Assembly: GCA_036320915.1 (NCBI GenBank)
Contig: JAXBDG010000004.1
Span: forward strand, 2,108,001 to 2,172,000
Direction of reading: 5' to 3'
DNA: 64,000 nucleotides
DNA from: Linnemannia elongata
Lineage: Eukaryota > Mortierellomycota > Mortierellomycetes > Mortierellales > Mortierellaceae
Translations under genes and position numbers: made by a program
Part shown: positions 1 to 64,000 of the stretch, piece after piece
Numbering within the stretch: the first letter of the stretch is position 1
How the letters are laid out: each line of letters opens with the position of its first letter
The notes under the pieces: model-generated
What the model saw: the letters and a program-made list of their open reading frames with translations, nothing else
Databases searched by the model: none
Told to the model about the DNA's origin: nothing

Positions 1-1333
1 TCCTCTCTCTCTCTTCATCCCGTTCTCTTTGTTGCTTTATTTTCTGTATCATTCAATGTTTTCGCGTATTACGCGCGAGCCCCCTCGTGTGCATTTGTCT
101 CTCTTCTCTACTTCTTCCGCCTTTTACCTTCACACACACACACACACTCTCTCTCTCTCTGTCCCTCTCTCTCCTCCAATGTCCCTCCTCGTCCTCTCCT
201 CGCCCCCACCTTTCGTCTGTTTGTTCTATTCTCTTGTTGGCATCTTGTTTCCCCTTGGTCCAATTGCTTCCTCAGTTTTCTAAGCATCATCCTCAGAATC
301 GGGTTGTTGTTCTTGTGGATCCTTCGCGTTATCTCCTCTCTCTCTCTCTCACTCCTGTATTGTCCTGGCTTTACAGTGTGTACTCATGCCCGTCACCCAT
401 GCATTCCTAGACAGAAACTAGTAAGCTAGTGATGTCGCTCCCCTATCTCTCTTACTCACTCCAAATGATGCCTATGCCTAATGCAGAAAACCCCCCACCC
501 TCCTTTCCCTTCTCTTGTTTTGCCATACATTTCTTTGTACCTCCTTCCTTCTTTCACCCTGAGCTTTAATAATAACACAAAGAAAAAGGAACGACTTTCC
601 CGTCACCCCTCCTTCCCCCTTGAAGACAAACAAAACGATGGTCCTGGGTTATTCTTGTTGTCAGCCAGACTGACGTTCAATCATTTCATTTCACTACCAC
701 TTCTGCTACGAACACCTTGTACGGCCTTCTTTCTACACGATACCCACAACAACAACCCCCTCTCAATCAACGTGACGATGGATGGGATAGAATTGTCTCC
801 CTAATCCTAAAGGCTTTATAGAAAGTCCACTATTCCGCCCCCGTTTTCATCATCGTAGTATCTCCATCTAACCCTTTGGACATTTTGTTCTTTCCTTCTC
901 ACTTTCTCTCTCCTCTCTCCTTTTCTACTCCTCTCTTCCCTCCTTCTCTCACCCTCCCTCGCACTTCCTCTTTTTTCATTCCCCTTCTCCTTGTCTACTC
1001 CTTTTCACCCCGTCCTTCTCTTCCTCCTTGTCTCTCCTCTCTTTCGCTTACCTCAACACCTTTGAAGTTTTCACCTCATTTTTCTACTTCCTCTTTTCTC
1101 CTACCCCGTCCTTTTCACCTCCTTCCTTTTTTTCTTCATTGTTCTCTTCACTGCATTCATATCCTCTCCTCTTCCGTATCATCATCACACCCATTTCCTA
1201 TCACATCCCTCACCCTGACATTTATCAACAACCTTCTCCTCGGATCCCTTGACGGCAGACTTCTATTCACTTTTACACATTCAGATTTCCTTGACATATC
1301 AAAATCTTTTTTTTTCTCTTCAACCAAATCGCC
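1..1333. other. Gene-poor pyrimidine-rich leader region
   Basis: No coding gene could be supported here. The plus strand is strongly C/T-biased, with short CA and CT microsatellites (about 131-170 and 335-352). Open frames on either strand read as low-complexity Ser/Leu/Phe/Pro strings without domains. It probably holds the promoter and 5' leader of the RRM gene that starts at 1334. Confidence 0.6.
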
Positions 1334-3223
1334 ATGTCAATGACCACCCTTACGGCGACGCACGACGGCGGCAGCGGGTGCTTGATTTGCCAGAGCAAGA
1401 ACCAGCAGATCCAGGCCAAGGACGAGGTGATCCGAGCCAAGGATGCGGTCATTGCCGCCAAGGACGACGCTATTGCCCAAAAGGACCTGGCCTTGAAGGC
1501 GGAGCGAGAGCTCCGAGAACAACTTCAGAAGCAACTCAAGCTGGCGTCTGCAGGAGGTAAACAGCAATCAAAAATAACAAACGTCATTTTTTTTCCACCC
1601 ATGCGAAAGAAGGGAGGATGAAAACAGGATGGATGGATAGACGGACACCATCCACCCATTCCCTTTTTCATCTCTTACTTCATCTCCCTGTCTTTCTCTC
1701 TTTCTCTTTCACTCTGTGAGCGCACCAACCAACCTGTGGTTCCCTTGTTGTTCACTTGATCCCGCGGGTAAAACAGCTCGCAAGCTAACCTCGCCCGTTA
1801 CTTGTGTGACAAACCCTCAACTCTGTCTTCTCTCCCTCTCACTTTATCTCTATTTTTTACTTTATTTCACCATCGTTCCTCTTCTTCGATCCTGCCACTC
1901 ATCTCCTACTGCTGTCGGCTTCTTTTCTTTTCAACAACCCTGACTTTCGAACAACAACACATAAAGTCAAGGCAAAGGCAACAAAGGACAAGGATCCGTA
2001 CCACCACCGTAAGTGGGGGCGCAAGGGCACGCGGGAAACTCAGGAGATGCCCATTTTTTTTCTGTCGCGCATCGACTCAGGACGGACATTCTGGGAGTAG
2101 TACCCATTCAGTTGATTGACGAAATTCTGCAGGAGTGTCGGGAACAAGGAACGGCGGTGCAGAGCATACCGACGCGCACACACTGCATAAGTATCGTCTG
2201 CAGGACATCAGTAGAGAAGCGGCGGCAGGATGGATGAATCGAAGGGTCCATTTCCACATCCACGCAACCACACGTACAGCCCCCACAGGTGTGCCCACCT
2301 TCCCGAGACTGTTCAAGGGGTGCTAATGTTCGTCTTCATGTGCTTTGTGAGTACTTTGCTTATTTAGTTGCCAAGAAGGCGAGTCTTATCAACATTAAGT
2401 CTGCGAGTAGCCAAGCCCAAGGTAAAGAAATGCTTATTACTAGCGGGAATGAATCTCTTTCCTGCTCTTCCTCTTAGCTTTTAGCTCCTTTCTTGTTTTC
2501 CACCCCCCTAAAGAGAAGTGAAAAAGGAGGAGCACAACACTGACTGAACACTACCGCCTCCTTTCTTGCTGATCTGTTGTCCTTGCAGAGGAAAAGGACG
2601 CCTTGACTATCTACATCCGAAATGTCACCGAGAGTGTCACGTATGAGATGCTCCATGATGCTTTCTCTGTCTTTGGCACCATTCGCACTTTGAACGTTGT
2701 CCATCCAAAGGTATTACACACAACGGTTTTATCTCTTGATGCTGAGGTCTGTTGACGCACCAGGGACATCGATCTAACCACTAATCATTCTTCACATAAT
2801 GAACTATAGGCGTGCGCGTTCGTCGAGTTTGCCACCCCTGACGCTCATCAAAAGGCTTTGGCAGCGACCTCAGTTCCTGTGGGAGATGGTCATGAGAATG
2901 TGCTGACAGAGAAACGTGTCCGCAAACCACAACAGACTGCAGGCGGTGGGTTTACACGACGTCCATCGACCAACAACCTCAAATCCTTTGCATCTAATAA
3001 CAACCTCCAGGCAAGCTACAACAATAGCAGTAACAACAGCAGCAGTAACAACAGCAACAGCAACAACAGCTCGCATACACATCATATGATCAGCACTGCT
3101 GCAGCCGCCCCCACACATGCTGGAACTGCCAACAGTTATCACTCCATGACCAAGATGAACTTGAAGGGAACGGAATCGCATGCCAAGGAGGACGAGGGCT
3201 GTGACCTGACTGCGACCTGCTAA
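1334..3223 (+). CDS. RRM-domain protein with N-terminal coiled coil
   Basis: Probable RNA-binding protein of unknown target. Exons read: 1334-1556, 1967-2008, 2368-2421, 2589-2710, 2810-3223, joining in frame to 284 aa. An extra exon at 2133-2288 also keeps phase (336 aa), but its donor (GTGTGC) is weak, so I leave it out. The N-terminus has a CxxC (CLIC) followed by a striking 7-residue repeat around AKDEVIRAKDAVIAAKDDAI, predicting a coiled coil (about residues 24-70). One RRM spans about residues 110-180, with an RNP2-like stretch (LTIYIRNV) and an RNP1-like stretch (CAFVEFA) split by an intron. The tail is rich in Asn and Ser (AAC/AGC runs). The domain arrangement is not one I recognise; G3BP-like proteins share this RRM style but have NTF2, not a coiled coil. 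The RRM is seen directly; the function is inference. Confidence 0.7.
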
Positions 3224-3937
3224 GAATTGTTTTGATAGCAAGAAAACGCATGGTTGAATGTACATATCTCTTTTTTCTTCTTCTCATAACTCTCGCCTCG
3301 ACATGACAAGGCAAGAGAGCTTTTTTTTTCTTTTTTTTTTTTTTTCACTTAGTAGTATTATGCATCTCATGCTTCATGGCATCTATTCCACACCGTGCGC
3401 ATACTAATACCCTTCATTATCGATCTTTCTGCAAATAAATATAACAGCAATGTAAATGAAAACGCTGCGTGGTGAAGTAGAATCTCTACCCGCTACGTCT
3501 ACCGTTGTCGCTGGTGGTAGTTGTAGCATTGGGCAGGGGTGGTGATCGCAATTCTCGGCCCAAAGTGTCCTTGGCATGGACACATAGACACACATAATAC
3601 AGAAAACAAATCATAATCCCACACACACGCACAACCACACAACCCGAACCGGTTGGTTGACAAACAAAAGCTTTCTATGAGTCGCTTGGATTACTGCCAA
3701 CTCTGGTAGCGTTCATGCATTGTATTTTTTTTTGTCTCTTTTCTTCCTCTGTGATTTTCATTTTTCTCGCTTCACTTTCCTTATTTCATTTTGCCTTTTC
3801 TCCCACATTCAGCATAATACCCGTTGTTGATACTCTCCTTCCTCCTTCGTCCTGAGGCACACCCAACGTATACAAACATACCTTCTTGTTCTTCTCCCCC
3901 TTCTACGGCTCCTTTACCAATCAATAAGGACAAGAAA
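3224..3937. other. Intergenic region
   Basis: No gene supported. It contains T homopolymers (about 3320-3345) shortly after the RRM gene, consistent with its 3' end, and a pyrimidine-rich stretch before the GMC oxidoreductase start. Confidence 0.5.
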
Positions 3938-6904
3938 ATGTTTGACTCGGCTCCTAACAGAGAAAAGATGGTGAGCTCGGTGGCCAAGCTGAGCAAGGTT
4001 GCTCAAGTTCTTAAGTACCGCCCTCAGGAAGGGAAAGCCCCTTGGGACCAGGCCAAAGACACACTCGTCCACTATGACTACATCGTCCTCGGTGGTAAGG
4101 CTTCAATTTTGCTCTTTACGATTTTCAGAACTGAGGCTAGTTCCGTTTGACATGGATTGTGAATGAGAAGAGAAGGGGGTGTCTCTGCAATTTCTCCTTT
4201 TTTTTCATTTGTCTCTCGCTTCCTACTCCATGTCTTGTACGCCACCATTTTCCTTCTCGGCTGGGTTCCAAAAAGTCCCCTTGAATCACTACTCACTTTA
4301 CTGCTCTATGACATAATTAGGTGGTTCCGCGGGTTCGGTGATGGCGAGTCGACTGGCGGAGGATCCCGCCGTGAACGTCCTTGTCCTCGAAGCCGGGTAT
4401 TCGGATGAAGTACTTGCCTCTCGAGCCCCTGGACTCTACAGCACCATCTTCCAGACTGACGCAGACTGGAACTACGAGACCGTCCCTCAGACCCACGCCG
4501 GGAACCGGACCATGATGCAACCACGTGGAAAACTCCTCGTAAGCTCAGCTAGGTGTTGTTGTTGTTGGTAGACATGGTTGCATTATGTGTCTCTCTTTCT
4601 ACATTTATTAATAGTTGCGGTACATGTATGTCGCTGCTGCGCGCGCAATAAAAAATAGGGCGGCTGTTCATCTATCAACGCCATGATGTATCATCGAGGC
4701 CCTGCATCGGATTACGACGAGTGGGAAGCCTTAGGCAACTCGGGCTGGTCCTTCAAGGAATGTCTACCCTATTTCAAAAAGTCGGAAGGATTTAATGACC
4801 CCAACTTATCAACCGACCACCCCCGCGGCCCGCTCACCAACCGTGTTCGTTACCTTGAGCTGGAAACCTTTGACCCTCAGGCACATGGAACAGAAGGACC
4901 TTGGCAAGTGACCTTCCACCACCTGTTCCATCTCTCGAACCGCTTTGTTGTTGCAAGTCAAGCCGAGGGTATCCCGTTCAACAAGGATTTCAATGGTGAT
5001 TCGACACTGGGCGTCAACAGGATTCAGACGTTCATTCAACGGGATGGTATTCGCAGTTCTCTGTCGAGGGCGTTTTTGAGGTCAGAAGATGTTGTGCCTG
5101 GGGGCAAGAATGGTCGTGGTCGAGTGCGCGTCGTGTTTGGCGCTGATGCGAAACGGATCCTATTCCAGTGCAAGCGAAGGGTCATGATGGCGACTGGAGT
5201 TGAGTTTCTTGACCACAGCAACGGTATGTCCTCTTTTTTACAACCATTACAGCACATCGTACCCCACTTTTTGGTCGGACACACAAATCAAAAGGATAAT
5301 ACGGCACAAATGAGCAACAAACTGCCCCTATCTGCCTGAACTGAACCTTGAGGGAAATGTTAATTTTCGCTTGTATTCCTATGTTTGGGCAGATGCTCCT
5401 CTATGTTTGGTCACTTGTCCGGAAGACCCTTTTTCTTCTCCAAAATGACAGCCTAACTTTTCTTTTGCATTGTTTATCAACAATCGATACATAGTCCGAA
5501 GAAGAGTCATGGCTACCAGAGAAATCCTTCTCTGTGGTGGTGCCTTTGGATCGCCTCAACTCCTCTTGGCCTCTGGTGTTGGACCCTCTCCTCAACCCTC
5601 TATCCCTCATTTCCACACCCTGGCCGGTGTGGGTGCCAACCTGCAGGACCACCTCGGATTGAGTGTTACTTTCCGTGCTCGAGATCGCTGTCAAACACTG
5701 AACCAGGAATACGGAGCGTACAATGCCATGAAATCACTCTTCACCTTTGTCACAAGTGGTACGGGTCCCTTGACGACCCAGATCGGAGAGGGTGTCATTT
5801 TTGTTCGGCTGGAAGATATTGCGCCCGAGTGGGTGGCACAGGAGAGGGCCAACGGCACATACCAAGAGCGGGCGAGTGGACCTGGGTCACCTCATCTAGA
5901 GGTCATCCTCTTGCCGGGCTATGTCCGTCGTCACGGAACCATTCTGGCACCTGACTTCAAGAACTACTTTACGGTGACCGCATTGCTGATGAACCCATGT
6001 TCCTCCGGAACCTTCAAGATTGCTTCCAAGTCTGGAAAGCAAGGTGGCGTGGATGTGAAGGGAGTGGTGGATCCCAACTACCTGGCAGAAGCGTTTGATG
6101 CGAGAGTGTTGGCTCAGGGAGTCAAGTTTATTCGCCGGATCGTGCGTCGACTGAACAACGACCCAGATGTGGGCAGTCGAGAGGTGTTCCCAGGCGAAGC
6201 AACTGTGCCAGATCATGACGACAAGGCTTTGGAGAAGTATGCTCGTGAGGCGGCGGAGACATACTACCACCCTGTCGGAACATGCAAGGTAGTAATTCGT
6301 TCTTTTTTTATCACCCAATTTCTGGCTTGAGCACATCTATCTTTTCCTCTCCATATTCTTCGCACCCTTCTTCAACTCCTTCGCTACGCTCCATTCATTC
6401 CCCTCTGTTCAAGTTATCGATTGGCGGTTACTCCTTGGGCTGTGCCAACGGGTCTGACTCTGGTTGTTTCATGGTAACCCCGGATTACGGGAATTCCTTG
6501 TCATCACCAGCTCAGACCTCTTTTCTATCTCTTAATATTTTTTTTCTTTCCTGTTCTGAAGTGTTTAGCCACTAACTCGGAACATATCACCTGTCTCGGA
6601 CTGTACATGCCCTAATTTTCATTATTTTTTTTTTTGCCCCGCTCCCTTCCTCGCTTATTGCAAATAGATGGGCCCGGCATCAGACCCAATGTCAGTCGTA
6701 GACAGTCGACTGAATGTGCACGGAATTGAGCGCCTTCGAGTGATTGATGCGAGTGTGATGCCCAAGCTGGTGGCGGCGCATACGTGCGCCCCGACGGTGA
6801 TGATTGCCGAGCGTGCGGCAGATTTTATCAAAGAGGATTGGTCATCTTCCTCCCGAGGTGCAACAAGAGTCCAGACCATTACCATTGCCGAGGCCAGGCT
6901 CTGA
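3938..6904 (+). CDS. GMC-family FAD-dependent oxidoreductase
   Basis: Flavoenzyme of the glucose-methanol-choline family (choline dehydrogenase / aryl-alcohol oxidase-like); the substrate cannot be told from sequence. Exons: 3938-4094, 4321-4538, 4659-5223, 5495-6288, 6668-6904, giving 656 aa, normal for the family. The FAD dinucleotide fold is complete across the first intron (YDYIVLGGGSAGSVMASRL, then VLVLEAG). GMC signature 1 is present (GKLLGGCSSINAMMYHRG), as is signature 2 (GAFGSPQLLLASGVGP). The C-terminal active-site pair is YYHPVGTCKMG, split by the last intron, and AAHTCAP. A His stands where many members have Asn (GNTNAP), giving a His-His pair. No clear signal peptide follows the chosen ATG. 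An in-frame upstream codon at 3824 would add a stretch that looks like leader sequence. It is probably cytosolic or mitochondrial. Confidence 0.88.
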
Positions 6905-7815
6905 AAGAGATGCTTGGGTTTTATCATCATGCAGGCAGGCATTGAGGTGGCTTCGGTTGTGCCGTACATGCAGGGTTATCGTCATAACTGAGAGACAGAA
7001 TACAAGAAAGAAAAGGTACATGAATGAACGGTGAGAAAGGGGAATTTGTCAGAGGGACGTGCCGTTTTGTGTGCATACTTGTTCGTATTTCTATGTTTGG
7101 TTGGACTTGCCCGAAGAGCTCCGGAAATCCTTAACGGAGGTCTCACATTTTTGTTGTGGGATCATGTCCGTCGCACTTTAAATGTATGGCAAAGTGCCCT
7201 TCTTTTTTGTTATTTGTTCCATATGGATGACTGTAAGGGTCTTTTTGTGCGATCTCGGATTCTAGATCCTGTCTCTTTTTGTTGTCGCTCCTTTGTGTAG
7301 TAGACGGATGAATGGTGTGGTATGATGAGTATGCCCATTGCCCGGCATAATGCATCCTTCAAGAAAGAAAAAATAGAAAGAATTTTTGCGATTGAAGGGG
7401 GAGTGAGAGTGGCTGAAAGAATGACAGATAGTGAACGGGCCGAGAGCGTAAGAGAGTGAGTGCAGTGGGTAAGTGGGGATGGGTGAGAGAGCGCAAATCA
7501 AGGGGCAGGGCAGAGTGGCTGGTACTTTTGTTACAGTCGACTCGACTGTGGAAAGTTTGGATGTCTCACTCAACTCTGAATTGAGAGTCTTGGTCTTTGA
7601 TTATTTGGATGAGCGCTCCTCTATCTAAACATGGTCATGGCCCGAGACGACTATACGACGATAGATAAATAGCTCGGGTTTTCTTTGCCTTTTTTCATCT
7701 TTTCTTCTCTATCTTCATCATCTCAACATACAACAACCACAACCTCTTCTTCGTTCAACAACAACAACCAACTCCATCCTTCCCCCTTCAACACAAAACA
7801 CCCATATAACCAACC
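6905..7815. other. Intergenic region between GMC oxidoreductase and protoglobin
   Basis: About 900 bp with no supported gene. The last 120 bp are CAACA-rich leader sequence typical of the gene starts in this window. Confidence 0.5.
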
Positions 7816-8493
7816 ATGGAACACATTGAGCGCGAGACCCTCTACACCGACCCCCTCTACCGTTTCCAGTACGTCGCCAAGTTCATGGGCTTTGGCGATG
7901 AGGACGTCGATGTCATCAAGGGTGCCGCCGACCTCGTCAAGCCCCTCGTCCCCGTCGTCGTCGATGCCGTCTACTCCAAGCTCCACCAGTTCGATATCAC
8001 CTGGTCCATCATGGCCAAGCGCCACGAGGGTTTCGTCCCCAAAGCCGGAGTGGTTGAGAATGCGGCCGAGTTGACCGAGAATGCCGAACAGATCAAGTTC
8101 CGCAAGGACATGTTGAGCAAGTACTTTGATAGACTGTTGACCAACCCCTACGACGAGCGCATGATCAAGTACCTCGAGTACGTCGCCCGTATCCATACCG
8201 ACACCCCTACCAAGAAGTCCAAGATCAACGTCGATGTGATCCATATCAATGCCCTCCTGGGTTATGTCGAGCAGGTCCTGATCGGAGGTATTAAGTCGCT
8301 CAACTTGGATCGGGATACCGAGTACAAGGCCATTGCTGCATTCGGCAAGTTGCTCTGGATCCAGATGGACTTCTTCCTCAAGTTCTACTGCCAAGATGGT
8401 GCCGAGTACCTCCCAGGAGCCAAAACCACCACCACCACCGTTGCTATCGCCCAACCCGGTATCCTCACCCGTCTCTGGCGCTTCTTCTTCTAG
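7816..8493 (+). CDS. Protoglobin (globin-sensor domain protein)
   Basis: Single-exon 225-aa protein that reads as a stand-alone heme protoglobin / globin-coupled-sensor globin domain, a family best known from archaea and bacteria and also found in fungi. It begins with a good Kozak context (accATGG). The all-helical sequence contains VARIHTD; its His (H127) aligns with the proximal heme ligand of the family motif (G/A-R-x-H followed by the T/I-G-L stretch). No fused sensor output domain follows; the last residues are a short Pro/Thr linker and a hydrophobic RLWRFFF end. Family members bind O2, CO or NO; the role here is unknown. It lacks introns while every neighbouring host gene is split, which may mean acquisition by transfer or retroposition. 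A poly(A) signal AATAAA lies about 45 bp after the stop. Confidence 0.8.
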   Translation: MEHIERETLYTDPLYRFQYVAKFMGFGDEDVDVIKGAADLVKPLVPVVVDAVYSKLHQFDITWSIMAKRHEGFVPKAGVVENAAELTENAEQIKFRKDMLSKYFDRLLTNPYDERMIKYLEYVARIHTDTPTKKSKINVDVIHINALLGYVEQVLIGGIKSLNLDRDTEYKAIAAFGKLLWIQMDFFLKFYCQDGAEYLPGAKTTTTTVAIAQPGILTRLWRFFF

Positions 8494-8713
8494 AGGATCC
8501 CCTCTCCTTGTTTAGTATTCCTTGCATTATCAACAAAAAATAAAATCTTGTACATTAAACATTACTTTATTCCAAAGACAGTCACTATGGTTTGGAGTGT
8601 ACGTATTTGAGGTGGTCGTTGACCCCTTTTTGGTCTTTTCCACACCCTTTCTCTTCTTTTTTCTTTTGCTCTACCACCTTCATTCACTCTCGCTCTCACT
8701 CTCTCTCGTCACC

Positions 8714-11700
8714 ATGGCCGCCTGTCCTCACACCACCAGCGTCCGCCTCAATGTGCCCCATTCAACCGCTCAGATTTATAAGGACGAATGCACTGTCTGC
8801 TTCGACAGTCCCGTAAGTCATTGCATACTCCCTCTCGCTTAATTTCTCCAACCACCTCATAGCAAAGCGCGTGTGAATAAAGAAATTCGCTTGCGCGTTG
8901 TGCGTGTTTTTCGTGTTGTCACAAGTCGAAATGCATCTCATGAACAAACAACCACCACAATAACAAGAGCAACAATACAAGGACAACACTAACAATGAAG
9001 AAGGCAATCTGGCGTAGTTATGATAAGCTTTTTACTGATTCGCAACGGTCTATCATGTCTATCACCTTTACTTTTTGTTTCGGTCAAAACTACTTGGGGG
9101 CGCAATAGGACAACGAAGGTGGACTGGACGTGTGCCTGTCCTGCTTCAACGGAGGATGCACCGACCCTGACCGCTACCATGCTATTCAACACTACAACAA
9201 GGAGGGCCACCCACTCGTTGTCAACATCAAGCGTATCAAGATCCAGAAGGATGTCCGAGTAAGCTTTCTACCTGAAAGGACACATTTGCATGGGCGCTCT
9301 TTGTTCAGCTAGCCTGTTTTCCCAGGTCATAACCACAATTTTATTTTTGCACTTGGGACAAACATGTAGGATGGCGAAGAGCCACCCCAGAAGATCACAA
9401 AGATTGCTATTCAGGCCGAGAATGACGCCGACAACTATGAGTACTTTACCGAAGTTAAGTGCTACGAGTGCGGTGGCGTTGAAGTCGACAAAACTGTTGG
9501 CCAGGTAAACATTTGAACAGGAATATCTTAGCCGCAGCAATGTACTCTTGTACTGTTGTGATGATTTGTGGGCGAAGACTTATGTATGTCATCATCCGAA
9601 TGACTTGGCCTCTAGATCCCCAATGTTGTTGATGCCATCATGACATCCCTGTCGGCCTCCAGACAGTCTGAGATCAAGGCCTGGGAAGAGGAAATTATCT
9701 CATGCGACCACATCCGCAACATCCAGCAGGAAGCCGAGAAGGTTGTTTCTGCAGGTAAGCGACTCAGCCATTAGGCTGTTTTCGGACGATTGCTGTCATT
9801 CGCTTACTTAGTTGGTCTACATGGAAGGATCCAGAATACTGACGGCGCAGCCTTTTTAATGCTGTTTTCATTTAGAAAACGCACACTGCGCTAACTGCGA
9901 GCTCGGCGAGAACCTGTGGCTGTGCCTTGTTTGCGGTAACCTGGGATGCGGACGTCAGCAATTTGGTGGAACAGGAGGCAATGGTCATGGCTTGGCCCAC
10001 TTCGATGCCACTGGACATGGTGTCGCCTGCAAGCTTGGAACTATTACTCCCGAAGGAACCGCAGGTATGGAAAACGAGCCCATTCTTCATTGCGAGCCAG
10101 AGCTCATTGTAGAGAAGGTACGGCGTGATAGTGACGGGCAAGCTAATCAAGACAATGGCTCCGTCCCACTTAGATATCTACTGCTACCACTGCAACGAAG
10201 AACGCTCTGACGACCAGCTTGGCGCACATTTGGCTCGCTTTGGCATCAAGGTCGAGACTCAGCAAAAGTCGATCAAGTCTTTGACCGAATTGGTAAGCTA
10301 AGCGGAGCAAATTACAGCAAAAGCTTGTTTCTTACACCAATTGAGGGCACATCATGCTCACCGTCATGTTGCCTTCTTGTCCTTTGTAATAGTCCTTGGA
10401 GCAGAACCAGAACTTCAACTTCAATATGTTCACTGAGGATGGCAAGTCATTCGAGCCCCTGTTTGGACCTGGTTACACTGGATTCAAAAACCTTGGAAAC
10501 AGGTAAGGAACTTTTGGAAGAAAACGTTCATAAGAACACGCAAAAGGAATCGCACTCATGAGATGCGAGACTGACACCATGTCATCACAATTATTCACTT
10601 CTAGCTGTTACATGGCCTCCGTTCTTCAGTCAGTGTTCGATCTCCCAGCCTTTATCTCAAGGTAGAGTCATTCTGTGGCTGGAATTAACAGTGTTATTAT
10701 TGTAAGGCGACGAAGTAACTAACTTTGGCTCCTCCGTTAAAACAGATACTTCCCTGTTGACGTGGGACACTTGCAGACGTGCAACCAGGATCCCGGAAAG
10801 TGCCTTCAGTGTCAGCTCGCCAAGGTTGCAGATGGTCTCCTGAGCGGACGTTATTCGACACCCACAATCTCGGACAGCGGCGAGGTTCAAGGACAGGATG
10901 GAATCGCCCCTGGAATGTTCAAAGCGTTGGTTGGCCGTGGTCATCCTGAATTCTCTACCATGAGACAGCAGGTACATGCCCGCTATTGTAACTCCTTTCA
11001 GTCAGCACAATACGCATGTTTTGAATGTGGAGCTAACCTTGAACACCATTTGAACTCCACTGCATCACTACAGGACTCTTTTGAGTTTTTCCAGCACTTG
11101 ATCAAGATCATTTCTCAGAGTGAGCGCACAACTGGCAGAGACCCTACCAAGACGTTCGAGTTCTCCAACGAGCAGCGCCTGCAGTGCAATGAGTGCAAGA
11201 AGGTCCGATACTCTCGTGACAGCACCACGGCTCTTTCGATTGCCGTTCCAGCAACCAAGAAGGCAATCTCAAGCGGAGAGGAGGATGAATACGAGAGTGT
11301 CACATTCGAGCAGTGCATGGACGCCTATGTTGCAGCCGAGACCCTCCCTTACAACTGCCCCAGCTGCCAGAAGAGCACAACTGCCACCAAGTAAGCCAAA
11401 TTTGATTCATTTTAGTCTGAAAAGTTGATTCTTGATTTCCAACAAAGTTGCTAACAACCCTACTCCCTATTGCTACCTTATAGGACTAACCGCTTTGCCT
11501 CCTTCCCCGAGGTGCTGGTGATCAACATGCGTCGATTCGCTTACCAGAACTGGGTCCCAAGAAAGCTCGGTAAGACTCGAGTCCAGTGTGCTTGTGTTTT
11601 AGCCATTGTTTAGTTCATGTGTTCCTGATGTTTATTAACCTTTGTGATATTTTATGTAGCTGTTCCAATCATCTTCTCTGAAGGCAAGATTGATTTAGAA

Positions 11701-12369
11701 AAGTACCGTGGACATGGTCAACAAGCTGATGAAGAGTTGCTTCCCGAGGATGCACCCGGAGCTGGCGCTGGAGCAGCGGCAGGACCTACGTTTGACGAAG
11801 CAGCAATGGAACAACTGCAAATGATGGGATTCCCATTAATTCGTTGCCAGAAAGCGCTTTTGGCAACAGGCAACCAGGGCTCCGAGGTTGCCATGGACTG
11901 GTTGATTCAGCATATGGAGGATCCCGACATTGACGACCCCATTGTGACGAGTGCCCCCACTGGTGGTGCCCCTGAGGCGAACCCCGAGCAGATTTCTCAG
12001 TTGGCGGACATGGGTTTCACAGATAAGCAAGCCAAGAAGGCTCTAAAGGAGACTGGTGGTAACATGGAGCGCGCGGTCGAGTGGCTGTTCAGCCACATGG
12101 ACACACCTATGGACGACGACGAGGAGGCTACTCCCGCTGTGGCAGCTGGCGGACAGACTCAGGCAATTGTGGGCGATGTGACCAAGAAGGGCAACTACCA
12201 CCTTGCCTCGTTCATCTCTCACAAGGGACCCTCTGTCCACTGTGGACACTATGTCAGCCATATCAAGAAGGGCAACCAGTGGGTTCTGTTTAACGACAAC
12301 AAGGTTGTGGATGACCCCAAGGCGCCCATTGACAACGCCTACATCTACATCTTCAAGCGGGAGGATTAA
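8714..12369 (+). CDS. UBP14: Ubiquitin carboxyl-terminal hydrolase, USP5/UBP14 type
   Basis: Cysteine deubiquitinase that disassembles free (unanchored) polyubiquitin chains. Twelve exons, all in phase: 8714-8812, 9109-9258, 9370-9504, 9616-9754, 9876-10064, 10174-10292, 10393-10502, 10605-10661, 10746-10971, 11074-11390, 11484-11569, 11660-12369; 778 aa, close to the family length. Order: variant N-terminal zinc finger (CTVCFDSP, CLSCFNGGC); ZnF-UBP (CANCELGENLWLCLVCGNLGCGR, with GHGLAHF) that in this family reads the free ubiquitin C-terminus; catalytic Cys box GNSCYMASVLQSVF (C315); two UBA domains (QLQMMGFPLIRCQKALLATG and QLADMGFTDKQAKKALKETG) nested in the catalytic domain as in USP5; catalytic His box CGHYVSH (about H739) with WVLFND. 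Intron 9 (10972-11073) is 102 nt and stop-free in frame. Confidence 0.95.
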
Positions 12370-12761
12370 GTTCCTCTCCATTTGACCTGTTTGTAGTCAA
12401 TCATGTATTATGAAAAATACATAAAGCGTTTTCAAATTGAATCGCATTAATGGTTTGAATGTTGCCACGGTGTTGTACAGCAAAAACTCGGGTGTGAATA
12501 CCAAAACCTGGGATTCGTAGACTTGAAAAGGGCACTACCAATTTGCCTTGGCGGCGCGTCTCTGTTGGAATGAAAATGATAGCATCGTTGTTGTTTTGAC
12601 AAGTTTGACAGATTTGATAAAGAAATTGAAGGGTCTGCGTGAAGAGTTTGAAGGGTATGAATTTCACGTTTATCTCTGGCAACAAACTGTCCTTGTACTA
12701 CTGAAGGCTACCACCTTGTGAGTGGATCAACCGCGTAGATGCTCAGATACACTCACACCGC

Positions 12762-12792
<31 letters not shown>

Positions 12793-13056
12793 TCTCTCTC
12801 TTCCTCTGGGGATATATGGGTGCAAAGATCTGGGTCCTGAAAGTCGGACTATCCACGCCTCTGTCGAACCAGAGTGGGTCTCACTAACTGTCCCATATTT
12901 GCCTCCTAGGTCCTGTAAAACTGGGACCACATGGTGCGAGGTGGTTTGATGCTGGTGGCATTGGCGATCCTGTGATACTCTTGACTTGGAGCGCTTCTCA
13001 TTGGTGACACGCTCGAGTAGCTGAGAAGCGATATCCTGTGAAGACGTTACAGTCGC
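12370..13056. other. Intergenic region between convergent genes
   Basis: About 690 bp between the deubiquitinase stop and the DPH4 stop (convergent). No gene supported. It includes a CT microsatellite at about 12763-12801. Confidence 0.5.
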
Positions 13057-13907
13057 TCAGTTGGTATCCTCGTCATCGTCGTCATCGGCTGCCTCATAGT
13101 GGATCCTGACGATGAGCGAGCAGGTTGAACAGACGACGGTATCGACACCCAGTTCCAGCTCGTCTTCCGAGATGATGTACTCTCCACTGCATCGACACGG
13201 CGACGTGTAACTACCCGCTTCTAATACGCCAAATGCCGAAAAATCCTTCGTTAGTTATTCCATAGGTACTTGTATTGCTGTTGCAAGGATATTGGAAGCT
13301 GTCAGGGTCCATCAAGAAGAAGATCGTCCCTGTGTACCTTCGTCAAAGTCCATGTCGTCCAGATCAATGTCGTCGTGCACTTGGCCATTGGCGTGGAGTC
13401 TCATGGCTATTTTCAGTGCAGAAGACAGATGACAAAAGGTCAGTTAGCATCTGGAATTAAAAGGTGCCATAGCGATCGACGGAAGAAAAAGCGGTTGAGA
13501 TTGGCTGCTTATGTACCTTGGAGAGACGAGTCATAGAAAGCACGGTGGTTGGGTTCACGAAGGCACTCCCACGCTTCCTTGATATCCTGAAGTGGGATCA
13601 ATTTCAGCCCTGCAATTCCATTAATCGGTGCTGTCTGTTGTTGAAGCTGCTTGTCCGGATGATGCTATTTTTTGCGGCAAGTGGGATATGAAAGCAATAT
13701 TAAAAGGATGAGCAGATAATGAAAGAAAGGACTGGCCTTGCCCATGTCTGAATGGGTGCAATGGGTGAAAGTGAGCGATGGTTTTCTGGGGATAGAAGCT
13801 TCTTGTCTGTAACATACGATTAAGAGGAGACGCTGGTACTGTTGCTTGATCTCTGCGAGTGAGGCATCCTGCGAGACGTCGAGGATGGCGTAATAGTCCT
13901 TGAGCAT
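13057..13907 (-). CDS. DPH4: Diphthamide biosynthesis co-chaperone DPH4 (J protein with CSL zinc finger)
   Basis: Co-chaperone and electron carrier for the first step of diphthamide synthesis on elongation factor 2, acting with DPH1/2/3 in the cytosol. Minus-strand exons: 13907-13818, 13664-13517, 13406-13338, 13220-13057, joining to 156 aa, the usual DPH4 size. The N-terminus is a J domain (YYAILDVSQDASLAEIKQQY) with the HPD motif (HHPDK) created exactly at the first splice junction, followed by IKEAWECLREPNHRAFYDSSL. The C-terminal half is the CSL-type zinc finger: CRCSGEYIISEDEL followed by CSTCSLIVRI, i.e. CxC ... CxxC. It ends in an acidic Asp/Glu tail. The start lies 257 bp from the divergent TFIIE alpha start, so the two probably share a promoter region. 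An in-frame upstream codon would add 11 residues. Confidence 0.92.
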
Positions 13908-14164
13908 GTTCTGAATCAGCCAGACAAAAAAGCGAAGCAAAAAAAGAGGAAAAGATCTCTAGGCCAGGTTCGTCTTGAAACAAAGAGAGCACGCCAAAGC
14001 CACCTGTGCTAAAAAGTATTTAAGATATCAAGGAACTTGCAACTTCAACCCTCGTCCTTCTTTCTTCTCTCCCTCGTTGCCCCCTCAGTGCTATTTCCCC
14101 GGACCCACTGAACGTTCATTCACAAACAAAACAACAGTACAACAGACAACAGACAAAACACAAA
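13908..14164. promoter_or_regulatory. Shared divergent promoter region, DPH4 / TFIIE alpha
   Basis: 257 bp between two divergent start codons. It carries a short CAACA-rich leader just before the TFIIE start. No specific factor site was identified; the bidirectional role is inferred from gene orientation only. Confidence 0.45.
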
Positions 14165-16279
14165 ATGGCGTCGCACTCAGCAGAAGACCAACAGGTTCTC
14201 GACCAGCTGGTCTACAGAGTCTGCCGCGCCTTTTACGAGCCTCGTTATATTGTCGTCATGGATGTCATCAACAAGCTCAAACAGTAAGCATAAGACAACA
14301 TGCGACTTTTTCCGGTGCATGGAAGGGTACTTTTGCATGCAAGGTGCCTCCTGCATAATGGGGTCACCACAACGACAGGGCGATACGTCCTCAAGTCTGG
14401 CGACCTTGTGCTGAGGCTAGTGTGCTAACTACTTGTTCATTTTTGTTCTACACTTTGCCGCTTGTCAAAAATAAGGGTCAAGGACGAGGAGCTCGCCGCC
14501 TCTGTGCGACTGAACAGAAGGGAGATCCATAAGATCTGCGGAAAGCTCAAGGAGGACCGCCTCATCAAAGAGTAACTTGCTTTATCTTTTTTTTCCAACT
14601 CTGCTCTGAGAAATTCTCGCCTCTGCGAAGATGTCATGAAGCATAGTCTTGCTAACACCCACCTTTCTCATTTCTGAATCTGTATAGCTTAACAAAGCTT
14701 GAGGCACGAAAGCCGGATCAGAGACCCATCCCGAACACATACTACTACCTCGACTACAAGATCTTTGTTGATGTGGTCAAGTACAAGATCCACAGGATGG
14801 GCAAGGAGCTGGACTCTGTCATGTCAAAGGTACAGGGCAATGACCAAACACATTTCAAGGAGTTGACGAGCGGAGCATTTTCAGGAACGAAAGAGGTTTA
14901 CTCACATCCACCTCATTTTTTTTTCATTTTATTTCTATGCCAATAGCAAGAGGTAGAGAGCGCCGGTTACCGGTGTCCTGCCTGTCACAATGCCTTCGCC
15001 ATGGTGGATGTAGTGAACACGTTTGACGCAGAGACTGGAAAGTTTAATTGTCCGAATGACGGCTACCCACTGGATGACGAAGCTGTTGAGGACGATGATC
15101 AAGGACAGGAGATGAAGACAAAGTATGCAGCAGGGCCAATTGTTTTCTATAGGATCCTAATTTGATCCGCAACAATAGGAAGAGTTTGAATCGCTTACAC
15201 CTTTTACATCTCAATGTTTGTGAATAGGCTTCGTGAATACATCAGACCCATTGTGGACTTACTCAAGCAGACAGACAGCATGGTGATCGAACAGTACACA
15301 GAAGTCATGGCCGCCAAGAATGCCACCACAAGAACCCACGACGGTACGGATGCCGAGATTCTCAGATGATAATCTCATGTGACAGGAAGAGTACCAAACG
15401 ATTTGAACTCACATTTTTTATTTTCATTGCTGCTCTATGTCACTTAGACGACGATCTGGCGTTCGCGGAAGATGGTGGTCAACAGCAGGGAGAGATTCAG
15501 GTAGTCTTTGAGGACGACAACGACAAGGCAGCCAAGAAGGCCAGGGAGAACGAGGCTATGAAGAAGCGACAGCAGAACGCTGTGCCCTCATGGCATGCTT
15601 GGAGTACAGTCTCTGGAGAGATGACTGCTCTCGGAGCCGAAGCTGCCAAGCGCCTCGATCTGCCCATGGACGATACCAAGGCCGAGGGCGAAGCCGAAGT
15701 CGACGAGAGGGACTCTGCCCGCGAAGAATGTGAGCTCATTGATATTTTTTGTTTGATGCTTTGTTTTAGCTTTTTGTTGGACCACACGGATCGCACTCTG
15801 AGCACGCACTAACATATTTCATTTGTTCACACAACGTTAGACTACAAACAATACTACGAGAATCTGGCATTGGATCAGCAGCAGGAGGGCGAAGAGACTT
15901 TTGACACTGTCGATGAGGATGGACACCACAAGCGAGCTCTTGACGATGCTGAAGACAGCGCCAGGTTCGCCAGCCTTAATATGCTCTTAAGTTTCTGTCT
16001 AACCTCATACTGAGCTGACATAATCAATTGAATACGGAATGCTAACCGTTACCATTTTTTTTGCAACTTGACACGAATAGTAAACGGTACAGGGCTGATG
16101 GCGAGTATGATGACGGTGGCCTTGAAGGAGAGGAGGAGGATGGATTCGCAGAAGAACTGCCCGAAGTTTCTGTTGCTGGTGTCATGGTGCCTCTTCTGGA
16201 GGTCACTGAGGAACATCAGAGCCAGATGACCCCCGAGGAGTATGAAGCCTACTACAATATCTGCCAACAGTTGCAGTGA
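14165..16279 (+). CDS. TFA1: Transcription initiation factor TFIIE subunit alpha
   Basis: Large subunit of TFIIE, which recruits and stimulates TFIIH at RNA polymerase II promoters in the nucleus. Exons: 14165-14283, 14476-14571, 14688-14829, 14947-15122, 15228-15343, 15448-15729, 15841-15964, 16081-16279; 417 aa. The N-terminal winged helix spans LDQLVYRVCRAFYEPRYIVV through LAASVRLNRREIHKICGKL to TYYYLDYKIFVDVVKYKI. The zinc-ribbon region follows at about residues 120-155: YRCPACHNAF, then FNCPNDGYPL. The first three cysteines are present, but the second knuckle reads C-P-N-D where the family has CxxC, so the fourth zinc ligand is replaced by Asp. The C-terminal third is acidic with a closing VPLLEVTEEHQSQMTPEEYEAY block. 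Identity is very likely; the ligand change is read directly from the DNA. Confidence 0.93.
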
Positions 16280-16750
16280 GTGGCTTCCTGTGTGCCTCTC
16301 CATACTTATTCTAATCTGTTGGACTGGGAACTCGTGGTGTTAGTTTGATTATTTCTTCTTGACGGTGGCCAGTGCAGCATGCCTGGCCTTGACTTTACTT
16401 TTGAGCAGTACGGCTTTGTGAAAATACATTCTTGCAGAAACACAAAACACATCCTTGCACACACCAAAAATGAATAAAATCCCAAAGAATTGTACATAAC
16501 ATCTCTGGCCATTTCTTTTTTGTTTTTATTCTTTCTTATCTTTGTGTATATGTGTGTTAGTATCCGCACTGGATGGAAAGGAAGGAGTTGGTCGCAAAAG
16601 GTTGCAAAAGGTTGCAAAAGAAGAAAATAAGAACGCGAAGTATCAAAGTGAATACTGCAAAACGACAGCATTCCTGCGCCTGTGATGAAAGTCCACAGTC
16701 TCCTGCATCATTTCTGCCGTCCCTGGATTCTTTGCTCCTTGTAAGCCACT
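16280..16750. other. Intergenic region between convergent genes
   Basis: 471 bp between the TFIIE alpha stop and the glyoxalase stop. No gene supported. A small direct repeat (GGTTGCAAAA, about 16600-16620) is visible. Confidence 0.5.
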
Positions 16751-18011
16751 TTAAGCAAAAGCGCGGTTGAGGACCTCGACCCAGTAACCATCAGGATCGG
16801 CGATGAAAGCAATGTTCTTCATATTTCCGTCGGTCTGCTTCTTGATCCACTTGACCTTGTCGCCAAAGCTCTCGAACCGTTTGCAGGCCTCCTCGATGTT
16901 GTCGACAATGATGGCGGTGTGTCCAAAGCCACGGCCGGGATCGCTGTTGCCGTTGGCGTAACCCTTGAAGTCAGCATCTGTCTCTGTTCCCCAGTTGCTG
17001 AGTAGGGAGTTTTTTTTGGATGAGAGTGCACAAGAAGATATGAGGCGATTAATAATGGTCAACGAGAGATTCAACTCCGAGTCACTGGTGGTCCGAAAAA
17101 AAACAAGGCGACAACGAGATGATAAGCTGGAACTAAGAAAATGAGCCAAAAAATTTTCGATCGGGAACGCGGTTTGATGGTGCATGAACAAAAAACAAAA
17201 AAAAAAAAAAAAAAAAAAAGAAAGTGAAAATGCAAGCATGACGTTTTTTTTTTGTCTGGTACTTACTGGGTCAACTCGAGGACGCCAGAGCGGTTAAAGA
17301 CATAGGCACGGCGCTCGTCGTTCGACTTCGCTTTGAGCGATTCCTGGTCCTCAGCGTTCACGTAGGCCAAGAAGTAGAGCTACAGCAGCGTTGTTGAGAA
17401 AAATATGAAAGGTTGTTTCGTCATCGTCAATGACCAGGGGAAAAAATAATAGCCATATTCATCCGGACCTTTCGGTATGCTGCAAGCTGGGGAAACCACA
17501 ATTTTGTGTGCCGCAGACCAGAGAATACAAAAAGAAGTGGATGCTTACAGTGAACTTTCCATTGGGGTTCTCCATGGTCGCGACCAACCTAGTGAGAGTT
17601 ACGAGAGAGAGAGCGAGGGCAAGGTATATCAGTAAGATGTAACGATGACATCGGCTCGATTGCATGGCATCGCTATAATAACGTCAGAGCACCAGAAAAA
17701 ATCTTCACGAGGATGGATGGAGGGTACGTACTTCATGCCAAGAATCTCTTCATAGAAGTAAAGAGAGACCTTGGGATCCTTGACACGGATCATGGTGTGG
17801 TTCTAAGCGAAAAGGGTATCAGCAACAAGAGTAGAGAACAATAATGAGTTAAATGTACGGGTGGACGTTTATGGTGAATAGGTCAACCTTTTCCCCGTCA
17901 GGAACGAATACTCTGCAGGGTGTCATGCTCTGGTAAGCGTCAAGCACTGATGCTTTGAGGGGAAGTCCTTACAAACTCATAGGTCTTGAGGTCTGTGTTG
18001 AAGCTGGACAT
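16751..18011 (-). CDS. GLO1: Lactoylglutathione lyase (glyoxalase I)
   Basis: Converts the methylglyoxal-glutathione hemithioacetal to S-lactoylglutathione in the cytosol. Minus-strand exons: 18011-17973, 17802-17732, 17588-17549, 17379-17267, 16997-16751, giving 169 aa. Metal ligands of the family are visible: His in [11 protein letters not shown] (the position that is Gln in the human enzyme and His in yeast), Glu in VLELTHNWGTE, His in [10 protein letters not shown] and Glu in DGYWVEVLN. The first intron (17972-17803) contains a 42-nt phase-compatible segment (17929-17888) that could be an optional exon. Direct joining, however, recreates the canonical [13 protein letters not shown], so I treat it as intron. 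The gene's upstream region runs into the tRNA palindrome, whose arm begins only 133 bp before the start codon. Confidence 0.93.
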
Positions 18012-18256
18012 GGTGAACTGTAAACGATAGGTGGATAGCAAGAAGATGTGAGAAGTGAAGAAGTGAGAAATAAAGAAGCGAGAAAGAAGCGCACTTAGTC
18101 ACGCGTTTTAAATACTCCCTGTCCTTGCAATTACAGAAAAAATCATGCATTTATAGAATTAAAGAACGTGAGCGTTCCACGTGATCTTGTGACCGTCATT
18201 TATGAGGCTTAGTTGGCACAAAAACATCAGAAAAAAATCTTTAAGCATCTGAATTT

Positions 18257-18329
18257 GCTCGCTTAGCTTAGTCGGTAGAGCGTTGTGCTAATAACGCAAA
18301 GGCCGCAGGTTCGATCCCTGCAGTGAGCA
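18257..18329 (+). tRNA. tRNA-Ile (anticodon AAU)
   Basis: Intronless 73-nt gene. The acceptor stem GCTCGCT/AGTGAGC has one G-T wobble and discriminator A. D stem GCTT/GAGC, anticodon stem TTGTG/CGCAA with loop CTAATAA (anticodon AAT), T stem GCAGG/CCTGC with loop TTCGATC. The A box (TAGCTTAGTCGG) and B box (GGTTCGATCC) are canonical. A run of seven T at 18336-18342 is a good Pol III terminator. It sits in the left arm of the palindrome with its original 5' flank. Confidence 0.95.
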
Positions 18330-18335
18330 TTCTTC

Positions 18336-18342
18336 TTTTTTT
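18336..18342 (+). terminator. Pol III terminator of left tRNA-Ile
   Basis: T7 run starting 7 nt after the discriminator base of the left tRNA-Ile. Confidence 0.75.
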
Positions 18343-19002
18343 CTGTCTCTCTTAAAAATGGTCGGAAAGGACAGAACACTAACTTTTCCTTTTTTTTTCT
18401 CTCTCTCTCTCTCATTCATAGACGCTAGGTCACCATCCTTCGCACAAGAACACGCACGGGTCGCTTTGTCTTTTTGTCGTGGTGCCGTCGAGAAAGTTTA
18501 GGATATACCCAGGTCCTCTAGTAAGGTTTTGTCTTTTGATGAAGGTAGCCGCGGCCAGCACAGGTGACAGATTTTTATTTTATTTTTGCCGGTTGTCGTC
18601 GACAGAACGCGAAAACACGAACAACATAAATGATATGGCAGGCGTTTCGTGGTTTTTTCATATTTGTGTTCTAGAGCGAATCTGAGAAACAAATCAGCAC
18701 GAGCGTTCCTTTATCATTTCTATTTCTCTAGACACTGTTCCTCACCTTTCAAAGTTGTAATTGGGAAGACGTGCTCAAACAGTCCGTCGTTCTATGAGAA
18801 GTGTTGTATTCCCAGACGATTACTTCATTGAGATACGAGATACATGATGGGATTGAATCTGTTGTTCAAAAACACCCATTGAGTGAGAAATAGCTGCAAA
18901 AAAACGAGGAAGAAAAAAATCTGGATAGAGAACGATTGCTTATGAAAGTTGCCCATAGGAAAAAGCTCGAGACACTAAGACAAGAGTCTGAGCATACCTA
19001 TT

Positions 19003-19077
19003 ATTGCCAGACATTAACTTCATTGAGATAGAGAAACAGAGATGTAGCATTATCCAACAGGAAAGACGACTGGAAAG
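19003..19077. other. Palindrome spacer with diverged internal repeat
   Basis: 75-bp loop between the two arms. It includes CCAGACATTAACTTCATTGA (from about 19007), a diverged copy of CCAGACGATTACTTCATTGA found inside the left arm at about 18812, and so also in the right arm. The turn point of the inverted duplication therefore lies in a pre-existing short tandem repeat. Confidence 0.7.
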
Positions 19078-19737
19078 AATAGGTATGCTCAGACTCTTGT
19101 CTTAGTGTCTCGAGCTTTTTCCTATGGGCAACTTTCATAAGCAATCGTTCTCTATCCAGATTTTTTTCTTCCTCGTTTTTTTGCAGCTATTTCTCACTCA
19201 ATGGGTGTTTTTGAACAACAGATTCAATCCCATCATGTATCTCGTATCTCAATGAAGTAATCGTCTGGGAATACAACACTTCTCATAGAACGACGGACTG
19301 TTTGAGCACGTCTTCCCAATTACAACTTTGAAAGGTGAGGAACAGTGTCTAGAGAAATAGAAATGATAAAGGAACGCTCGTGCTGATTTGTTTCTCAGAT
19401 TCGCTCTAGAACACAAATATGAAAAAACCACGAAACGCCTGCCATATCATTTATGTTGTTCGTGTTTTCGCGTTCTGTCGACGACAACCGGCAAAAATAA
19501 AATAAAAATCTGTCACCTGTGCTGGCCGCGGCTACCTTCATCAAAAGACAAAACCTTACTAGAGGACCTGGGTATATCCTAAACTTTCTCGACGGCACCA
19601 CGACAAAAAGACAAAGCGACCCGTGCGTGTTCTTGTGCGAAGGATGGTGACCTAGCGTCTATGAATGAGAGAGAGAGAGAGAAAAAAAAAGGAAAAGTTA
19701 GTGTTCTGTCCTTTCCGACCATTTTTAAGAGAGACAG

Positions 19738-19744
19738 AAAAAAA
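19738..19744 (-). terminator. Pol III terminator of right tRNA-Ile
   Basis: A7 on the plus strand (T7 on the tRNA sense strand), mirror of the left terminator. Confidence 0.7.
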
Positions 19745-19750
19745 GAAGAA

Positions 19751-19823
19751 TGCTCACTGCAGGGATCGAACCTGCGGCCTTTGCGTTATTAGCACAACGC
19801 TCTACCGACTAAGCTAAGCGAGC
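19751..19823 (-). tRNA. tRNA-Ile (anticodon AAU), rebuilt by retrotransposon target duplication
   Basis: Identical in sequence to the left tRNA-Ile, opposite strand. Its nucleotides 1-25 (19823-19799) are one copy of the retrotransposon target-site duplication, so the gene is full length although an element was inserted into it. Its natural 5' flank has been replaced by the 3' end of the element; A and B boxes and the T-run terminator are intact, so it should still be transcribed by Pol III. Confidence 0.95.
19799..19823. repeat. Target-site duplication, 3' copy (25 bp)
   Basis: Identical to 27771-27795. It equals tRNA-Ile nucleotides 1-25 (acceptor 5' strand plus the whole D arm, including the A box). 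It borders the 3' end of the retrotransposon. Confidence 0.92.
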
Positions 19824-19881
19824 CTCACATTTCTGTGAGGTGATTTATTGCGGAGCACCCCATTCCGACGCAGTGGAATGG
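19823..19881 (-). other. Tandem stem-loops at the retrotransposon 3' end
   Basis: CCTCACA/TGTGAGG (19823-19829 with 19834-19840, 4-nt loop) begins at the tRNA junction. CCATTCC/GGAATGG (19860-19866 with 19875-19881, 8-nt loop) follows. In many LINEs a 3'-terminal stem-loop is the RT recognition signal; that role is inferred here. Confidence 0.65.
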
Positions 19882-20198
19882 TATTCTCCAAGCCAAAAGA
19901 AGTAGGATTCATATTCTAGGTGGTATTGTAGATAAGCGCAACATTCGCCTGGAAACCGAAAAATGACCTACCTCGGGCCCCGAGAAGCAGGGTCCAAGGC
20001 GGCGGGGGGAAGGGTGATGAAACCAAACAATAAATGGGTATGGAGAAGTAGTAGTACACGGGGGGGAAAGGGAGGGAAGAGAGATAGAAAAAAATAAAGA
20101 CTAAGACTAAAAAAGTAAAAAATAATAAATAAGAACCAGAATAATAAAAAATAGATAAAGAGAGAAATGAGGAGAGAGCGAGGGCGGATATAGGCTAC

Positions 20199-20669
20199 CT
20201 AACGGTGAGTCCAGTACGCGCTGACCGCTTTTCCAAATGTGGCCAAGGCCTCTTGGTAGGCTTGAAGGTGAGGGTCTGGGGTGTGGAAGCGGATGTCTTC
20301 ACGGAGACTGCGTTCATGTTCTTGGAGGTAGCTGGTTTGGGTTGACTCGTCTCCCTTCTGAATACGATCGTAGAGTTCCGTCGTGGCCCGGCGCCACTGA
20401 CGCTGCAGCGACTCTAGGAAGCTTTCGGGTGGAGCCAGCGTGGTTTGGGCAGCGGAAGGAGAGGGGTGGACTTGGGTCTCGTCCAGGACTGGAGTCTCGT
20501 CTGTCTCGGATGTGAGGTCTACGGGCGCCTGTTGAGAGACGAAGGACTTGTTCGGGTCTTCGTTGTCGCTGGCCGAGGCGGACGGGTCGCGATCTTCAGG
20601 CTTGGGTTGGGGGTTGGATCGTTTGGCCGTGTAGGACTTGCGGGAGGTGGAGGGACGTTGGTCGGTCAT
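20199..20669 (-). CDS. Retrotransposon ORF4, unknown function
   Basis: 156-aa ORF starting with a true ATG, between a ~50-nt poly(A) tract upstream (20707-20756 on the sense strand) and the 3' UTR. The first half is polar and disordered (Ser/Pro/Thr/Lys, acidic). The second half is helical and charged (SFLESLQRQWRRATTELYDR, then HERSLREDIRF) with a possible coiled coil, ending in AVSAYWTHR. No known domain is recognised. It could be a short nucleic-acid chaperone or structural protein, or a captured host fragment. Confidence 0.55.
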   Translation of the reverse strand: MTDQRPSTSRKSYTAKRSNPQPKPEDRDPSASASDNEDPNKSFVSQQAPVDLTSETDETPVLDETQVHPSPSAAQTTLAPPESFLESLQRQWRRATTELYDRIQKGDESTQTSYLQEHERSLREDIRFHTPDPHLQAYQEALATFGKAVSAYWTHR

Positions 20670-20706
20670 GTTGTTGTGTTGGAGGGGGAAAGAGTGTTGA
20701 GGGTGT

Positions 20707-20755
<49 letters not shown>

Positions 20756-20756
20756 C
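20707..20756 (-). repeat. Long poly(A) tract (sense strand) ahead of ORF4
   Basis: About 47 uninterrupted T on the plus strand, ending about 40 nt before the ORF4 ATG in element sense. It is followed by a CA/CT-rich leader (CACCCTCAACACTC) resembling the one before ORF2. Confidence 0.85.
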
Positions 20757-21167
20757 GAATGGGGAGAAAAAAGAAAGGGGAATGGAAAAAAAAGGCCAAA
20801 AAGACTGTGGAGGTGCGAGAATGGGACGAATGAGGCAGATGGCAAAAGGATGTAAGGAGGAGATGGAGGGCGAGGGGTGTGAGAATGGAGAGGGTAGTGA
20901 AAGAGAAGAGAAGAAAAGAGGAAAGTGGGAATGACCGATTCACCACTTTTTAAATGTCGAGTTGCCAATGCCTCATGGTCATGTTAAAGTCGAGATGAAT
21001 GGATTGCTTGCATGAGGTGAAAGTGAGAATGGCGTGATGGAGAGCCTCATGACATGATTGGTTGAAGAATGAAATGACAAGGAAAAGAGGTTTGCATGAA
21101 TGGGAAAGAAAAGAAAAAAAGATGGCGGAGGAGGAAAAAAAAGGGGAAAAAAGAAAAAAGAGATCAC

Positions 21168-22286
21168 TTACTCCTCGTGTTCCTCCAGTCCTTCTGCCTC
21201 TGGCTCAACTGTGTCCCAGATGTCTCCAAAAGTTACGCCGTCCTTGGTCACCATGATATGAGGTTCCACTTCCCACTCCTTCTTCATCTTGTCGTAGTAA
21301 TGGTCAGGGTCCTCGGAAAAGAATTGCAGCGAGGCCGCCGTCGTAGATGCCTCTCTTCTCTTCTGGTCCCTGTAAAAGGCGCGCGCCAACTCGACCTGGG
21401 CCCTGTGTTTGATCGCGAAAAAGGTCATCCAGTGCAGCTGGTTTCTGTAGAGACTCTCCTTGTCTCCCAGCTTGCAGTAGGTGCGCCAAATCGTGTTTGT
21501 GGCAACAGAGTGGATGTGGACCACCACCGGGTGAATCTCTTCCACTTCTGGCCAGCAGAGCAAGAGCTGATTTGGGTCGGCACTCCAGTATGTGTCTGGT
21601 TGTAGCTGGCTAACCCATTCATGGACTTGCTCCCAGAGAGAAAGGACGGTGGAGCATCCGTGGAAAGCGTGGCGACGAGACTCAAAGACAGGCTCGGCAG
21701 TAGGGTCGTTTGGGTCGGGGGGGCAGCGACGGCAGCCAGGTTCGGTTTTATCCGCACCTCTGTACTTGTATAGTGATTTGATCCCGTTGGTCTGAATCAC
21801 ATTGTGAGCAAACAAGTACAAAAAGTCTTTTTCTTTGGTGTATCGCTGCGGGGCGTGCAAGCGAGAGAAAAAGACTTTCCACTGCTCATCGGGGATTTTC
21901 GTCCGTTTCTCTGCTCCTGTTGTTGGGTCCTCCGCCACATCCTTCAGACGCATGTTCTTGAAGACCGGAGGCTGTTTGTAAATGGCCTTGGGGGTTGGGG
22001 ATTTGCAGCGGATGGCAAGAGACTTCTTGTCCATCCATCGCCGAGCTGTCTTGACTTTGAAGGACGCCACTGGGTTCTTGCCCGCGTAAAAGGTCACTGG
22101 CTCTCCTGCCACAGTAGCTGCCGCTCTAGACGGGTCAAGGGAGGCAAAGGCGCGCGTTGCCATCCTGATGGATGGGGTTTCAAAGATAAAGTTGGGGTTG
22201 ACGTGCTCGGCTCGTTCTGCTGAGGGTTTTTGTAGAAATCGGATTGTGGCCGGTTGGGAGTCCAGTTCAAATGTGCGTCGGGCCAT
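21168..22286 (-). CDS. Retrotransposon ORF3 with stand-alone zf-RVT-like zinc-binding domain
   Basis: 372-aa ORF with a true ATG. Its middle part reads as the reverse-transcriptase zinc-binding (zf-RVT) domain that normally closes the RT polyprotein of plant and fungal LINEs: WKVFFSRLH, then FLYLFAHNVIQTNGIKSLYK, then CRRC (C185, C188), HAFHGC (H206, C211) and SLWEQV. After it come helical segments with Trp/Tyr (HIHSVATNTIWRTYCKLG, HWMTFFAIKHRAQVELARAF) and an acidic tail. It is separated from ORF2 by 453 nt with stops in frame. The stop codon overlaps a perfect donor-like GTAAGT, so a spliced form cannot be excluded. It probably supports template binding during reverse transcription; expression as a separate protein is unusual. 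Confidence 0.75.
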   Translation of the reverse strand: MARRTFELDSQPATIRFLQKPSAERAEHVNPNFIFETPSIRMATRAFASLDPSRAAATVAGEPVTFYAGKNPVASFKVKTARRWMDKKSLAIRCKSPTPKAIYKQPPVFKNMRLKDVAEDPTTGAEKRTKIPDEQWKVFFSRLHAPQRYTKEKDFLYLFAHNVIQTNGIKSLYKYRGADKTEPGCRRCPPDPNDPTAEPVFESRRHAFHGCSTVLSLWEQVHEWVSQLQPDTYWSADPNQLLLCWPEVEEIHPVVVHIHSVATNTIWRTYCKLGDKESLYRNQLHWMTFFAIKHRAQVELARAFYRDQKRREASTTAASLQFFSEDPDHYYDKMKKEWEVEPHIMVTKDGVTFGDIWDTVEPEAEGLEEHEE

Positions 22287-22739
22287 GTGTCGCGTCCTAT
22301 ACCATAGTCAGATCATGACTGTCGACTCTTGTTATGATTATGTCGCGTCGTACAACACGATCGGTCGACTCTTAAGAGTGATCGATCGACTCTTGGTGCG
22401 ATCAGGCAAACTTGGGCGCAGTTGTCTTCGCCCAAGTAAATAATTAATTAACATAGCCACAATCATACTTATATATAGTCAGTATCCAGATAGTTTAATC
22501 CCCACTTAGTAACTTGAACTACCACTCGAATATACTTTGTCACCACCCTGAACCCGATCCCTACCCTGTAACCTTGCCCTAAATAACACTCTGTCAACAC
22601 CTTGAAAACCACCTCTGATTCTTGCTCCATTTGCCCTACCTTTGTCCTACCTCTGTCCTGCCTTTGTCCTGCCTTTGTCCTGCCTGGCCCTGCTTCCTAG
22701 CACTGAGAGGTCAATCTTCGTCTGCCCTGTCTGCCCAGT
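22287..22739 (-). other. ORF2-ORF3 spacer with hairpin and short repeats
   Basis: 453 nt with stops in all useful frames. It holds a perfect 9-bp hairpin (ACTTGGGCG at 22410-22418 with CGCCCAAGT at 22429-22437), three direct copies of TCGACTCTT (22322, 22365, 22386) and a TTTGTCCTGCC-type tandem repeat (about 22633-22683). It may serve reinitiation or internal entry for ORF3; this is inference. Confidence 0.65.
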
Positions 22740-25535
22740 CTAGGTTCGCGACACCATGTGTGTGAATAGATCCTTCCATCGCAGATCCTCGTTCTTCCAC
22801 CTAGCCAGCCACTTGGCCCTTAGCGCCGCACACTGGGATCGAACGTTGATCAGGTTCCAGCCGCCCTTGATGCGAGGTTGATGGAACCATCCCAAGGAAA
22901 CTCGTGTTGTCCGACCATCCCACAGCAACTTTTTGGTGATGGTGTCGACCTTGTTGAAAAAGTCGTCCGAGAGCTGGTAAAAGGGGGCAACGTGCCAGAG
23001 CTTGGAGAGAAAGTAAGTGTTGGCCACCACCACTCGGCCCGAGAAAGATAGGCGGCGGGTATGCCACGCAGCAACCGTTCTCTCCAGATCCCTCAGGATA
23101 TCCTTCTCAATAGGTTCCATCTGCCTTCCTGTGGGTTGGATCATTACGCCGAGGTGCTTGAATGCTGTGCCGTAGGGAAGCCATTTGAACCGGGGAAAGT
23201 CGAACGCCTCTTTCGCTCCTACCGTCAGTGGTATCGCCTCCGTCTTGTCTGCGTTGATCTTGGCTCCCGACGCTCGCTCGTGCAGCCTGATCGCTCTCTT
23301 CGCTACACCCTCATCCCCCGGCCTCAGTCCAAGAATGGTGTCGTCTGCAAAGGCCCCCACCTTGACGGGCGTTGCTATTGTTTCGATCCCTTTGGCGTGA
23401 AAGTCGAAAAAGAGAAGGAAGGGCTCAAGCACCAGATTAAATAAAATCGGCGCGAGCGGATCCCCCTGACGCAGTCCACGCTCAACCGTATAAGGAGCCG
23501 ACTGGCGGCCATTCAGCAAGAGTCGGGCGCTCAGGTTGGTGTAGCAGCATCGGATCCAGTTTCTAATCCTGGGTCCAAATCCAAATCTCTCCAGCACTCG
23601 ATGTAGGTAGGTCCACTCAACTCGGTCATAGGCCTTTTCCTGGTCCAGAGATAGCAGCATCGCCTCGCCCTTGCTACCGTCTTCCACGTGTTGTGTCAAA
23701 AGATCCAACAACATGATGTTGTCATGTCCTTGCCGGCCAGGGATGAATCCCGTCTGCCATTTCGCAATAACAGAGTCGGCCGCCGGGTTGATCCTATTGG
23801 TGAGTGTCTTGGTGAAGATCTTGTAGTCGGTTTGCGTTAAAGAAATGGGGCGATAGTTTTTCATCATCTCCTGGTCGCCGTTCTTTTTGAAGATCAGGGT
23901 GGTGAGGGCAAGGCGATGAGAGGGCGCGAGAGATCCTGATTCGCTGTCGATCGCGTTGAAGAGCTCAAGAAGAATGGGGGCCACATCCCCCTTAAACGTC
24001 TTGTAGAACTCGTACGGTAGTCCATCAGATCCAGGGGATGATCTATCGTCCATCGAGTCGATCGACTCACAAATCTCCTCAAGCGTTAGATCCATCTCCA
24101 TTCTGGCTCGGGATCCTGCTGGCACTGTATTGACCACACACTCCAGTAGCTCTTCCTGTGCTCTCTTGTCTGTTGGTTGTGACTTGTAGAGGTTGGTGTA
24201 GAATGTTCGTGCAATCTCTGACATTGAGTCCGCCTCACTCGTTGGGACCCCATCTGCGTTCTTCAGTGCCTTGATCGATTTCCTATCCCTGCCTGCCTTC
24301 AGTCTCTTGGTAAAGAATGGTGACGGACGCTCTCCTTCCTCGATCCACTTGACCTTGGCCATGGTCGCAACGTGATCCAGGTGGTCCTTCTCCATCTGGT
24401 CGAGCTCACTAATCGCCTCCAAGTGAGCTTCGACTGCTGCAGGATTGTTTGGGTTGCTGTCCAGTTGTCTGTCGGCCTCCTTCACCGCCGTTTGAAGCCG
24501 AGTCCTTTGTCTTCTGTTGGCATTGCGAGTTTTGTTTCTGTGTTGTTGACCAAGTAGTAGAAAGCGCGCCTTGCATACATCCCAGAATGCGCCTACCGAC
24601 TCAAAGGAGAGAGGATTATTGGTGCGTTTTGTAGATAGGTGCTGGATGGCTGCTCGGATCTCCGTCCTGAATCCCGCGTCGGCCAGGACGCGTGTGTCCA
24701 GCGAAGGAGCGGCGTTTGGTCGGGGTTCCTTTGGTCTGGGTGAAGAGTTGATCGTGGCCGAGACCAAACGATGGTCAGAGTTGACGATGGGGGCCGTGAT
24801 CACATTGTATAGAGAGACGTCGCGAACCATTGCCTGCGAGACGAAAATGTAGTCGATCCGAGTCATCAGGTTGTTGGTTGTCGTGCGGGTAAAGTGTGTA
24901 AAGTGAGTCTCCAGAATATTGTCGTCTTTGTCCCTGGGAGCGGGCGGGGCAGTATCGACAATGTTGAGCCGGTCAAAAAGGGGAGCGTACAGTTTCCATC
25001 TGGACGCATCACATCTTGTTGAGGGGGGGCTTCTATCCTCATTGTTGTCCTTAATGGTGTTGAAGTCTCCAAGAACAATCTTGTGGGGATGAGTGTTGAT
25101 CGCGTCGACGGGGAATAGGTCAACAAACTGATTCCGTGTTTTTCTGATCTCGCCATTCTTAGCATTGCTACGGTTGTTGTTGGCGGGAGCATAGACGTTA
25201 ACCACTCGAATGGTGTCGTCGATGTTATTATCGCAGGCAATATCGACGGAAAGGACCCTCCCTTGTAGGAATTCCTGAGTGTTGTGTATGGACAGGCGGG
25301 TGTTGTTGACAAGGATAGCACACTCGTCTGAGATGGCCATGGGGGCGTTCCACTCCTTCTTCCACTTCTCCTTCCGAGACTGTGGCATGGTGGAACTGAC
25401 GGCCAGCTCCTGGAGGGCGATAATGTCGTAATCGTTTCTGGTGCGGAGCCATTGGAAGAGCTGGTGCCGCATGGTTTCGTTGACTATAGAGTTAACGTTT
25501 AGGGTACACACGCGTAGATCTTTGTAACAAAACAT
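22740..25535 (-). CDS. Retrotransposon ORF2: APE endonuclease - reverse transcriptase
   Basis: 931-aa replication protein. The first true ATG is 25535 (ATG TTT TGT TAC); the longer open frame begins with a non-ATG codon. The N-terminal APE/exonuclease-phosphatase domain has its catalytic motifs in order: TLNVNSI, ALQELAV, VNVYAPANN, VLGDFNTI, TRIDYIFVSQ and NSDHRLVSATI. After a Glu/Arg-rich linker comes the RT: NYRPISLTQTDYKIFTKTL, TGFIPGRQGHDNIMLLDLL, LSLDQEKAYDRVEWTYL, GLRQGDPLAPILFNLVLEP, GAFADDTILGL (FADD at residues 729-732) and FKHLGVMI. The frame ends shortly after the RT thumb region (GGWNLINVRSQCAALRAKWL) without the usual zinc finger, which is found in ORF3. No frameshift or internal stop is seen. 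Confidence 0.95.
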   Translation of the reverse strand: MFCYKDLRVCTLNVNSIVNETMRHQLFQWLRTRNDYDIIALQELAVSSTMPQSRKEKWKKEWNAPMAISDECAILVNNTRLSIHNTQEFLQGRVLSVDIACDNNIDDTIRVVNVYAPANNNRSNAKNGEIRKTRNQFVDLFPVDAINTHPHKIVLGDFNTIKDNNEDRSPPSTRCDASRWKLYAPLFDRLNIVDTAPPAPRDKDDNILETHFTHFTRTTTNNLMTRIDYIFVSQAMVRDVSLYNVITAPIVNSDHRLVSATINSSPRPKEPRPNAAPSLDTRVLADAGFRTEIRAAIQHLSTKRTNNPLSFESVGAFWDVCKARFLLLGQQHRNKTRNANRRQRTRLQTAVKEADRQLDSNPNNPAAVEAHLEAISELDQMEKDHLDHVATMAKVKWIEEGERPSPFFTKRLKAGRDRKSIKALKNADGVPTSEADSMSEIARTFYTNLYKSQPTDKRAQEELLECVVNTVPAGSRARMEMDLTLEEICESIDSMDDRSSPGSDGLPYEFYKTFKGDVAPILLELFNAIDSESGSLAPSHRLALTTLIFKKNGDQEMMKNYRPISLTQTDYKIFTKTLTNRINPAADSVIAKWQTGFIPGRQGHDNIMLLDLLTQHVEDGSKGEAMLLSLDQEKAYDRVEWTYLHRVLERFGFGPRIRNWIRCCYTNLSARLLLNGRQSAPYTVERGLRQGDPLAPILFNLVLEPFLLFFDFHAKGIETIATPVKVGAFADDTILGLRPGDEGVAKRAIRLHERASGAKINADKTEAIPLTVGAKEAFDFPRFKWLPYGTAFKHLGVMIQPTGRQMEPIEKDILRDLERTVAAWHTRRLSFSGRVVVANTYFLSKLWHVAPFYQLSDDFFNKVDTITKKLLWDGRTTRVSLGWFHQPRIKGGWNLINVRSQCAALRAKWLARWKNEDLRWKDLFTHMVSRT

Positions 25536-25639
25536 TAAAGATATATGTGGGGGTGTGTTGTTGAGGGTGGGGGGGGACAAGGCGCACAAGGAGGGTTTGA
25601 GAGGCGGGTGTGAGGATAAAGAGAGGATGGGTGCGGGTG

Positions 25640-25745
25640 ATTTTTTTTTTTTTTTTTTTTTATTTTATTTAACTAAACACACAAAGGTGCTATATCAAAG
25701 AAAACAGAAAGAAAAAAAAAAAAAAAGAACCAAAAGGCAGGAGAG
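25640..25745 (-). repeat. Poly(A)-rich leader ahead of ORF2
   Basis: On the sense strand this is T-rich then A-rich homopolymer DNA (plus strand T20 around 25641-25660 and a purine/A run around 25702-25730), followed by a C/CA-rich leader up to the ORF2 ATG. It has the same arrangement as the ORF4 leader. Confidence 0.65.
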
Positions 25746-25919
25746 GCGGAGCACCTTCATTCCCAAAGGAATAACATAGAGTCAAACCCAATTAGATCCC
25801 AACAATCATCAAGTCCATTATAGACAGGAGACCCTTGTGTCCAATCCCTTCCACACTCATCATCAGCACCTTCACTTACCTAGTCTCTGAGGGACCTTCC
25901 GACCTGTCCCCCTAATGGT

Positions 25920-27632
25920 TTATCCGGACCTGGGGTTCGACTTTTTGGTGGTTGCCCTGGAGGCCTTGGGGGTTGGTGTTGACTGGAAGATATTGCTCAT
26001 GCGGTCGTCGAGGTGCAGTCTCTTCGCTTCCTGCTTGTCTCGTCTGACCTGGCTTTTGGCTTGTTTGTCCCCCAATTTTGTGGTCATATCGGTGTCGTTA
26101 TCCTCAGGGATGTCATCGTAGTTATCTTCATCCTCGTCCATTTTTTCCTCCTGCCCTTTACCATCACTCTCGTGTTTATCTCCTTCTTCTGCCTCCTTAG
26201 AGGTGTTATCGGGAGCCATGGCGACGTCCTTAGCTGGGGTCTGGGGTTTGGAATGTGGCTCGGGGTGTGGTTGGTGTTGCTGATCGAGCTGGTGCTCGGG
26301 CTGTTGTTCGGTCTCTTGCTGTTGCTGTTCAGTATGTTGGTCAGGGGTATCGCCTAACGTGGCAGACTGAACGGCCGCGACTGCTTGGGCGGGCTCCTGT
26401 GTGGAGGCGGCCTCGGCGGTCTCGGCGGGTGCTACAGAAGGATCCACTCTTGTGAAAGAAGATGAAGAGATAGCAGCGGCAACGTTAAGATCCGATTTGG
26501 TTTGTTGGGCAGCAGACGATTTGGGACGAGGAGTACGAGTACTTCCCTGGTGTTGTGGAGCCTGCTTCCTGGGTGGCGGCTTTGGGGAATCACTATCCGA
26601 TGCCGATGTGTTCCCACCACCCGAGGAAGCATTGCGGCTCCTCTTATTTTTACCTCGTCCCGCCATTTGCCATTCGGTTTCGGTGAACGAGACCTGTTTT
26701 GGTGTAGCTGACCCTGTCATAAACGGAGCATTCTTCTTGATGGGCTCTCGAAGGGGAGCGTCGGGGTCCGGAAGGGCACGTGCCATGATGGGCTCCCCTA
26801 GGGCAGCTGTGGTCGCCAGGTTGAAGTCGAGAGGTTTGGGGCATTGAGGCTTGGTGTGTGATCCTTCGCCGCAGCGGTAGCAAAATTTTGATCCGCTCCA
26901 TGAAAAGAGGACATTCATGGTGTCAACGAGGGCAACCCTAGGAATCAAGAGGTCCTGAGGGGAAGAGTGAGGAATCTCCAAGACAAAGTCGAATGATCTG
27001 GAGCGGATCGATGACCCATGCATATAGTGGTGGTTCACAAGCATAACTTTACCGAATGGGCCGAATACATCCTCTGCAATTTTTGCGCCATCATCAGATT
27101 GCAGGGGGGTGTACTCAGCGCGAATCTTGAGCCTGGAGCCAGCGGAGTACATAGTTGGAAGGATTGGGAGGGGGGACGGCAAGCAGTCCAGAGGGGTGCC
27201 CAGGGAAGTGGCCTTCTCTTCAGAAGAGCCAAAGCTGAGGAACACTGCCCCTCTTGTAGTTAGAAAGTCGATGCTTTTAGCATTGGGGAAAGACTTGATG
27301 GCGGCCTCAACAACATCGGTGACAGAATGGGTTTTGGTGTTGTAAGGGATAGCAACACTGAAGGGGTGGTTGTGGAGGGAGAACCAGACAGGGTCTGCCT
27401 TCTCCTGTCCTAGGGCCTCACGTGACTCCGTCTTGGATCGGAGGGAGTTCCAGGCGGCCTTGTTTGTGACTTTGTGTGCTCCCTTGTTCACCGCATCAGC
27501 AAAAGAGATTTTAGGGACGGAGGCTGAATTGGTTGGGGGGAGATCGGTGGGCGGAATGGGGGGATTGGGTCCTCCATCAATCTCATTCGCGAGAGATGAG
27601 GGAGGAGGAGGAGGGGTGGGTTTGTCTTCCAT
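25920..27632 (-). CDS. Retrotransposon ORF1: Gag-like protein with CCHC zinc knuckle
   Basis: 570-aa presumed RNA-binding protein that packages the element RNA. The first true ATG is 27632 (MEDKPTPPPPP); the frame upstream of it lacks an ATG. A Pro-rich N-terminus is followed by a folded region that may be RRM-like (FSVAIPYNTKTHSVTDVVEA, RGAVFLSFGSSEEKATS) and one CCHC knuckle, CYRCGEGSHTKPQC (C251, C254, H259, C264). The C-terminal half is low-complexity: Ser/Pro, then Gln/His/Glu-rich (EQQQQETEQQPEHQLDQQHQ), then strongly acidic (DEDEDNYDDIPEDNDTD) and a short basic end. Such composition suits nucleic-acid chaperone and condensate-forming activity. Large antisense frames here are mirror shadows of the GC-rich coding sequence. 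Confidence 0.85.
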   Translation of the reverse strand: MEDKPTPPPPPSSLANEIDGGPNPPIPPTDLPPTNSASVPKISFADAVNKGAHKVTNKAAWNSLRSKTESREALGQEKADPVWFSLHNHPFSVAIPYNTKTHSVTDVVEAAIKSFPNAKSIDFLTTRGAVFLSFGSSEEKATSLGTPLDCLPSPLPILPTMYSAGSRLKIRAEYTPLQSDDGAKIAEDVFGPFGKVMLVNHHYMHGSSIRSRSFDFVLEIPHSSPQDLLIPRVALVDTMNVLFSWSGSKFCYRCGEGSHTKPQCPKPLDFNLATTAALGEPIMARALPDPDAPLREPIKKNAPFMTGSATPKQVSFTETEWQMAGRGKNKRSRNASSGGGNTSASDSDSPKPPPRKQAPQHQGSTRTPRPKSSAAQQTKSDLNVAAAISSSSFTRVDPSVAPAETAEAASTQEPAQAVAAVQSATLGDTPDQHTEQQQQETEQQPEHQLDQQHQPHPEPHSKPQTPAKDVAMAPDNTSKEAEEGDKHESDGKGQEEKMDEDEDNYDDIPEDNDTDMTTKLGDKQAKSQVRRDKQEAKRLHLDDRMSNIFQSTPTPKASRATTKKSNPRSG

Positions 27633-27770
27633 TAGATGGAAAGAGAGGGGTGAGTGAGGGGAAGAGAGTGGAGGCCTTTTGGTGTCTGGCCGTAGCAAAT
27701 TGGTGTTGTGAGTATGGATATAGGATACGGGACCACAGTTTATTGCACAAATGTGGTAGAAGGGAAAGGT

Positions 27771-27795
27771 GCTCTACCGACTAAGCTAAGCGAGC
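27771..27795 (-). pseudogene. tRNA-Ile 5' fragment; target-site duplication, 5' copy
   Basis: 25 bp identical to tRNA-Ile nucleotides 1-25 and to 19799-19823. It borders the 5' end of the element and is followed by the original tRNA 5' flank (27796-27908). It lacks the anticodon arm and B box, so it is not a functional gene. Confidence 0.93.
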
Positions 27796-27908
27796 AAATT
27801 CAGATGCTTAAAGATTTTTTTCTGATGTTTTTGTGCCAACTAAGCCTCATAAATGACGGTCACAAGATCACGTGGAACGCTCACGTTCTTTAATTCTATA
27901 AATGCATG
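27796..27908 (-). repeat. Outer segment of right palindrome arm
   Basis: 113-bp inverted copy of 18144-18256 (the 5' flank of the left tRNA and part of the glyoxalase upstream region). Similarity stops at 27908/18144, which marks the true outer limits of the inverted duplication. Confidence 0.93.
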
Positions 27909-29140
27909 TAATTCTTTCAAGCTTCCATAACTGCATGCTAAGGTCCGAATCAAGGACCTTTGGACATGTGCTCGAAGAGCATGTTGGCAGCTGTTTGTGC
28001 TCTGACATCAAATTGTTTAATTGCCATTAACAGCTACAAGGGAGGATGCGTTATTGTTGTTTTAGTGTTGCTGTAATTTTAAGTGACAATGGGTTGACTT
28101 GGCGGACCCATGGTTGGCGGTTGAGTGAAGTGAACGCCATGAAAGACGCGTTCTACTTTGTCGGCAAATCTGTAGCGTAACTTGTTCGATGGTGTCGTTT
28201 GTTTTCTCTTTGTTTCTCTCTTTAATGAGGAAAGAGGCAACGTTCAGTGTGCCTGTCTACATATTCCTTGTAAAGCCGTCTTGTTCTGTTATATGCACTC
28301 AAAGGACATTAGGGTTTATTAGGTGTGCGAATGACACAAAAAAGGACTCCTAAAACACGTTTGATGATCGCGACGCGTTTTTTAAAAAAAGAAAAGATTC
28401 TGCTGGAGATACTTAATGCGTATCAACTTTTTTTCTTGTTTGTATCCATAGAGTTCAAAACAAAGATACGACTATGGATTGGATCTCTTTCGCCGTGTAC
28501 CAGTGACAAGGGCAGACGAACAAGAGAGGAACAAGAGCGAGAGATGGAGAGGGAAGAGAGACGGTTAGGAGGAAAGGAGGAGAGGAGGGTGGAAGATGGT
28601 GTTGTAGAAAAATAAAGTAGGTGTAGACACTTCACCGATGATGGTCCGTCTTCATTCAGCCAAAGAATGATCGACGAGCAACAGAAGGTCGATCCTTCCA
28701 GGTACTGCCCTGTGTCTTGATTTTGACCTCGAGCACCATCACTGATCACTTTATATGTCTCACAGAGTGCGATCAGAAATAAAGTGCGGTCGTTGCAGAA
28801 GAAATACATCCAAAGACAACGAACCTCTTCACTCCGCTTGCGCTCAAATGAATAGTTCCGGTGAATGGCGTTTGCAATAAGCAGAAGAGAAGGTGTAGGG
28901 ATGGAAAAGATCGCAGAAGAGACAGGGCAATTGACAAGAGGCGGTAGGAAGGGGGAAAGGATTGAAACAAATAGGTCCTTACCACAATCCAATTAGGTGT
29001 GGGTGTGAGCGCAGGTACCTCCTTTCTGCCTTTCCCTTGCCTTGCCCTTTCCCATCCCGTCCCATGGGTATCAATCGCATCCTGTTCCTTCCTTCCCCCC
29101 CCCCATTCCTTTCTTTTCTCTCCTTCTTTCTTTCTTCTCT

Positions 29141-29176
<36 letters not shown>

Positions 29177-29608
29177 TCCTTGTCTTTTTCCTGACCCACT
29201 CCCCTACTCACTTACTCACCCACTCACCTAATCGTGATTCCACACAAACATACACTCCAACTTTCGTTCGCCCTCAACCCACCTCGTCCTTAGTGAATGC
29301 TGCCCCATCGCCACTCTGTCCTCCACCTTCTTCCTTCTCGAACCCTTTTGTTTTTTTTGCATCCTCATCACTCTTCCATTCTCCATCAATCTCCACTCCC
29401 CATCAAATAAAAAAAACACACTTACTACAAAAGAGGACTGACATTCGTCTTCGTGTTTCGCATCATTTTTTTTTCTTTCTTTATCGTTTCACCCCTGACA
29501 TATCTTTTACTTGCAACTCATACCCACTACCCACAGCCCTTCTTCGTCAATTGGTTGGCACTGCCCACTCCTTCATCCCCTACATATCTCCTCCATTCTC
29601 CTTTAACG
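27909..29608. other. Intergenic region with no supported gene
   Basis: About 1.7 kb. Open frames on both strands (for example 28423-28992 minus) lack domains and look like chance ORFs. Long T runs occur at about 29142-29173. The last 300 bp are pyrimidine-rich leader for the kinase gene. Confidence 0.5.
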
Positions 29609-30887
29609 ATGCATAAAATGTTCAAATTGCACTCAAAGGCATCCTCGGCCACCTCCTCCACGACCTCCTTTGGCTCCACTGGGCAAAGCAACGGATACAG
29701 CAACAACAATGGGAACGGATACAACAACAGCAACGGTCATTCCGGTCCCAAGGTCGGCATTTTCTTGGTTGGGGCCACCTACCTTGACACCATCATGCAC
29801 GTCAACACCTTCCCGACCGAGGACACCAAACACAGAGCAGACCGAGTCGAGAAACGGCGAGGAGGCAACGCTGCCAATGCAGCTGAAGTACTGGGACAGG
29901 ACTCGAGGACCAAAGTCTGGTATATGAGTAGTCTGCCATCACCGGCTGCCTCCAAGTAAGCAAAACATCGACGGTGATCCCAACTTCGATTCTCTTATGA
30001 CTTAGTTGCCCAGGCGATATGTTATCTGTACAGTGCCATTCATTTGCTCTCATCGCCTTCATTTTTATTTTCGTCCTTCACCCTCCCTCCTCCTTCTCTT
30101 TCCCCAACAGTCCGTGGATGAGAATGAATGGACGAGCTTAAAGTCTCAGATCTCTGTTCATTTGTTTTTTTTTTGTTTTGTTATGGTTGTTTTGTTGTTG
30201 CTGTTGCTTCTCATTTTTTTTCTCACTCATATCAAGACAAACCCCAGCACAACCCTCAAGCGAAAACCTAAACACAAGCGCAAACACAGACACAGACTCA
30301 ACACCTTTCATCTTTCATCACACAGGAATGAGTTTTATTGCTGCAGTGCAGTGCAGTGCAGTGCAATCCAATCCAATCCCAATCATCTTTTTTTTTTTTT
30401 TGCTTTTTGCCTTGTTTCTTATCGCCCATCTCTGCATCTATTTGGACGACCGTTGGATCTCGTTTTTTTTGTCCCTGCGCAGGAAAATCAGGAAAAAAAA
30501 AGAAAAGAAAACGAGGGAACAGGGTCAAAAGAGGGAGGGAAATGACTCGGTGACAAAGAAGGTTTTTCTCAAATCCCTGGCTTGGGCCATGTGTGCGCTC
30601 TTAATCCAAACTCAACTTGGGCTTCGCTCTCATCCATTGGGACCCCACCGGTTTTACCTTCATTTCCCAACTTTTCACTTCCCTTCACAGCAGTCTCCAC
30701 TTCACTCTTCCATTTCGTTGTTTCCCATCTTTTTGATGACCCATCCCGCCTGCTCTCTTTTAATATTTTAATTATCCAGCGTGGGATAGAGGGATAGACG
30801 AGCAGCGGACCTTGCAGCCTTAATGCCTAAAAGCCCTTTTCAAGGTTTTATTTCCTCCGCCTGTCTACCCTGTCTTCTTGGCTCTCA

Positions 30888-30936
<49 letters not shown>

Positions 30937-31945
30937 CAATCAAAAAAAAAGAAGACAAAGCAAGAATACTAATCATACTCCTACTCCTCCGTTTGTCACG
31001 TTCTTGTGGTACATTCCAACACTACTTAGGATATTGTTGAGGGCGCTGGAAGAGAACAACGTCAAGACCGAGGCATGTGTCTTTCACTCATCCCAACATG
31101 CGCCGCCCCAAGCGTACATCATCGCGGCCGGTAACACAGGAACACGCACCATCATTAGTCATTCAACACTGCCCGACCTCACTCTAGACGAGTTCGTGAA
31201 AAAGTTTGATGCGTCCTGCATGCGTTTCTCATCCGATATCGTACAGATGGGCTGTCCATTCCGCTGGATCCATTTCGAGGGACGGGGAGCAGACGTGAGC
31301 AGGATGATTGAATATGTCGAATCGGTCTATATCCGGCAGGGTTGGCGACACAAGCTGACCATCTCGGTCGAGTTTGAAAAGGGGGATCGTCCAGGAATCC
31401 AGCGGCTGTTACAGCAGGCCGACGTCTGCTTCTTTTCCAAGCTGTATGCTGAAACCCTGGGATTCGACCGGCCGGAAGACTTTTTGTCGAGCGTGGGCGA
31501 CTTTTGCAAACCAACGTAAGCACTCCACATCTTATTTGTTTGTTTGTTTGTTTGTTTTTGTTTGTTTACATGCGTGGTTTTCCCGTTAATTGCGTCTACT
31601 ACCTAAAGCAAACAAATCATTGACAAGCGTGATTACCTTTTCCCAACTGCACCATGCACTGTCAATCTCTTTAGCGCGACATTATTCTGCTGCTGGGGCG
31701 CGCAAGGCGCAGTAGGGCTTCATCTGGAAAGTCGCACGAGGTTCAGCTCTAGCGCTGGGGTTATCCCCATGGTAGTGGACACGGTCGGTGCAGGCGACAC
31801 ATTCATTGCAGGGATGATCTTGGCGCTAGGAGTACGAGGATATGACATTGGCCGGAGCCTACGATTCGCGTGTGAGTTGGCGAGTCTAAAGTGTTCGCAG
31901 TACGGATTCAAGGGCTTGCTCCAATCGATATCCCGCGGCACATAA
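29609..31945 (+). CDS. Ketohexokinase-like PfkB sugar kinase
   Basis: Sugar kinase of the PfkB/ribokinase family, closest in layout to ketohexokinase (fructose to fructose-1-phosphate). Exons: 29609-29955, 31030-31515, 31675-31945; 367 aa. After a ~45-residue Ser/Asn/Gly-rich extension the fold starts with VGIFLVGATYLDTIMHVNTF. The first PfkB signature region is KRRGGNAANAAEVLG. Ketohexokinase-type blocks follow (NTGTRTIISHSTLPDLTLDEF, WIHFEGRG, ISVEFEKGDRPGIQRLLQQA, FFSKLYAETLGF). The C-terminal signature VVDTVGAGDTFIAGM contains the catalytic Asp (D319). Intron 1 is unusually long (1074 nt) and contains a ~44-nt T run (30893-30936) and a TGCAG tandem repeat (30342-30365). An alternative start lies three codons downstream (29618). 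Substrate assignment is inference from the family. Confidence 0.88.
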
Positions 31946-32765
31946 AGTAGCTTTGATTCTTTATGTATGTGTTGTATGTACATTGAGATCAAAAAAAATA
32001 AAAAAAATAAAAAAAAGATAATAGATCTACTTGTACTGTACATTCAACCTTTAAGTTCTTTTGAAGTATAGAAAACAACGCAGTCAGGTTTGATATGAGA
32101 GTTGTAGCAATAGCCAAAATCGATAGATCTGAGGGGGGAGCACAGCTTTACCAAAAGATCCTTTTCGCCACCTGCTCTTCTTTCTCGCCCCGTTGTCGTT
32201 TTACGCTAATGTCGCCATGACAGATGCTTGTCCATCAACTGCGACCAATTCCTTTATCCTCTGAAAGATATTTCCTTTGCGCACTCATTTTTTTTCCCAT
32301 TTGGATGTAAAAAGAAAGAAAGAATTGTTGTGCCAACTTTTTCTTTCTTTCCTTCCCTTTACCACATAATTCTCGTAATAGTCATCCTGACCAGGCTCGT
32401 TGACTTCCTTTCTCTCTTCCTCCCTTCTTCGATGTGTGATTCCTGTACCTTTGTAGGCCTAATTCCCCAATAACACTGACAGGACCATGAGCCAACGGCC
32501 TGGGTCTTGTCAACCACAGTCACACAACCTTTTTTTTTTATTTGATTTTCTTGATTTGTTGCGATCCAAACGATGATTTGTTTGGCCCTGACTTCTCTTT
32601 CTTTTTTTTTTGCCCGACTCATCTCACTCTCTCTTTTTTTTTCTTCTCCATTCTCCATTCCAACACACACACACAGTCATACCAAGTCCATCACACCTTC
32701 TCCATCACTCACTTTATACTCTTTCGTATCAAACCACAACATCGTATCACAACCTTCATACAGCA
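31946..32765. other. Intergenic region
   Basis: About 820 bp with no supported gene. It begins with A-rich AATAAA-like sequence suited to 3'-end formation of the kinase gene and ends in a CA-rich leader. Confidence 0.5.
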
Positions 32766-33849
32766 ATGGTCGTCTCTACACACAACGTTATCCGTGTCGG
32801 CTTTGGTACTGTCTCCTGCATATATAAGAATGTTCCTTGCAGAGATCATAACCGTTAACTGAAAATTGATCACACCCGAACTGACCCACCACCCCCCTTT
32901 ATATCTGTTCTCTTCCATTCTTATCACTTGTTAACACTGCTAGTCCCAGAACACTTCTCATCCCCTCTGCACATGGCCGTCGAGCTGGGTTACTTTGAGA
33001 AGGAGGGTGTCGTTGTCGAGCGGGTGTGTTGCCCCAGTGGTACAGGAGAGGTGAGCCCTGATTTTCTTTTTCTTTCGTTTGATTCATTTCTCCCTCTGTC
33101 TCTCTTGTTCCATACCACCTGGGTAAATCTTTTACACATGAGGGTCGATTCTAATCCAGCTTACTTATCTCCCCTCCAACAAAGATGACGGCTAAACTCA
33201 TTGACGGATCGCTCGATGTCGCCATCGCACTCACAGAAGGACTCTTGGCCGGCATCGCAAAGGGTCATGACGCCTACAAAATCGTTGGCACCTATGTCGA
33301 GTCCCCTCTCTGTACGTTATTCATCAGCCCTCTTCGCAATTTTCTTTGTTTTCTCTGTACCTCATTCCTCCATGAGAGGAAAAATGAAAATAGCGTGCGT
33401 GCCCCTGCGTAGCACAACGCTGACTCACACGGGAATCCGACACCCTTTTTTTTTTTCTTTTCTTTTATTAATACAAGAATTGCACATCATGCCGACCAAT
33501 TGACACCTTTTGTTTTTTTTCGCAATTCAATCATTTTAGGCTGGGCAATTTCGGTCGGTCAGAATTCACGCCACATCGATCGCAAGAGTCTTCGGAACGG
33601 CACAATCGGTATCTCGAGGATCGGCAGTGGAAGTCATATCATCCCCTACGTCCTTGCAGATCAGGAGGGCTGGCTCAAGGGGACCTCTCCTGCAGACCCT
33701 GAATACAAGGTGCCTTTTGAGTTCAAAGTCCTCAACACCTTCCAGAACATGAGGGATTCTGTTAACGATGGTTCTTCAGATGCTTTCCTCTGGGAGAAGT
33801 TCACCACCAAGGTAATCTTCTTCTTTATTGATGAACTCTTACTTTGACC

Positions 33850-33881
<32 letters not shown>

Positions 33882-34528
33882 GAACCTTTTGATTTGTGCA
33901 ATCCATTTTATTTCTTCCTTGTACAATGCGCAATTTGTTGTCTGTGCGGGATGAAGCAAGGAGATTATCGGACCGATTACCACACTTGTGCGCGCTCGTG
34001 CTTATAATAATCAAATACCGGAAAACAGACACCACAACCACCCCCTTTTACCTTCATCCTTACTCACCCTCATACTCTATCTCTCCTGAATGAAACCAAT
34101 AGCCATACCACGATTCAAAGGAAGTCCGCTTGGTCGACGTGATCACCCCACCCTGGCCCGCCTTCATGATCGCAGCCTCGACCCGCCACCTCCCCATCAC
34201 CGCCGACCCCACCCACCAATCCGTCCTCTCCCGATTCCTCAAAGCCCTCACCAAAGCAACCCAATCCTTCGTGGCACCGGAGAACTACGAGACCTCGATC
34301 ACATTTGTACAGGAAAAGATGTCGTATACTCGTCAGGATGTTCAGGATTGGTTCAAGGGAGTGAGGTACCCTGTTGAGGGAGGGTGTAATCAGATTAGTG
34401 AGGAGGCGCTTCTTCACTGTGCAAAGACGTTGGTGGAGGTTGGGGTTATTCAGAAGGGCCAGGAGGCGGATGTTAAGGAGCGGTTGAGGACCAAGTATGT
34501 CGACACTAATGTTGCCCAGCTTATTTGA
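32766..34528 (+). CDS. Ca3427-like periplasmic-binding-fold (type 2) protein
   Basis: Protein with the type-2 periplasmic substrate-binding fold, resembling the fungal Ca3427-like/NMT1-SsuA group. Its ligand is unknown. Exons: 32766-32805, 32944-33050, 33185-33311, 33540-33811, 34103-34528; 323 aa. The start MVVSTHNVIRVGFVPEHFSS, then PLHMAVELGYFEKEGVVVER, is the classical first strand-helix of this fold. GTGEMTAKLIDGSLDVAIAL, LCWAISVG and IGISRIGSGSHIIPYVLAD are the expected ligand-pocket and hinge segments. There is no signal peptide and no transporter partner nearby, so it is probably a soluble cytosolic protein, not an ABC importer subunit. The fold assignment is fairly firm; any link to thiamine-precursor or taurine-like ligands would be guesswork. 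Confidence 0.82.
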
Positions 34529-34941
34529 TCTCCTTTTGGCGAGAGAATGTGTGTGCGAGAGGCCCACATTTTATTTTGACAGGAACACATGGACGGCGAG
34601 GGCGCGACGTGAGAACAGGAACGCCTTGACGAGATAGCATTTAACATCAATCATAAGAGCAAGCAACAGCAAGCAACATAAAATTTACCCAGGACCATCC
34701 AACAACAAGAAACGCATATTTTTTATTCATAGCCCAGTAATATAAACACCACCCTTTATCTGAAATGGGTCAATACCAACATCATCATCAATACCATGTC
34801 CGTATGAAAAGTGTGAAGGAAAAAGTATGATAATTATTTAATAATGTTAAAAAAAAACTGTATATTCCGCGTGTTATACGAGACCCAATGACCGACAGAC
34901 ACCTCCCCCCCCCCCCCCCCCCCCCCCCCTCCCCTACTCGT
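34529..34941. other. Convergent intergenic region with poly(C) run
   Basis: 413 bp between two convergent stops. It contains an uninterrupted C25 at 34905-34929, which on the minus-strand transcript is a G25 run 12 nt after the oxidase stop codon. Confidence 0.8.
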
Positions 34942-36589
34942 CTACTGCAAGCTCTTGAAGATGTTTTCGGGGTCCCAACGGTTCTTGGTAACCTCCAGGA
35001 TCTCAAAAGTATCCTTCTCATAGCACTTGCGCCAGTAATCCTTCTCGTTCAACTTCTTGGGTCTCAACTCGTTCGCATAGAATCCCAAAGTCCAGGGCTT
35101 CAAGGCCTTGACGGTCTCGTCCAACCAGGCCTTGTTCTTCTCATCCCAAGCCGCAGTCCCGTTACGCTTCCATGTCGAGTAGATGCAGAATGAGTAGGAG
35201 GGATCAAATCCGAGTGCGCTGCGGGTGGGGGCCTTCCAGGTACCCGTGTTCAAAGCCATGGAGGACAGGGCAGAGGGGACCTTGTCCCATTGGCTGATCA
35301 GGACTTGAAGGAGGCGAGGGTCCAGAGGGGTGGGGAACCAGAGGTCCTCAGCGTAGTAGGAGAGATCCGAATCTGCCCAGCTGGCGTCACCGCCGTGGAC
35401 GACGCCGTTGTAGGTAGTTGGGTCGGAGGTTGCAAAGTTTGTGGGGATGGATTTATACCACTTTGTGATCTTGTCCTGGGCTTGGGCGACTTCTGCGGAC
35501 GAGTTGAAGGGGACAGCCGATACGGATGCGAAAAGGTACTGCTTGTTGTTTGTTGGGGGGTCGACGACGAATACGATCTTGTTCTCGAGCGCGCGGGGGG
35601 CTGTGGGATCGAAATTGGCGTAGAACGACAACAAATCATTGGCCTGGGGACGATCAAAGATGGCAAAGACCTGATCGACCTGAACAGTCGACGCGTTGTA
35701 GGAGGGGGTCAAGGTAGGGTTCTTGACCATGGGGGTAAGACGGAGATGGAACCGGGTGACGATTCCAAAGAATTGTCCGCCTCCACGGATGGCAAAGAAG
35801 AGGTCCCGGTTGGTGTGGGCGTCGGCAAAGACGGTCTTGCCGGAGGCAGTGATGATATCGACACCGATGACGTTGTCAACTCCTGCACCGTACAGACGAG
35901 ATCCGATACCCATACCGCCTTGGAGGAGGAAGCCACCGATGGTCACGCGCGATGAGTGGGGCGAAGGGAAAGCCAATCCATACCTTTTTTTTGTTTTGTG
36001 GGAAAGAATAGTTGTTGGCATATTAATATGTGTAATTAACAAATCAGTGTCATCTCATACACAGTGGCAAAAAGAGTACGTACTTGATAACCTCATGGGC
36101 AAGGTCAGCACCCGTAGCGCCGGGTTCGGCAGTCGCAGTCCTCTTCTTAGGGTCGACAACAACCTTCCTCAACTTGGACAAATCGACCAACAAGAAGTCC
36201 TCTCCTTCCCTATCAACCGCCGCCATGTTCGACGAGTAACCCGACATGTAACCACCGGAGCGCGCAGAAACTCTCAACCCATACTCCTTGGCGACCTTGA
36301 CAGCCCTCTCAATACCCTGGTTGTTCGCCTTGGAAGGGGTAATAATGGCAAGTGGCAAGGCGGTGGCAGGGAATTCGGTAGGGAGGATGAGGTTGTTGAA
36401 GGTCTTGAGGGCTCCATAGTAGGCGTCCTTGTTGCGTTGGGTTCGGAATTGGACCTCGGAGGATGTGAAGGGGAAGGAAGGGGAGGAGAAGGCCTTTGTG
36501 AATTGGTCTTGGGTGACGGGGTTCATGGCTGCGGCGGAGGAGGAGGCAAGAGCGGCCACGACGGAGAGGATACAGATGGCGATCTTCAT
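34942..36589 (-). CDS. Secreted BBE-like FAD-linked oxidoreductase
   Basis: Vanillyl-alcohol-oxidase/berberine-bridge-enzyme family flavoprotein. Two minus-strand exons, 36589-36084 and 35983-34942, giving 515 aa, the typical size. A cleavable signal peptide is likely (MKIAICILSVVAALASSSAA). The FAD-binding PCMH domain includes PLAIITPSKANNQGIERAVK, VSARSGGYMSGYSS, LLVDLSKLRKVVVD, then TIGGFLLQGGMGIGSRLYG and the DNVIGVDIITASG block. The C-terminal BBE domain ends NRWDPENIFKSLQ. The residue that carries covalent FAD in most members (His of RSGGH) is Tyr here, and the cysteine of the second attachment site is also not seen (SPHSSRVTIGG), so flavin is probably bound non-covalently. The substrate is unknown (sugar, phenolic or secondary metabolite in other members). 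No biosynthetic cluster surrounds it. Confidence 0.88.
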
Positions 36590-39534
36590 GATAACTCTTT
36601 TGGATCGAAGGAAAAAGAAAGGGGGAAAAAAGGGAGAGAGAATTCACACAAAATGGTGGGAAAAAAGGAAGAGGCTTGTGTTGATGGGAGTACGTGCGGG
36701 GGTGATGGATTTTGTCAGAGGGAACTGAGACAAATTATCAAATAGCGAGTTGCAAGGGTGAGGAAGGGATGGAAGGGAGGTGAAGGTAAAAGAAAGAAAA
36801 AGATAAAAGTAAACATGCAGCGGTTTTTATTAGAAAAAGGACCCCCCCATCCCATGTCCATCCCTGTCCTCCCCAACAACAGCAAGACGCAAGAGTAAGC
36901 CATTAGCGAACAGGGTACCCGCATGAAGATAGAGAAAGATGGATGCCGGCTCGCAAGCTGTCTGCTACTTGCTGATGTTGAAAAATCACTGGCGCTTAAA
37001 AAAATATTAGGGTACACAAACATGCATGCAGGTATCCGATGCATGTCGTATGTCATTTAGGCGGTGCAAAGAGAGAAAAGAAGGAGAAAGAGCACCTAAA
37101 ACATATTCTTCTTGCTGCTCTCAATTCTAATTGCTGTTCTCTTCTTCTTGTCTTTCCATTGAACATGAAAACAGTACATGCCCGTGTTGGCGAACCTGCT
37201 GGTTCTTTTGTTCATGGATCCCCCCAGCTCGGTGATCTCGCTATCGAATCGACAATAATAGCCTTGTTGTCGTTATGAACTCTCTCAGACCAGGGCTTTC
37301 TGTGCGTATCATTAAGGAGAAGGGCGTTCTAATAAAAGGAGAACCCTTTTATCTGATTGTCCCTCCGTTTCTTTGAATTTTCGGGAAGAAACACGTCGAC
37401 ACGACTACACAAATAGAAAACCACTCTTCTGCCTAATTTTGTATGCCAATTCCTTCTCCGTTTCAAACGAGCGGGCAAAAAACCAGGGTATGAATTGGAG
37501 TTTCATTTCTCGACTCACGACTGTTCGCATATGAAAGGAAGGACATGGGTGTTCGAGAATGAAAGCAGCTGAAAAAAACGTTTCTTATCTTTGATGGCTA
37601 AAAGGGGGGGTTTTTACGTATGAGACATCCTCTTATGAGATGAGCCAGGGACCGAGGCAGGGAAAAGCGAAAGGCGGCAACAACATGGCGAGCCCCATTT
37701 TTTTTTTGTCTTCTTTTTCTATTCATTGCCTGTGTGAAGGAAGGGCTCTCGTACATTCCATATCACGGAAACAAATCCCGCCTTCGTTCTTTCTCTCTTC
37801 CATCGATTAAGCGTGCACTACGGCTATTTGGCTTTGTGCATGTCGCGGTGAAGGCCATTTGACTTTTGAGTGGGAGAATGAAGTTGTTTGCTTGGCAACA
37901 GTTAAAGGAAAGGAAATAGACTCTCATTGTCTTCTTCATCTCCTTTCTTTTCCCCTCTTGGCAATATCGTCGGATCTTGAACATTGAGAGGTTGAAAAGC
38001 AATTAGATACCAGCAGTAGCACAATGCACACTAGGACATTGACGAGATTGGTCACCAACGCTAAGCAAACAAACACCACAGCCCACATCAACATGTTTGT
38101 CGACTTTTCCTTCAAGAATGCATCAAAAGGACAGAGTAGTAAAGGGTAAGCGGCGTCCAGTCAGGGAAACGATTATGGTAGGTTTGATTATCCTTCTCAG
38201 GGTAAAGCACTATAGTTACCTACTTATGGGAAAAAAAAAGAAATGGAGAATAGCCACACGAGAGAAGTGCTTTTTTGGTGTTTGTGTCTGGGAAGTAGAT
38301 GCCATTAACAGCACCATCATCGTTAGCTCCGTTGTTTGATAAGACCCATATTGGTTTTAAATAAGGTTTTCATCTCTAAAATACACATCAGCAAGACATC
38401 TTCACAGTGAGTTAAGGAGAGCTCGGGCTTGTCGCTGACTGTGGTTTGTTCAAGCAGGCGTATTTAGGCTACTCTTGTTGCAAGGGACTAATTCGCAGAC
38501 CTTAAAACCACAATGGTGCTAAGGATGCGGGGAAGAGACAATAAGAAGATCAATTGGTGCCTACAGGGATCTGCACAACGCGATAGGGGGTCAAGGAGTA
38601 CCAAGGACGGATCAGCTCCTGCTGTGTAACGATCAGATACAACATATACAATATGTAGATACCTAGTGTATCCATAAAGTGCGTGCGCTGTTTGCTGTTA
38701 TAAAGTTCCACAACAGAGGAAAGGTATTTTCCGGAACTGACCTCCTCCTCCGCCTTGTCGCTCAGACCGCCTTAAAAGCGTACAAACGTTTGGAACTGTT
38801 AACTGCACGTTCGTCTTGGTGGAATGAACGTCCGTTATGAAACGTGGGACAAAAATGACTGGGAAAAAAGAAAGTGAGAACTCCATGTTAACGTCAGTTT
38901 TTGTTTCAGGCTGTCGTGTGATCCAAAATGTGGTTGGCGAAAGATATGAACAACCAGTAGATGATATTGAACCAGGCGAAAAAAGCAATGACCGGTGACC
39001 ATTTTTCCAACCAAAGTCGGAGAAACGATCTCAACCTCGCATGATGAGAGAAAGGAGGGGGACAGGTGTTCTTCTTGTGTAGTTGTGGGCAACGTATGAA
39101 AGTTCTGTCTCCTCCCTTCCATCTTCCCTGCCTTTGTTTCGTATGCGAGTTTGAAAAAGGCACCTTTTTTTCTGACCTCAAAAAAATAAAAGAACAGAGA
39201 TCGGTCAAAAAGAAGAGTGAGTGAAAAAGGGGACAGAGTTTGTGTACCTGTGGAGAAAAAAATGTACATTGGACAGGGGAAATGATGGAGCTCCACACGA
39301 ACCTTGGTGACTAGCTCGCCGGTGTAAGGAGGAGAAAAAAGGGTTCGTGACTGGTTGGCGGGCGAGGCAAGAAAGGATGCAAAAGGATGTTTCCGAGCGT
39401 GAAATAAGAACAAAGGAATAAGGGACGGTAGCAATTTGGTGAGCACACTAACGAAAATATGCATTTTCTTCATGCTCCTTTTGTCCTTCTGACTGATGTA
39501 GACGGCTTAGCCTACCGTTTTGTGGGGAAGTCAC

Positions 39535-39578
<44 letters not shown>

Positions 39579-40391
39579 GGACGATAGGGATGCAAGGGAT
39601 GAGGTGAGATGAGGTGAGGAGATGAGGAGAGAGCGGCGAGAGTTAGGCTCATGGTCAAAGATGGAAAAGTGGGGTCATGAAATGAAAAAAATGCGAGACC
39701 ATCAAGGTGACGCCCTCCGGAGGATATTAAAGGGGAGGGAAGGACCAATTCCTTTCGTCCACTTTTCTTATCCCCGCCTTTTCTCTCTGTTGTCTCCTTT
39801 TTCTTCTCTCTCTTTTTTTTTTTTCTCCCTTCATCTTTTTTCAACGTCTTCATCAGCAGAGCAAACACTGGTCCAACTCCTCCACTCTTGTCGTATTTCA
39901 CGGACCACTCAGCTTTGCAGCCTTCTTTTCTTTTTCTCCGCTTTTTATTCTCCACTCGCAATCCATTCCTTTACAACGACAATCTTTGTCGCATTTTTCC
40001 TTTTCTCGATTTCTTACCTTTTTCTTGTTCGCTCATTTCCATTCGTCCACGCTTTGTGTACTATTATACCAAAATCCACATCCATACCCATCTTCCGGTC
40101 GCCCCGCTTCATTCAACCCGTCCATCATCTTCAACGCTCTTGTTCACTATTCTCACCCCGCCTCGTCTCTCCAAAGCACCATTGTTACACTTGACCCTTG
40201 TGTTCCGCAACGGCCACATGTTATAAAGACGGCCCTCTCCCTCCCTTTCGGACATTTTCTTTTCATTCTTTATTTTCCTCCTTTCCTCCGCCCTCCTTGC
40301 AGATCCACGCATCGCATCCTCGTGTTTAGCTCCTCCTCCTTTTCATTCAATTCCCTTTGTTACAAACACACACCACACTTCTTCACAGAAA
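36590..40391. other. Long gene-poor region
   Basis: About 3.8 kb without a gene I can support. Frames such as 38835-39473 (minus) or 39622-40194 (plus) are low-complexity and domain-free. It contains a GA microsatellite (39545-39573). The last ~650 bp are a pyrimidine-rich leader for the membrane-protein gene at 40392. Confidence 0.5.
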
Positions 40392-42493
40392 ATGGCATTC
40401 ACTCTTGGTGTCGAAGACGCGAGTGGGTTTTACAAGTACCTGATCAATGTTATTGTCGTCACAGCATCTGTTGCCTGGCTGCTGCTATTGTTCATCCGGT
40501 CGATCGACTCCAAGGTCTATCGCGAGTTCAAGCCTTTCAGCATTGCCATGTCGCTCCAGCTCTTGTTTGTCACTATTCGCAATTTGACCACTCTTTTGCT
40601 TTCCTCTGTAAGTACATCGAATGCGGTTTCCCCCATGCTTTTCTCAGATGGCCATCTTTTTTTTTTTTTTTTTTTTTTTATCTTCGCGGCACCACCCGAT
40701 TTGTCTTTTTGGTTGATGGACCTTCTCCCTTCTCCCTTTTCGCACTAGAGATGTGTTTTGGTGATGGTGCCCAGCCGACAAAAAAAGAGTTCAAGTGCTT
40801 TTCTATCTGCCTATACATTGGCATGTTCCTATCATACAACTATATTTTATTCGTTTCTTACTATTGTGGTCTAAAATGAGAGTCTGTGAGTAATGGAGTT
40901 TCATGCATCACGACGGGAAGGTAAAAAAAAGGAAGGGCCAAGTGAGCGACATTGCGGAGAGTTTTACCTTTTTCCCTTTGAAAATTCTGGGTCACGGTTA
41001 AGGGACGCGGGGTTTAGGTTTTGGTCGTCTGGCAAATAGGAGCCAACGCTGGAAGCGATCGGAATTCATTTCTTTTTGCCTGAACGGTTTGATTCGATGG
41101 TTATCATTACGTCCCACCTAGCTGGTTCGAATGCTCAATCTCTCTTTTACTCCTTTTCTCACCCCAGTTATCCTCCGCTCATCCCGGTCACCACCATCTT
41201 TTCCCCTTGTCAATATCTCTTTTCTCATTATTTATCCGGGTGTGGTTGGTGGGTTCACTTTGACTCAAAACAGCCTAAACTTCAATGGTGACCTTGAATC
41301 TAACCCTTTCCTCATTTCCTCCCCCTTCTCACACCCAACAAACAAACAAATAAACAAAAAAAAAACCCCCCAATAAACAAAACAGGGTTTCCCTATCCAA
41401 TGCCGATGGGTCGCAGTCGGAGGAATCATCATCTACCAAGGGTTCGCCATCTCGGCAGAATGCGCAATGTTGATCCGCTGTCGGTCCTTCACACAATACC
41501 CCCGTGCGGTCACATACTTGACTATACCCACCTGGATCGTCCGCTTCGCTCTCTGCATCTGGTTGGCAACAACCATGAGGGGCCAAGATAACGTAGCCGG
41601 TACCGCCTGTAACATTGTTATGGACCTACAGATGTCAGCCATCATGCAGTACCTCAAGATCGCGACCGAGGTTATCATTCTCGTCTTTTTCCTCGAGCGC
41701 GTCATTTCTCTGCACCGCAGCGAGAATAGTGTTCTTACAGGCGATTCTCAGCACCACCATTGGCGTCGATTGGCCTTGATCAATGCTGGGATTACCTTCC
41801 TGGTTGTTCTCTTTGAGATCCTTGTCGGCCAAATCACTGTATACCTCACCGACTACTGTACGTCTCGTTTTTATTTTTATTTTATTTTTATTATTTTGGC
41901 TGATGTGTGGCATGTCAATGTAAACCCTTTGATCTTATATTCGCTTGAGCACTCACATTATCCTTTCATTTTTTCGTTTCGATTGTTCTTCCAATACAGT
42001 GTTCTTGACCTATAGTATGGTCAACTTGATCCAGGCCACTTTGTGTGTCTTCATTGTCGAAGATACGAGAAGTGTGTTTAAGGAGCGTGCCGCTGCCGCC
42101 CAAAACAACAGCGGCAGCAACAACACCAACTCGAACCAGGGCAGTGGTGGTGCTCCTCGCCACAGCATAATGAGCGGTCCAATCGTCGTATCGTCGCGGT
42201 ATGACGACCGAGGCGAGGACGTTGTCAGCTATGCGGAAGCAATTACTGCAGCCAAATCAGCGCGTCACTCTCAAGACTCACAGAAGCCATGGTCACTTAC
42301 AATGCGACCTCCTGGAGGCGATATGCATAACCCTGCACAGATCCATCATTCCTCGTATTATATGGATAGTATGGAGTCGCCGGATTCCAAGAGGACGATG
42401 ACGCCGCAGCGGTGGAGGGGTGGTGAGGCAGAGGATGAGATCCCGATGACGCGGACGACCAAGGCCTCTCAAGATGGCGGGGCTTATTATTGA
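40392..42493 (+). CDS. Seven-transmembrane protein of unknown function
   Basis: Not recognised as a named family. Exons: 40392-40607, 41386-41857, 42000-42493; 393 aa. Seven hydrophobic segments can be read: LINVIVVTASVAWLLLLF, FSIAMSLQLLFVTI, VAVGGIIIYQGFAISAECA, YLTIPTWIVRFALCIWLA, YLKIATEVIILVFFLERVI, LINAGITFLVVLFEILVG and TYSMVNLIQATLCVFIV. The N-terminus is short. The ~140-residue C-terminal tail is polar and disordered (NNSGSNNTNSNQ, many Ser/Thr, RRXS-like sites), as expected of a cytoplasmic regulatory tail. A receptor-like or transporter-like role is possible; neither is shown. The first intron is long (778 nt) with a T19 run near its start. Confidence 0.72.
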
Positions 42494-42854
42494 CTACATG
42501 ACCATACCTAACTACAGGACCATACCTGGATACAGCGTACCGTCTCAGGACGCCCTATCCTCCATAATTTTATATTAATACCGTAATAATACATCTATGC
42601 AATCGAACCTTGACGCGACAAGGTCGACAGCCAATAAAATACCCGCTTGTGACGTTTTTTATCACTCTGCCTTTTGCCTTTGTGACGCCTCCCAGTCTCC
42701 TTGCACTCTATGGCTGAAGTTCACGTTATCCAATTGTTCACCTCATCGTAGTCTCGTTCCTGACATTCTCTCCTCCCTTTCCTTTTCTTTCGCACCAACA
42801 TACACCAACACAACAACCAACACCGACAAACAACCAACCAACAAATTATACAGC
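42494..42854. promoter_or_regulatory. Upstream region of ARPC5
   Basis: 361 bp between the membrane-protein stop and the ARPC5 start. The last 80 bp are CAACAACCAA-type leader. No specific site was identified. Confidence 0.4.
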
Positions 42855-43969
42855 ATGGCTTTCCGCAAAATCGACATTGACGCCTTGGAGGAGGATGCGT
42901 TCGGCGAGGATGAGATTGATTTCCAGGAGATTGGCGAGTTGCGCCCTCTGGCTGACGTCGAGGCCCAGGTCAACAGCCGTGCCCAAGAAGTCAGGTCCCT
43001 TCTCCAGCGGTACGTCGCCTATTTCTTTTTTTATTTTCTTTCTTGCTTCTCAACTGTAGCTTTTTGTTTTTTTTTTGTCGGCATGGATGAGTGAAGTGGT
43101 AGAGACGACGATGACGTCGTGGAGATGAGGATGTTGAATGCACGATACGAAGAGTGTTTTTTTTTCTAACGGTTTCCCTTTTTTTTTTTTGTTGTGTTGT
43201 GTTCGTAATTAGTGGCAACACTTCGGGAGCACTTTCGACATCACTCCAGAACCCTCCATACGGAGCTCCCTTCCACGCTGCCAAGGTGAGGGGAAGAACA
43301 TGATAGCCCTTTGTCGTCAGACAGAACCACAGCACGACACAACACACGACACAACGCACGGCACAACTGGACTATTGACTTTGGACTTTGTAGTCGGATT
43401 GGACAGGATACAGCCCGTGCCAAGTCAATTGAGCGTGTTGTTGACGTTTATCTGGAGACTCTTGCTCTTTTCGATACCAATTGGCTTCGTCACTGACTCT
43501 GTCTTGACCACCGTTGCATCAGAGGCACTCAGCAATCTCTCAAGAGTACAGTAAAACCAATTGCTAACATGCTTCTCATTGTATGAATTGTACCGATCAA
43601 CTTAGGCCAGGAACACGCAGACGGTGATGGAGGTGTTGAACTCGATCAAGGTGGCGGATGTGCCCCAGTTGGTCAAGAGCTTGTCGCCTGAAGAACAGGA
43701 TGTGTTGATGAAGTATCTCTACGCAGGAATGGCTGCCCCTGAGCAGAACAATTCTGGTCACCTCTTGGCCTGGCACGAGAAGGTATGAAGTGTTTCGATA
43801 GGCCTTGATGTTTTATGATATTTCTGGATTGAGGTTCAATGCAGTACCACGGATCAAGGACGTTAACGATGAACATTTTTTATTTATTTTATGGTTACTT
43901 TAATAGCTTACGGAGGTTGCTGGACAAGGATGTATTGTCCGTGTTATCACTGACAGGAGAACCGTCTAA
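42855..43969 (+). CDS. ARPC5: Arp2/3 complex subunit 5 (p16)
   Basis: Smallest subunit of the Arp2/3 actin-nucleating complex, which makes branched actin at endocytic patches. Exons: 42855-43009, 43213-43285, 43606-43782, 43907-43969; 155 aa, matching the family (~150). Family blocks: the N-terminal FRKIDIDALEEDAFGEDEID, VNSRAQEVRSLLQRGNTSGA, ALSTSLQNPPYGA, the central VADVPQLVKSLSPEEQDVLM with KYLYAGM, HLLAWHEKL and the C-terminal GCIVRVITDRRTV. The intron at 43286-43605 holds a protein-like open stretch (43407-43496) that ends in a stop; including it would break the family alignment, so it is not used. Confidence 0.94.
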
Positions 43970-45106
43970 GCTAGAAGAGAATCAGGACACCATACCTACA
44001 GCGATACCTTGTTTTTTTTGAAGAAATGAAGACCTACTAAACAGCCTTTTGTCGATCCAGATGTCAACAGCAGCAACAACAATAACGTGAAAAGAGCGGT
44101 CAATTGATCTGGAGACATGCCTCTAATTTTATTTGTTGATGAGGTTTCTCCGTGCAGTAATCAATTGGGGTCTGGCCAAGTATCCATGTTGATCTTTCGG
44201 AGGTCTCGGTGCAAAAGAGGCGAAGAGGTGTATGTGCGTGTGTGTGTGGATATGATATGCGAGAAAGAGGAGGAACAAGGGGACAGAAAGCTGTTCACGA
44301 TGTCAATGACGAAGAAGGTTTTTTGGGGACAACAATAAGAATGTGTTCTTGAAAAGTTTTATGCGAGAAAATGATTAATGCACTGCGCCCTTTCCACAGT
44401 CAACAACATCATGTTGACTGATGTCGTGCGCTTGAATTTCTGTCCCAGCAAGCAGGTTCTGCGCAAAGGGGTTGCGTGTGTGTCTTTCTTGGTCCCCAGG
44501 CCCTGGGATGAAAAATGCACTAAATTCAATTCATTTTTCGATCGCTTATTCCATTATGCCGAATGTGTGCACTGTGCTGTCATCGTCGGACTAAGGGATG
44601 TCTTTGACGTTTTGTTTCGATACACCACCACTCCACTCACTCACTCACTCACACTCGAGTGTTTGCTCGGCGAATGAATGAATGAACAAGAGTCGAGTGT
44701 TCCTTGATCGATCCTTCTTCTTTACTTTCATCGAACATACCCTTTTTCTACTCTTCTCTCATTCACAATCACTCCTCTGATCTCTTTCTCTTCTCTTCTC
44801 TTCTCATTGTTGCTTCCCCTTTACTCCTTTTACTCCTATCCTACCCTGCCTACTTCGACAACCTCTCGTTCTCCCCTTACAACCAATAATTCAATTCCTT
44901 CCCTGTCGTCCATCACCGTTGGCCCTCTTTGCTATTCTTCCCCCCCTCCCCCTTCCTCTTCTTCCTTCGCCGTCCCTTTGCTGAGTCCTTACGCCACTGA
45001 TTGTTGTACAATTGCAACAAAACAGCCCTCTCTACCTTCTTCATAACTAGCAGCTGCCCTTTTCGACTCTGGAACCACCTTCTCTTTTCACTTTTTACTT
45101 CGCCAG

Positions 45107-45178
45107 CACTCACCACTAATCCCTTCACAGCACTCACCACTAATCCCTTCACAGCACTCACCACTAATCCCTTCACAG
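45107..45178. repeat. 24-bp tandem repeat, three copies
   Basis: Three head-to-tail identical 24-nt units starting CACTCACCACTAATCC. The unit length is a multiple of three, but no gene model uses it. Confidence 0.9.
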
Positions 45179-45615
45179 CACTAGTACCTTCAACAAGCAC
45201 TACTACCAAACCCACAACCAGCGCCGTCCTGTATTCCTAAAGCCCAGTCGCCCCTTTCTCGTCCCCGTTCATTCATTCGCCTTCAACCACCCGCCACCAA
45301 ACATAAAATAGGAACAGCATGATCTGTACAAGGTAATGCATCCCTTTGAAGAAGACGAAATGACGGCATTGGAATGGGAAGTCATGGAAGAAGGAAGGAA
45401 GGAGAGAGAGTGTGTGAAAAACGTGGTGAAAAGGAAAACAAAGAAGGCTATGAGTGGTGGTTCGTGCCTCGTTTTGTTTGTTAGTTCGGTTGTTCGTTCT
45501 ACAAAGGTGTGTGTGTGTTTTTTTTTTTTTTTATGAAGTGATGTTTCTTCTTTAAGAGGCACACATAGTTTGGTGTCCTCTTTGTTCCCTAAAACTCAAA
45601 ACATAAAAAAGGCTA

Positions 45616-45618
<3 letters not shown>

Positions 45619-45671
<53 letters not shown>
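45619..45671. repeat. Long T homopolymer
   Basis: Uninterrupted run of about 53 T, one of the longest homopolymers in the window. Confidence 0.85.
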
Positions 45672-45672
<1 letters not shown>

Positions 45673-46618
45673 GTCCAGGTTAAATGGAAGAAAGAAAAGG
45701 CGATCGCGTTTTTTCTTTGTCATGAGTAATTCGGTAAGGTGAACAATGGTTCAAAGGAGTGGTCGCACAGGAACAACAGTGCTTCTTTTTTTTCTCTCCA
45801 CTCCGTGTGGTATGTGGAGTGGTTCAGGAGGGAGAGAGCAAGCTGTGGGCGCATAGGATAAAGAAATAATAAAAAAAAAAAAAAAAGGCGTAAGGGTGGT
45901 ACCACAACAAAAGAAAGAGAAGCGGGCGCTACGGGGTGGTAAATAAGAGGGTAAGAGAGGTGGTTGACTCGCTGACTGATTGTTTTGGCGTGTTTTTTTT
46001 TGTGTTTGTGTTAGTGGGTTGGTATGGAAAAGTGGAAGCGCAAAGTCGTGTGCAACAAACAAAAGACAAAAGACAAAAAAAGGTGAGCAGGAAAGAAAAA
46101 CAAATAGGAAATAAAAAAGACGCGAGGAAGAAGGAGAGGGGTTATAGTTTTTGTGTCTCTTCTCTTTATGAGATTGTGGTTTGTGGTGGAGAACAAAGGA
46201 GGGATGAAGTGATGAGCAGAGGGTGGTGAATGAGTGAGTGAGTGAATGAGTGAATGAGTGAATGAGTGAGTGAACGAAAGTGGTGTATGGGTGAGTGAAA
46301 GGAATGAGAGAGAGAGTGTGTGCAAAGAGATAAAAAGGAGAAGAGAGAGGGAAGAAGAGAGAGTGAGAGAGAGAGATAGGCATATGAAAATAACTATACA
46401 GAGGGAATAATAAAAACATGTGTGTTTGGGCGCACATTTGTGGATGGTTGAACCTTGTCGTTCTAAAATGAATTGCATCAAAAAAGGAAGACAGGCATGT
46501 TCACTTTGTCTTTCCACAAAAAAACATAATGCCCTGTGCCCATGACTGCAACAGCAGAGGTGGAGGGGGATGTCTCGTTCATAATTGTCTGTCTAAAGCT
46601 GACATCTTTTGAACCATG

Positions 46619-46659
<41 letters not shown>

Positions 46660-47470
46660 CCCACACTTCCCCTTAGTTTGTTAAGGCAGCTTTTTTGTTA
46701 CATTCTTCATTCTTCACTCTTATCCCCTATATCTGAGCACTCTCTTTCTTCTCCAGCACATCAGCACATGCACACACAAACACACGCACATACACATACA
46801 CTTGCACATACATAAACAAGACATTCGCATTAAGCAAAAATCATCAGCAAAAGAGAAAGAAGGGCTCTCATGTGTGTATCCATCCATCCAACAGTTAGCG
46901 TCTCGCTTCGGTTCTCTCTCCCTCCTCCTGTTTTTGCACCGTGTTCTCCATCACGTCTGTCACTGTCAGTCAGTCAGTCAGTCAACCGCTCCCTTGCTTA
47001 CTCTCTCCTCCACACTTGTCTCGTTACCACAGTCCTATACTTGCTCGATCATCACAAGCCCTTTCGCAACTTGTCACACACTCTCGTCGTCTTCTTTATC
47101 TCTCCTTTATTCTTCTCCCTTCTTCTTCTTCTTCTTCTTCTTTACACCCTCTTTTTTCGTCTTCTTTCCTCTTCCCTTTTTTCTTTTCTTCTTCGTCTGC
47201 TCCGCGCCCTTTTCCTCTCTACCCCATCCCTTCCTCTCATTCCTCTTCTTCCTTACTCACCCCTCTCCACCCCCATTGCTGTCGCTGTGCCAATAATAGC
47301 ACACACTCTCTCTCTGATATTCATATTATTATTACCTATTCTTTTTTTGCTCAGGGACATTCTCCTCTCTCCATTTGCACCGACCATCCAACCCTACTCA
47401 ACCAACCAAACTAATCCCTTCATCCACTCCTCTTCCCATTCAAACATTCTCATTCTACACAACTGCTGCA

Positions 47471-48517
47471 ATGTCATCCACCACTTCATCCTCTATTACG
47501 ACCCCTCCCTCAACTCGCGCTCGGTCTCGCTCTCGTGCTGGCTCTGTCTCCGCACCCGCCAACGGTCTCGCACCTTCCTCGCCCGCTCCTCCTGTCCCCG
47601 CACCCAACGCAACTCACTCCTCCTTCATCCCCACCAGGTACATCAAGCATGCCTCCCTCATCAACAACTGCTACCCATCTCGCCCAGACGAAAAGGGACC
47701 AAAGTCCAGTGAACTCTCCTACCTCGTCTTCTACGCCACCTCTAAACCCGCAAAGTTGACCAAGGTCGGCAACTTTATTGAGCGAAGAGTCGCCCGTGAT
47801 CACCGCAAGAAGCGTCTCTCGTAAGTTCATTTTTTTCCTTTTTCGCGCCCCATGTTCGGAAAGAGTAATAGAAAACAAGGGCTATACATGCTCAAAGTAT
47901 ACCTCTCTCTCCTGCTCTTTCTTTTGTTCTCAGGGACGTTCACTGCTCGTTGGAGATCATCAAGTCGCTTCTTCAGTCGAGCAAGGCACATTTGAATATC
48001 TTTTCCAAGAACGTTGTCAGCATCCTCGACACTCTTCTGGTCGACCTCTCGGACTTGGATGTTGTTCGTCACTGCCAAAACGTCTTCACCGTCTTCTGCA
48101 GCGCTCACGATGGATCAACTCTCGGTGTCGACAGCGACTTTAGAACACTCTATGACCGTGTTGTCGCCCGCTTCGCTTCGATTGCCATCCTCAAGGGAGA
48201 GAACAGCAACCGGTAGGTGTCTTCATCTCAACGGCACATGAGACACAATGACACGGGCAGAGTATACACATACGACCATTTGTACTTTCTCACCAGTATC
48301 ACCACATGGAGCAGACGTGGACTACAATTCAACGGCCTTGTCTTTCTAATTGTGCACATGGATACAAAGCATATGTCAATCACTTGGAAATGGCAACAAA
48401 TAGAGGAAAAAAAAAAAAGAGAGTCGATCGCTCGCTCACTTGTGATAGTTTGACAAGCTTCCGGGCAAAGAACAATTGCCAATACGATAGAGTTGAACAT
48501 GATCTTGTGGCTCACCA

Positions 48518-48548
<31 letters not shown>

Positions 48549-50928
48549 CGGTCGATTTCGCCCCATATTTTTTTTATCTTTCATCCTCCTAGCTTCAAGA
48601 TGATTGGCCTGAGAGCATTGGAGGGCGTCGTCTCTTCCAAGGCCCTGTATGCCTGCGACCACAAGGCCCAGCTGAACCTGGTCCTGCCCGCCATCCTCGA
48701 CTGCCTCATCGACTCCAAGAACGGTGTCCAGATTGCATTGAACAGCACCCCTGAATCTCCTGCTGACCAGTCGATCCGCCGATCTGTGTCGATACATGTT
48801 GCCGTCCACCCCGACAATGTCGTCTCGGACGATGATGTGACCGCCGAGGCCGTTCGCTGTCTCCGTGCTCTCTTCAAGGCCCCCAACGGCAGCAATGTTA
48901 AACTCGCCCTCGGGCCCACCTTCACTTACCTGGACGAGCACAGCCGTTGGTGGCCTTCGACCTTTGGCGTTGGAATCATCAAGGCCATCGTCATTTCCAT
49001 CATGCCCCAATACCGTTATATGGTCGTCAACGAGTTGACTACTCGCATCGACGGCGTCGACTCCACCACCCCCGACCTCACCCTTCGCCTACAGAAGAAG
49101 GCCACCCTGATTGCTGCTCTCGAGGCCATTCTTGTGTCGCCCATATCATTGATCGGAATGCCTGTTCTCGAGGTCCTCCAGTCTTTGCTGGTTACTCTTA
49201 CAAAGTCCTTGTCGGCTTCTTCCTCTTTGACCAAGGAGGGCGAGGCCAGCCAATTGCTGTCACTGGAGGCTGTCATCCAGGATGGATTGATCAAGAGCGT
49301 TGGTAAGTTTTTTTTTTGTTTATCTTTCCCTTTGCATTCAGGGATCAAAGCGCGAAACGATGAATATTCAAATTAATAACCCCTGTTATTATTATTCAAT
49401 GTTTATAGGCGGTCTTGCTACTCACATCTACTACTCCAACCAAGTCCCTCACATCATCTCGCACATCATTGGCAAGCTCTCCTTCAAGCTTGGAGCCATC
49501 CCCAAGCCTGCAACCATCGAGGATGTTCCCACCGTTGAGTACCGCGAGACATTGTTGAAGTGTCTCCAGGCCGTCATCAAGACCAGCAAGGACAATGGAC
49601 GTCAGGAAGCCAGTTTCCACGCTGCCGAGATTTCGTCCGACCTTCTCACCCCTTGCCTCGGACTTTTGTTGGATGAGAACGTCGAGATCAGAACCTCCTT
49701 TGCTCAAGTCCTTGTCACCTTCTTGGTCGCCGAGGACGAGAGCCTCCACGCAAGCGCCGGATCGTTGATTATGACCTCACCTATTCCATCTACCTCGGGC
49801 GACCTCTACTTCCGTGCCGCTGCTCACCAGACCTTGCATGCCTATGCCAGCTCTTCCTCGTTGACCCCCAAGGACTTGGTCGCCATTTATGGAATGCTCA
49901 AGGCTCTCTTTGCCCACTTCCAGGACGACGAGTTCATCAGGGTTGTTCCCATGTTGTTCTCCCTTCAGGATGCCTGCCTCCAGGCTCCCTCAGAGGCCGA
50001 GAACCAGGATGGCTTTGCGGTGCCCCGCAAGCGTGCTGTTGCAGCTGCCATTGTCGCCTATTTTCAGATGGCTGTCGACACCTATGGTATGGCCGAGCCC
50101 CGGGAGTACCTCGAGAACATCAAAACCTCCCGTGAGCACGAGTCGCAGTGGGTTCCCATCCAGTATGCGACTATTGAGGAGTCCCTTGCCCAGACCACTG
50201 AGGCCACGTGGGAGACCCCCTCGGAACCCCTGAGCCCCGTGTTGACTCACCCTCTTGCACGTGAGCACTTGGTGACTCTCTTGACGACTGTCTCGGATCG
50301 TTTCCGAGCTGGAGCCGACCGGTTCGGACTCATCTACAACCCTGAAAGCCAGTCGACGCTCTTGGCCGCCAACGGCAACCGCGATTTTGGCAGCGGTGTG
50401 TTCTTGTCGACTAGCACGTTGAACGGTGCCCCTGGCTCGTTGTTGGGTCACAAGGTGGAGCGCAGCATGGATAGCCGGATTCGTATCTCGCGTCACCTTG
50501 AGGACTGGGCTTTGCCCAAGATCTTCCCCCAGACCTCAACCTCTTCAAGCGATCTGTCGATAACCGAGGAGGTATCAGAGTCGATTACGACACGCGATGG
50601 TAGTCTCTCTGGAGGCGTGCTGACGTTGAATGGCAGCAGCTTGACGCTTAAGAAGATTGGAGTGGATAACTTGAAGGCAGCGTTAGTTGCTGCTCATCAG
50701 GCAGCGGACGCATCCATTGGTAGCGCGGCGGGACAGAAGGTGTACCCTCTTTCGATCCATACACAGACACTCCGCAAGCAGCATGGAGCAACAGCATCGA
50801 CCATGTCAACGACCTCGAACCTGGCCTCGTCTCGCCCTGATTTGGCCGATCTTTTGAATACTATTCAGGTCAACGGGGTTTCGCCTTCGAGTGGATCCCG
50901 TCTGTCGTTGGTCGTTCCCCCCTATTGA
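47471..50928 (+). CDS. EFR3: EFR3-like plasma-membrane scaffold for PI 4-kinase
   Basis: EFR3 anchors the Stt4/PI4KIIIalpha-Ypp1/TTC7 complex at the plasma membrane to make PI4P. Exons: 47471-47820, 47934-48212, 48593-49302, 49409-50928; 952 aa. After a ~50-residue disordered Ser/Pro/Arg extension comes the conserved N-terminal block KHASLINNCYPSRPDEKGPK, then SSELSYLVFYATSKPAKLTK, with the Cys and basic residues used for membrane attachment in the family. Next are LEIIKSLLQSSKAHLNIFSK, VVRHCQNVFTVFC and the HEAT/ARM-like helical body (FKMIGLRALEGVVSSKAL, HIYYSNQVPHIISHIIGKL). The C-terminal ~200 residues are Ser/Thr-rich and disordered. The upstream region is unusually long and repeat-rich. 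Confidence 0.88.
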
Positions 50929-53900
50929 TTTTTTTTCTAGTTGACCCCCCTTTTTTGATTCTTTTATCGTCATTCCCGTGTAGAGCCTTTCAATACCATT
51001 TGCACACTATTCCATATCCCCTTCCTTTATGTCGCATGGTCCTCTTCGTTTCCATTCTCTCTTTATTTTTTATTTATTTTTTTTACCTTGCGCATTGGAC
51101 GCAGGGAGATTAGCAATGAACACCAATCAATAGTTATGCAAACAAGTTACTCACCAAAAAAGCAATAGTAATAATATCGTCGATGAATAATAAAAACCGT
51201 AGGGGCGATATGCTTCTAGTTATACCATTTTTCATTTGAAGCTTATGAAACGATCGTCGATCGCCATTGAATACTGTATAGATGAATAGAGAGATGAATG
51301 TTGATGCAGCACAGCACAAAAAAATAAAAAAAATAACAGAGGTGAGAACTGAAAACGTCTTTTGTCCCAGGTGGCATAAGGATCTTTGACATGAACTGAG
51401 ATGATTTCGATTGATTCGATTCGTCGCCCCCGAGTCATTAATGAATAAAAAAAAAATAATAACAAACGACGATCGCTGATTGGCTGGTGATCCCGTCAAT
51501 TGAAATCATGAGCTGTCTCCTTTTTTTTTTTTTTTTTTTTTTTTGGCTTGTTCGCTTCGCACTTGCGGTATTTTATATTTCTTTATGTTGCCAAGTCACT
51601 CTTTACTCTTGCTCTTTCTTTTTTCCTTTCTTTCTCTTTCTTTTACTTTACTCCCAACTCACTCACTCAATCCTCCCTTCTTTTCCCACTCACTCACTTT
51701 TCACAGTTCAAGAAGACCCTTTGTTCCTCAATTGAATACTCGGCAGAAAAAGGTGAACGAAACATGATTAACATACACACTGAGATGAGATACACATAGA
51801 TACACACTCTCTCTCTAACACAGACACACACACACACACACCCACACACCCACACACAGGGAGAGAGAACATCGAAGGTCTCCTCCTTCCCTCTCCTCAC
51901 TCTACTCTACTCTATTCTATCCTTTACACAATCCCCTCTCCTCTCCTCCTACTCCTCCTCTCTTTACAAACAAAAGCAACAACAAAGTATACAATTCACA
52001 CACACATAAACACTCTCACACAACAACAACAACGTACAATACACACAGCACACAACAACTCTTTTTCTTTTACTCGCCCATCATATTCAAACAAAACAAG
52101 CCCTTATTATTCTTTTATTATACAATACTTCACTCCTCCTCTCCAACAACTACAACTACCATACCTACCATACCAACAACAGCTACCCCGGCAACACGGA
52201 ATAACGCTCTGGCTGGTGGTTCCTACTCCCTCGCAACCCCCTCCCCTTCTACATCGTTGACGTGTTCACTCACCCCCTCCCTTTCCCTCTCTCAACCTCA
52301 TTCTCACTCACCCATCTAAAGCAACAACAGCAACAATAACAAAACAGCGGAACCATATAAAGGGAATCAACAATCCCTCTTGGCTCATCACTCAAGTGGG
52401 AGCACTCCACTCTTTTAAAACGTAATGGAACTACACCGTCCTCTATACACTGGGTACATATCAAGAGTGGTGTAGTGTGCTGTGTATGTGTATGTTATAT
52501 GTGTGAATAAGAAAGGCCGACAGACAGAGTGGACTGGCACGTAGACCTGGCTGTCCTTTTTTTTTTTTCTTTCGCCATTGCAAGACATGGTCGACTCTTG
52601 CTCTTCCTTGCTCACTCTCCTTGTCTCATCACTCCTTCACACGGTTGACTCCCTTCCTCACACCTCACCTCCTTCCCCCCCAACACACTCAATACACAAC
52701 GGCGACCCCACCAGACATTTTCTTTTATTTTATTTGAGAAAAAGGGTCAAACTGAGACGGAAGCATCGTTGTTTTGAGGGGGGGACCCAGTAAGGTCACG
52801 ACCTGCTGCGACCTTCATTGTATTGACACCACAGTCAACACTTGGCAACGAAAAAGGATAAAAACGAAGGAAGAGGCGACTTTTAGCGTGTCGATGCTTG
52901 TTGTTGTAGACACCTTTTATTCTCGTTCAACTACAACAGGCCAACCAGCCGACTTTAATAGATTGTGTTGTTTGTTGAAAGCATCGGTTGCTTGCTTCCT
53001 TTCTTTCTTTTTTTTCTTCTTCTTCCTTGTCTTTTACTCCTTTCCCTTCTATCTCCTCTCCTTGCCTTTTCTAATTGTTTCTTTTTATAAACATTTGCTT
53101 TTGCGCCCAACGAGCATTTTTTTTTTCTTTGGCTGAGCGAACATCGTTCATCCGAAAGCCCTCTCCTTTTTTTTTGTTCTTTTATTGCTCTTTCATTTTT
53201 TTGTTCTCGTTTGCTTTCGGACCTGGTGTAATCGCGTCTTCCTTTGTTATCAGCAGCGTGTAATGATTGTCTTCACCCTGTTGTTGTTTTGCTGTCATTG
53301 GTTTCGTCGGCGATGTTGTTTTCTTCTGGAATAGGAGTGCGGGACTGAAGGAAAGAGTAAAAGAATAGTTCGTTCAAAGGTTGTAGTTGAATAGAAAAGA
53401 AAGCAAGAAAAGCAAAATGTTGGCGACTGAACAATTGAAGGAATTGAATAGTAGGTTGAGGAGGGAACTGTTTCAATTCTGATTTAACGGTCACACACCG
53501 ACACCGTATTCTTTGTCTCCCAGTCCAGTCGGGCGCCACTCGCTTGCTTGCCGCCCCTCCTCTCTCATCCCCTTCCCCCCCCTGGTTGCCATCGCTTACT
53601 CCCTTCGCATCCTACCCAACCCTACCTTGTCTCCTACTCTTCTCTTCTCTTCAGTACCCTGTTGCCCATTGCCATCTCTCTTCCTAACATAACACAACCA
53701 TTCGTCGTCTTGGCTATATTTTTTGCTCAATAGAGTGACAGAGACAGAGAGCCGACTCATCGAAAGGATCTACAAAGGAACCTCGCTCAACGAACGACGA
53801 ATATAAAGGAAGAACAAAACAAAGAGCAGGTACTGAAAGTCAACACATCAAAGGATCTTCTCAACAACAGCTTTCGGAAAGCCGACAATTATTATTTTTA

Positions 53901-54532
53901 TTTTTATTTTTAGTTCGCTCTCTTCGCGGCATGGTCTTGGGTCATCAACTACATACTGCAGACGTCACCCTTTTTCTTTTGATTGATTTCTCGACACTTC
54001 TTTCGACAGCTATATAGCGTGGGGTGATGAGGATGAGCGTGATGAGTATTTTGCCTGTTGTTATTTTCCCATGGTTGACATTTTTGTGTGTTGAGGACGG
54101 TAGAACGGATTTGCTCTTTTGACACACTTCCTTCAAGCAACAGAGTATTCAGAGTGTCGCTCGATTGTATTGCTCCGCAGGTGTTGTTAGCATCCAGCGT
54201 ATCTCCCTTTTTTTTAAAAACTCTCTGTTCTGGTCTTTTTCGCTTCCTTTTTTTTTTTTTTTTTTTTTTTGAAACTCTATCGACACGTGTTTTATTTTAT
54301 TTTGGGGATTCGACGTTTGTTGTCGCAATGTGGAAGATCGTATTCAAAAGAAAAACAAAGAACTGACGCGTGTTATTTCTATTCTTGTTTGTTTGTCTGT
54401 TTGTTTGTTACAATAGCGTTTCTATACATTTGGAAGGCGAGCTCAAAACCCTCTCTCTCTCACCTCACCTCACCACAACTGCTACGACGCGACTAGCGAC
54501 GAGTTACCAAAGGAACGAATCATCTCTCTAGA
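50929..54532. other. Long gene-poor region upstream of the HMG-box gene
   Basis: About 3.6 kb, no gene supported. Plus strand pyrimidine/CA-rich with CACA microsatellites (about 51826-51858), T runs and CAACAA leader repeats (about 52018-52035). It probably contains the promoter and a long 5' UTR of the Gln-rich regulator. Confidence 0.5.
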
Positions 54533-57500
54533 ATGTCGTATCACGGACACAACCAGCACGGACAGTTCCCCGGATCCGCTGCTCGGGCGTTCCCCCAACA
54601 CCCGCAGGCCAGCAACAGCCAGATCCCCGGACTCGCCCAAAACCACAGTGCTCAGCAACAACAGCAACAGCAACAACAGCAGCAACAGCAGCACCCCCAA
54701 CCTCAGTATGCAACGCATCTCCAGCAGCACCACAACCCAAATAGCAACAATTTCAGTCTCCCATTGACAGCCAGCGGCTACAAACTTGACACTCCTCGGG
54801 ACGCGAGGCAAGGCACTGGTCTGCAAGGAGGCTACAACAGTATGTCTAATGGCGGCTGGCATAGCTCCACTGACATGACAGGATTCGGCCAAACGCACCC
54901 TAGCAGTCAACTGTCGCACATGTTGACCCAATCCCATCACCCAACGTCGCAGGCGTCGCTTTCTTTATCGCAGCAGTACTCCCAACCGCAACAACAGCAG
55001 CAACAACCTCAACAGCAACCTCCGCATCAGCAACCGCAGCAACATCAGCAGCAACCGGCATTCCTCTTTCCAACTCACAGTCAATCGCCTACCCATGTTC
55101 GCGTACGTGCTACGTTTTTAATCATATCTTGGCCGCCGCGCTAATCAAATGAAACCGAACATAGCAAAAAGTCTTACTGTTTGCCTTTTCTGCCAATCTA
55201 TTCTCTATAGGCACAACAAACTCAAGCACAGCAGATCCAGCAACAGCAGCAACAACAGCAGCAGCAACAACAGCCTCAGCAGGCTCAGCAGGCTCAGCAG
55301 CAACAGCAACAGCCCCCGTACAACAGCCACCACTCGTCACAGCAGGGCTCACACCACTTCTCATCTGCCATGGTGTCGCCAGCCTCGCAAATGTCGCGCC
55401 AGCAACAGCCTTCTCAGCAAAGCATGGTGGGATCAGGACTCAAGACACCCACCTCAACCTCACTCGGTGGTGTCGGCTCGGTAGGTCGAGGATACCTCGA
55501 CACGCTCTCGACTGGACCCAACACGCCTACGTTTGCTGGTACAAATAACAGCTTCTCAATGACCAACATGCCGAACCTCAGAAATGCTTACGGCGCAGAG
55601 GATGAGGTCACCAACTTTACAAAGGTACTTTCATTCATCGCCTGCCAATCTGGTTCGCAGACAAGGAAGGAGAACCAGGATAAATTTTTAACGATTGTTT
55701 TTTTTATAAACTGTTTTCGTTTGGTATTGTGTAGGGAGGAAATCTGATTTCTAGCGATGACAGTCCTCTCGATGTTTACCCCCCGCTGAATGGAGCTCCT
55801 CAGAGTAACCAGGTCCCAGCCGCTAATAGATACCAGCCCGCCAGGCCTAGTAGTAATCCAGTGACACCAGGACGTTTGCCACACGACATGCGGTCAGGAC
55901 CCAGCGGACATGTGTTCAACAGCAATAGCAGCAATAGTAACCCAACGACATTGTCTCAGAACCAGCCCCTGCCATCGTATGATCAACGGACAGCAACTCC
56001 AGCAATGAGTCTCAAGGGCGATGTGATGATTGGAGGAGGAGTTACACCCAACAGTGCTCAGCATCAACCACAATCTTCTCGCCACCTGAACCAGCCTTTG
56101 CCTCAGTCCCCGTACTCGTACCACTCGACCCAACAGTCGCCACAACAGCCCTACCCATCCCCTCATACATCGATTCTCCCCCAGCCCCAGCATCAGCATC
56201 CTCACCAGCAGAATACCCCTCCCGGACAATCTGCTATAACCCCTAAGGAGTCTCCTCAGCTCCCAGCTCCCAAGGTTGTGGCAGTGGAGCCTGAGCCCAA
56301 GAAGAAGCAGCCAAAAGCTCCCAAAGCTGCTACTGGCACCAAGAAGGCTGCACAGGGTAAGAAGAATTCCAAGGCGCACCTGGAGACCATTCCTTCTCCA
56401 GACACGGGACGAGCGGAAACAGGACCATCGCATCCTATGCCTTCGCCCTACAGCAATGTGAATTCATCCGTATCCAATCATAACCGGATGTACAGCAACT
56501 CGTTGACGCCCGCCACGCTTGCACAGCATCAGCAGCAGTACCCAAGTTTCCAGCAGCAACACCAGCCCTCGCCTCCTCATTTGATGCAAGGCTCGCTTCA
56601 GCAGCAACAACAGCAGCATCAACAACAGCAAGTCCAGCATCAGCAGCAACAGGTCCAGCAGCAACAGGTTCAGCATCAACAGCAACAACAACAACAGGCT
56701 CAGCAGCATTCGCAACACCTGCAGCACCAGGCTCATCAACAACAGCATCCGGCCCATCAGCCTCACTCACAGCAGGCCCAGCAACAAGTGCCGCCACACT
56801 TGCAGCATCAGCCAGCCCCTCAGCATTCAGCGCACCAACAACAACAACAGCCACCACAGCAGCAGCAACAACATCAGCAGCAGCAGCCACCGCAGGTCCA
56901 GGCACATCAGCAGCAGCAGGCTCAGCAGCAACAGCAAGTCCAACAGCAGCATCAACAGCAGCAGCAGGTTCAGCAGCAGCAGCAACAACAACAACAGGCA
57001 TTGAGACACCAAAGAAATGAAAGCTTCGACACGAATGCTAGATCGATGGTTCAGCCTGTCAGCGTACCTCCTACGCCTCCTGTCCCTGTCCCTGTCCCTG
57101 AACCCACGCCAGAGAAACCCAAGGGCAAGGGCCGTGGCCGGAAAAAGAAGGTCGTTGAGGCGCCACCTGCTGCATCTGCGCCTGCGCCTACACCACCCGT
57201 CCCTCCTGCGCCGGCTCCTATCCCTCCGCCTGCGGCACCAGCTCCCACTCCTATGACTCGACCCACTGTGATGCCAGCTCTACCTCAAACATCCTCGGCA
57301 CCCAAGATGACCAAAGCGCAGGCATTGCAGCAGCGCCAACAGGAGCAAGCACAGGCGCAACAACAGCAACAGCAATTGCAGCAACAGCAATTGCATCAAC
57401 AACAGCAGATGCAAATGCAACAGCTTCAGTTGCAACAACAACAGCAACAGCAGCAACAACAGGCTTTGCAACAGCAGCAACAACAGGCAAAAGCTCTGCA

Positions 57501-59189
57501 GCAGCAACAAGCACAACAACAAGCTCAGCAGTTGCAGCGCCAACAGTCCACGTCGTCCATTCCAACGCCTCCTGCTCCCACCCCTGCCCCAAAGATGTCC
57601 AAGAAGAAGGCCGCTGCACAAGCTGCCGCACAAGCTGCACAGCAAGCCGCCGCACAGCAGGCCGCACAGCAGGCAGCGCAACAGGCCCAGCAACAAGCTC
57701 AGCAGCAGGCCCAACAGCAAGCCGCACAAGCTGCACAGCAGGCCCAACAGGCTCAGCAGTTCTACCCAAGCCAACCCAATGCTGCTCTGCCTTTGTCTCA
57801 GCCTGGTCTCCACCCCTCTGGTCGACCTAAGCGTCCTCCAAATGCCTTCTTGGTCTTTTCTAGTGTGCGTCGTCCCGAGCTCCAAAAGATGTACCCAAGT
57901 CACAAGACTGCTGTCCTCAGTAAGCGTCTTGGAGAAGAATGGCGTAGCATGAGCAACGTAAGTTCATCCAGGCATTTTAAGAAACCACTTGACTTCTTGC
58001 GTTTTATTAGGAGTTGGATTGTATTTTTTTTTAACCAAGATTGTCTTTCTTTTTATTTGGAATCATCCAGGAACGCAAATCGCTTTATACCTCTCGTGCA
58101 AAGGATATCAAGGACACTTTCCAGACAAACCACCCTGATTACGTGTACACTCGTCGTTCTTCCAAGAAGCGTGCACTCAACGATGTTGATGCTGGACCCT
58201 CCAAGAAGTACAAGAGCGGTGACAACGTAAGTTCATCCCATGTTGTCACTTGTGCATGAATGATGTTGTAGGCCAATTGTTCAAGTCAACTAACGTGAAA
58301 TGAAATTTTGTCGTTCATATGATAGTACGCCGACAATCACAACGGCAGCGGCAACGGCAGCGGCAATAATAACAATGCCAACAGTGCCGCACATTTGGCA
58401 GCGGCCCTTGGACTGGATCCTAACCGCCCCAGACGTCCCATGAACTCGTACCTGATTTTCAACCAAGAGATGCGTCACAAGTTGCTGCTTGACAATGCTA
58501 ACCTGACAGTAAGCGAGATCTCTCGGGCGATTGGACAAAAGTGGGCCAGCATGACGCCAGAAATGAAGCGCGAGTACACGGAAAAGGCGGCCGCGATCAA
58601 GTCAAACTTCCTGAAGGAGCATCCAGATTATGTGTACTCTCGCCGAAGCAAGGCTGAGATTGCCGCCTCTGGAGCCGCGCGCCGTCGCGGAGCTGTTCCC
58701 CTTTCTGGCGCATCGCTTGCCAAGCAGCAACAGGCTCTCGCTCGCAGTGGCGCTCTTGCGGCTGCAAACGCAGCCAGTTCAGCTAGTGGTGGCGCTGGTG
58801 GGGCGAATCATGCAGCCAATCATGCTTCCAACAGCCATGCGAGCACCTCGCGGGCTAATGGCGCAGGTGCTATTGGTGGTGGTGGACTGGATGTGGCGAT
58901 CAATGGCAAGGATACCAAGGGCCGTAACAAGAAGCGCACCAAGGACCCCGATGCACCTAAGCATCCTATTCCTGGCTTCTTGTTTTTCCGGTCTGGCGAG
59001 CGGGCGCGCATTCGTGCAATGAACCCGAACCAGCCGATCCCCAAGGTTGCGGCGACGTTGTGGAACGAGATGACGCCTGCGCAGCGGGAACCCTGGTTGC
59101 AGAAGGCGGCACAGGACAAGCAACGTTATGCGGAGGAGATGCAGGCGTACTCTGCTAGGAAGGGTCGCATGGGCAAAGGGCGGTCGTAA
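54533..59189 (+). CDS. Gln-rich triple HMG-box protein
   Basis: Very large (1408 aa) probable chromatin or transcription regulator. Exons: 54533-55102, 55211-55624, 55735-57957, 58071-58226, 58326-59189, all phase 0. The first ~1070 residues are disordered, dominated by Gln with His/Pro/Ala runs (many CAG/CAA repeats at 54653-54690, 55227-55310, 56598-56995 and 57341-57760), with basic islands (KKKQPKAPKAATGTKKAAQG and KGKGRGRKKK) that could be AT-hook- or NLS-like. Three HMG boxes follow: RPKRPPNAFLVFSSVRRPEL, then RPRRPMNSYLIFNQEMRHKL with IGQKWASMTPEMKREY, then PDAPKHPIPGFLFFRSGERA with VAATLWNEMTPAQREPWLQ. Box 1 is split by an intron after EEWRSMSN. Target genes are unknown. Glutamine tracts suggest activation or condensate behaviour; that is inference. 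Confidence 0.9.
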
Positions 59190-59384
59190 TTTTCTTTTAT
59201 TTTTTTTCTCTTTTCTCTCATTTTCAAATTCACGTTTTTTCTTTTTCGTTTACAAAATACATTTCCTGTCCATTTTGGATAAACAACCTGTGGCTCAGTC
59301 CCCTTAACAATTCTGTCATGAAGTGAAAGGAAATGAATGTTGAAGCCAATCACTCGTTTCGTTTTCAGGACATTCATTCAACAC

Positions 59385-61587
59385 ATGGCAGAGTCGACGT
59401 TGGTCTCATTCAGGAGGGCGATTGCCACACACCTCGCGGGGATACTAGGCCAGTCTATCGAGAGTGTTTTGCCGCTGGTCCAGCAGAACACTAGTCACCG
59501 CAAGGCGTCACATAGTGTCTTTTCTGTCGTTATCAAACGGCTACAGCAGCTTCAGAGCAGGAACAGTGGAGAAGGGACGGCGGTAGTATTGGTTGAGCAG
59601 GTGTTGGAAAGGTGCTGCAATGAACTGTCGGTTGATACGCGGGAGTATATTGTTGGAGCGCGGAGGACAAAGGATATGTTGCTGTTTGATCCACAGCCTC
59701 TTCAATTGATCCAGAAAGCTGTCGGTGATATCGTCGAGCGAGCTGGTGGTAGGGAGAGGATGGTAGGTATGAAAGATGAGAAGGAGGTGCTGGGTAAGAG
59801 AGCGCGTGAGGAATTAATTTCTGGGAGGAGGAAGGTTACTGTTGTTGTGGATGGTGTGAAGACGCTGCAGGATGAAAACGCGTTCTGTAGTTTGAGAAGA
59901 ACCTTTTTGACGGGATTTGTTGCTCGCTTCCTGTTGTCTGAATCGAGTGGTACATCTATTGTCAAGGTTGTTGCTGATGTTGGAAGTAAGTGTGTTTTCT
60001 CTCTCTCTCTCTTTTTTTTTTTTTTTTTTTTTTTCTTAGACAAAAAAAAGAAGTGTTTGAAGGAAAAAATTAGATTATGTTTAGGTACAATTGATAACAG
60101 TGAATTAATTACTGATCGTTTGCCGATGTTCAATGGATAGGTGATGAGTTCTTGCAGGGTCTGGATGTCGAATCGCCGACTTTATCTGATACTATCAACG
60201 ACAGCGGCGACGGATATCTGGAGACTATTAAACACGCACTTCAGACGGAACCAGAGATCAAGGCACAGTGGAGCAACATAGAGAATGGTGCGTGGGTCGT
60301 AGATATGTCTGCTCAGAAACTGGGACAGGTCAAGGTGTTTTCATCGTCAAGGACAGAATTAACTTCGGATGAGAAACCAAAGGAAATGGGGGATCCAGCG
60401 GCGGTGGTTGAGACGCTGGTTCAGATGGCACGGCGGTTTGCGCGGTACGAAGGCGGCGAAGGAGAGGTGCGGTATATCTGGGTGGTACCAGACGGCCGAC
60501 GGTTGTTTGCGGAGCAGGTGTTGTTCTTGGCTCGGATTATCTTCCCAGGAGTGGGACAGCGGTTACAGAGCGAAGGCAAGATTGATTGCTCGACATCTGA
60601 GGATGAACCGGAAAGGAAAAAACGAGCAGGAGTAACAACAGCAGAATCAGATATTGCAAAGGACTCGGTATCATCAGTGAAAACAAAGTCGTGGGCTGAT
60701 TCGGTGGAAGTAGTGTATTATGGACCAGCTACAGGTGTTGATCTGCCAAAGGATTCGTCACTCCTCAACGCTGCTACTGGCAATAGTGGAAGTGAGATCA
60801 GTGGAGTTATCGATTACACGAACGTCAAGATGCGCGAGGTCGTTGAACAGAACCGCGGTAGTGGCGGCGTTGGAGGATATAGTGGGGCCTATGGCAACGA
60901 TGGATACGACGATGACGATGGAGGCAATGGAGGGGATGACGCTGAAGTGTTGGATGAGGCGGAACTGACAAGGATGTCAAAGATCTTGAGCCGATCGGCG
61001 TTGGTGGTCGCGTGTTGTGGGGGAAAGAGGGCCCGGAAGCTGAATGTCAGTATGAGCAGGATCTTGGATGGCAAGGGTAACTCGGGCGTGTTTCTTCAAT
61101 ACGTTCTTTCTAGGCTTTACGGGTACGTGCCATAGCTTTTTGCTCTGGTCAATTTTTGAAAGGCGCTTGGAAAGACCGTGTGAATAAGTACATACTCACT
61201 CTACAGTTCATCTTTTTTTCTGTTTTGATATTACCGACAAAAAACAAATCAAAACATGATAGCATTGAAAGAAAATCCAAGGCGCGCCTGAATGCCTCCG
61301 CGGACCTGTCCCACATATCCTCCTATACCGAGTCCTTCGACCTGGCCCTCCTCCTTGCAGAATACCCTGAGATCCTTTCTGGCATTCATGAATCCCTAGA
61401 CCCGTCTGTACTCGTAACTTATTTATTTAACCTGGCGGCGATGGTGGGTCAGGCGAACAGGGTGTTGAGGGTGAAAGGGATGGAGGTGGAGGTTGCGGAG
61501 GCAAGGTGGTTGGTGTTTTGGGCAGCCAAGAGAGTCTTTGAAGAAGGGTTGATGTTGCTAGGGTTGGAGTTTTTGGAACGGATGTAA
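59385..61587 (+). CDS. DALRD3-like DALR anticodon-binding domain protein
   Basis: ArgRS-related protein without a catalytic core. Exons: 59385-59985, 60141-61122, 61263-61587; 635 aa. The C-terminus is a clear DALR domain: NSGVFLQYVLSRLYGIERK, LLLAEYPEILSGIHESLDPS, LVTYLFNLAAMVGQANRVLR, and the ArgRS-like ending LMLLGLEFLERM. The N-terminus (STLVSFRRAIATHLAGILGQ, NTSHRKASHSVFSVVIKRLQ) resembles an ArgRS N-terminal region. No HIGH or KMSK motifs are present, so it is not a synthetase. In animals DALRD3 binds tRNA-Arg and guides METTL2 for m3C32 formation; the same role here is inferred. A Gly/Asp-rich insertion lies around 60862-60950. The start codon lies only 195 bp after the HMG-gene stop. 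An open frame extends upstream to a possible acceptor at 59368, so an additional 5' exon is possible. Confidence 0.8.
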
Positions 61588-62194
61588 ACAGGTACAACGA
61601 GAAGGCGTAATGGGCATGCCCTAGGCGCCCTAGGCGAGGAGTGGGGCGGGATAGATGGTGGATGATGATGGCGACGGATAGAATATCAAAGAAAGTTGAG
61701 AGAAAAAATAGAAGGTGCGATTGTGCAACCATAGGTTCTTTTACTTTGACATCCGAACCCGATCAGTTAAAACCAAAAGAGCTTTAACGCATTTAGGTCT
61801 CAAGGACGTCAGGAAAGGTAATTTTTTTTATTAGACGAAAAGCCAGGGTTGTCTGCATGGACGACTTCGCAATGGCGTGGGGTCTGCAGCAAGTTTAACG
61901 AAGGACTGTCGGCGACAGGGCTCACTCGCTGCGTTGCTGCTTGCATTTTTGAATCCCCCCCCACTTCTCCTTTCGCACCCGAGATTCGGCTGTAATATTC
62001 GGTCGTTCGGGACTTCTCTCTTTGGGCAAGCCCTATTTCATCTTCAAAGCGTGATCCGTGACCTGAGCAAATAACCTTAATGCATTGTATAAAGTAAGAC
62101 ATTTTTTCTCTATCAACAACATTTTCATCAACAAAACCAACACACCAACTCAACCCTCTCTCAATAACCAAGAATAACAACAACATCAACAACA
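61588..62194. other. Intergenic region
   Basis: 607 bp, no gene supported. The last ~90 bp are a CAACA-rich leader for the following gene. Confidence 0.5.
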
Positions 62195-62659
62195 ATGGCG
62201 TCTCTTATGCACTGCGTCATCCCTCAACTCGTCGCCCGCTCTGGAGCCTCATCCATCCGTCATCGTTCCATGGCCACCCTCTCCTCCTCTACCCCTACCA
62301 AGGCCTCTAATACCATCAAGGGCGCTGCAGGAAAGGTCTCAGGAAACAACGCCACGACCGCTGCCGCCAAGGCTGCCACTCCCCCTCCCCCTCCTCCTGC
62401 TGCTAATGCTAATGCTAATGCTGCCGCGGAGGAGAACCCACTATGGGAGTTGTGGAGGACCCACAAGCACAACAAGTTGGCTATTGGCACCGTCCTTGTT
62501 GCGGCGCTGATGGGCGATGCAGCCGTCTCCTGGGCGTTCTTCGGGAAGAAGAATAAGGATGGTGAAGGCGAGGGCAGCGAGGATGCTGCTGCTGTTGCTG
62601 CTGCTGTTGCTGCTGCTGAGAGAGTCGCCAATACTTCTGTCGCTGCCACTGTGGCCTAG
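62195..62659 (+). CDS. Small putative mitochondrial single-pass membrane protein
   Basis: Intronless 154-aa protein not assignable to a family. The first ~30 residues (MASLMHCVIPQLVARSGASS, then IRHRSM) are Arg/Ser-rich without acidic residues, like a mitochondrial presequence. An Ala/Thr/Pro low-complexity stretch follows (TPPPPPPAANANANAAAEE). The conserved-looking core is ENPLWELWRTHKHNKLAIGT with one membrane segment (LAIGTVLVAALMGDAAVSWAFF), followed by a charged patch and an Ala/Val tail encoded by GCT repeats. The leader and ATG context match the host genes nearby. Mitochondrial location is inference. Confidence 0.65.
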   Translation: MASLMHCVIPQLVARSGASSIRHRSMATLSSSTPTKASNTIKGAAGKVSGNNATTAAAKAATPPPPPPAANANANAAAEENPLWELWRTHKHNKLAIGTVLVAALMGDAAVSWAFFGKKNKDGEGEGSEDAAAVAAAVAAAERVANTSVAATVA

Positions 62660-63057
62660 GGCGAGCAAGATCAGGATACAAATATTTGAGGAGAGCAGGA
62701 AGCCAAGTCCACGTTTGTTAGTGGAGACTCCCTTCCCTTCTTACACCAAATCCTCACAATACCACTACTCCCCACTCTACTCTTTTTGTATTTGCTATTA
62801 AAAAAAAAAAAGACCATGCCTGACAATTTAGATTGTTGGGTTTACGTTTCTTTTGTGATAGTTGCTTTCAGGGTGTTCTTTTATGGTGTTTTAAAAGTTT
62901 TCTATGTGTCATTGTTTGAGAACGTGCGAAAGAAAAGAAAAAAAAAGAGAGAGTGAATAAGGGGCGTTAGAAGGTGATTTACAAGAAAATTCTCGTAGCG
63001 AAGGATAGCAATCCCCTCCCCTCTCTGAACGCCCAGGCCCCACTGCTTCATGACGCT
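62660..63057. other. Intergenic / 3' region of NADPH oxidase
   Basis: About 400 bp. It may include the last small exon of the NADPH oxidase gene, which I could not place with confidence. Confidence 0.4.
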
Positions 63058-64000
63058 TTAGTGCATTTTCTCCTTGCGCCTTTTAAAATAAATACGACCG
63101 TGCAATTTTTTTTTTTTTTTACCTTTGTGCCAGACGAACTGCGTAGTATGATTACTAAATTTTGTGCAACAGGCCTGCAATTGCTTGCCCATCTTCTTGG
63201 GTCCACAAAAGAAGACTCCAATATCCGTATCCTCATGATTGCTACGGATCCGTTCAAACTCGACATCCAGATTCGGCCGTCCAAAACAAGTCCTCGCCCT
63301 GAGTCCTGTTACTGTATCCTCGAACGCATCCTGGTCATTCAACATTAGGTTGCCTACTTCAGAATGTCTTAGTTTGCCGGTGAGGAAGGTGTGGATCTCG
63401 ATGAACTGGTTCAGGTCTTGGGATTCGAGGGCGAGCAAGAGAGATTGGAACCATTCAAAGGAATCCTTGTCCCTGCAGATCCAGAAGAAGTAGACTTTGT
63501 GGAGCTTTGTGGCGGCGGTTGGGTAGTTGACTCTGTACCAGATGGATTTTAGGACGGAGGCGAAGGGGGTGACACCGATACCAGCACCGACGAGGACGGT
63601 GACTTCGAATTTGAAGACGTCTTCTGAGGCTGCTCCGAAGGGGCCGTCGATCATGATCCGGGGAAGGATGGTGACGAGACCTTGGTCCTTGTCGCCCATG
63701 GTCTCTTCCCATTCTGCGACGCCGTCGACGTCACAGCCTAATCGGCGTCCAAGTGCCTTTGTGAAATCGCCGACGACACGGATATGTACACTAAGGTAGT
63801 CTTCCTCGGGGGCGTTGGTTAATGTGAAGGGGTGCCATTGCCAGAGCGAGACTTCAGGGCAGCACAAAAAGATGTACTGTCCTGCCAGGGCGCGACAGGA
63901 CTCCTTCTTCATCTGGATCTCGACGACCTTGGACGGGTGAAGGATGACTCTAGAGATGGTTGTCTTTTGAATCCCGCGCCATTCTCGAAGGACTCTTTCG
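63058..64000 (-). CDS. NADPH oxidase (NOX), C-terminal part, runs off the window
   Basis: Dehydrogenase half of a membrane NADPH oxidase that passes electrons from NADPH via FAD to heme and oxygen, making superoxide. It is one continuous open frame from the right edge to about 63130; the heme-binding ferric-reductase membrane domain must lie beyond 64000. FAD-binding: LAGQYIFLCCPEVSLWQWHP, then FTLTNAPEE. NADPH-binding: IDGPFGAASEDVFKFE, LVGAGIGVTPFASVLKSIWY, VYFFWICRD, VFFCGPKKMGKQLQ. Fungal NoxA/B end near FVWxKENF. Here FVWHKG is followed at once by a donor-like GGTAAAA, so a last short exon is expected downstream; read straight through, the frame ends KMH at 63058. NOX enzymes in fungi drive hyphal differentiation. 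Confidence 0.9.
   Translation of the reverse strand, partial: ERVLREWRGIQKTTISRVILHPSKVVEIQMKKESCRALAGQYIFLCCPEVSLWQWHPFTLTNAPEEDYLSVHIRVVGDFTKALGRRLGCDVDGVAEWEETMGDKDQGLVTILPRIMIDGPFGAASEDVFKFEVTVLVGAGIGVTPFASVLKSIWYRVNYPTAATKLHKVYFFWICRDKDSFEWFQSLLLALESQDLNQFIEIHTFLTGKLRHSEVGNLMLNDQDAFEDTVTGLRARTCFGRPNLDVEFERIRSNHEDTDIGVFFCGPKKMGKQLQACCTKFSNHTTQFVWHKGKKKKKLHGRIYFKRRKEKMH

What the first reader, a model, noticed from the sequence alone, without database searches (positions are those of the whole stretch)
19799..27795. Non-LTR retrotransposon inserted precisely into a tRNA-Ile gene, with the tRNA rebuilt by a 25-bp target duplication
Both ends of the 7.95-kb element carry the same 25 bp, equal to tRNA-Ile nucleotides 1-25 (5' acceptor strand plus complete D arm and A box). 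One copy completes the downstream tRNA; the other is a tRNA stub joined to the original flank. The element 3' end therefore abuts the mature tRNA 5' end. Since Pol III promoters are internal, the host keeps a working tRNA. Dictyostelium TRE elements also target tRNA genes, but they insert at a distance and do not rebuild the coding sequence.
Basis: partly seen in the sequence, partly recalled or inferred. Interest (0 to 1): 0.88.

Follow-up and report, generated by a model that had tools for sequence, protein, structure and literature searches.

The report
Retrotransposon that rebuilds its tRNA target
In a fungus that is probably Linnemannia elongata, an L1-type jumping gene sits inside a tRNA-Ile gene with the tRNA's first 25 bases copied at both ends, so the tRNA gene is complete again and is predicted to keep working; a second, internally deleted copy sits at the same base of another tRNA-Ile gene, so the element likely targets this site.

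Summary
A 7,947-bp APE/RT non-LTR element (minus strand, 27770 to 19824) lies between two identical 25-bp copies of tRNA-Ile(AAU) nt 1-25. The 3' copy completes an intact tRNA; the 5' copy is a stub.

With the two flanks joined, the right arm equals the left over 186 of 186 bases.

A second copy on contig C12, internally deleted, has identical junctions but different flanks: 2 of 12 tRNA-Ile(AAU) genes are occupied. Four searches found no other copy of the family. Another L1-like family in this genome has poly(A) ends in 9 of 10 rows printed and no tRNA gene in the loci scanned.

The element has no poly(A) tail and ends in a hairpin flush with tRNA nt 1. Both inferred nicks follow GAGC. Sequence-specific TPRT is the best explanation; tRNA function and 3'-end formation are untested.

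tRNA-gene-specific non-LTRs are known (TRE, NLTR-A, NeSL-1_TV, LIN15/25_SM); an APE/L1-type element cutting at the mature tRNA boundary and regenerating its target is a new variant.

The parts
19824..27770 (-). Non-LTR retrotransposon, 5' end 27770, 3' end 19824, 7,947 bp including a nested 466-bp insert
   Evidence: bounded by exact 25-bp duplications; the first 317 and last 299 bases are identical at the second copy on C12
27771..27795 (-). 5' target duplication: tRNA-Ile nt 1-25 stub joined to the original host flank
   Evidence: identical to tRNA nt 1-25; flank 27796-27908 identical to the flank of the other tRNA-Ile at 18144-18256
19799..19823 (-). 3' target duplication: nt 1-25 of the complete tRNA
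19751..19823 (-). complete tRNA-Ile(AAU), A box nt 8, B box nt 53, T-run downstream
   Evidence: ARAGORN; boxes, downstream T-run
25920..27632 (-). ORF1, 570 aa from ATG: two predicted RRM-like domains, CCHC knuckle, C-terminal helix
   Evidence: model and fold matches are of the near-identical C12-copy protein P0089; homologues named in Mortierellaceae
22754..25535 (-). ORF2 first part from ATG: APE endonuclease and reverse transcriptase (the frame runs on into the insert to 22740)
   Evidence: Pfam PF03372 and PF00078; L1 ORF2p E 2e-69; ATG
21168..22286 (-). ORF2 C-terminal part, separated from the first part by the nested insert
   Evidence: 62% identical to relative P0004 from residue 925 on
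22288..22753 (-). nested 466-bp terminal-inverted-repeat insert (TGTCGCG...CGCGACA) with 5-bp duplication CATGG, splitting ORF2
   Evidence: same repeat, whole or in part, at many other places in the genome
19824..19839 (-). 3'-terminal hairpin CUCACA-GAAA-UGUGAG, flush with tRNA nt 1; AATAAA at -26 to -21 from the end; no poly(A)
   Evidence: z -2.35 for the last 120 nt; identical at the C12 copy
18144..18330 (+). left palindrome arm: tRNA-Ile(AAU) with the same 5' flank, uninterrupted (empty site)
18257..19823 (.). near-perfect palindrome (97.8%) joining the two tRNA-Ile genes tail to tail; continued beyond the element by 27796-27908

Best explanation
This is an L1-type (APE endonuclease plus reverse transcriptase) non-LTR retrotransposon lying in a tRNA-Ile(AAU) gene between two exact copies of tRNA nt 1-25, and it most likely inserted by sequence-specific target-primed reverse transcription that regenerates the tRNA gene it enters. 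Inferred steps: the endonuclease nicks the template strand at the boundary between flank and tRNA nt 1; the freed 3'-OH primes cDNA synthesis from the exact, non-polyadenylated 3' end of the element RNA; the coding strand is then cut after nt 25. Both nicks follow the same four bases, GAGC. The 25-nt stagger is filled in as a duplication, which leaves a dead stub upstream and a complete tRNA downstream with its internal promoter and terminator. The exact 3' end likely comes either from RNA that reads into the tRNA and pairs with the nicked target, or from RNase P cutting at tRNA nt 1.
For: Exact 25-bp duplication with unambiguous edges. In-window empty site: right arm with the two flanks joined equals the left arm, 186/186. 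Second copy with identical 5' and 3' junctions in another tRNA-Ile with different flanks. The 2 copies found by four own-genome searches are both at this site; 2 of 12 tRNA-Ile(AAU) genes occupied. APE and RT domains; alignment to human L1 ORF2p over residues 25-936 in which the endonuclease N, E, DFN, D and SDH motifs and the RT FADD motif line up (which residues are catalytic is recalled). No poly(A) at either copy, and a terminal hairpin, while another L1-like family in the same genome has a poly(A) run in 9 of 10 printed rows, and no tRNA gene was found in 17 of the 28 non-family loci held.
Against: Only two copies, both now damaged (nested insert; internal deletion), so specificity rests on n = 2. 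No RNA data: tRNA expression, RNase P cleavage and read-through are untested. AATAAA lies at -26 to -21 from the 3' end, as if the RNA could be polyadenylated, although no A-run is present at either copy. Flanks of relatives P0004-P0009 and P0090-P0100 could not be fetched, so the target of the wider lineage is unknown. The control loci reach only about 1.5 kb beyond the match and may miss element ends; 11 of 28 were not scanned. An ORF1 search of the genome did not complete.
Confidence: 0.85

Rival explanations
1. Tethering, as in Dictyostelium TRE5-A: the element is brought to tRNA genes by Pol III factors such as TFIIIB bound upstream, and the endonuclease cuts wherever it is held, with little sequence specificity of its own.
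For: TRE5-A is an APE element listed under L1 whose ORF1 protein interacts with TFIIIB subunits (PMC5911963, passages). NLTR-A of D. purpureum lands 2-6 bp upstream of tRNAs (PMC5006619, passages).
Against: The tethered elements described there land outside the tRNA, over a range of positions; here both insertions are at the identical base of the same isoacceptor and the cut lies inside the gene. The 9 tRNA-Thr loci hit by the 3'-end query match over the tRNA only, without element sequence. With n = 2, tethering plus a local sequence preference is not excluded.
Confidence: 0.12
2. One insertion only; the second copy arose when a tRNA-Ile gene was converted by the first, using tRNA homology at both ends.
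For: Copies are 98-99% identical outside the deletion, and homology at the breakpoints is tRNA sequence.
Against: The upstream homology would be only 25-26 bp; flanks differ on both sides; the copies differ by indels as well as substitutions.
Confidence: 0.08
3. Assembly artefact around the palindrome.
For: Inverted repeats are prone to misassembly (general knowledge), and only one arm carries the element.
Against: The identical element-tRNA junctions exist on another contig in different flanks; the ORF1 of the family is a protein on record from a contig of C12's exact length.
Confidence: 0.03

Closest known systems
Dictyostelid TRE5/TRE3 and NLTR-A
   Same: non-LTR elements of APE type that target tRNA genes, listed under L1 in PMC5911963; NLTR-A comes within 2-6 bp of the mature tRNA (PMC5911963 and PMC5006619, passages)
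   Different: They insert outside the tRNA (TRE5 40-54 bp upstream in the opposite orientation, TRE3 40-150 bp downstream, NLTR-A 2-6 bp upstream); TRE5-A and TRE3-A end in oligo(A); NLTR-A carries an RNase H domain and PMC5006619 could not place it in a known subgroup. Here the cut is inside the gene, in the same orientation, with no A tail, and the tRNA is rebuilt.
NeSL-related tRNA-gene-specific elements NeSL-1_TV (tRNA-Pro), LIN15_SM (tRNA-Arg), LIN25_SM (tRNA-Glu)
   Same: non-LTR elements specific for a tRNA gene (PMC4640811, passage)
   Different: That paper treats them as related to NeSL, a clade it lists as RLE-encoding; here the endonuclease is APE-type. Whether their duplications rebuild the tRNA is in a supplementary figure I did not see.
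Target-specific elements Mutsu (5S), Keno (U2), Dewa (tRNA-Leu spacer)
   Same: exact targets in or near small RNA genes (PMC3706591, passage); Tx1-clade, APE-type (clade of these three recalled; that Tx1-clade target-specific elements are APE-type is in a passage of PMC4640811)
   Different: tRNA-Ile nt 1 is not among the targets named in the passages read; clade membership not tested, no named reference sequences were available.
Dada DNA transposons
   Same: insert at fixed sites inside tRNA genes, including nt 8-13, and in tRNA-Ile of Perkinsus (PMC8869645, PMC3706591, passages)
   Different: DDE transposase, 6-7 bp duplications, not retrotransposons; described as disrupting the tRNA gene.
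Bacterial genomic islands that integrate in tRNA genes and restore the 3' end (recalled)
   Same: target regenerated by duplicated tRNA sequence
   Different: site-specific recombinases and tRNA 3' ends, not TPRT and the 5' end.

Membership tests
L1-group (APE-type) non-LTR retrotransposon | N-terminal APE endonuclease followed by RT in one ORF | tested here: met
   PF03372 28-262 and PF00078 568-786; L1 ORF2p 8uw3 E 2.3e-69 over 25-936
L1-group (APE-type) non-LTR retrotransposon | ORF1 with RNA-binding domains | tested here: met
   no Pfam hit; CCHC residues invariant in 12 aligned ORF1s; model with two RRM-like domains and Foldseek hits to tandem RRMs, best E 2.5e-5 and TM by target about 0.4, mean pLDDT 56
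L1-group (APE-type) non-LTR retrotransposon | poly(A) or A-rich 3' tail (typical, not universal) | tested here: not met
   both copies end GTGAG directly at tRNA nt 1; so it is filed as L1-like, not canonical L1
TRE5 (Dictyostelium) | insertion 40-54 bp upstream of tRNA in opposite orientation | tested here: not met
   insertion inside the tRNA gene at nt 1/25, same orientation
NeSL clade | restriction-like endonuclease, no APE | tested here: not met
   APE domain present; no further nuclease domain in Pfam at E 0.001 in P0001 or P0003
Tx1 clade | RT phylogenetic placement with Tx1 | not tested
   no named Tx1 reference; own lineage 100/100 with P0004-P0009 among 24 rows
Target-specific non-LTR retrotransposon | independent copies at the same base of a multicopy gene | tested here: met
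   2 of 2 copies found, different flanks; small n
Dada DNA transposon | 6-7 bp TSD and DDE transposase | tested here: not met
   25-bp duplication; APE/RT protein

The most novel reading that the evidence does not exclude
Probability: 0.2. Interest if true: 0.85.

Novelty: new variant of a known kind. Interest (0 to 1): 0.66.

Why it matters
Gene-targeting elements of the kinds compared here either break their target copy (R1, R2, Dada) or land beside it (TRE, Ty). This one appears to enter a low-copy essential gene family (12 tRNA-Ile(AAU) genes) and leave each target gene complete, which would explain how an element can live in so few sites. It adds a base-exact tRNA specificity to the APE/L1 group. 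It offers an endonuclease with a defined 25-bp target to test, and it poses a direct question: does a tRNA supply the 3' end of a retrotransposon RNA?

Tried and rejected
Copies at other sites: 5'-end DNA, 3'-end DNA, 6.7 kb internal DNA (40 of 43 candidates scored) and ORF2 protein found only the window and C12 copies of this family. The other hits fall in the nested insert (query 4943-5412) or in simple repeats (query 1964-2076). The tool calls its repeat counts lower bounds. Other tRNAs as targets: the 3'-end query also hit 9 tRNA-Thr genes at 80-82% over the tRNA alone, without element sequence.

Pol III promoter in the element 5' end: the stub carries an A box, but no B-box match was found in the first 600 nt by pattern (best in the first 500 nt has 3 mismatches), so Pol III transcription of the element from the stub is not supported.

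Relatives in viral contigs: none. Structure of ORF2: mean pLDDT 53, most of the RT region below 50, not used. The ORF1 protein and all-tRNA searches of the genome did not complete, so old ORF1-only fragments, other tRNA-Ile isoacceptors and stubs of other tRNAs were not surveyed. Literature: ten answered searches listed no paper whose title or opening abstract text describes a tRNA-rebuilding non-LTR element or a Linnemannia element of this kind. Three of the lists were shorter than the hits (17 of 18, 20 of 24, 12 of 24). I read passages only, of nine papers; Kojima and Fujiwara 2004 was not seen.
Full report
Where it is. The window is C27:2108001-2172000 of a 51.1-Mb, 32-contig genome. The host is named indirectly: the ORF1 protein is on record (100% identity as printed) as F5H01DRAFT_331492 of Linnemannia elongata, on a contig of 4,278,484 bp, exactly the length of C12 of this genome, and a host HMG-box protein in the window matches proteins of Mortierella and Lobosporangium (lineage Mortierellomycota).

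The observation. On the minus strand the order is: host flank, 25-bp stub (27795-27771), element (27770-19824, 7,947 bp), complete tRNA-Ile(AAU) (19823-19751). The stub equals tRNA nt 1-25. The duplication cannot be lengthened: the bases next to it differ on both sides. The tRNA keeps A box, B box and a downstream T run.

An empty site beside it. The element sits in the right arm only. With the two flanks joined, the right arm equals the left over all 186 bases compared, so the pre-insertion site is seen directly: nothing was lost and 25 bp were duplicated.

A second copy. On C12 (1264139-1268330 from stub to second duplication) a copy that lacks about 3.8 kb of the window's sequence, the nested insert included, has the same first 317 and last 299 bases and the same 25-bp duplication in a different tRNA-Ile gene. 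Upstream, similarity to the window stops one base before the stub; downstream of the tRNA both are T-rich but differ. The 25-mer was found 14 times in the genome: 12 complete tRNA-Ile(AAU) genes and 2 stubs. So 2 of 12 are occupied, and the 2 copies found are both at this site. By my arithmetic, under uniform insertion and counting orientation, a second hit on one of 12 such bases in 51 Mb has a chance of about 1 in 10 million.

What it encodes. ORF1 (570 aa) has no Pfam hit. It carries an invariant CCHC knuckle, and a modest-confidence model of the near-identical C12 protein has two RRM-like domains. ORF2 has APE endonuclease and RT, aligning with human L1 ORF2p over residues 25-936. Its C-terminal part (21168-22286) is cut off by a later 466-bp insert with inverted ends TGTCGCG and a 5-bp duplication, a repeat found whole or in part at many other places in the genome. 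Relatives P0004-P0009 (48-78% identical) form one clade with it at 100/100 support among 24 rows. Another L1-like family of the same genome is a separate branch at about 31% identity. ORF1 relatives with names come from L. elongata, L. gamsii, Haplosporangium gracile, Mortierella sp. AD032 and M. antarctica, so the lineage occurs in several Mortierellaceae; whether those copies sit in tRNAs could not be seen.

Internal control. That other family shows a poly(A) run at its 3' end in 9 of 10 rows printed (L041 lacks it), in unlike flanks except that L042 and L045 share the bases after the A run. ARAGORN found no tRNA in 17 of the 28 non-family loci held. Eleven were not scanned, some loci overlap, and they reach only about 1.5 kb beyond the match.

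How it likely works. From the junctions, TPRT implies a first nick on the tRNA template strand at the nt 1 boundary and a second on the coding strand after nt 25 (inference from established TPRT). Both cuts follow GAGC, because tRNA nt 1-4 (GCTC) and 22-25 (GAGC) are reverse complements (sequence). tRNA-Thr, which begins GCCC in the loci printed, lacks the first of these, which may explain why it is not hit (inference). The element ends in a hairpin CUCACA-GAAA-UGUGAG flush with tRNA nt 1. No A tail is present, so the exact 3' start of reverse transcription needs another guide. [quoted passage not shown] Neither is tested. AATAAA at -26 to -21 speaks against both, if it is used.

What is known. 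TRE5, TRE3, NLTR-A and NLTR-B insert near, not in, tRNA genes (PMC5911963 and PMC5006619, passages). NeSL-1_TV, LIN15_SM and LIN25_SM are tRNA-gene-specific and related to NeSL (PMC4640811, passages). Dada DNA transposons insert inside tRNA genes (PMC8869645 and PMC3706591, passages). So tRNA-gene specificity of a non-LTR element is not new. The combination of APE/L1 type, a cut at the mature tRNA's first base and a 25-bp duplication that rebuilds the gene was not found in the passages read or the ten answered searches listed under Tried and rejected.

Possible older scars. In 6 of the 12 tRNA-Ile host flanks an 11-15-base copy of the tRNA 5' part (such as CTCGYTTAGCTT) lies 0-11 bp upstream of nt 1 (shuffle p 0.02 or less), against 0 of 9 tRNA-Thr flanks (lowest p 0.4). 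Of the other six, the two palindrome arms share one weaker match farther up (p 0.03-0.04) and four show none. The surroundings of the six look related to each other by eye, so this may be one or two old events; it hints at earlier insertions or repairs at the same base but does not prove them.

Verdict. Real, base-exact and recurrent (n = 2); a new variant of target-specific non-LTR elements.

Noticed in passing
window 18144-19823 and 27796-27908: Two tRNA-Ile(AAU) genes form a near-perfect tail-to-tail palindrome, arms about 0.9 kb, interrupted only by the element.
   Followed up: yes
window 22288-22753: 466-bp TIR insert (TGTCGCG...CGCGACA, 5-bp duplication CATGG) nested in ORF2; near-identical and diverged or partial copies at many other places in the genome.
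   Followed up: partly
L025, L026, L027, L028, L033, L034 just upstream of tRNA-Ile nt 1: Partial copies of the tRNA 5' part (such as CTCGYTTAGCTT) 0-11 bp upstream in 6 of 12 tRNA-Ile flanks, 0 of 9 tRNA-Thr flanks; possible scars of older insertions, maybe one ancestral event.
   Followed up: partly
L041-L048, L051, L053: Another L1-like family; poly(A) 3' ends in 9 of 10 rows printed, copies 95.9-99.9% identical to L042 over the aligned stretches, so probably recently active.
   Followed up: partly
C12:1264139-1268330 (L003, L040, L005): Second copy lacks about 3.8 kb including most of ORF2 but keeps ORF1, which is in the databases as a hypothetical protein of Linnemannia elongata.
   Followed up: yes
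window 20708-20755, 30893-30936, 45619-45671: Matching low-complexity tracts, one of them inside the element's 3' region.
   Followed up: no
window 55861-58230: HMG-box protein (789-aa ORF) with relatives in Mortierella and Lobosporangium.
   Followed up: no
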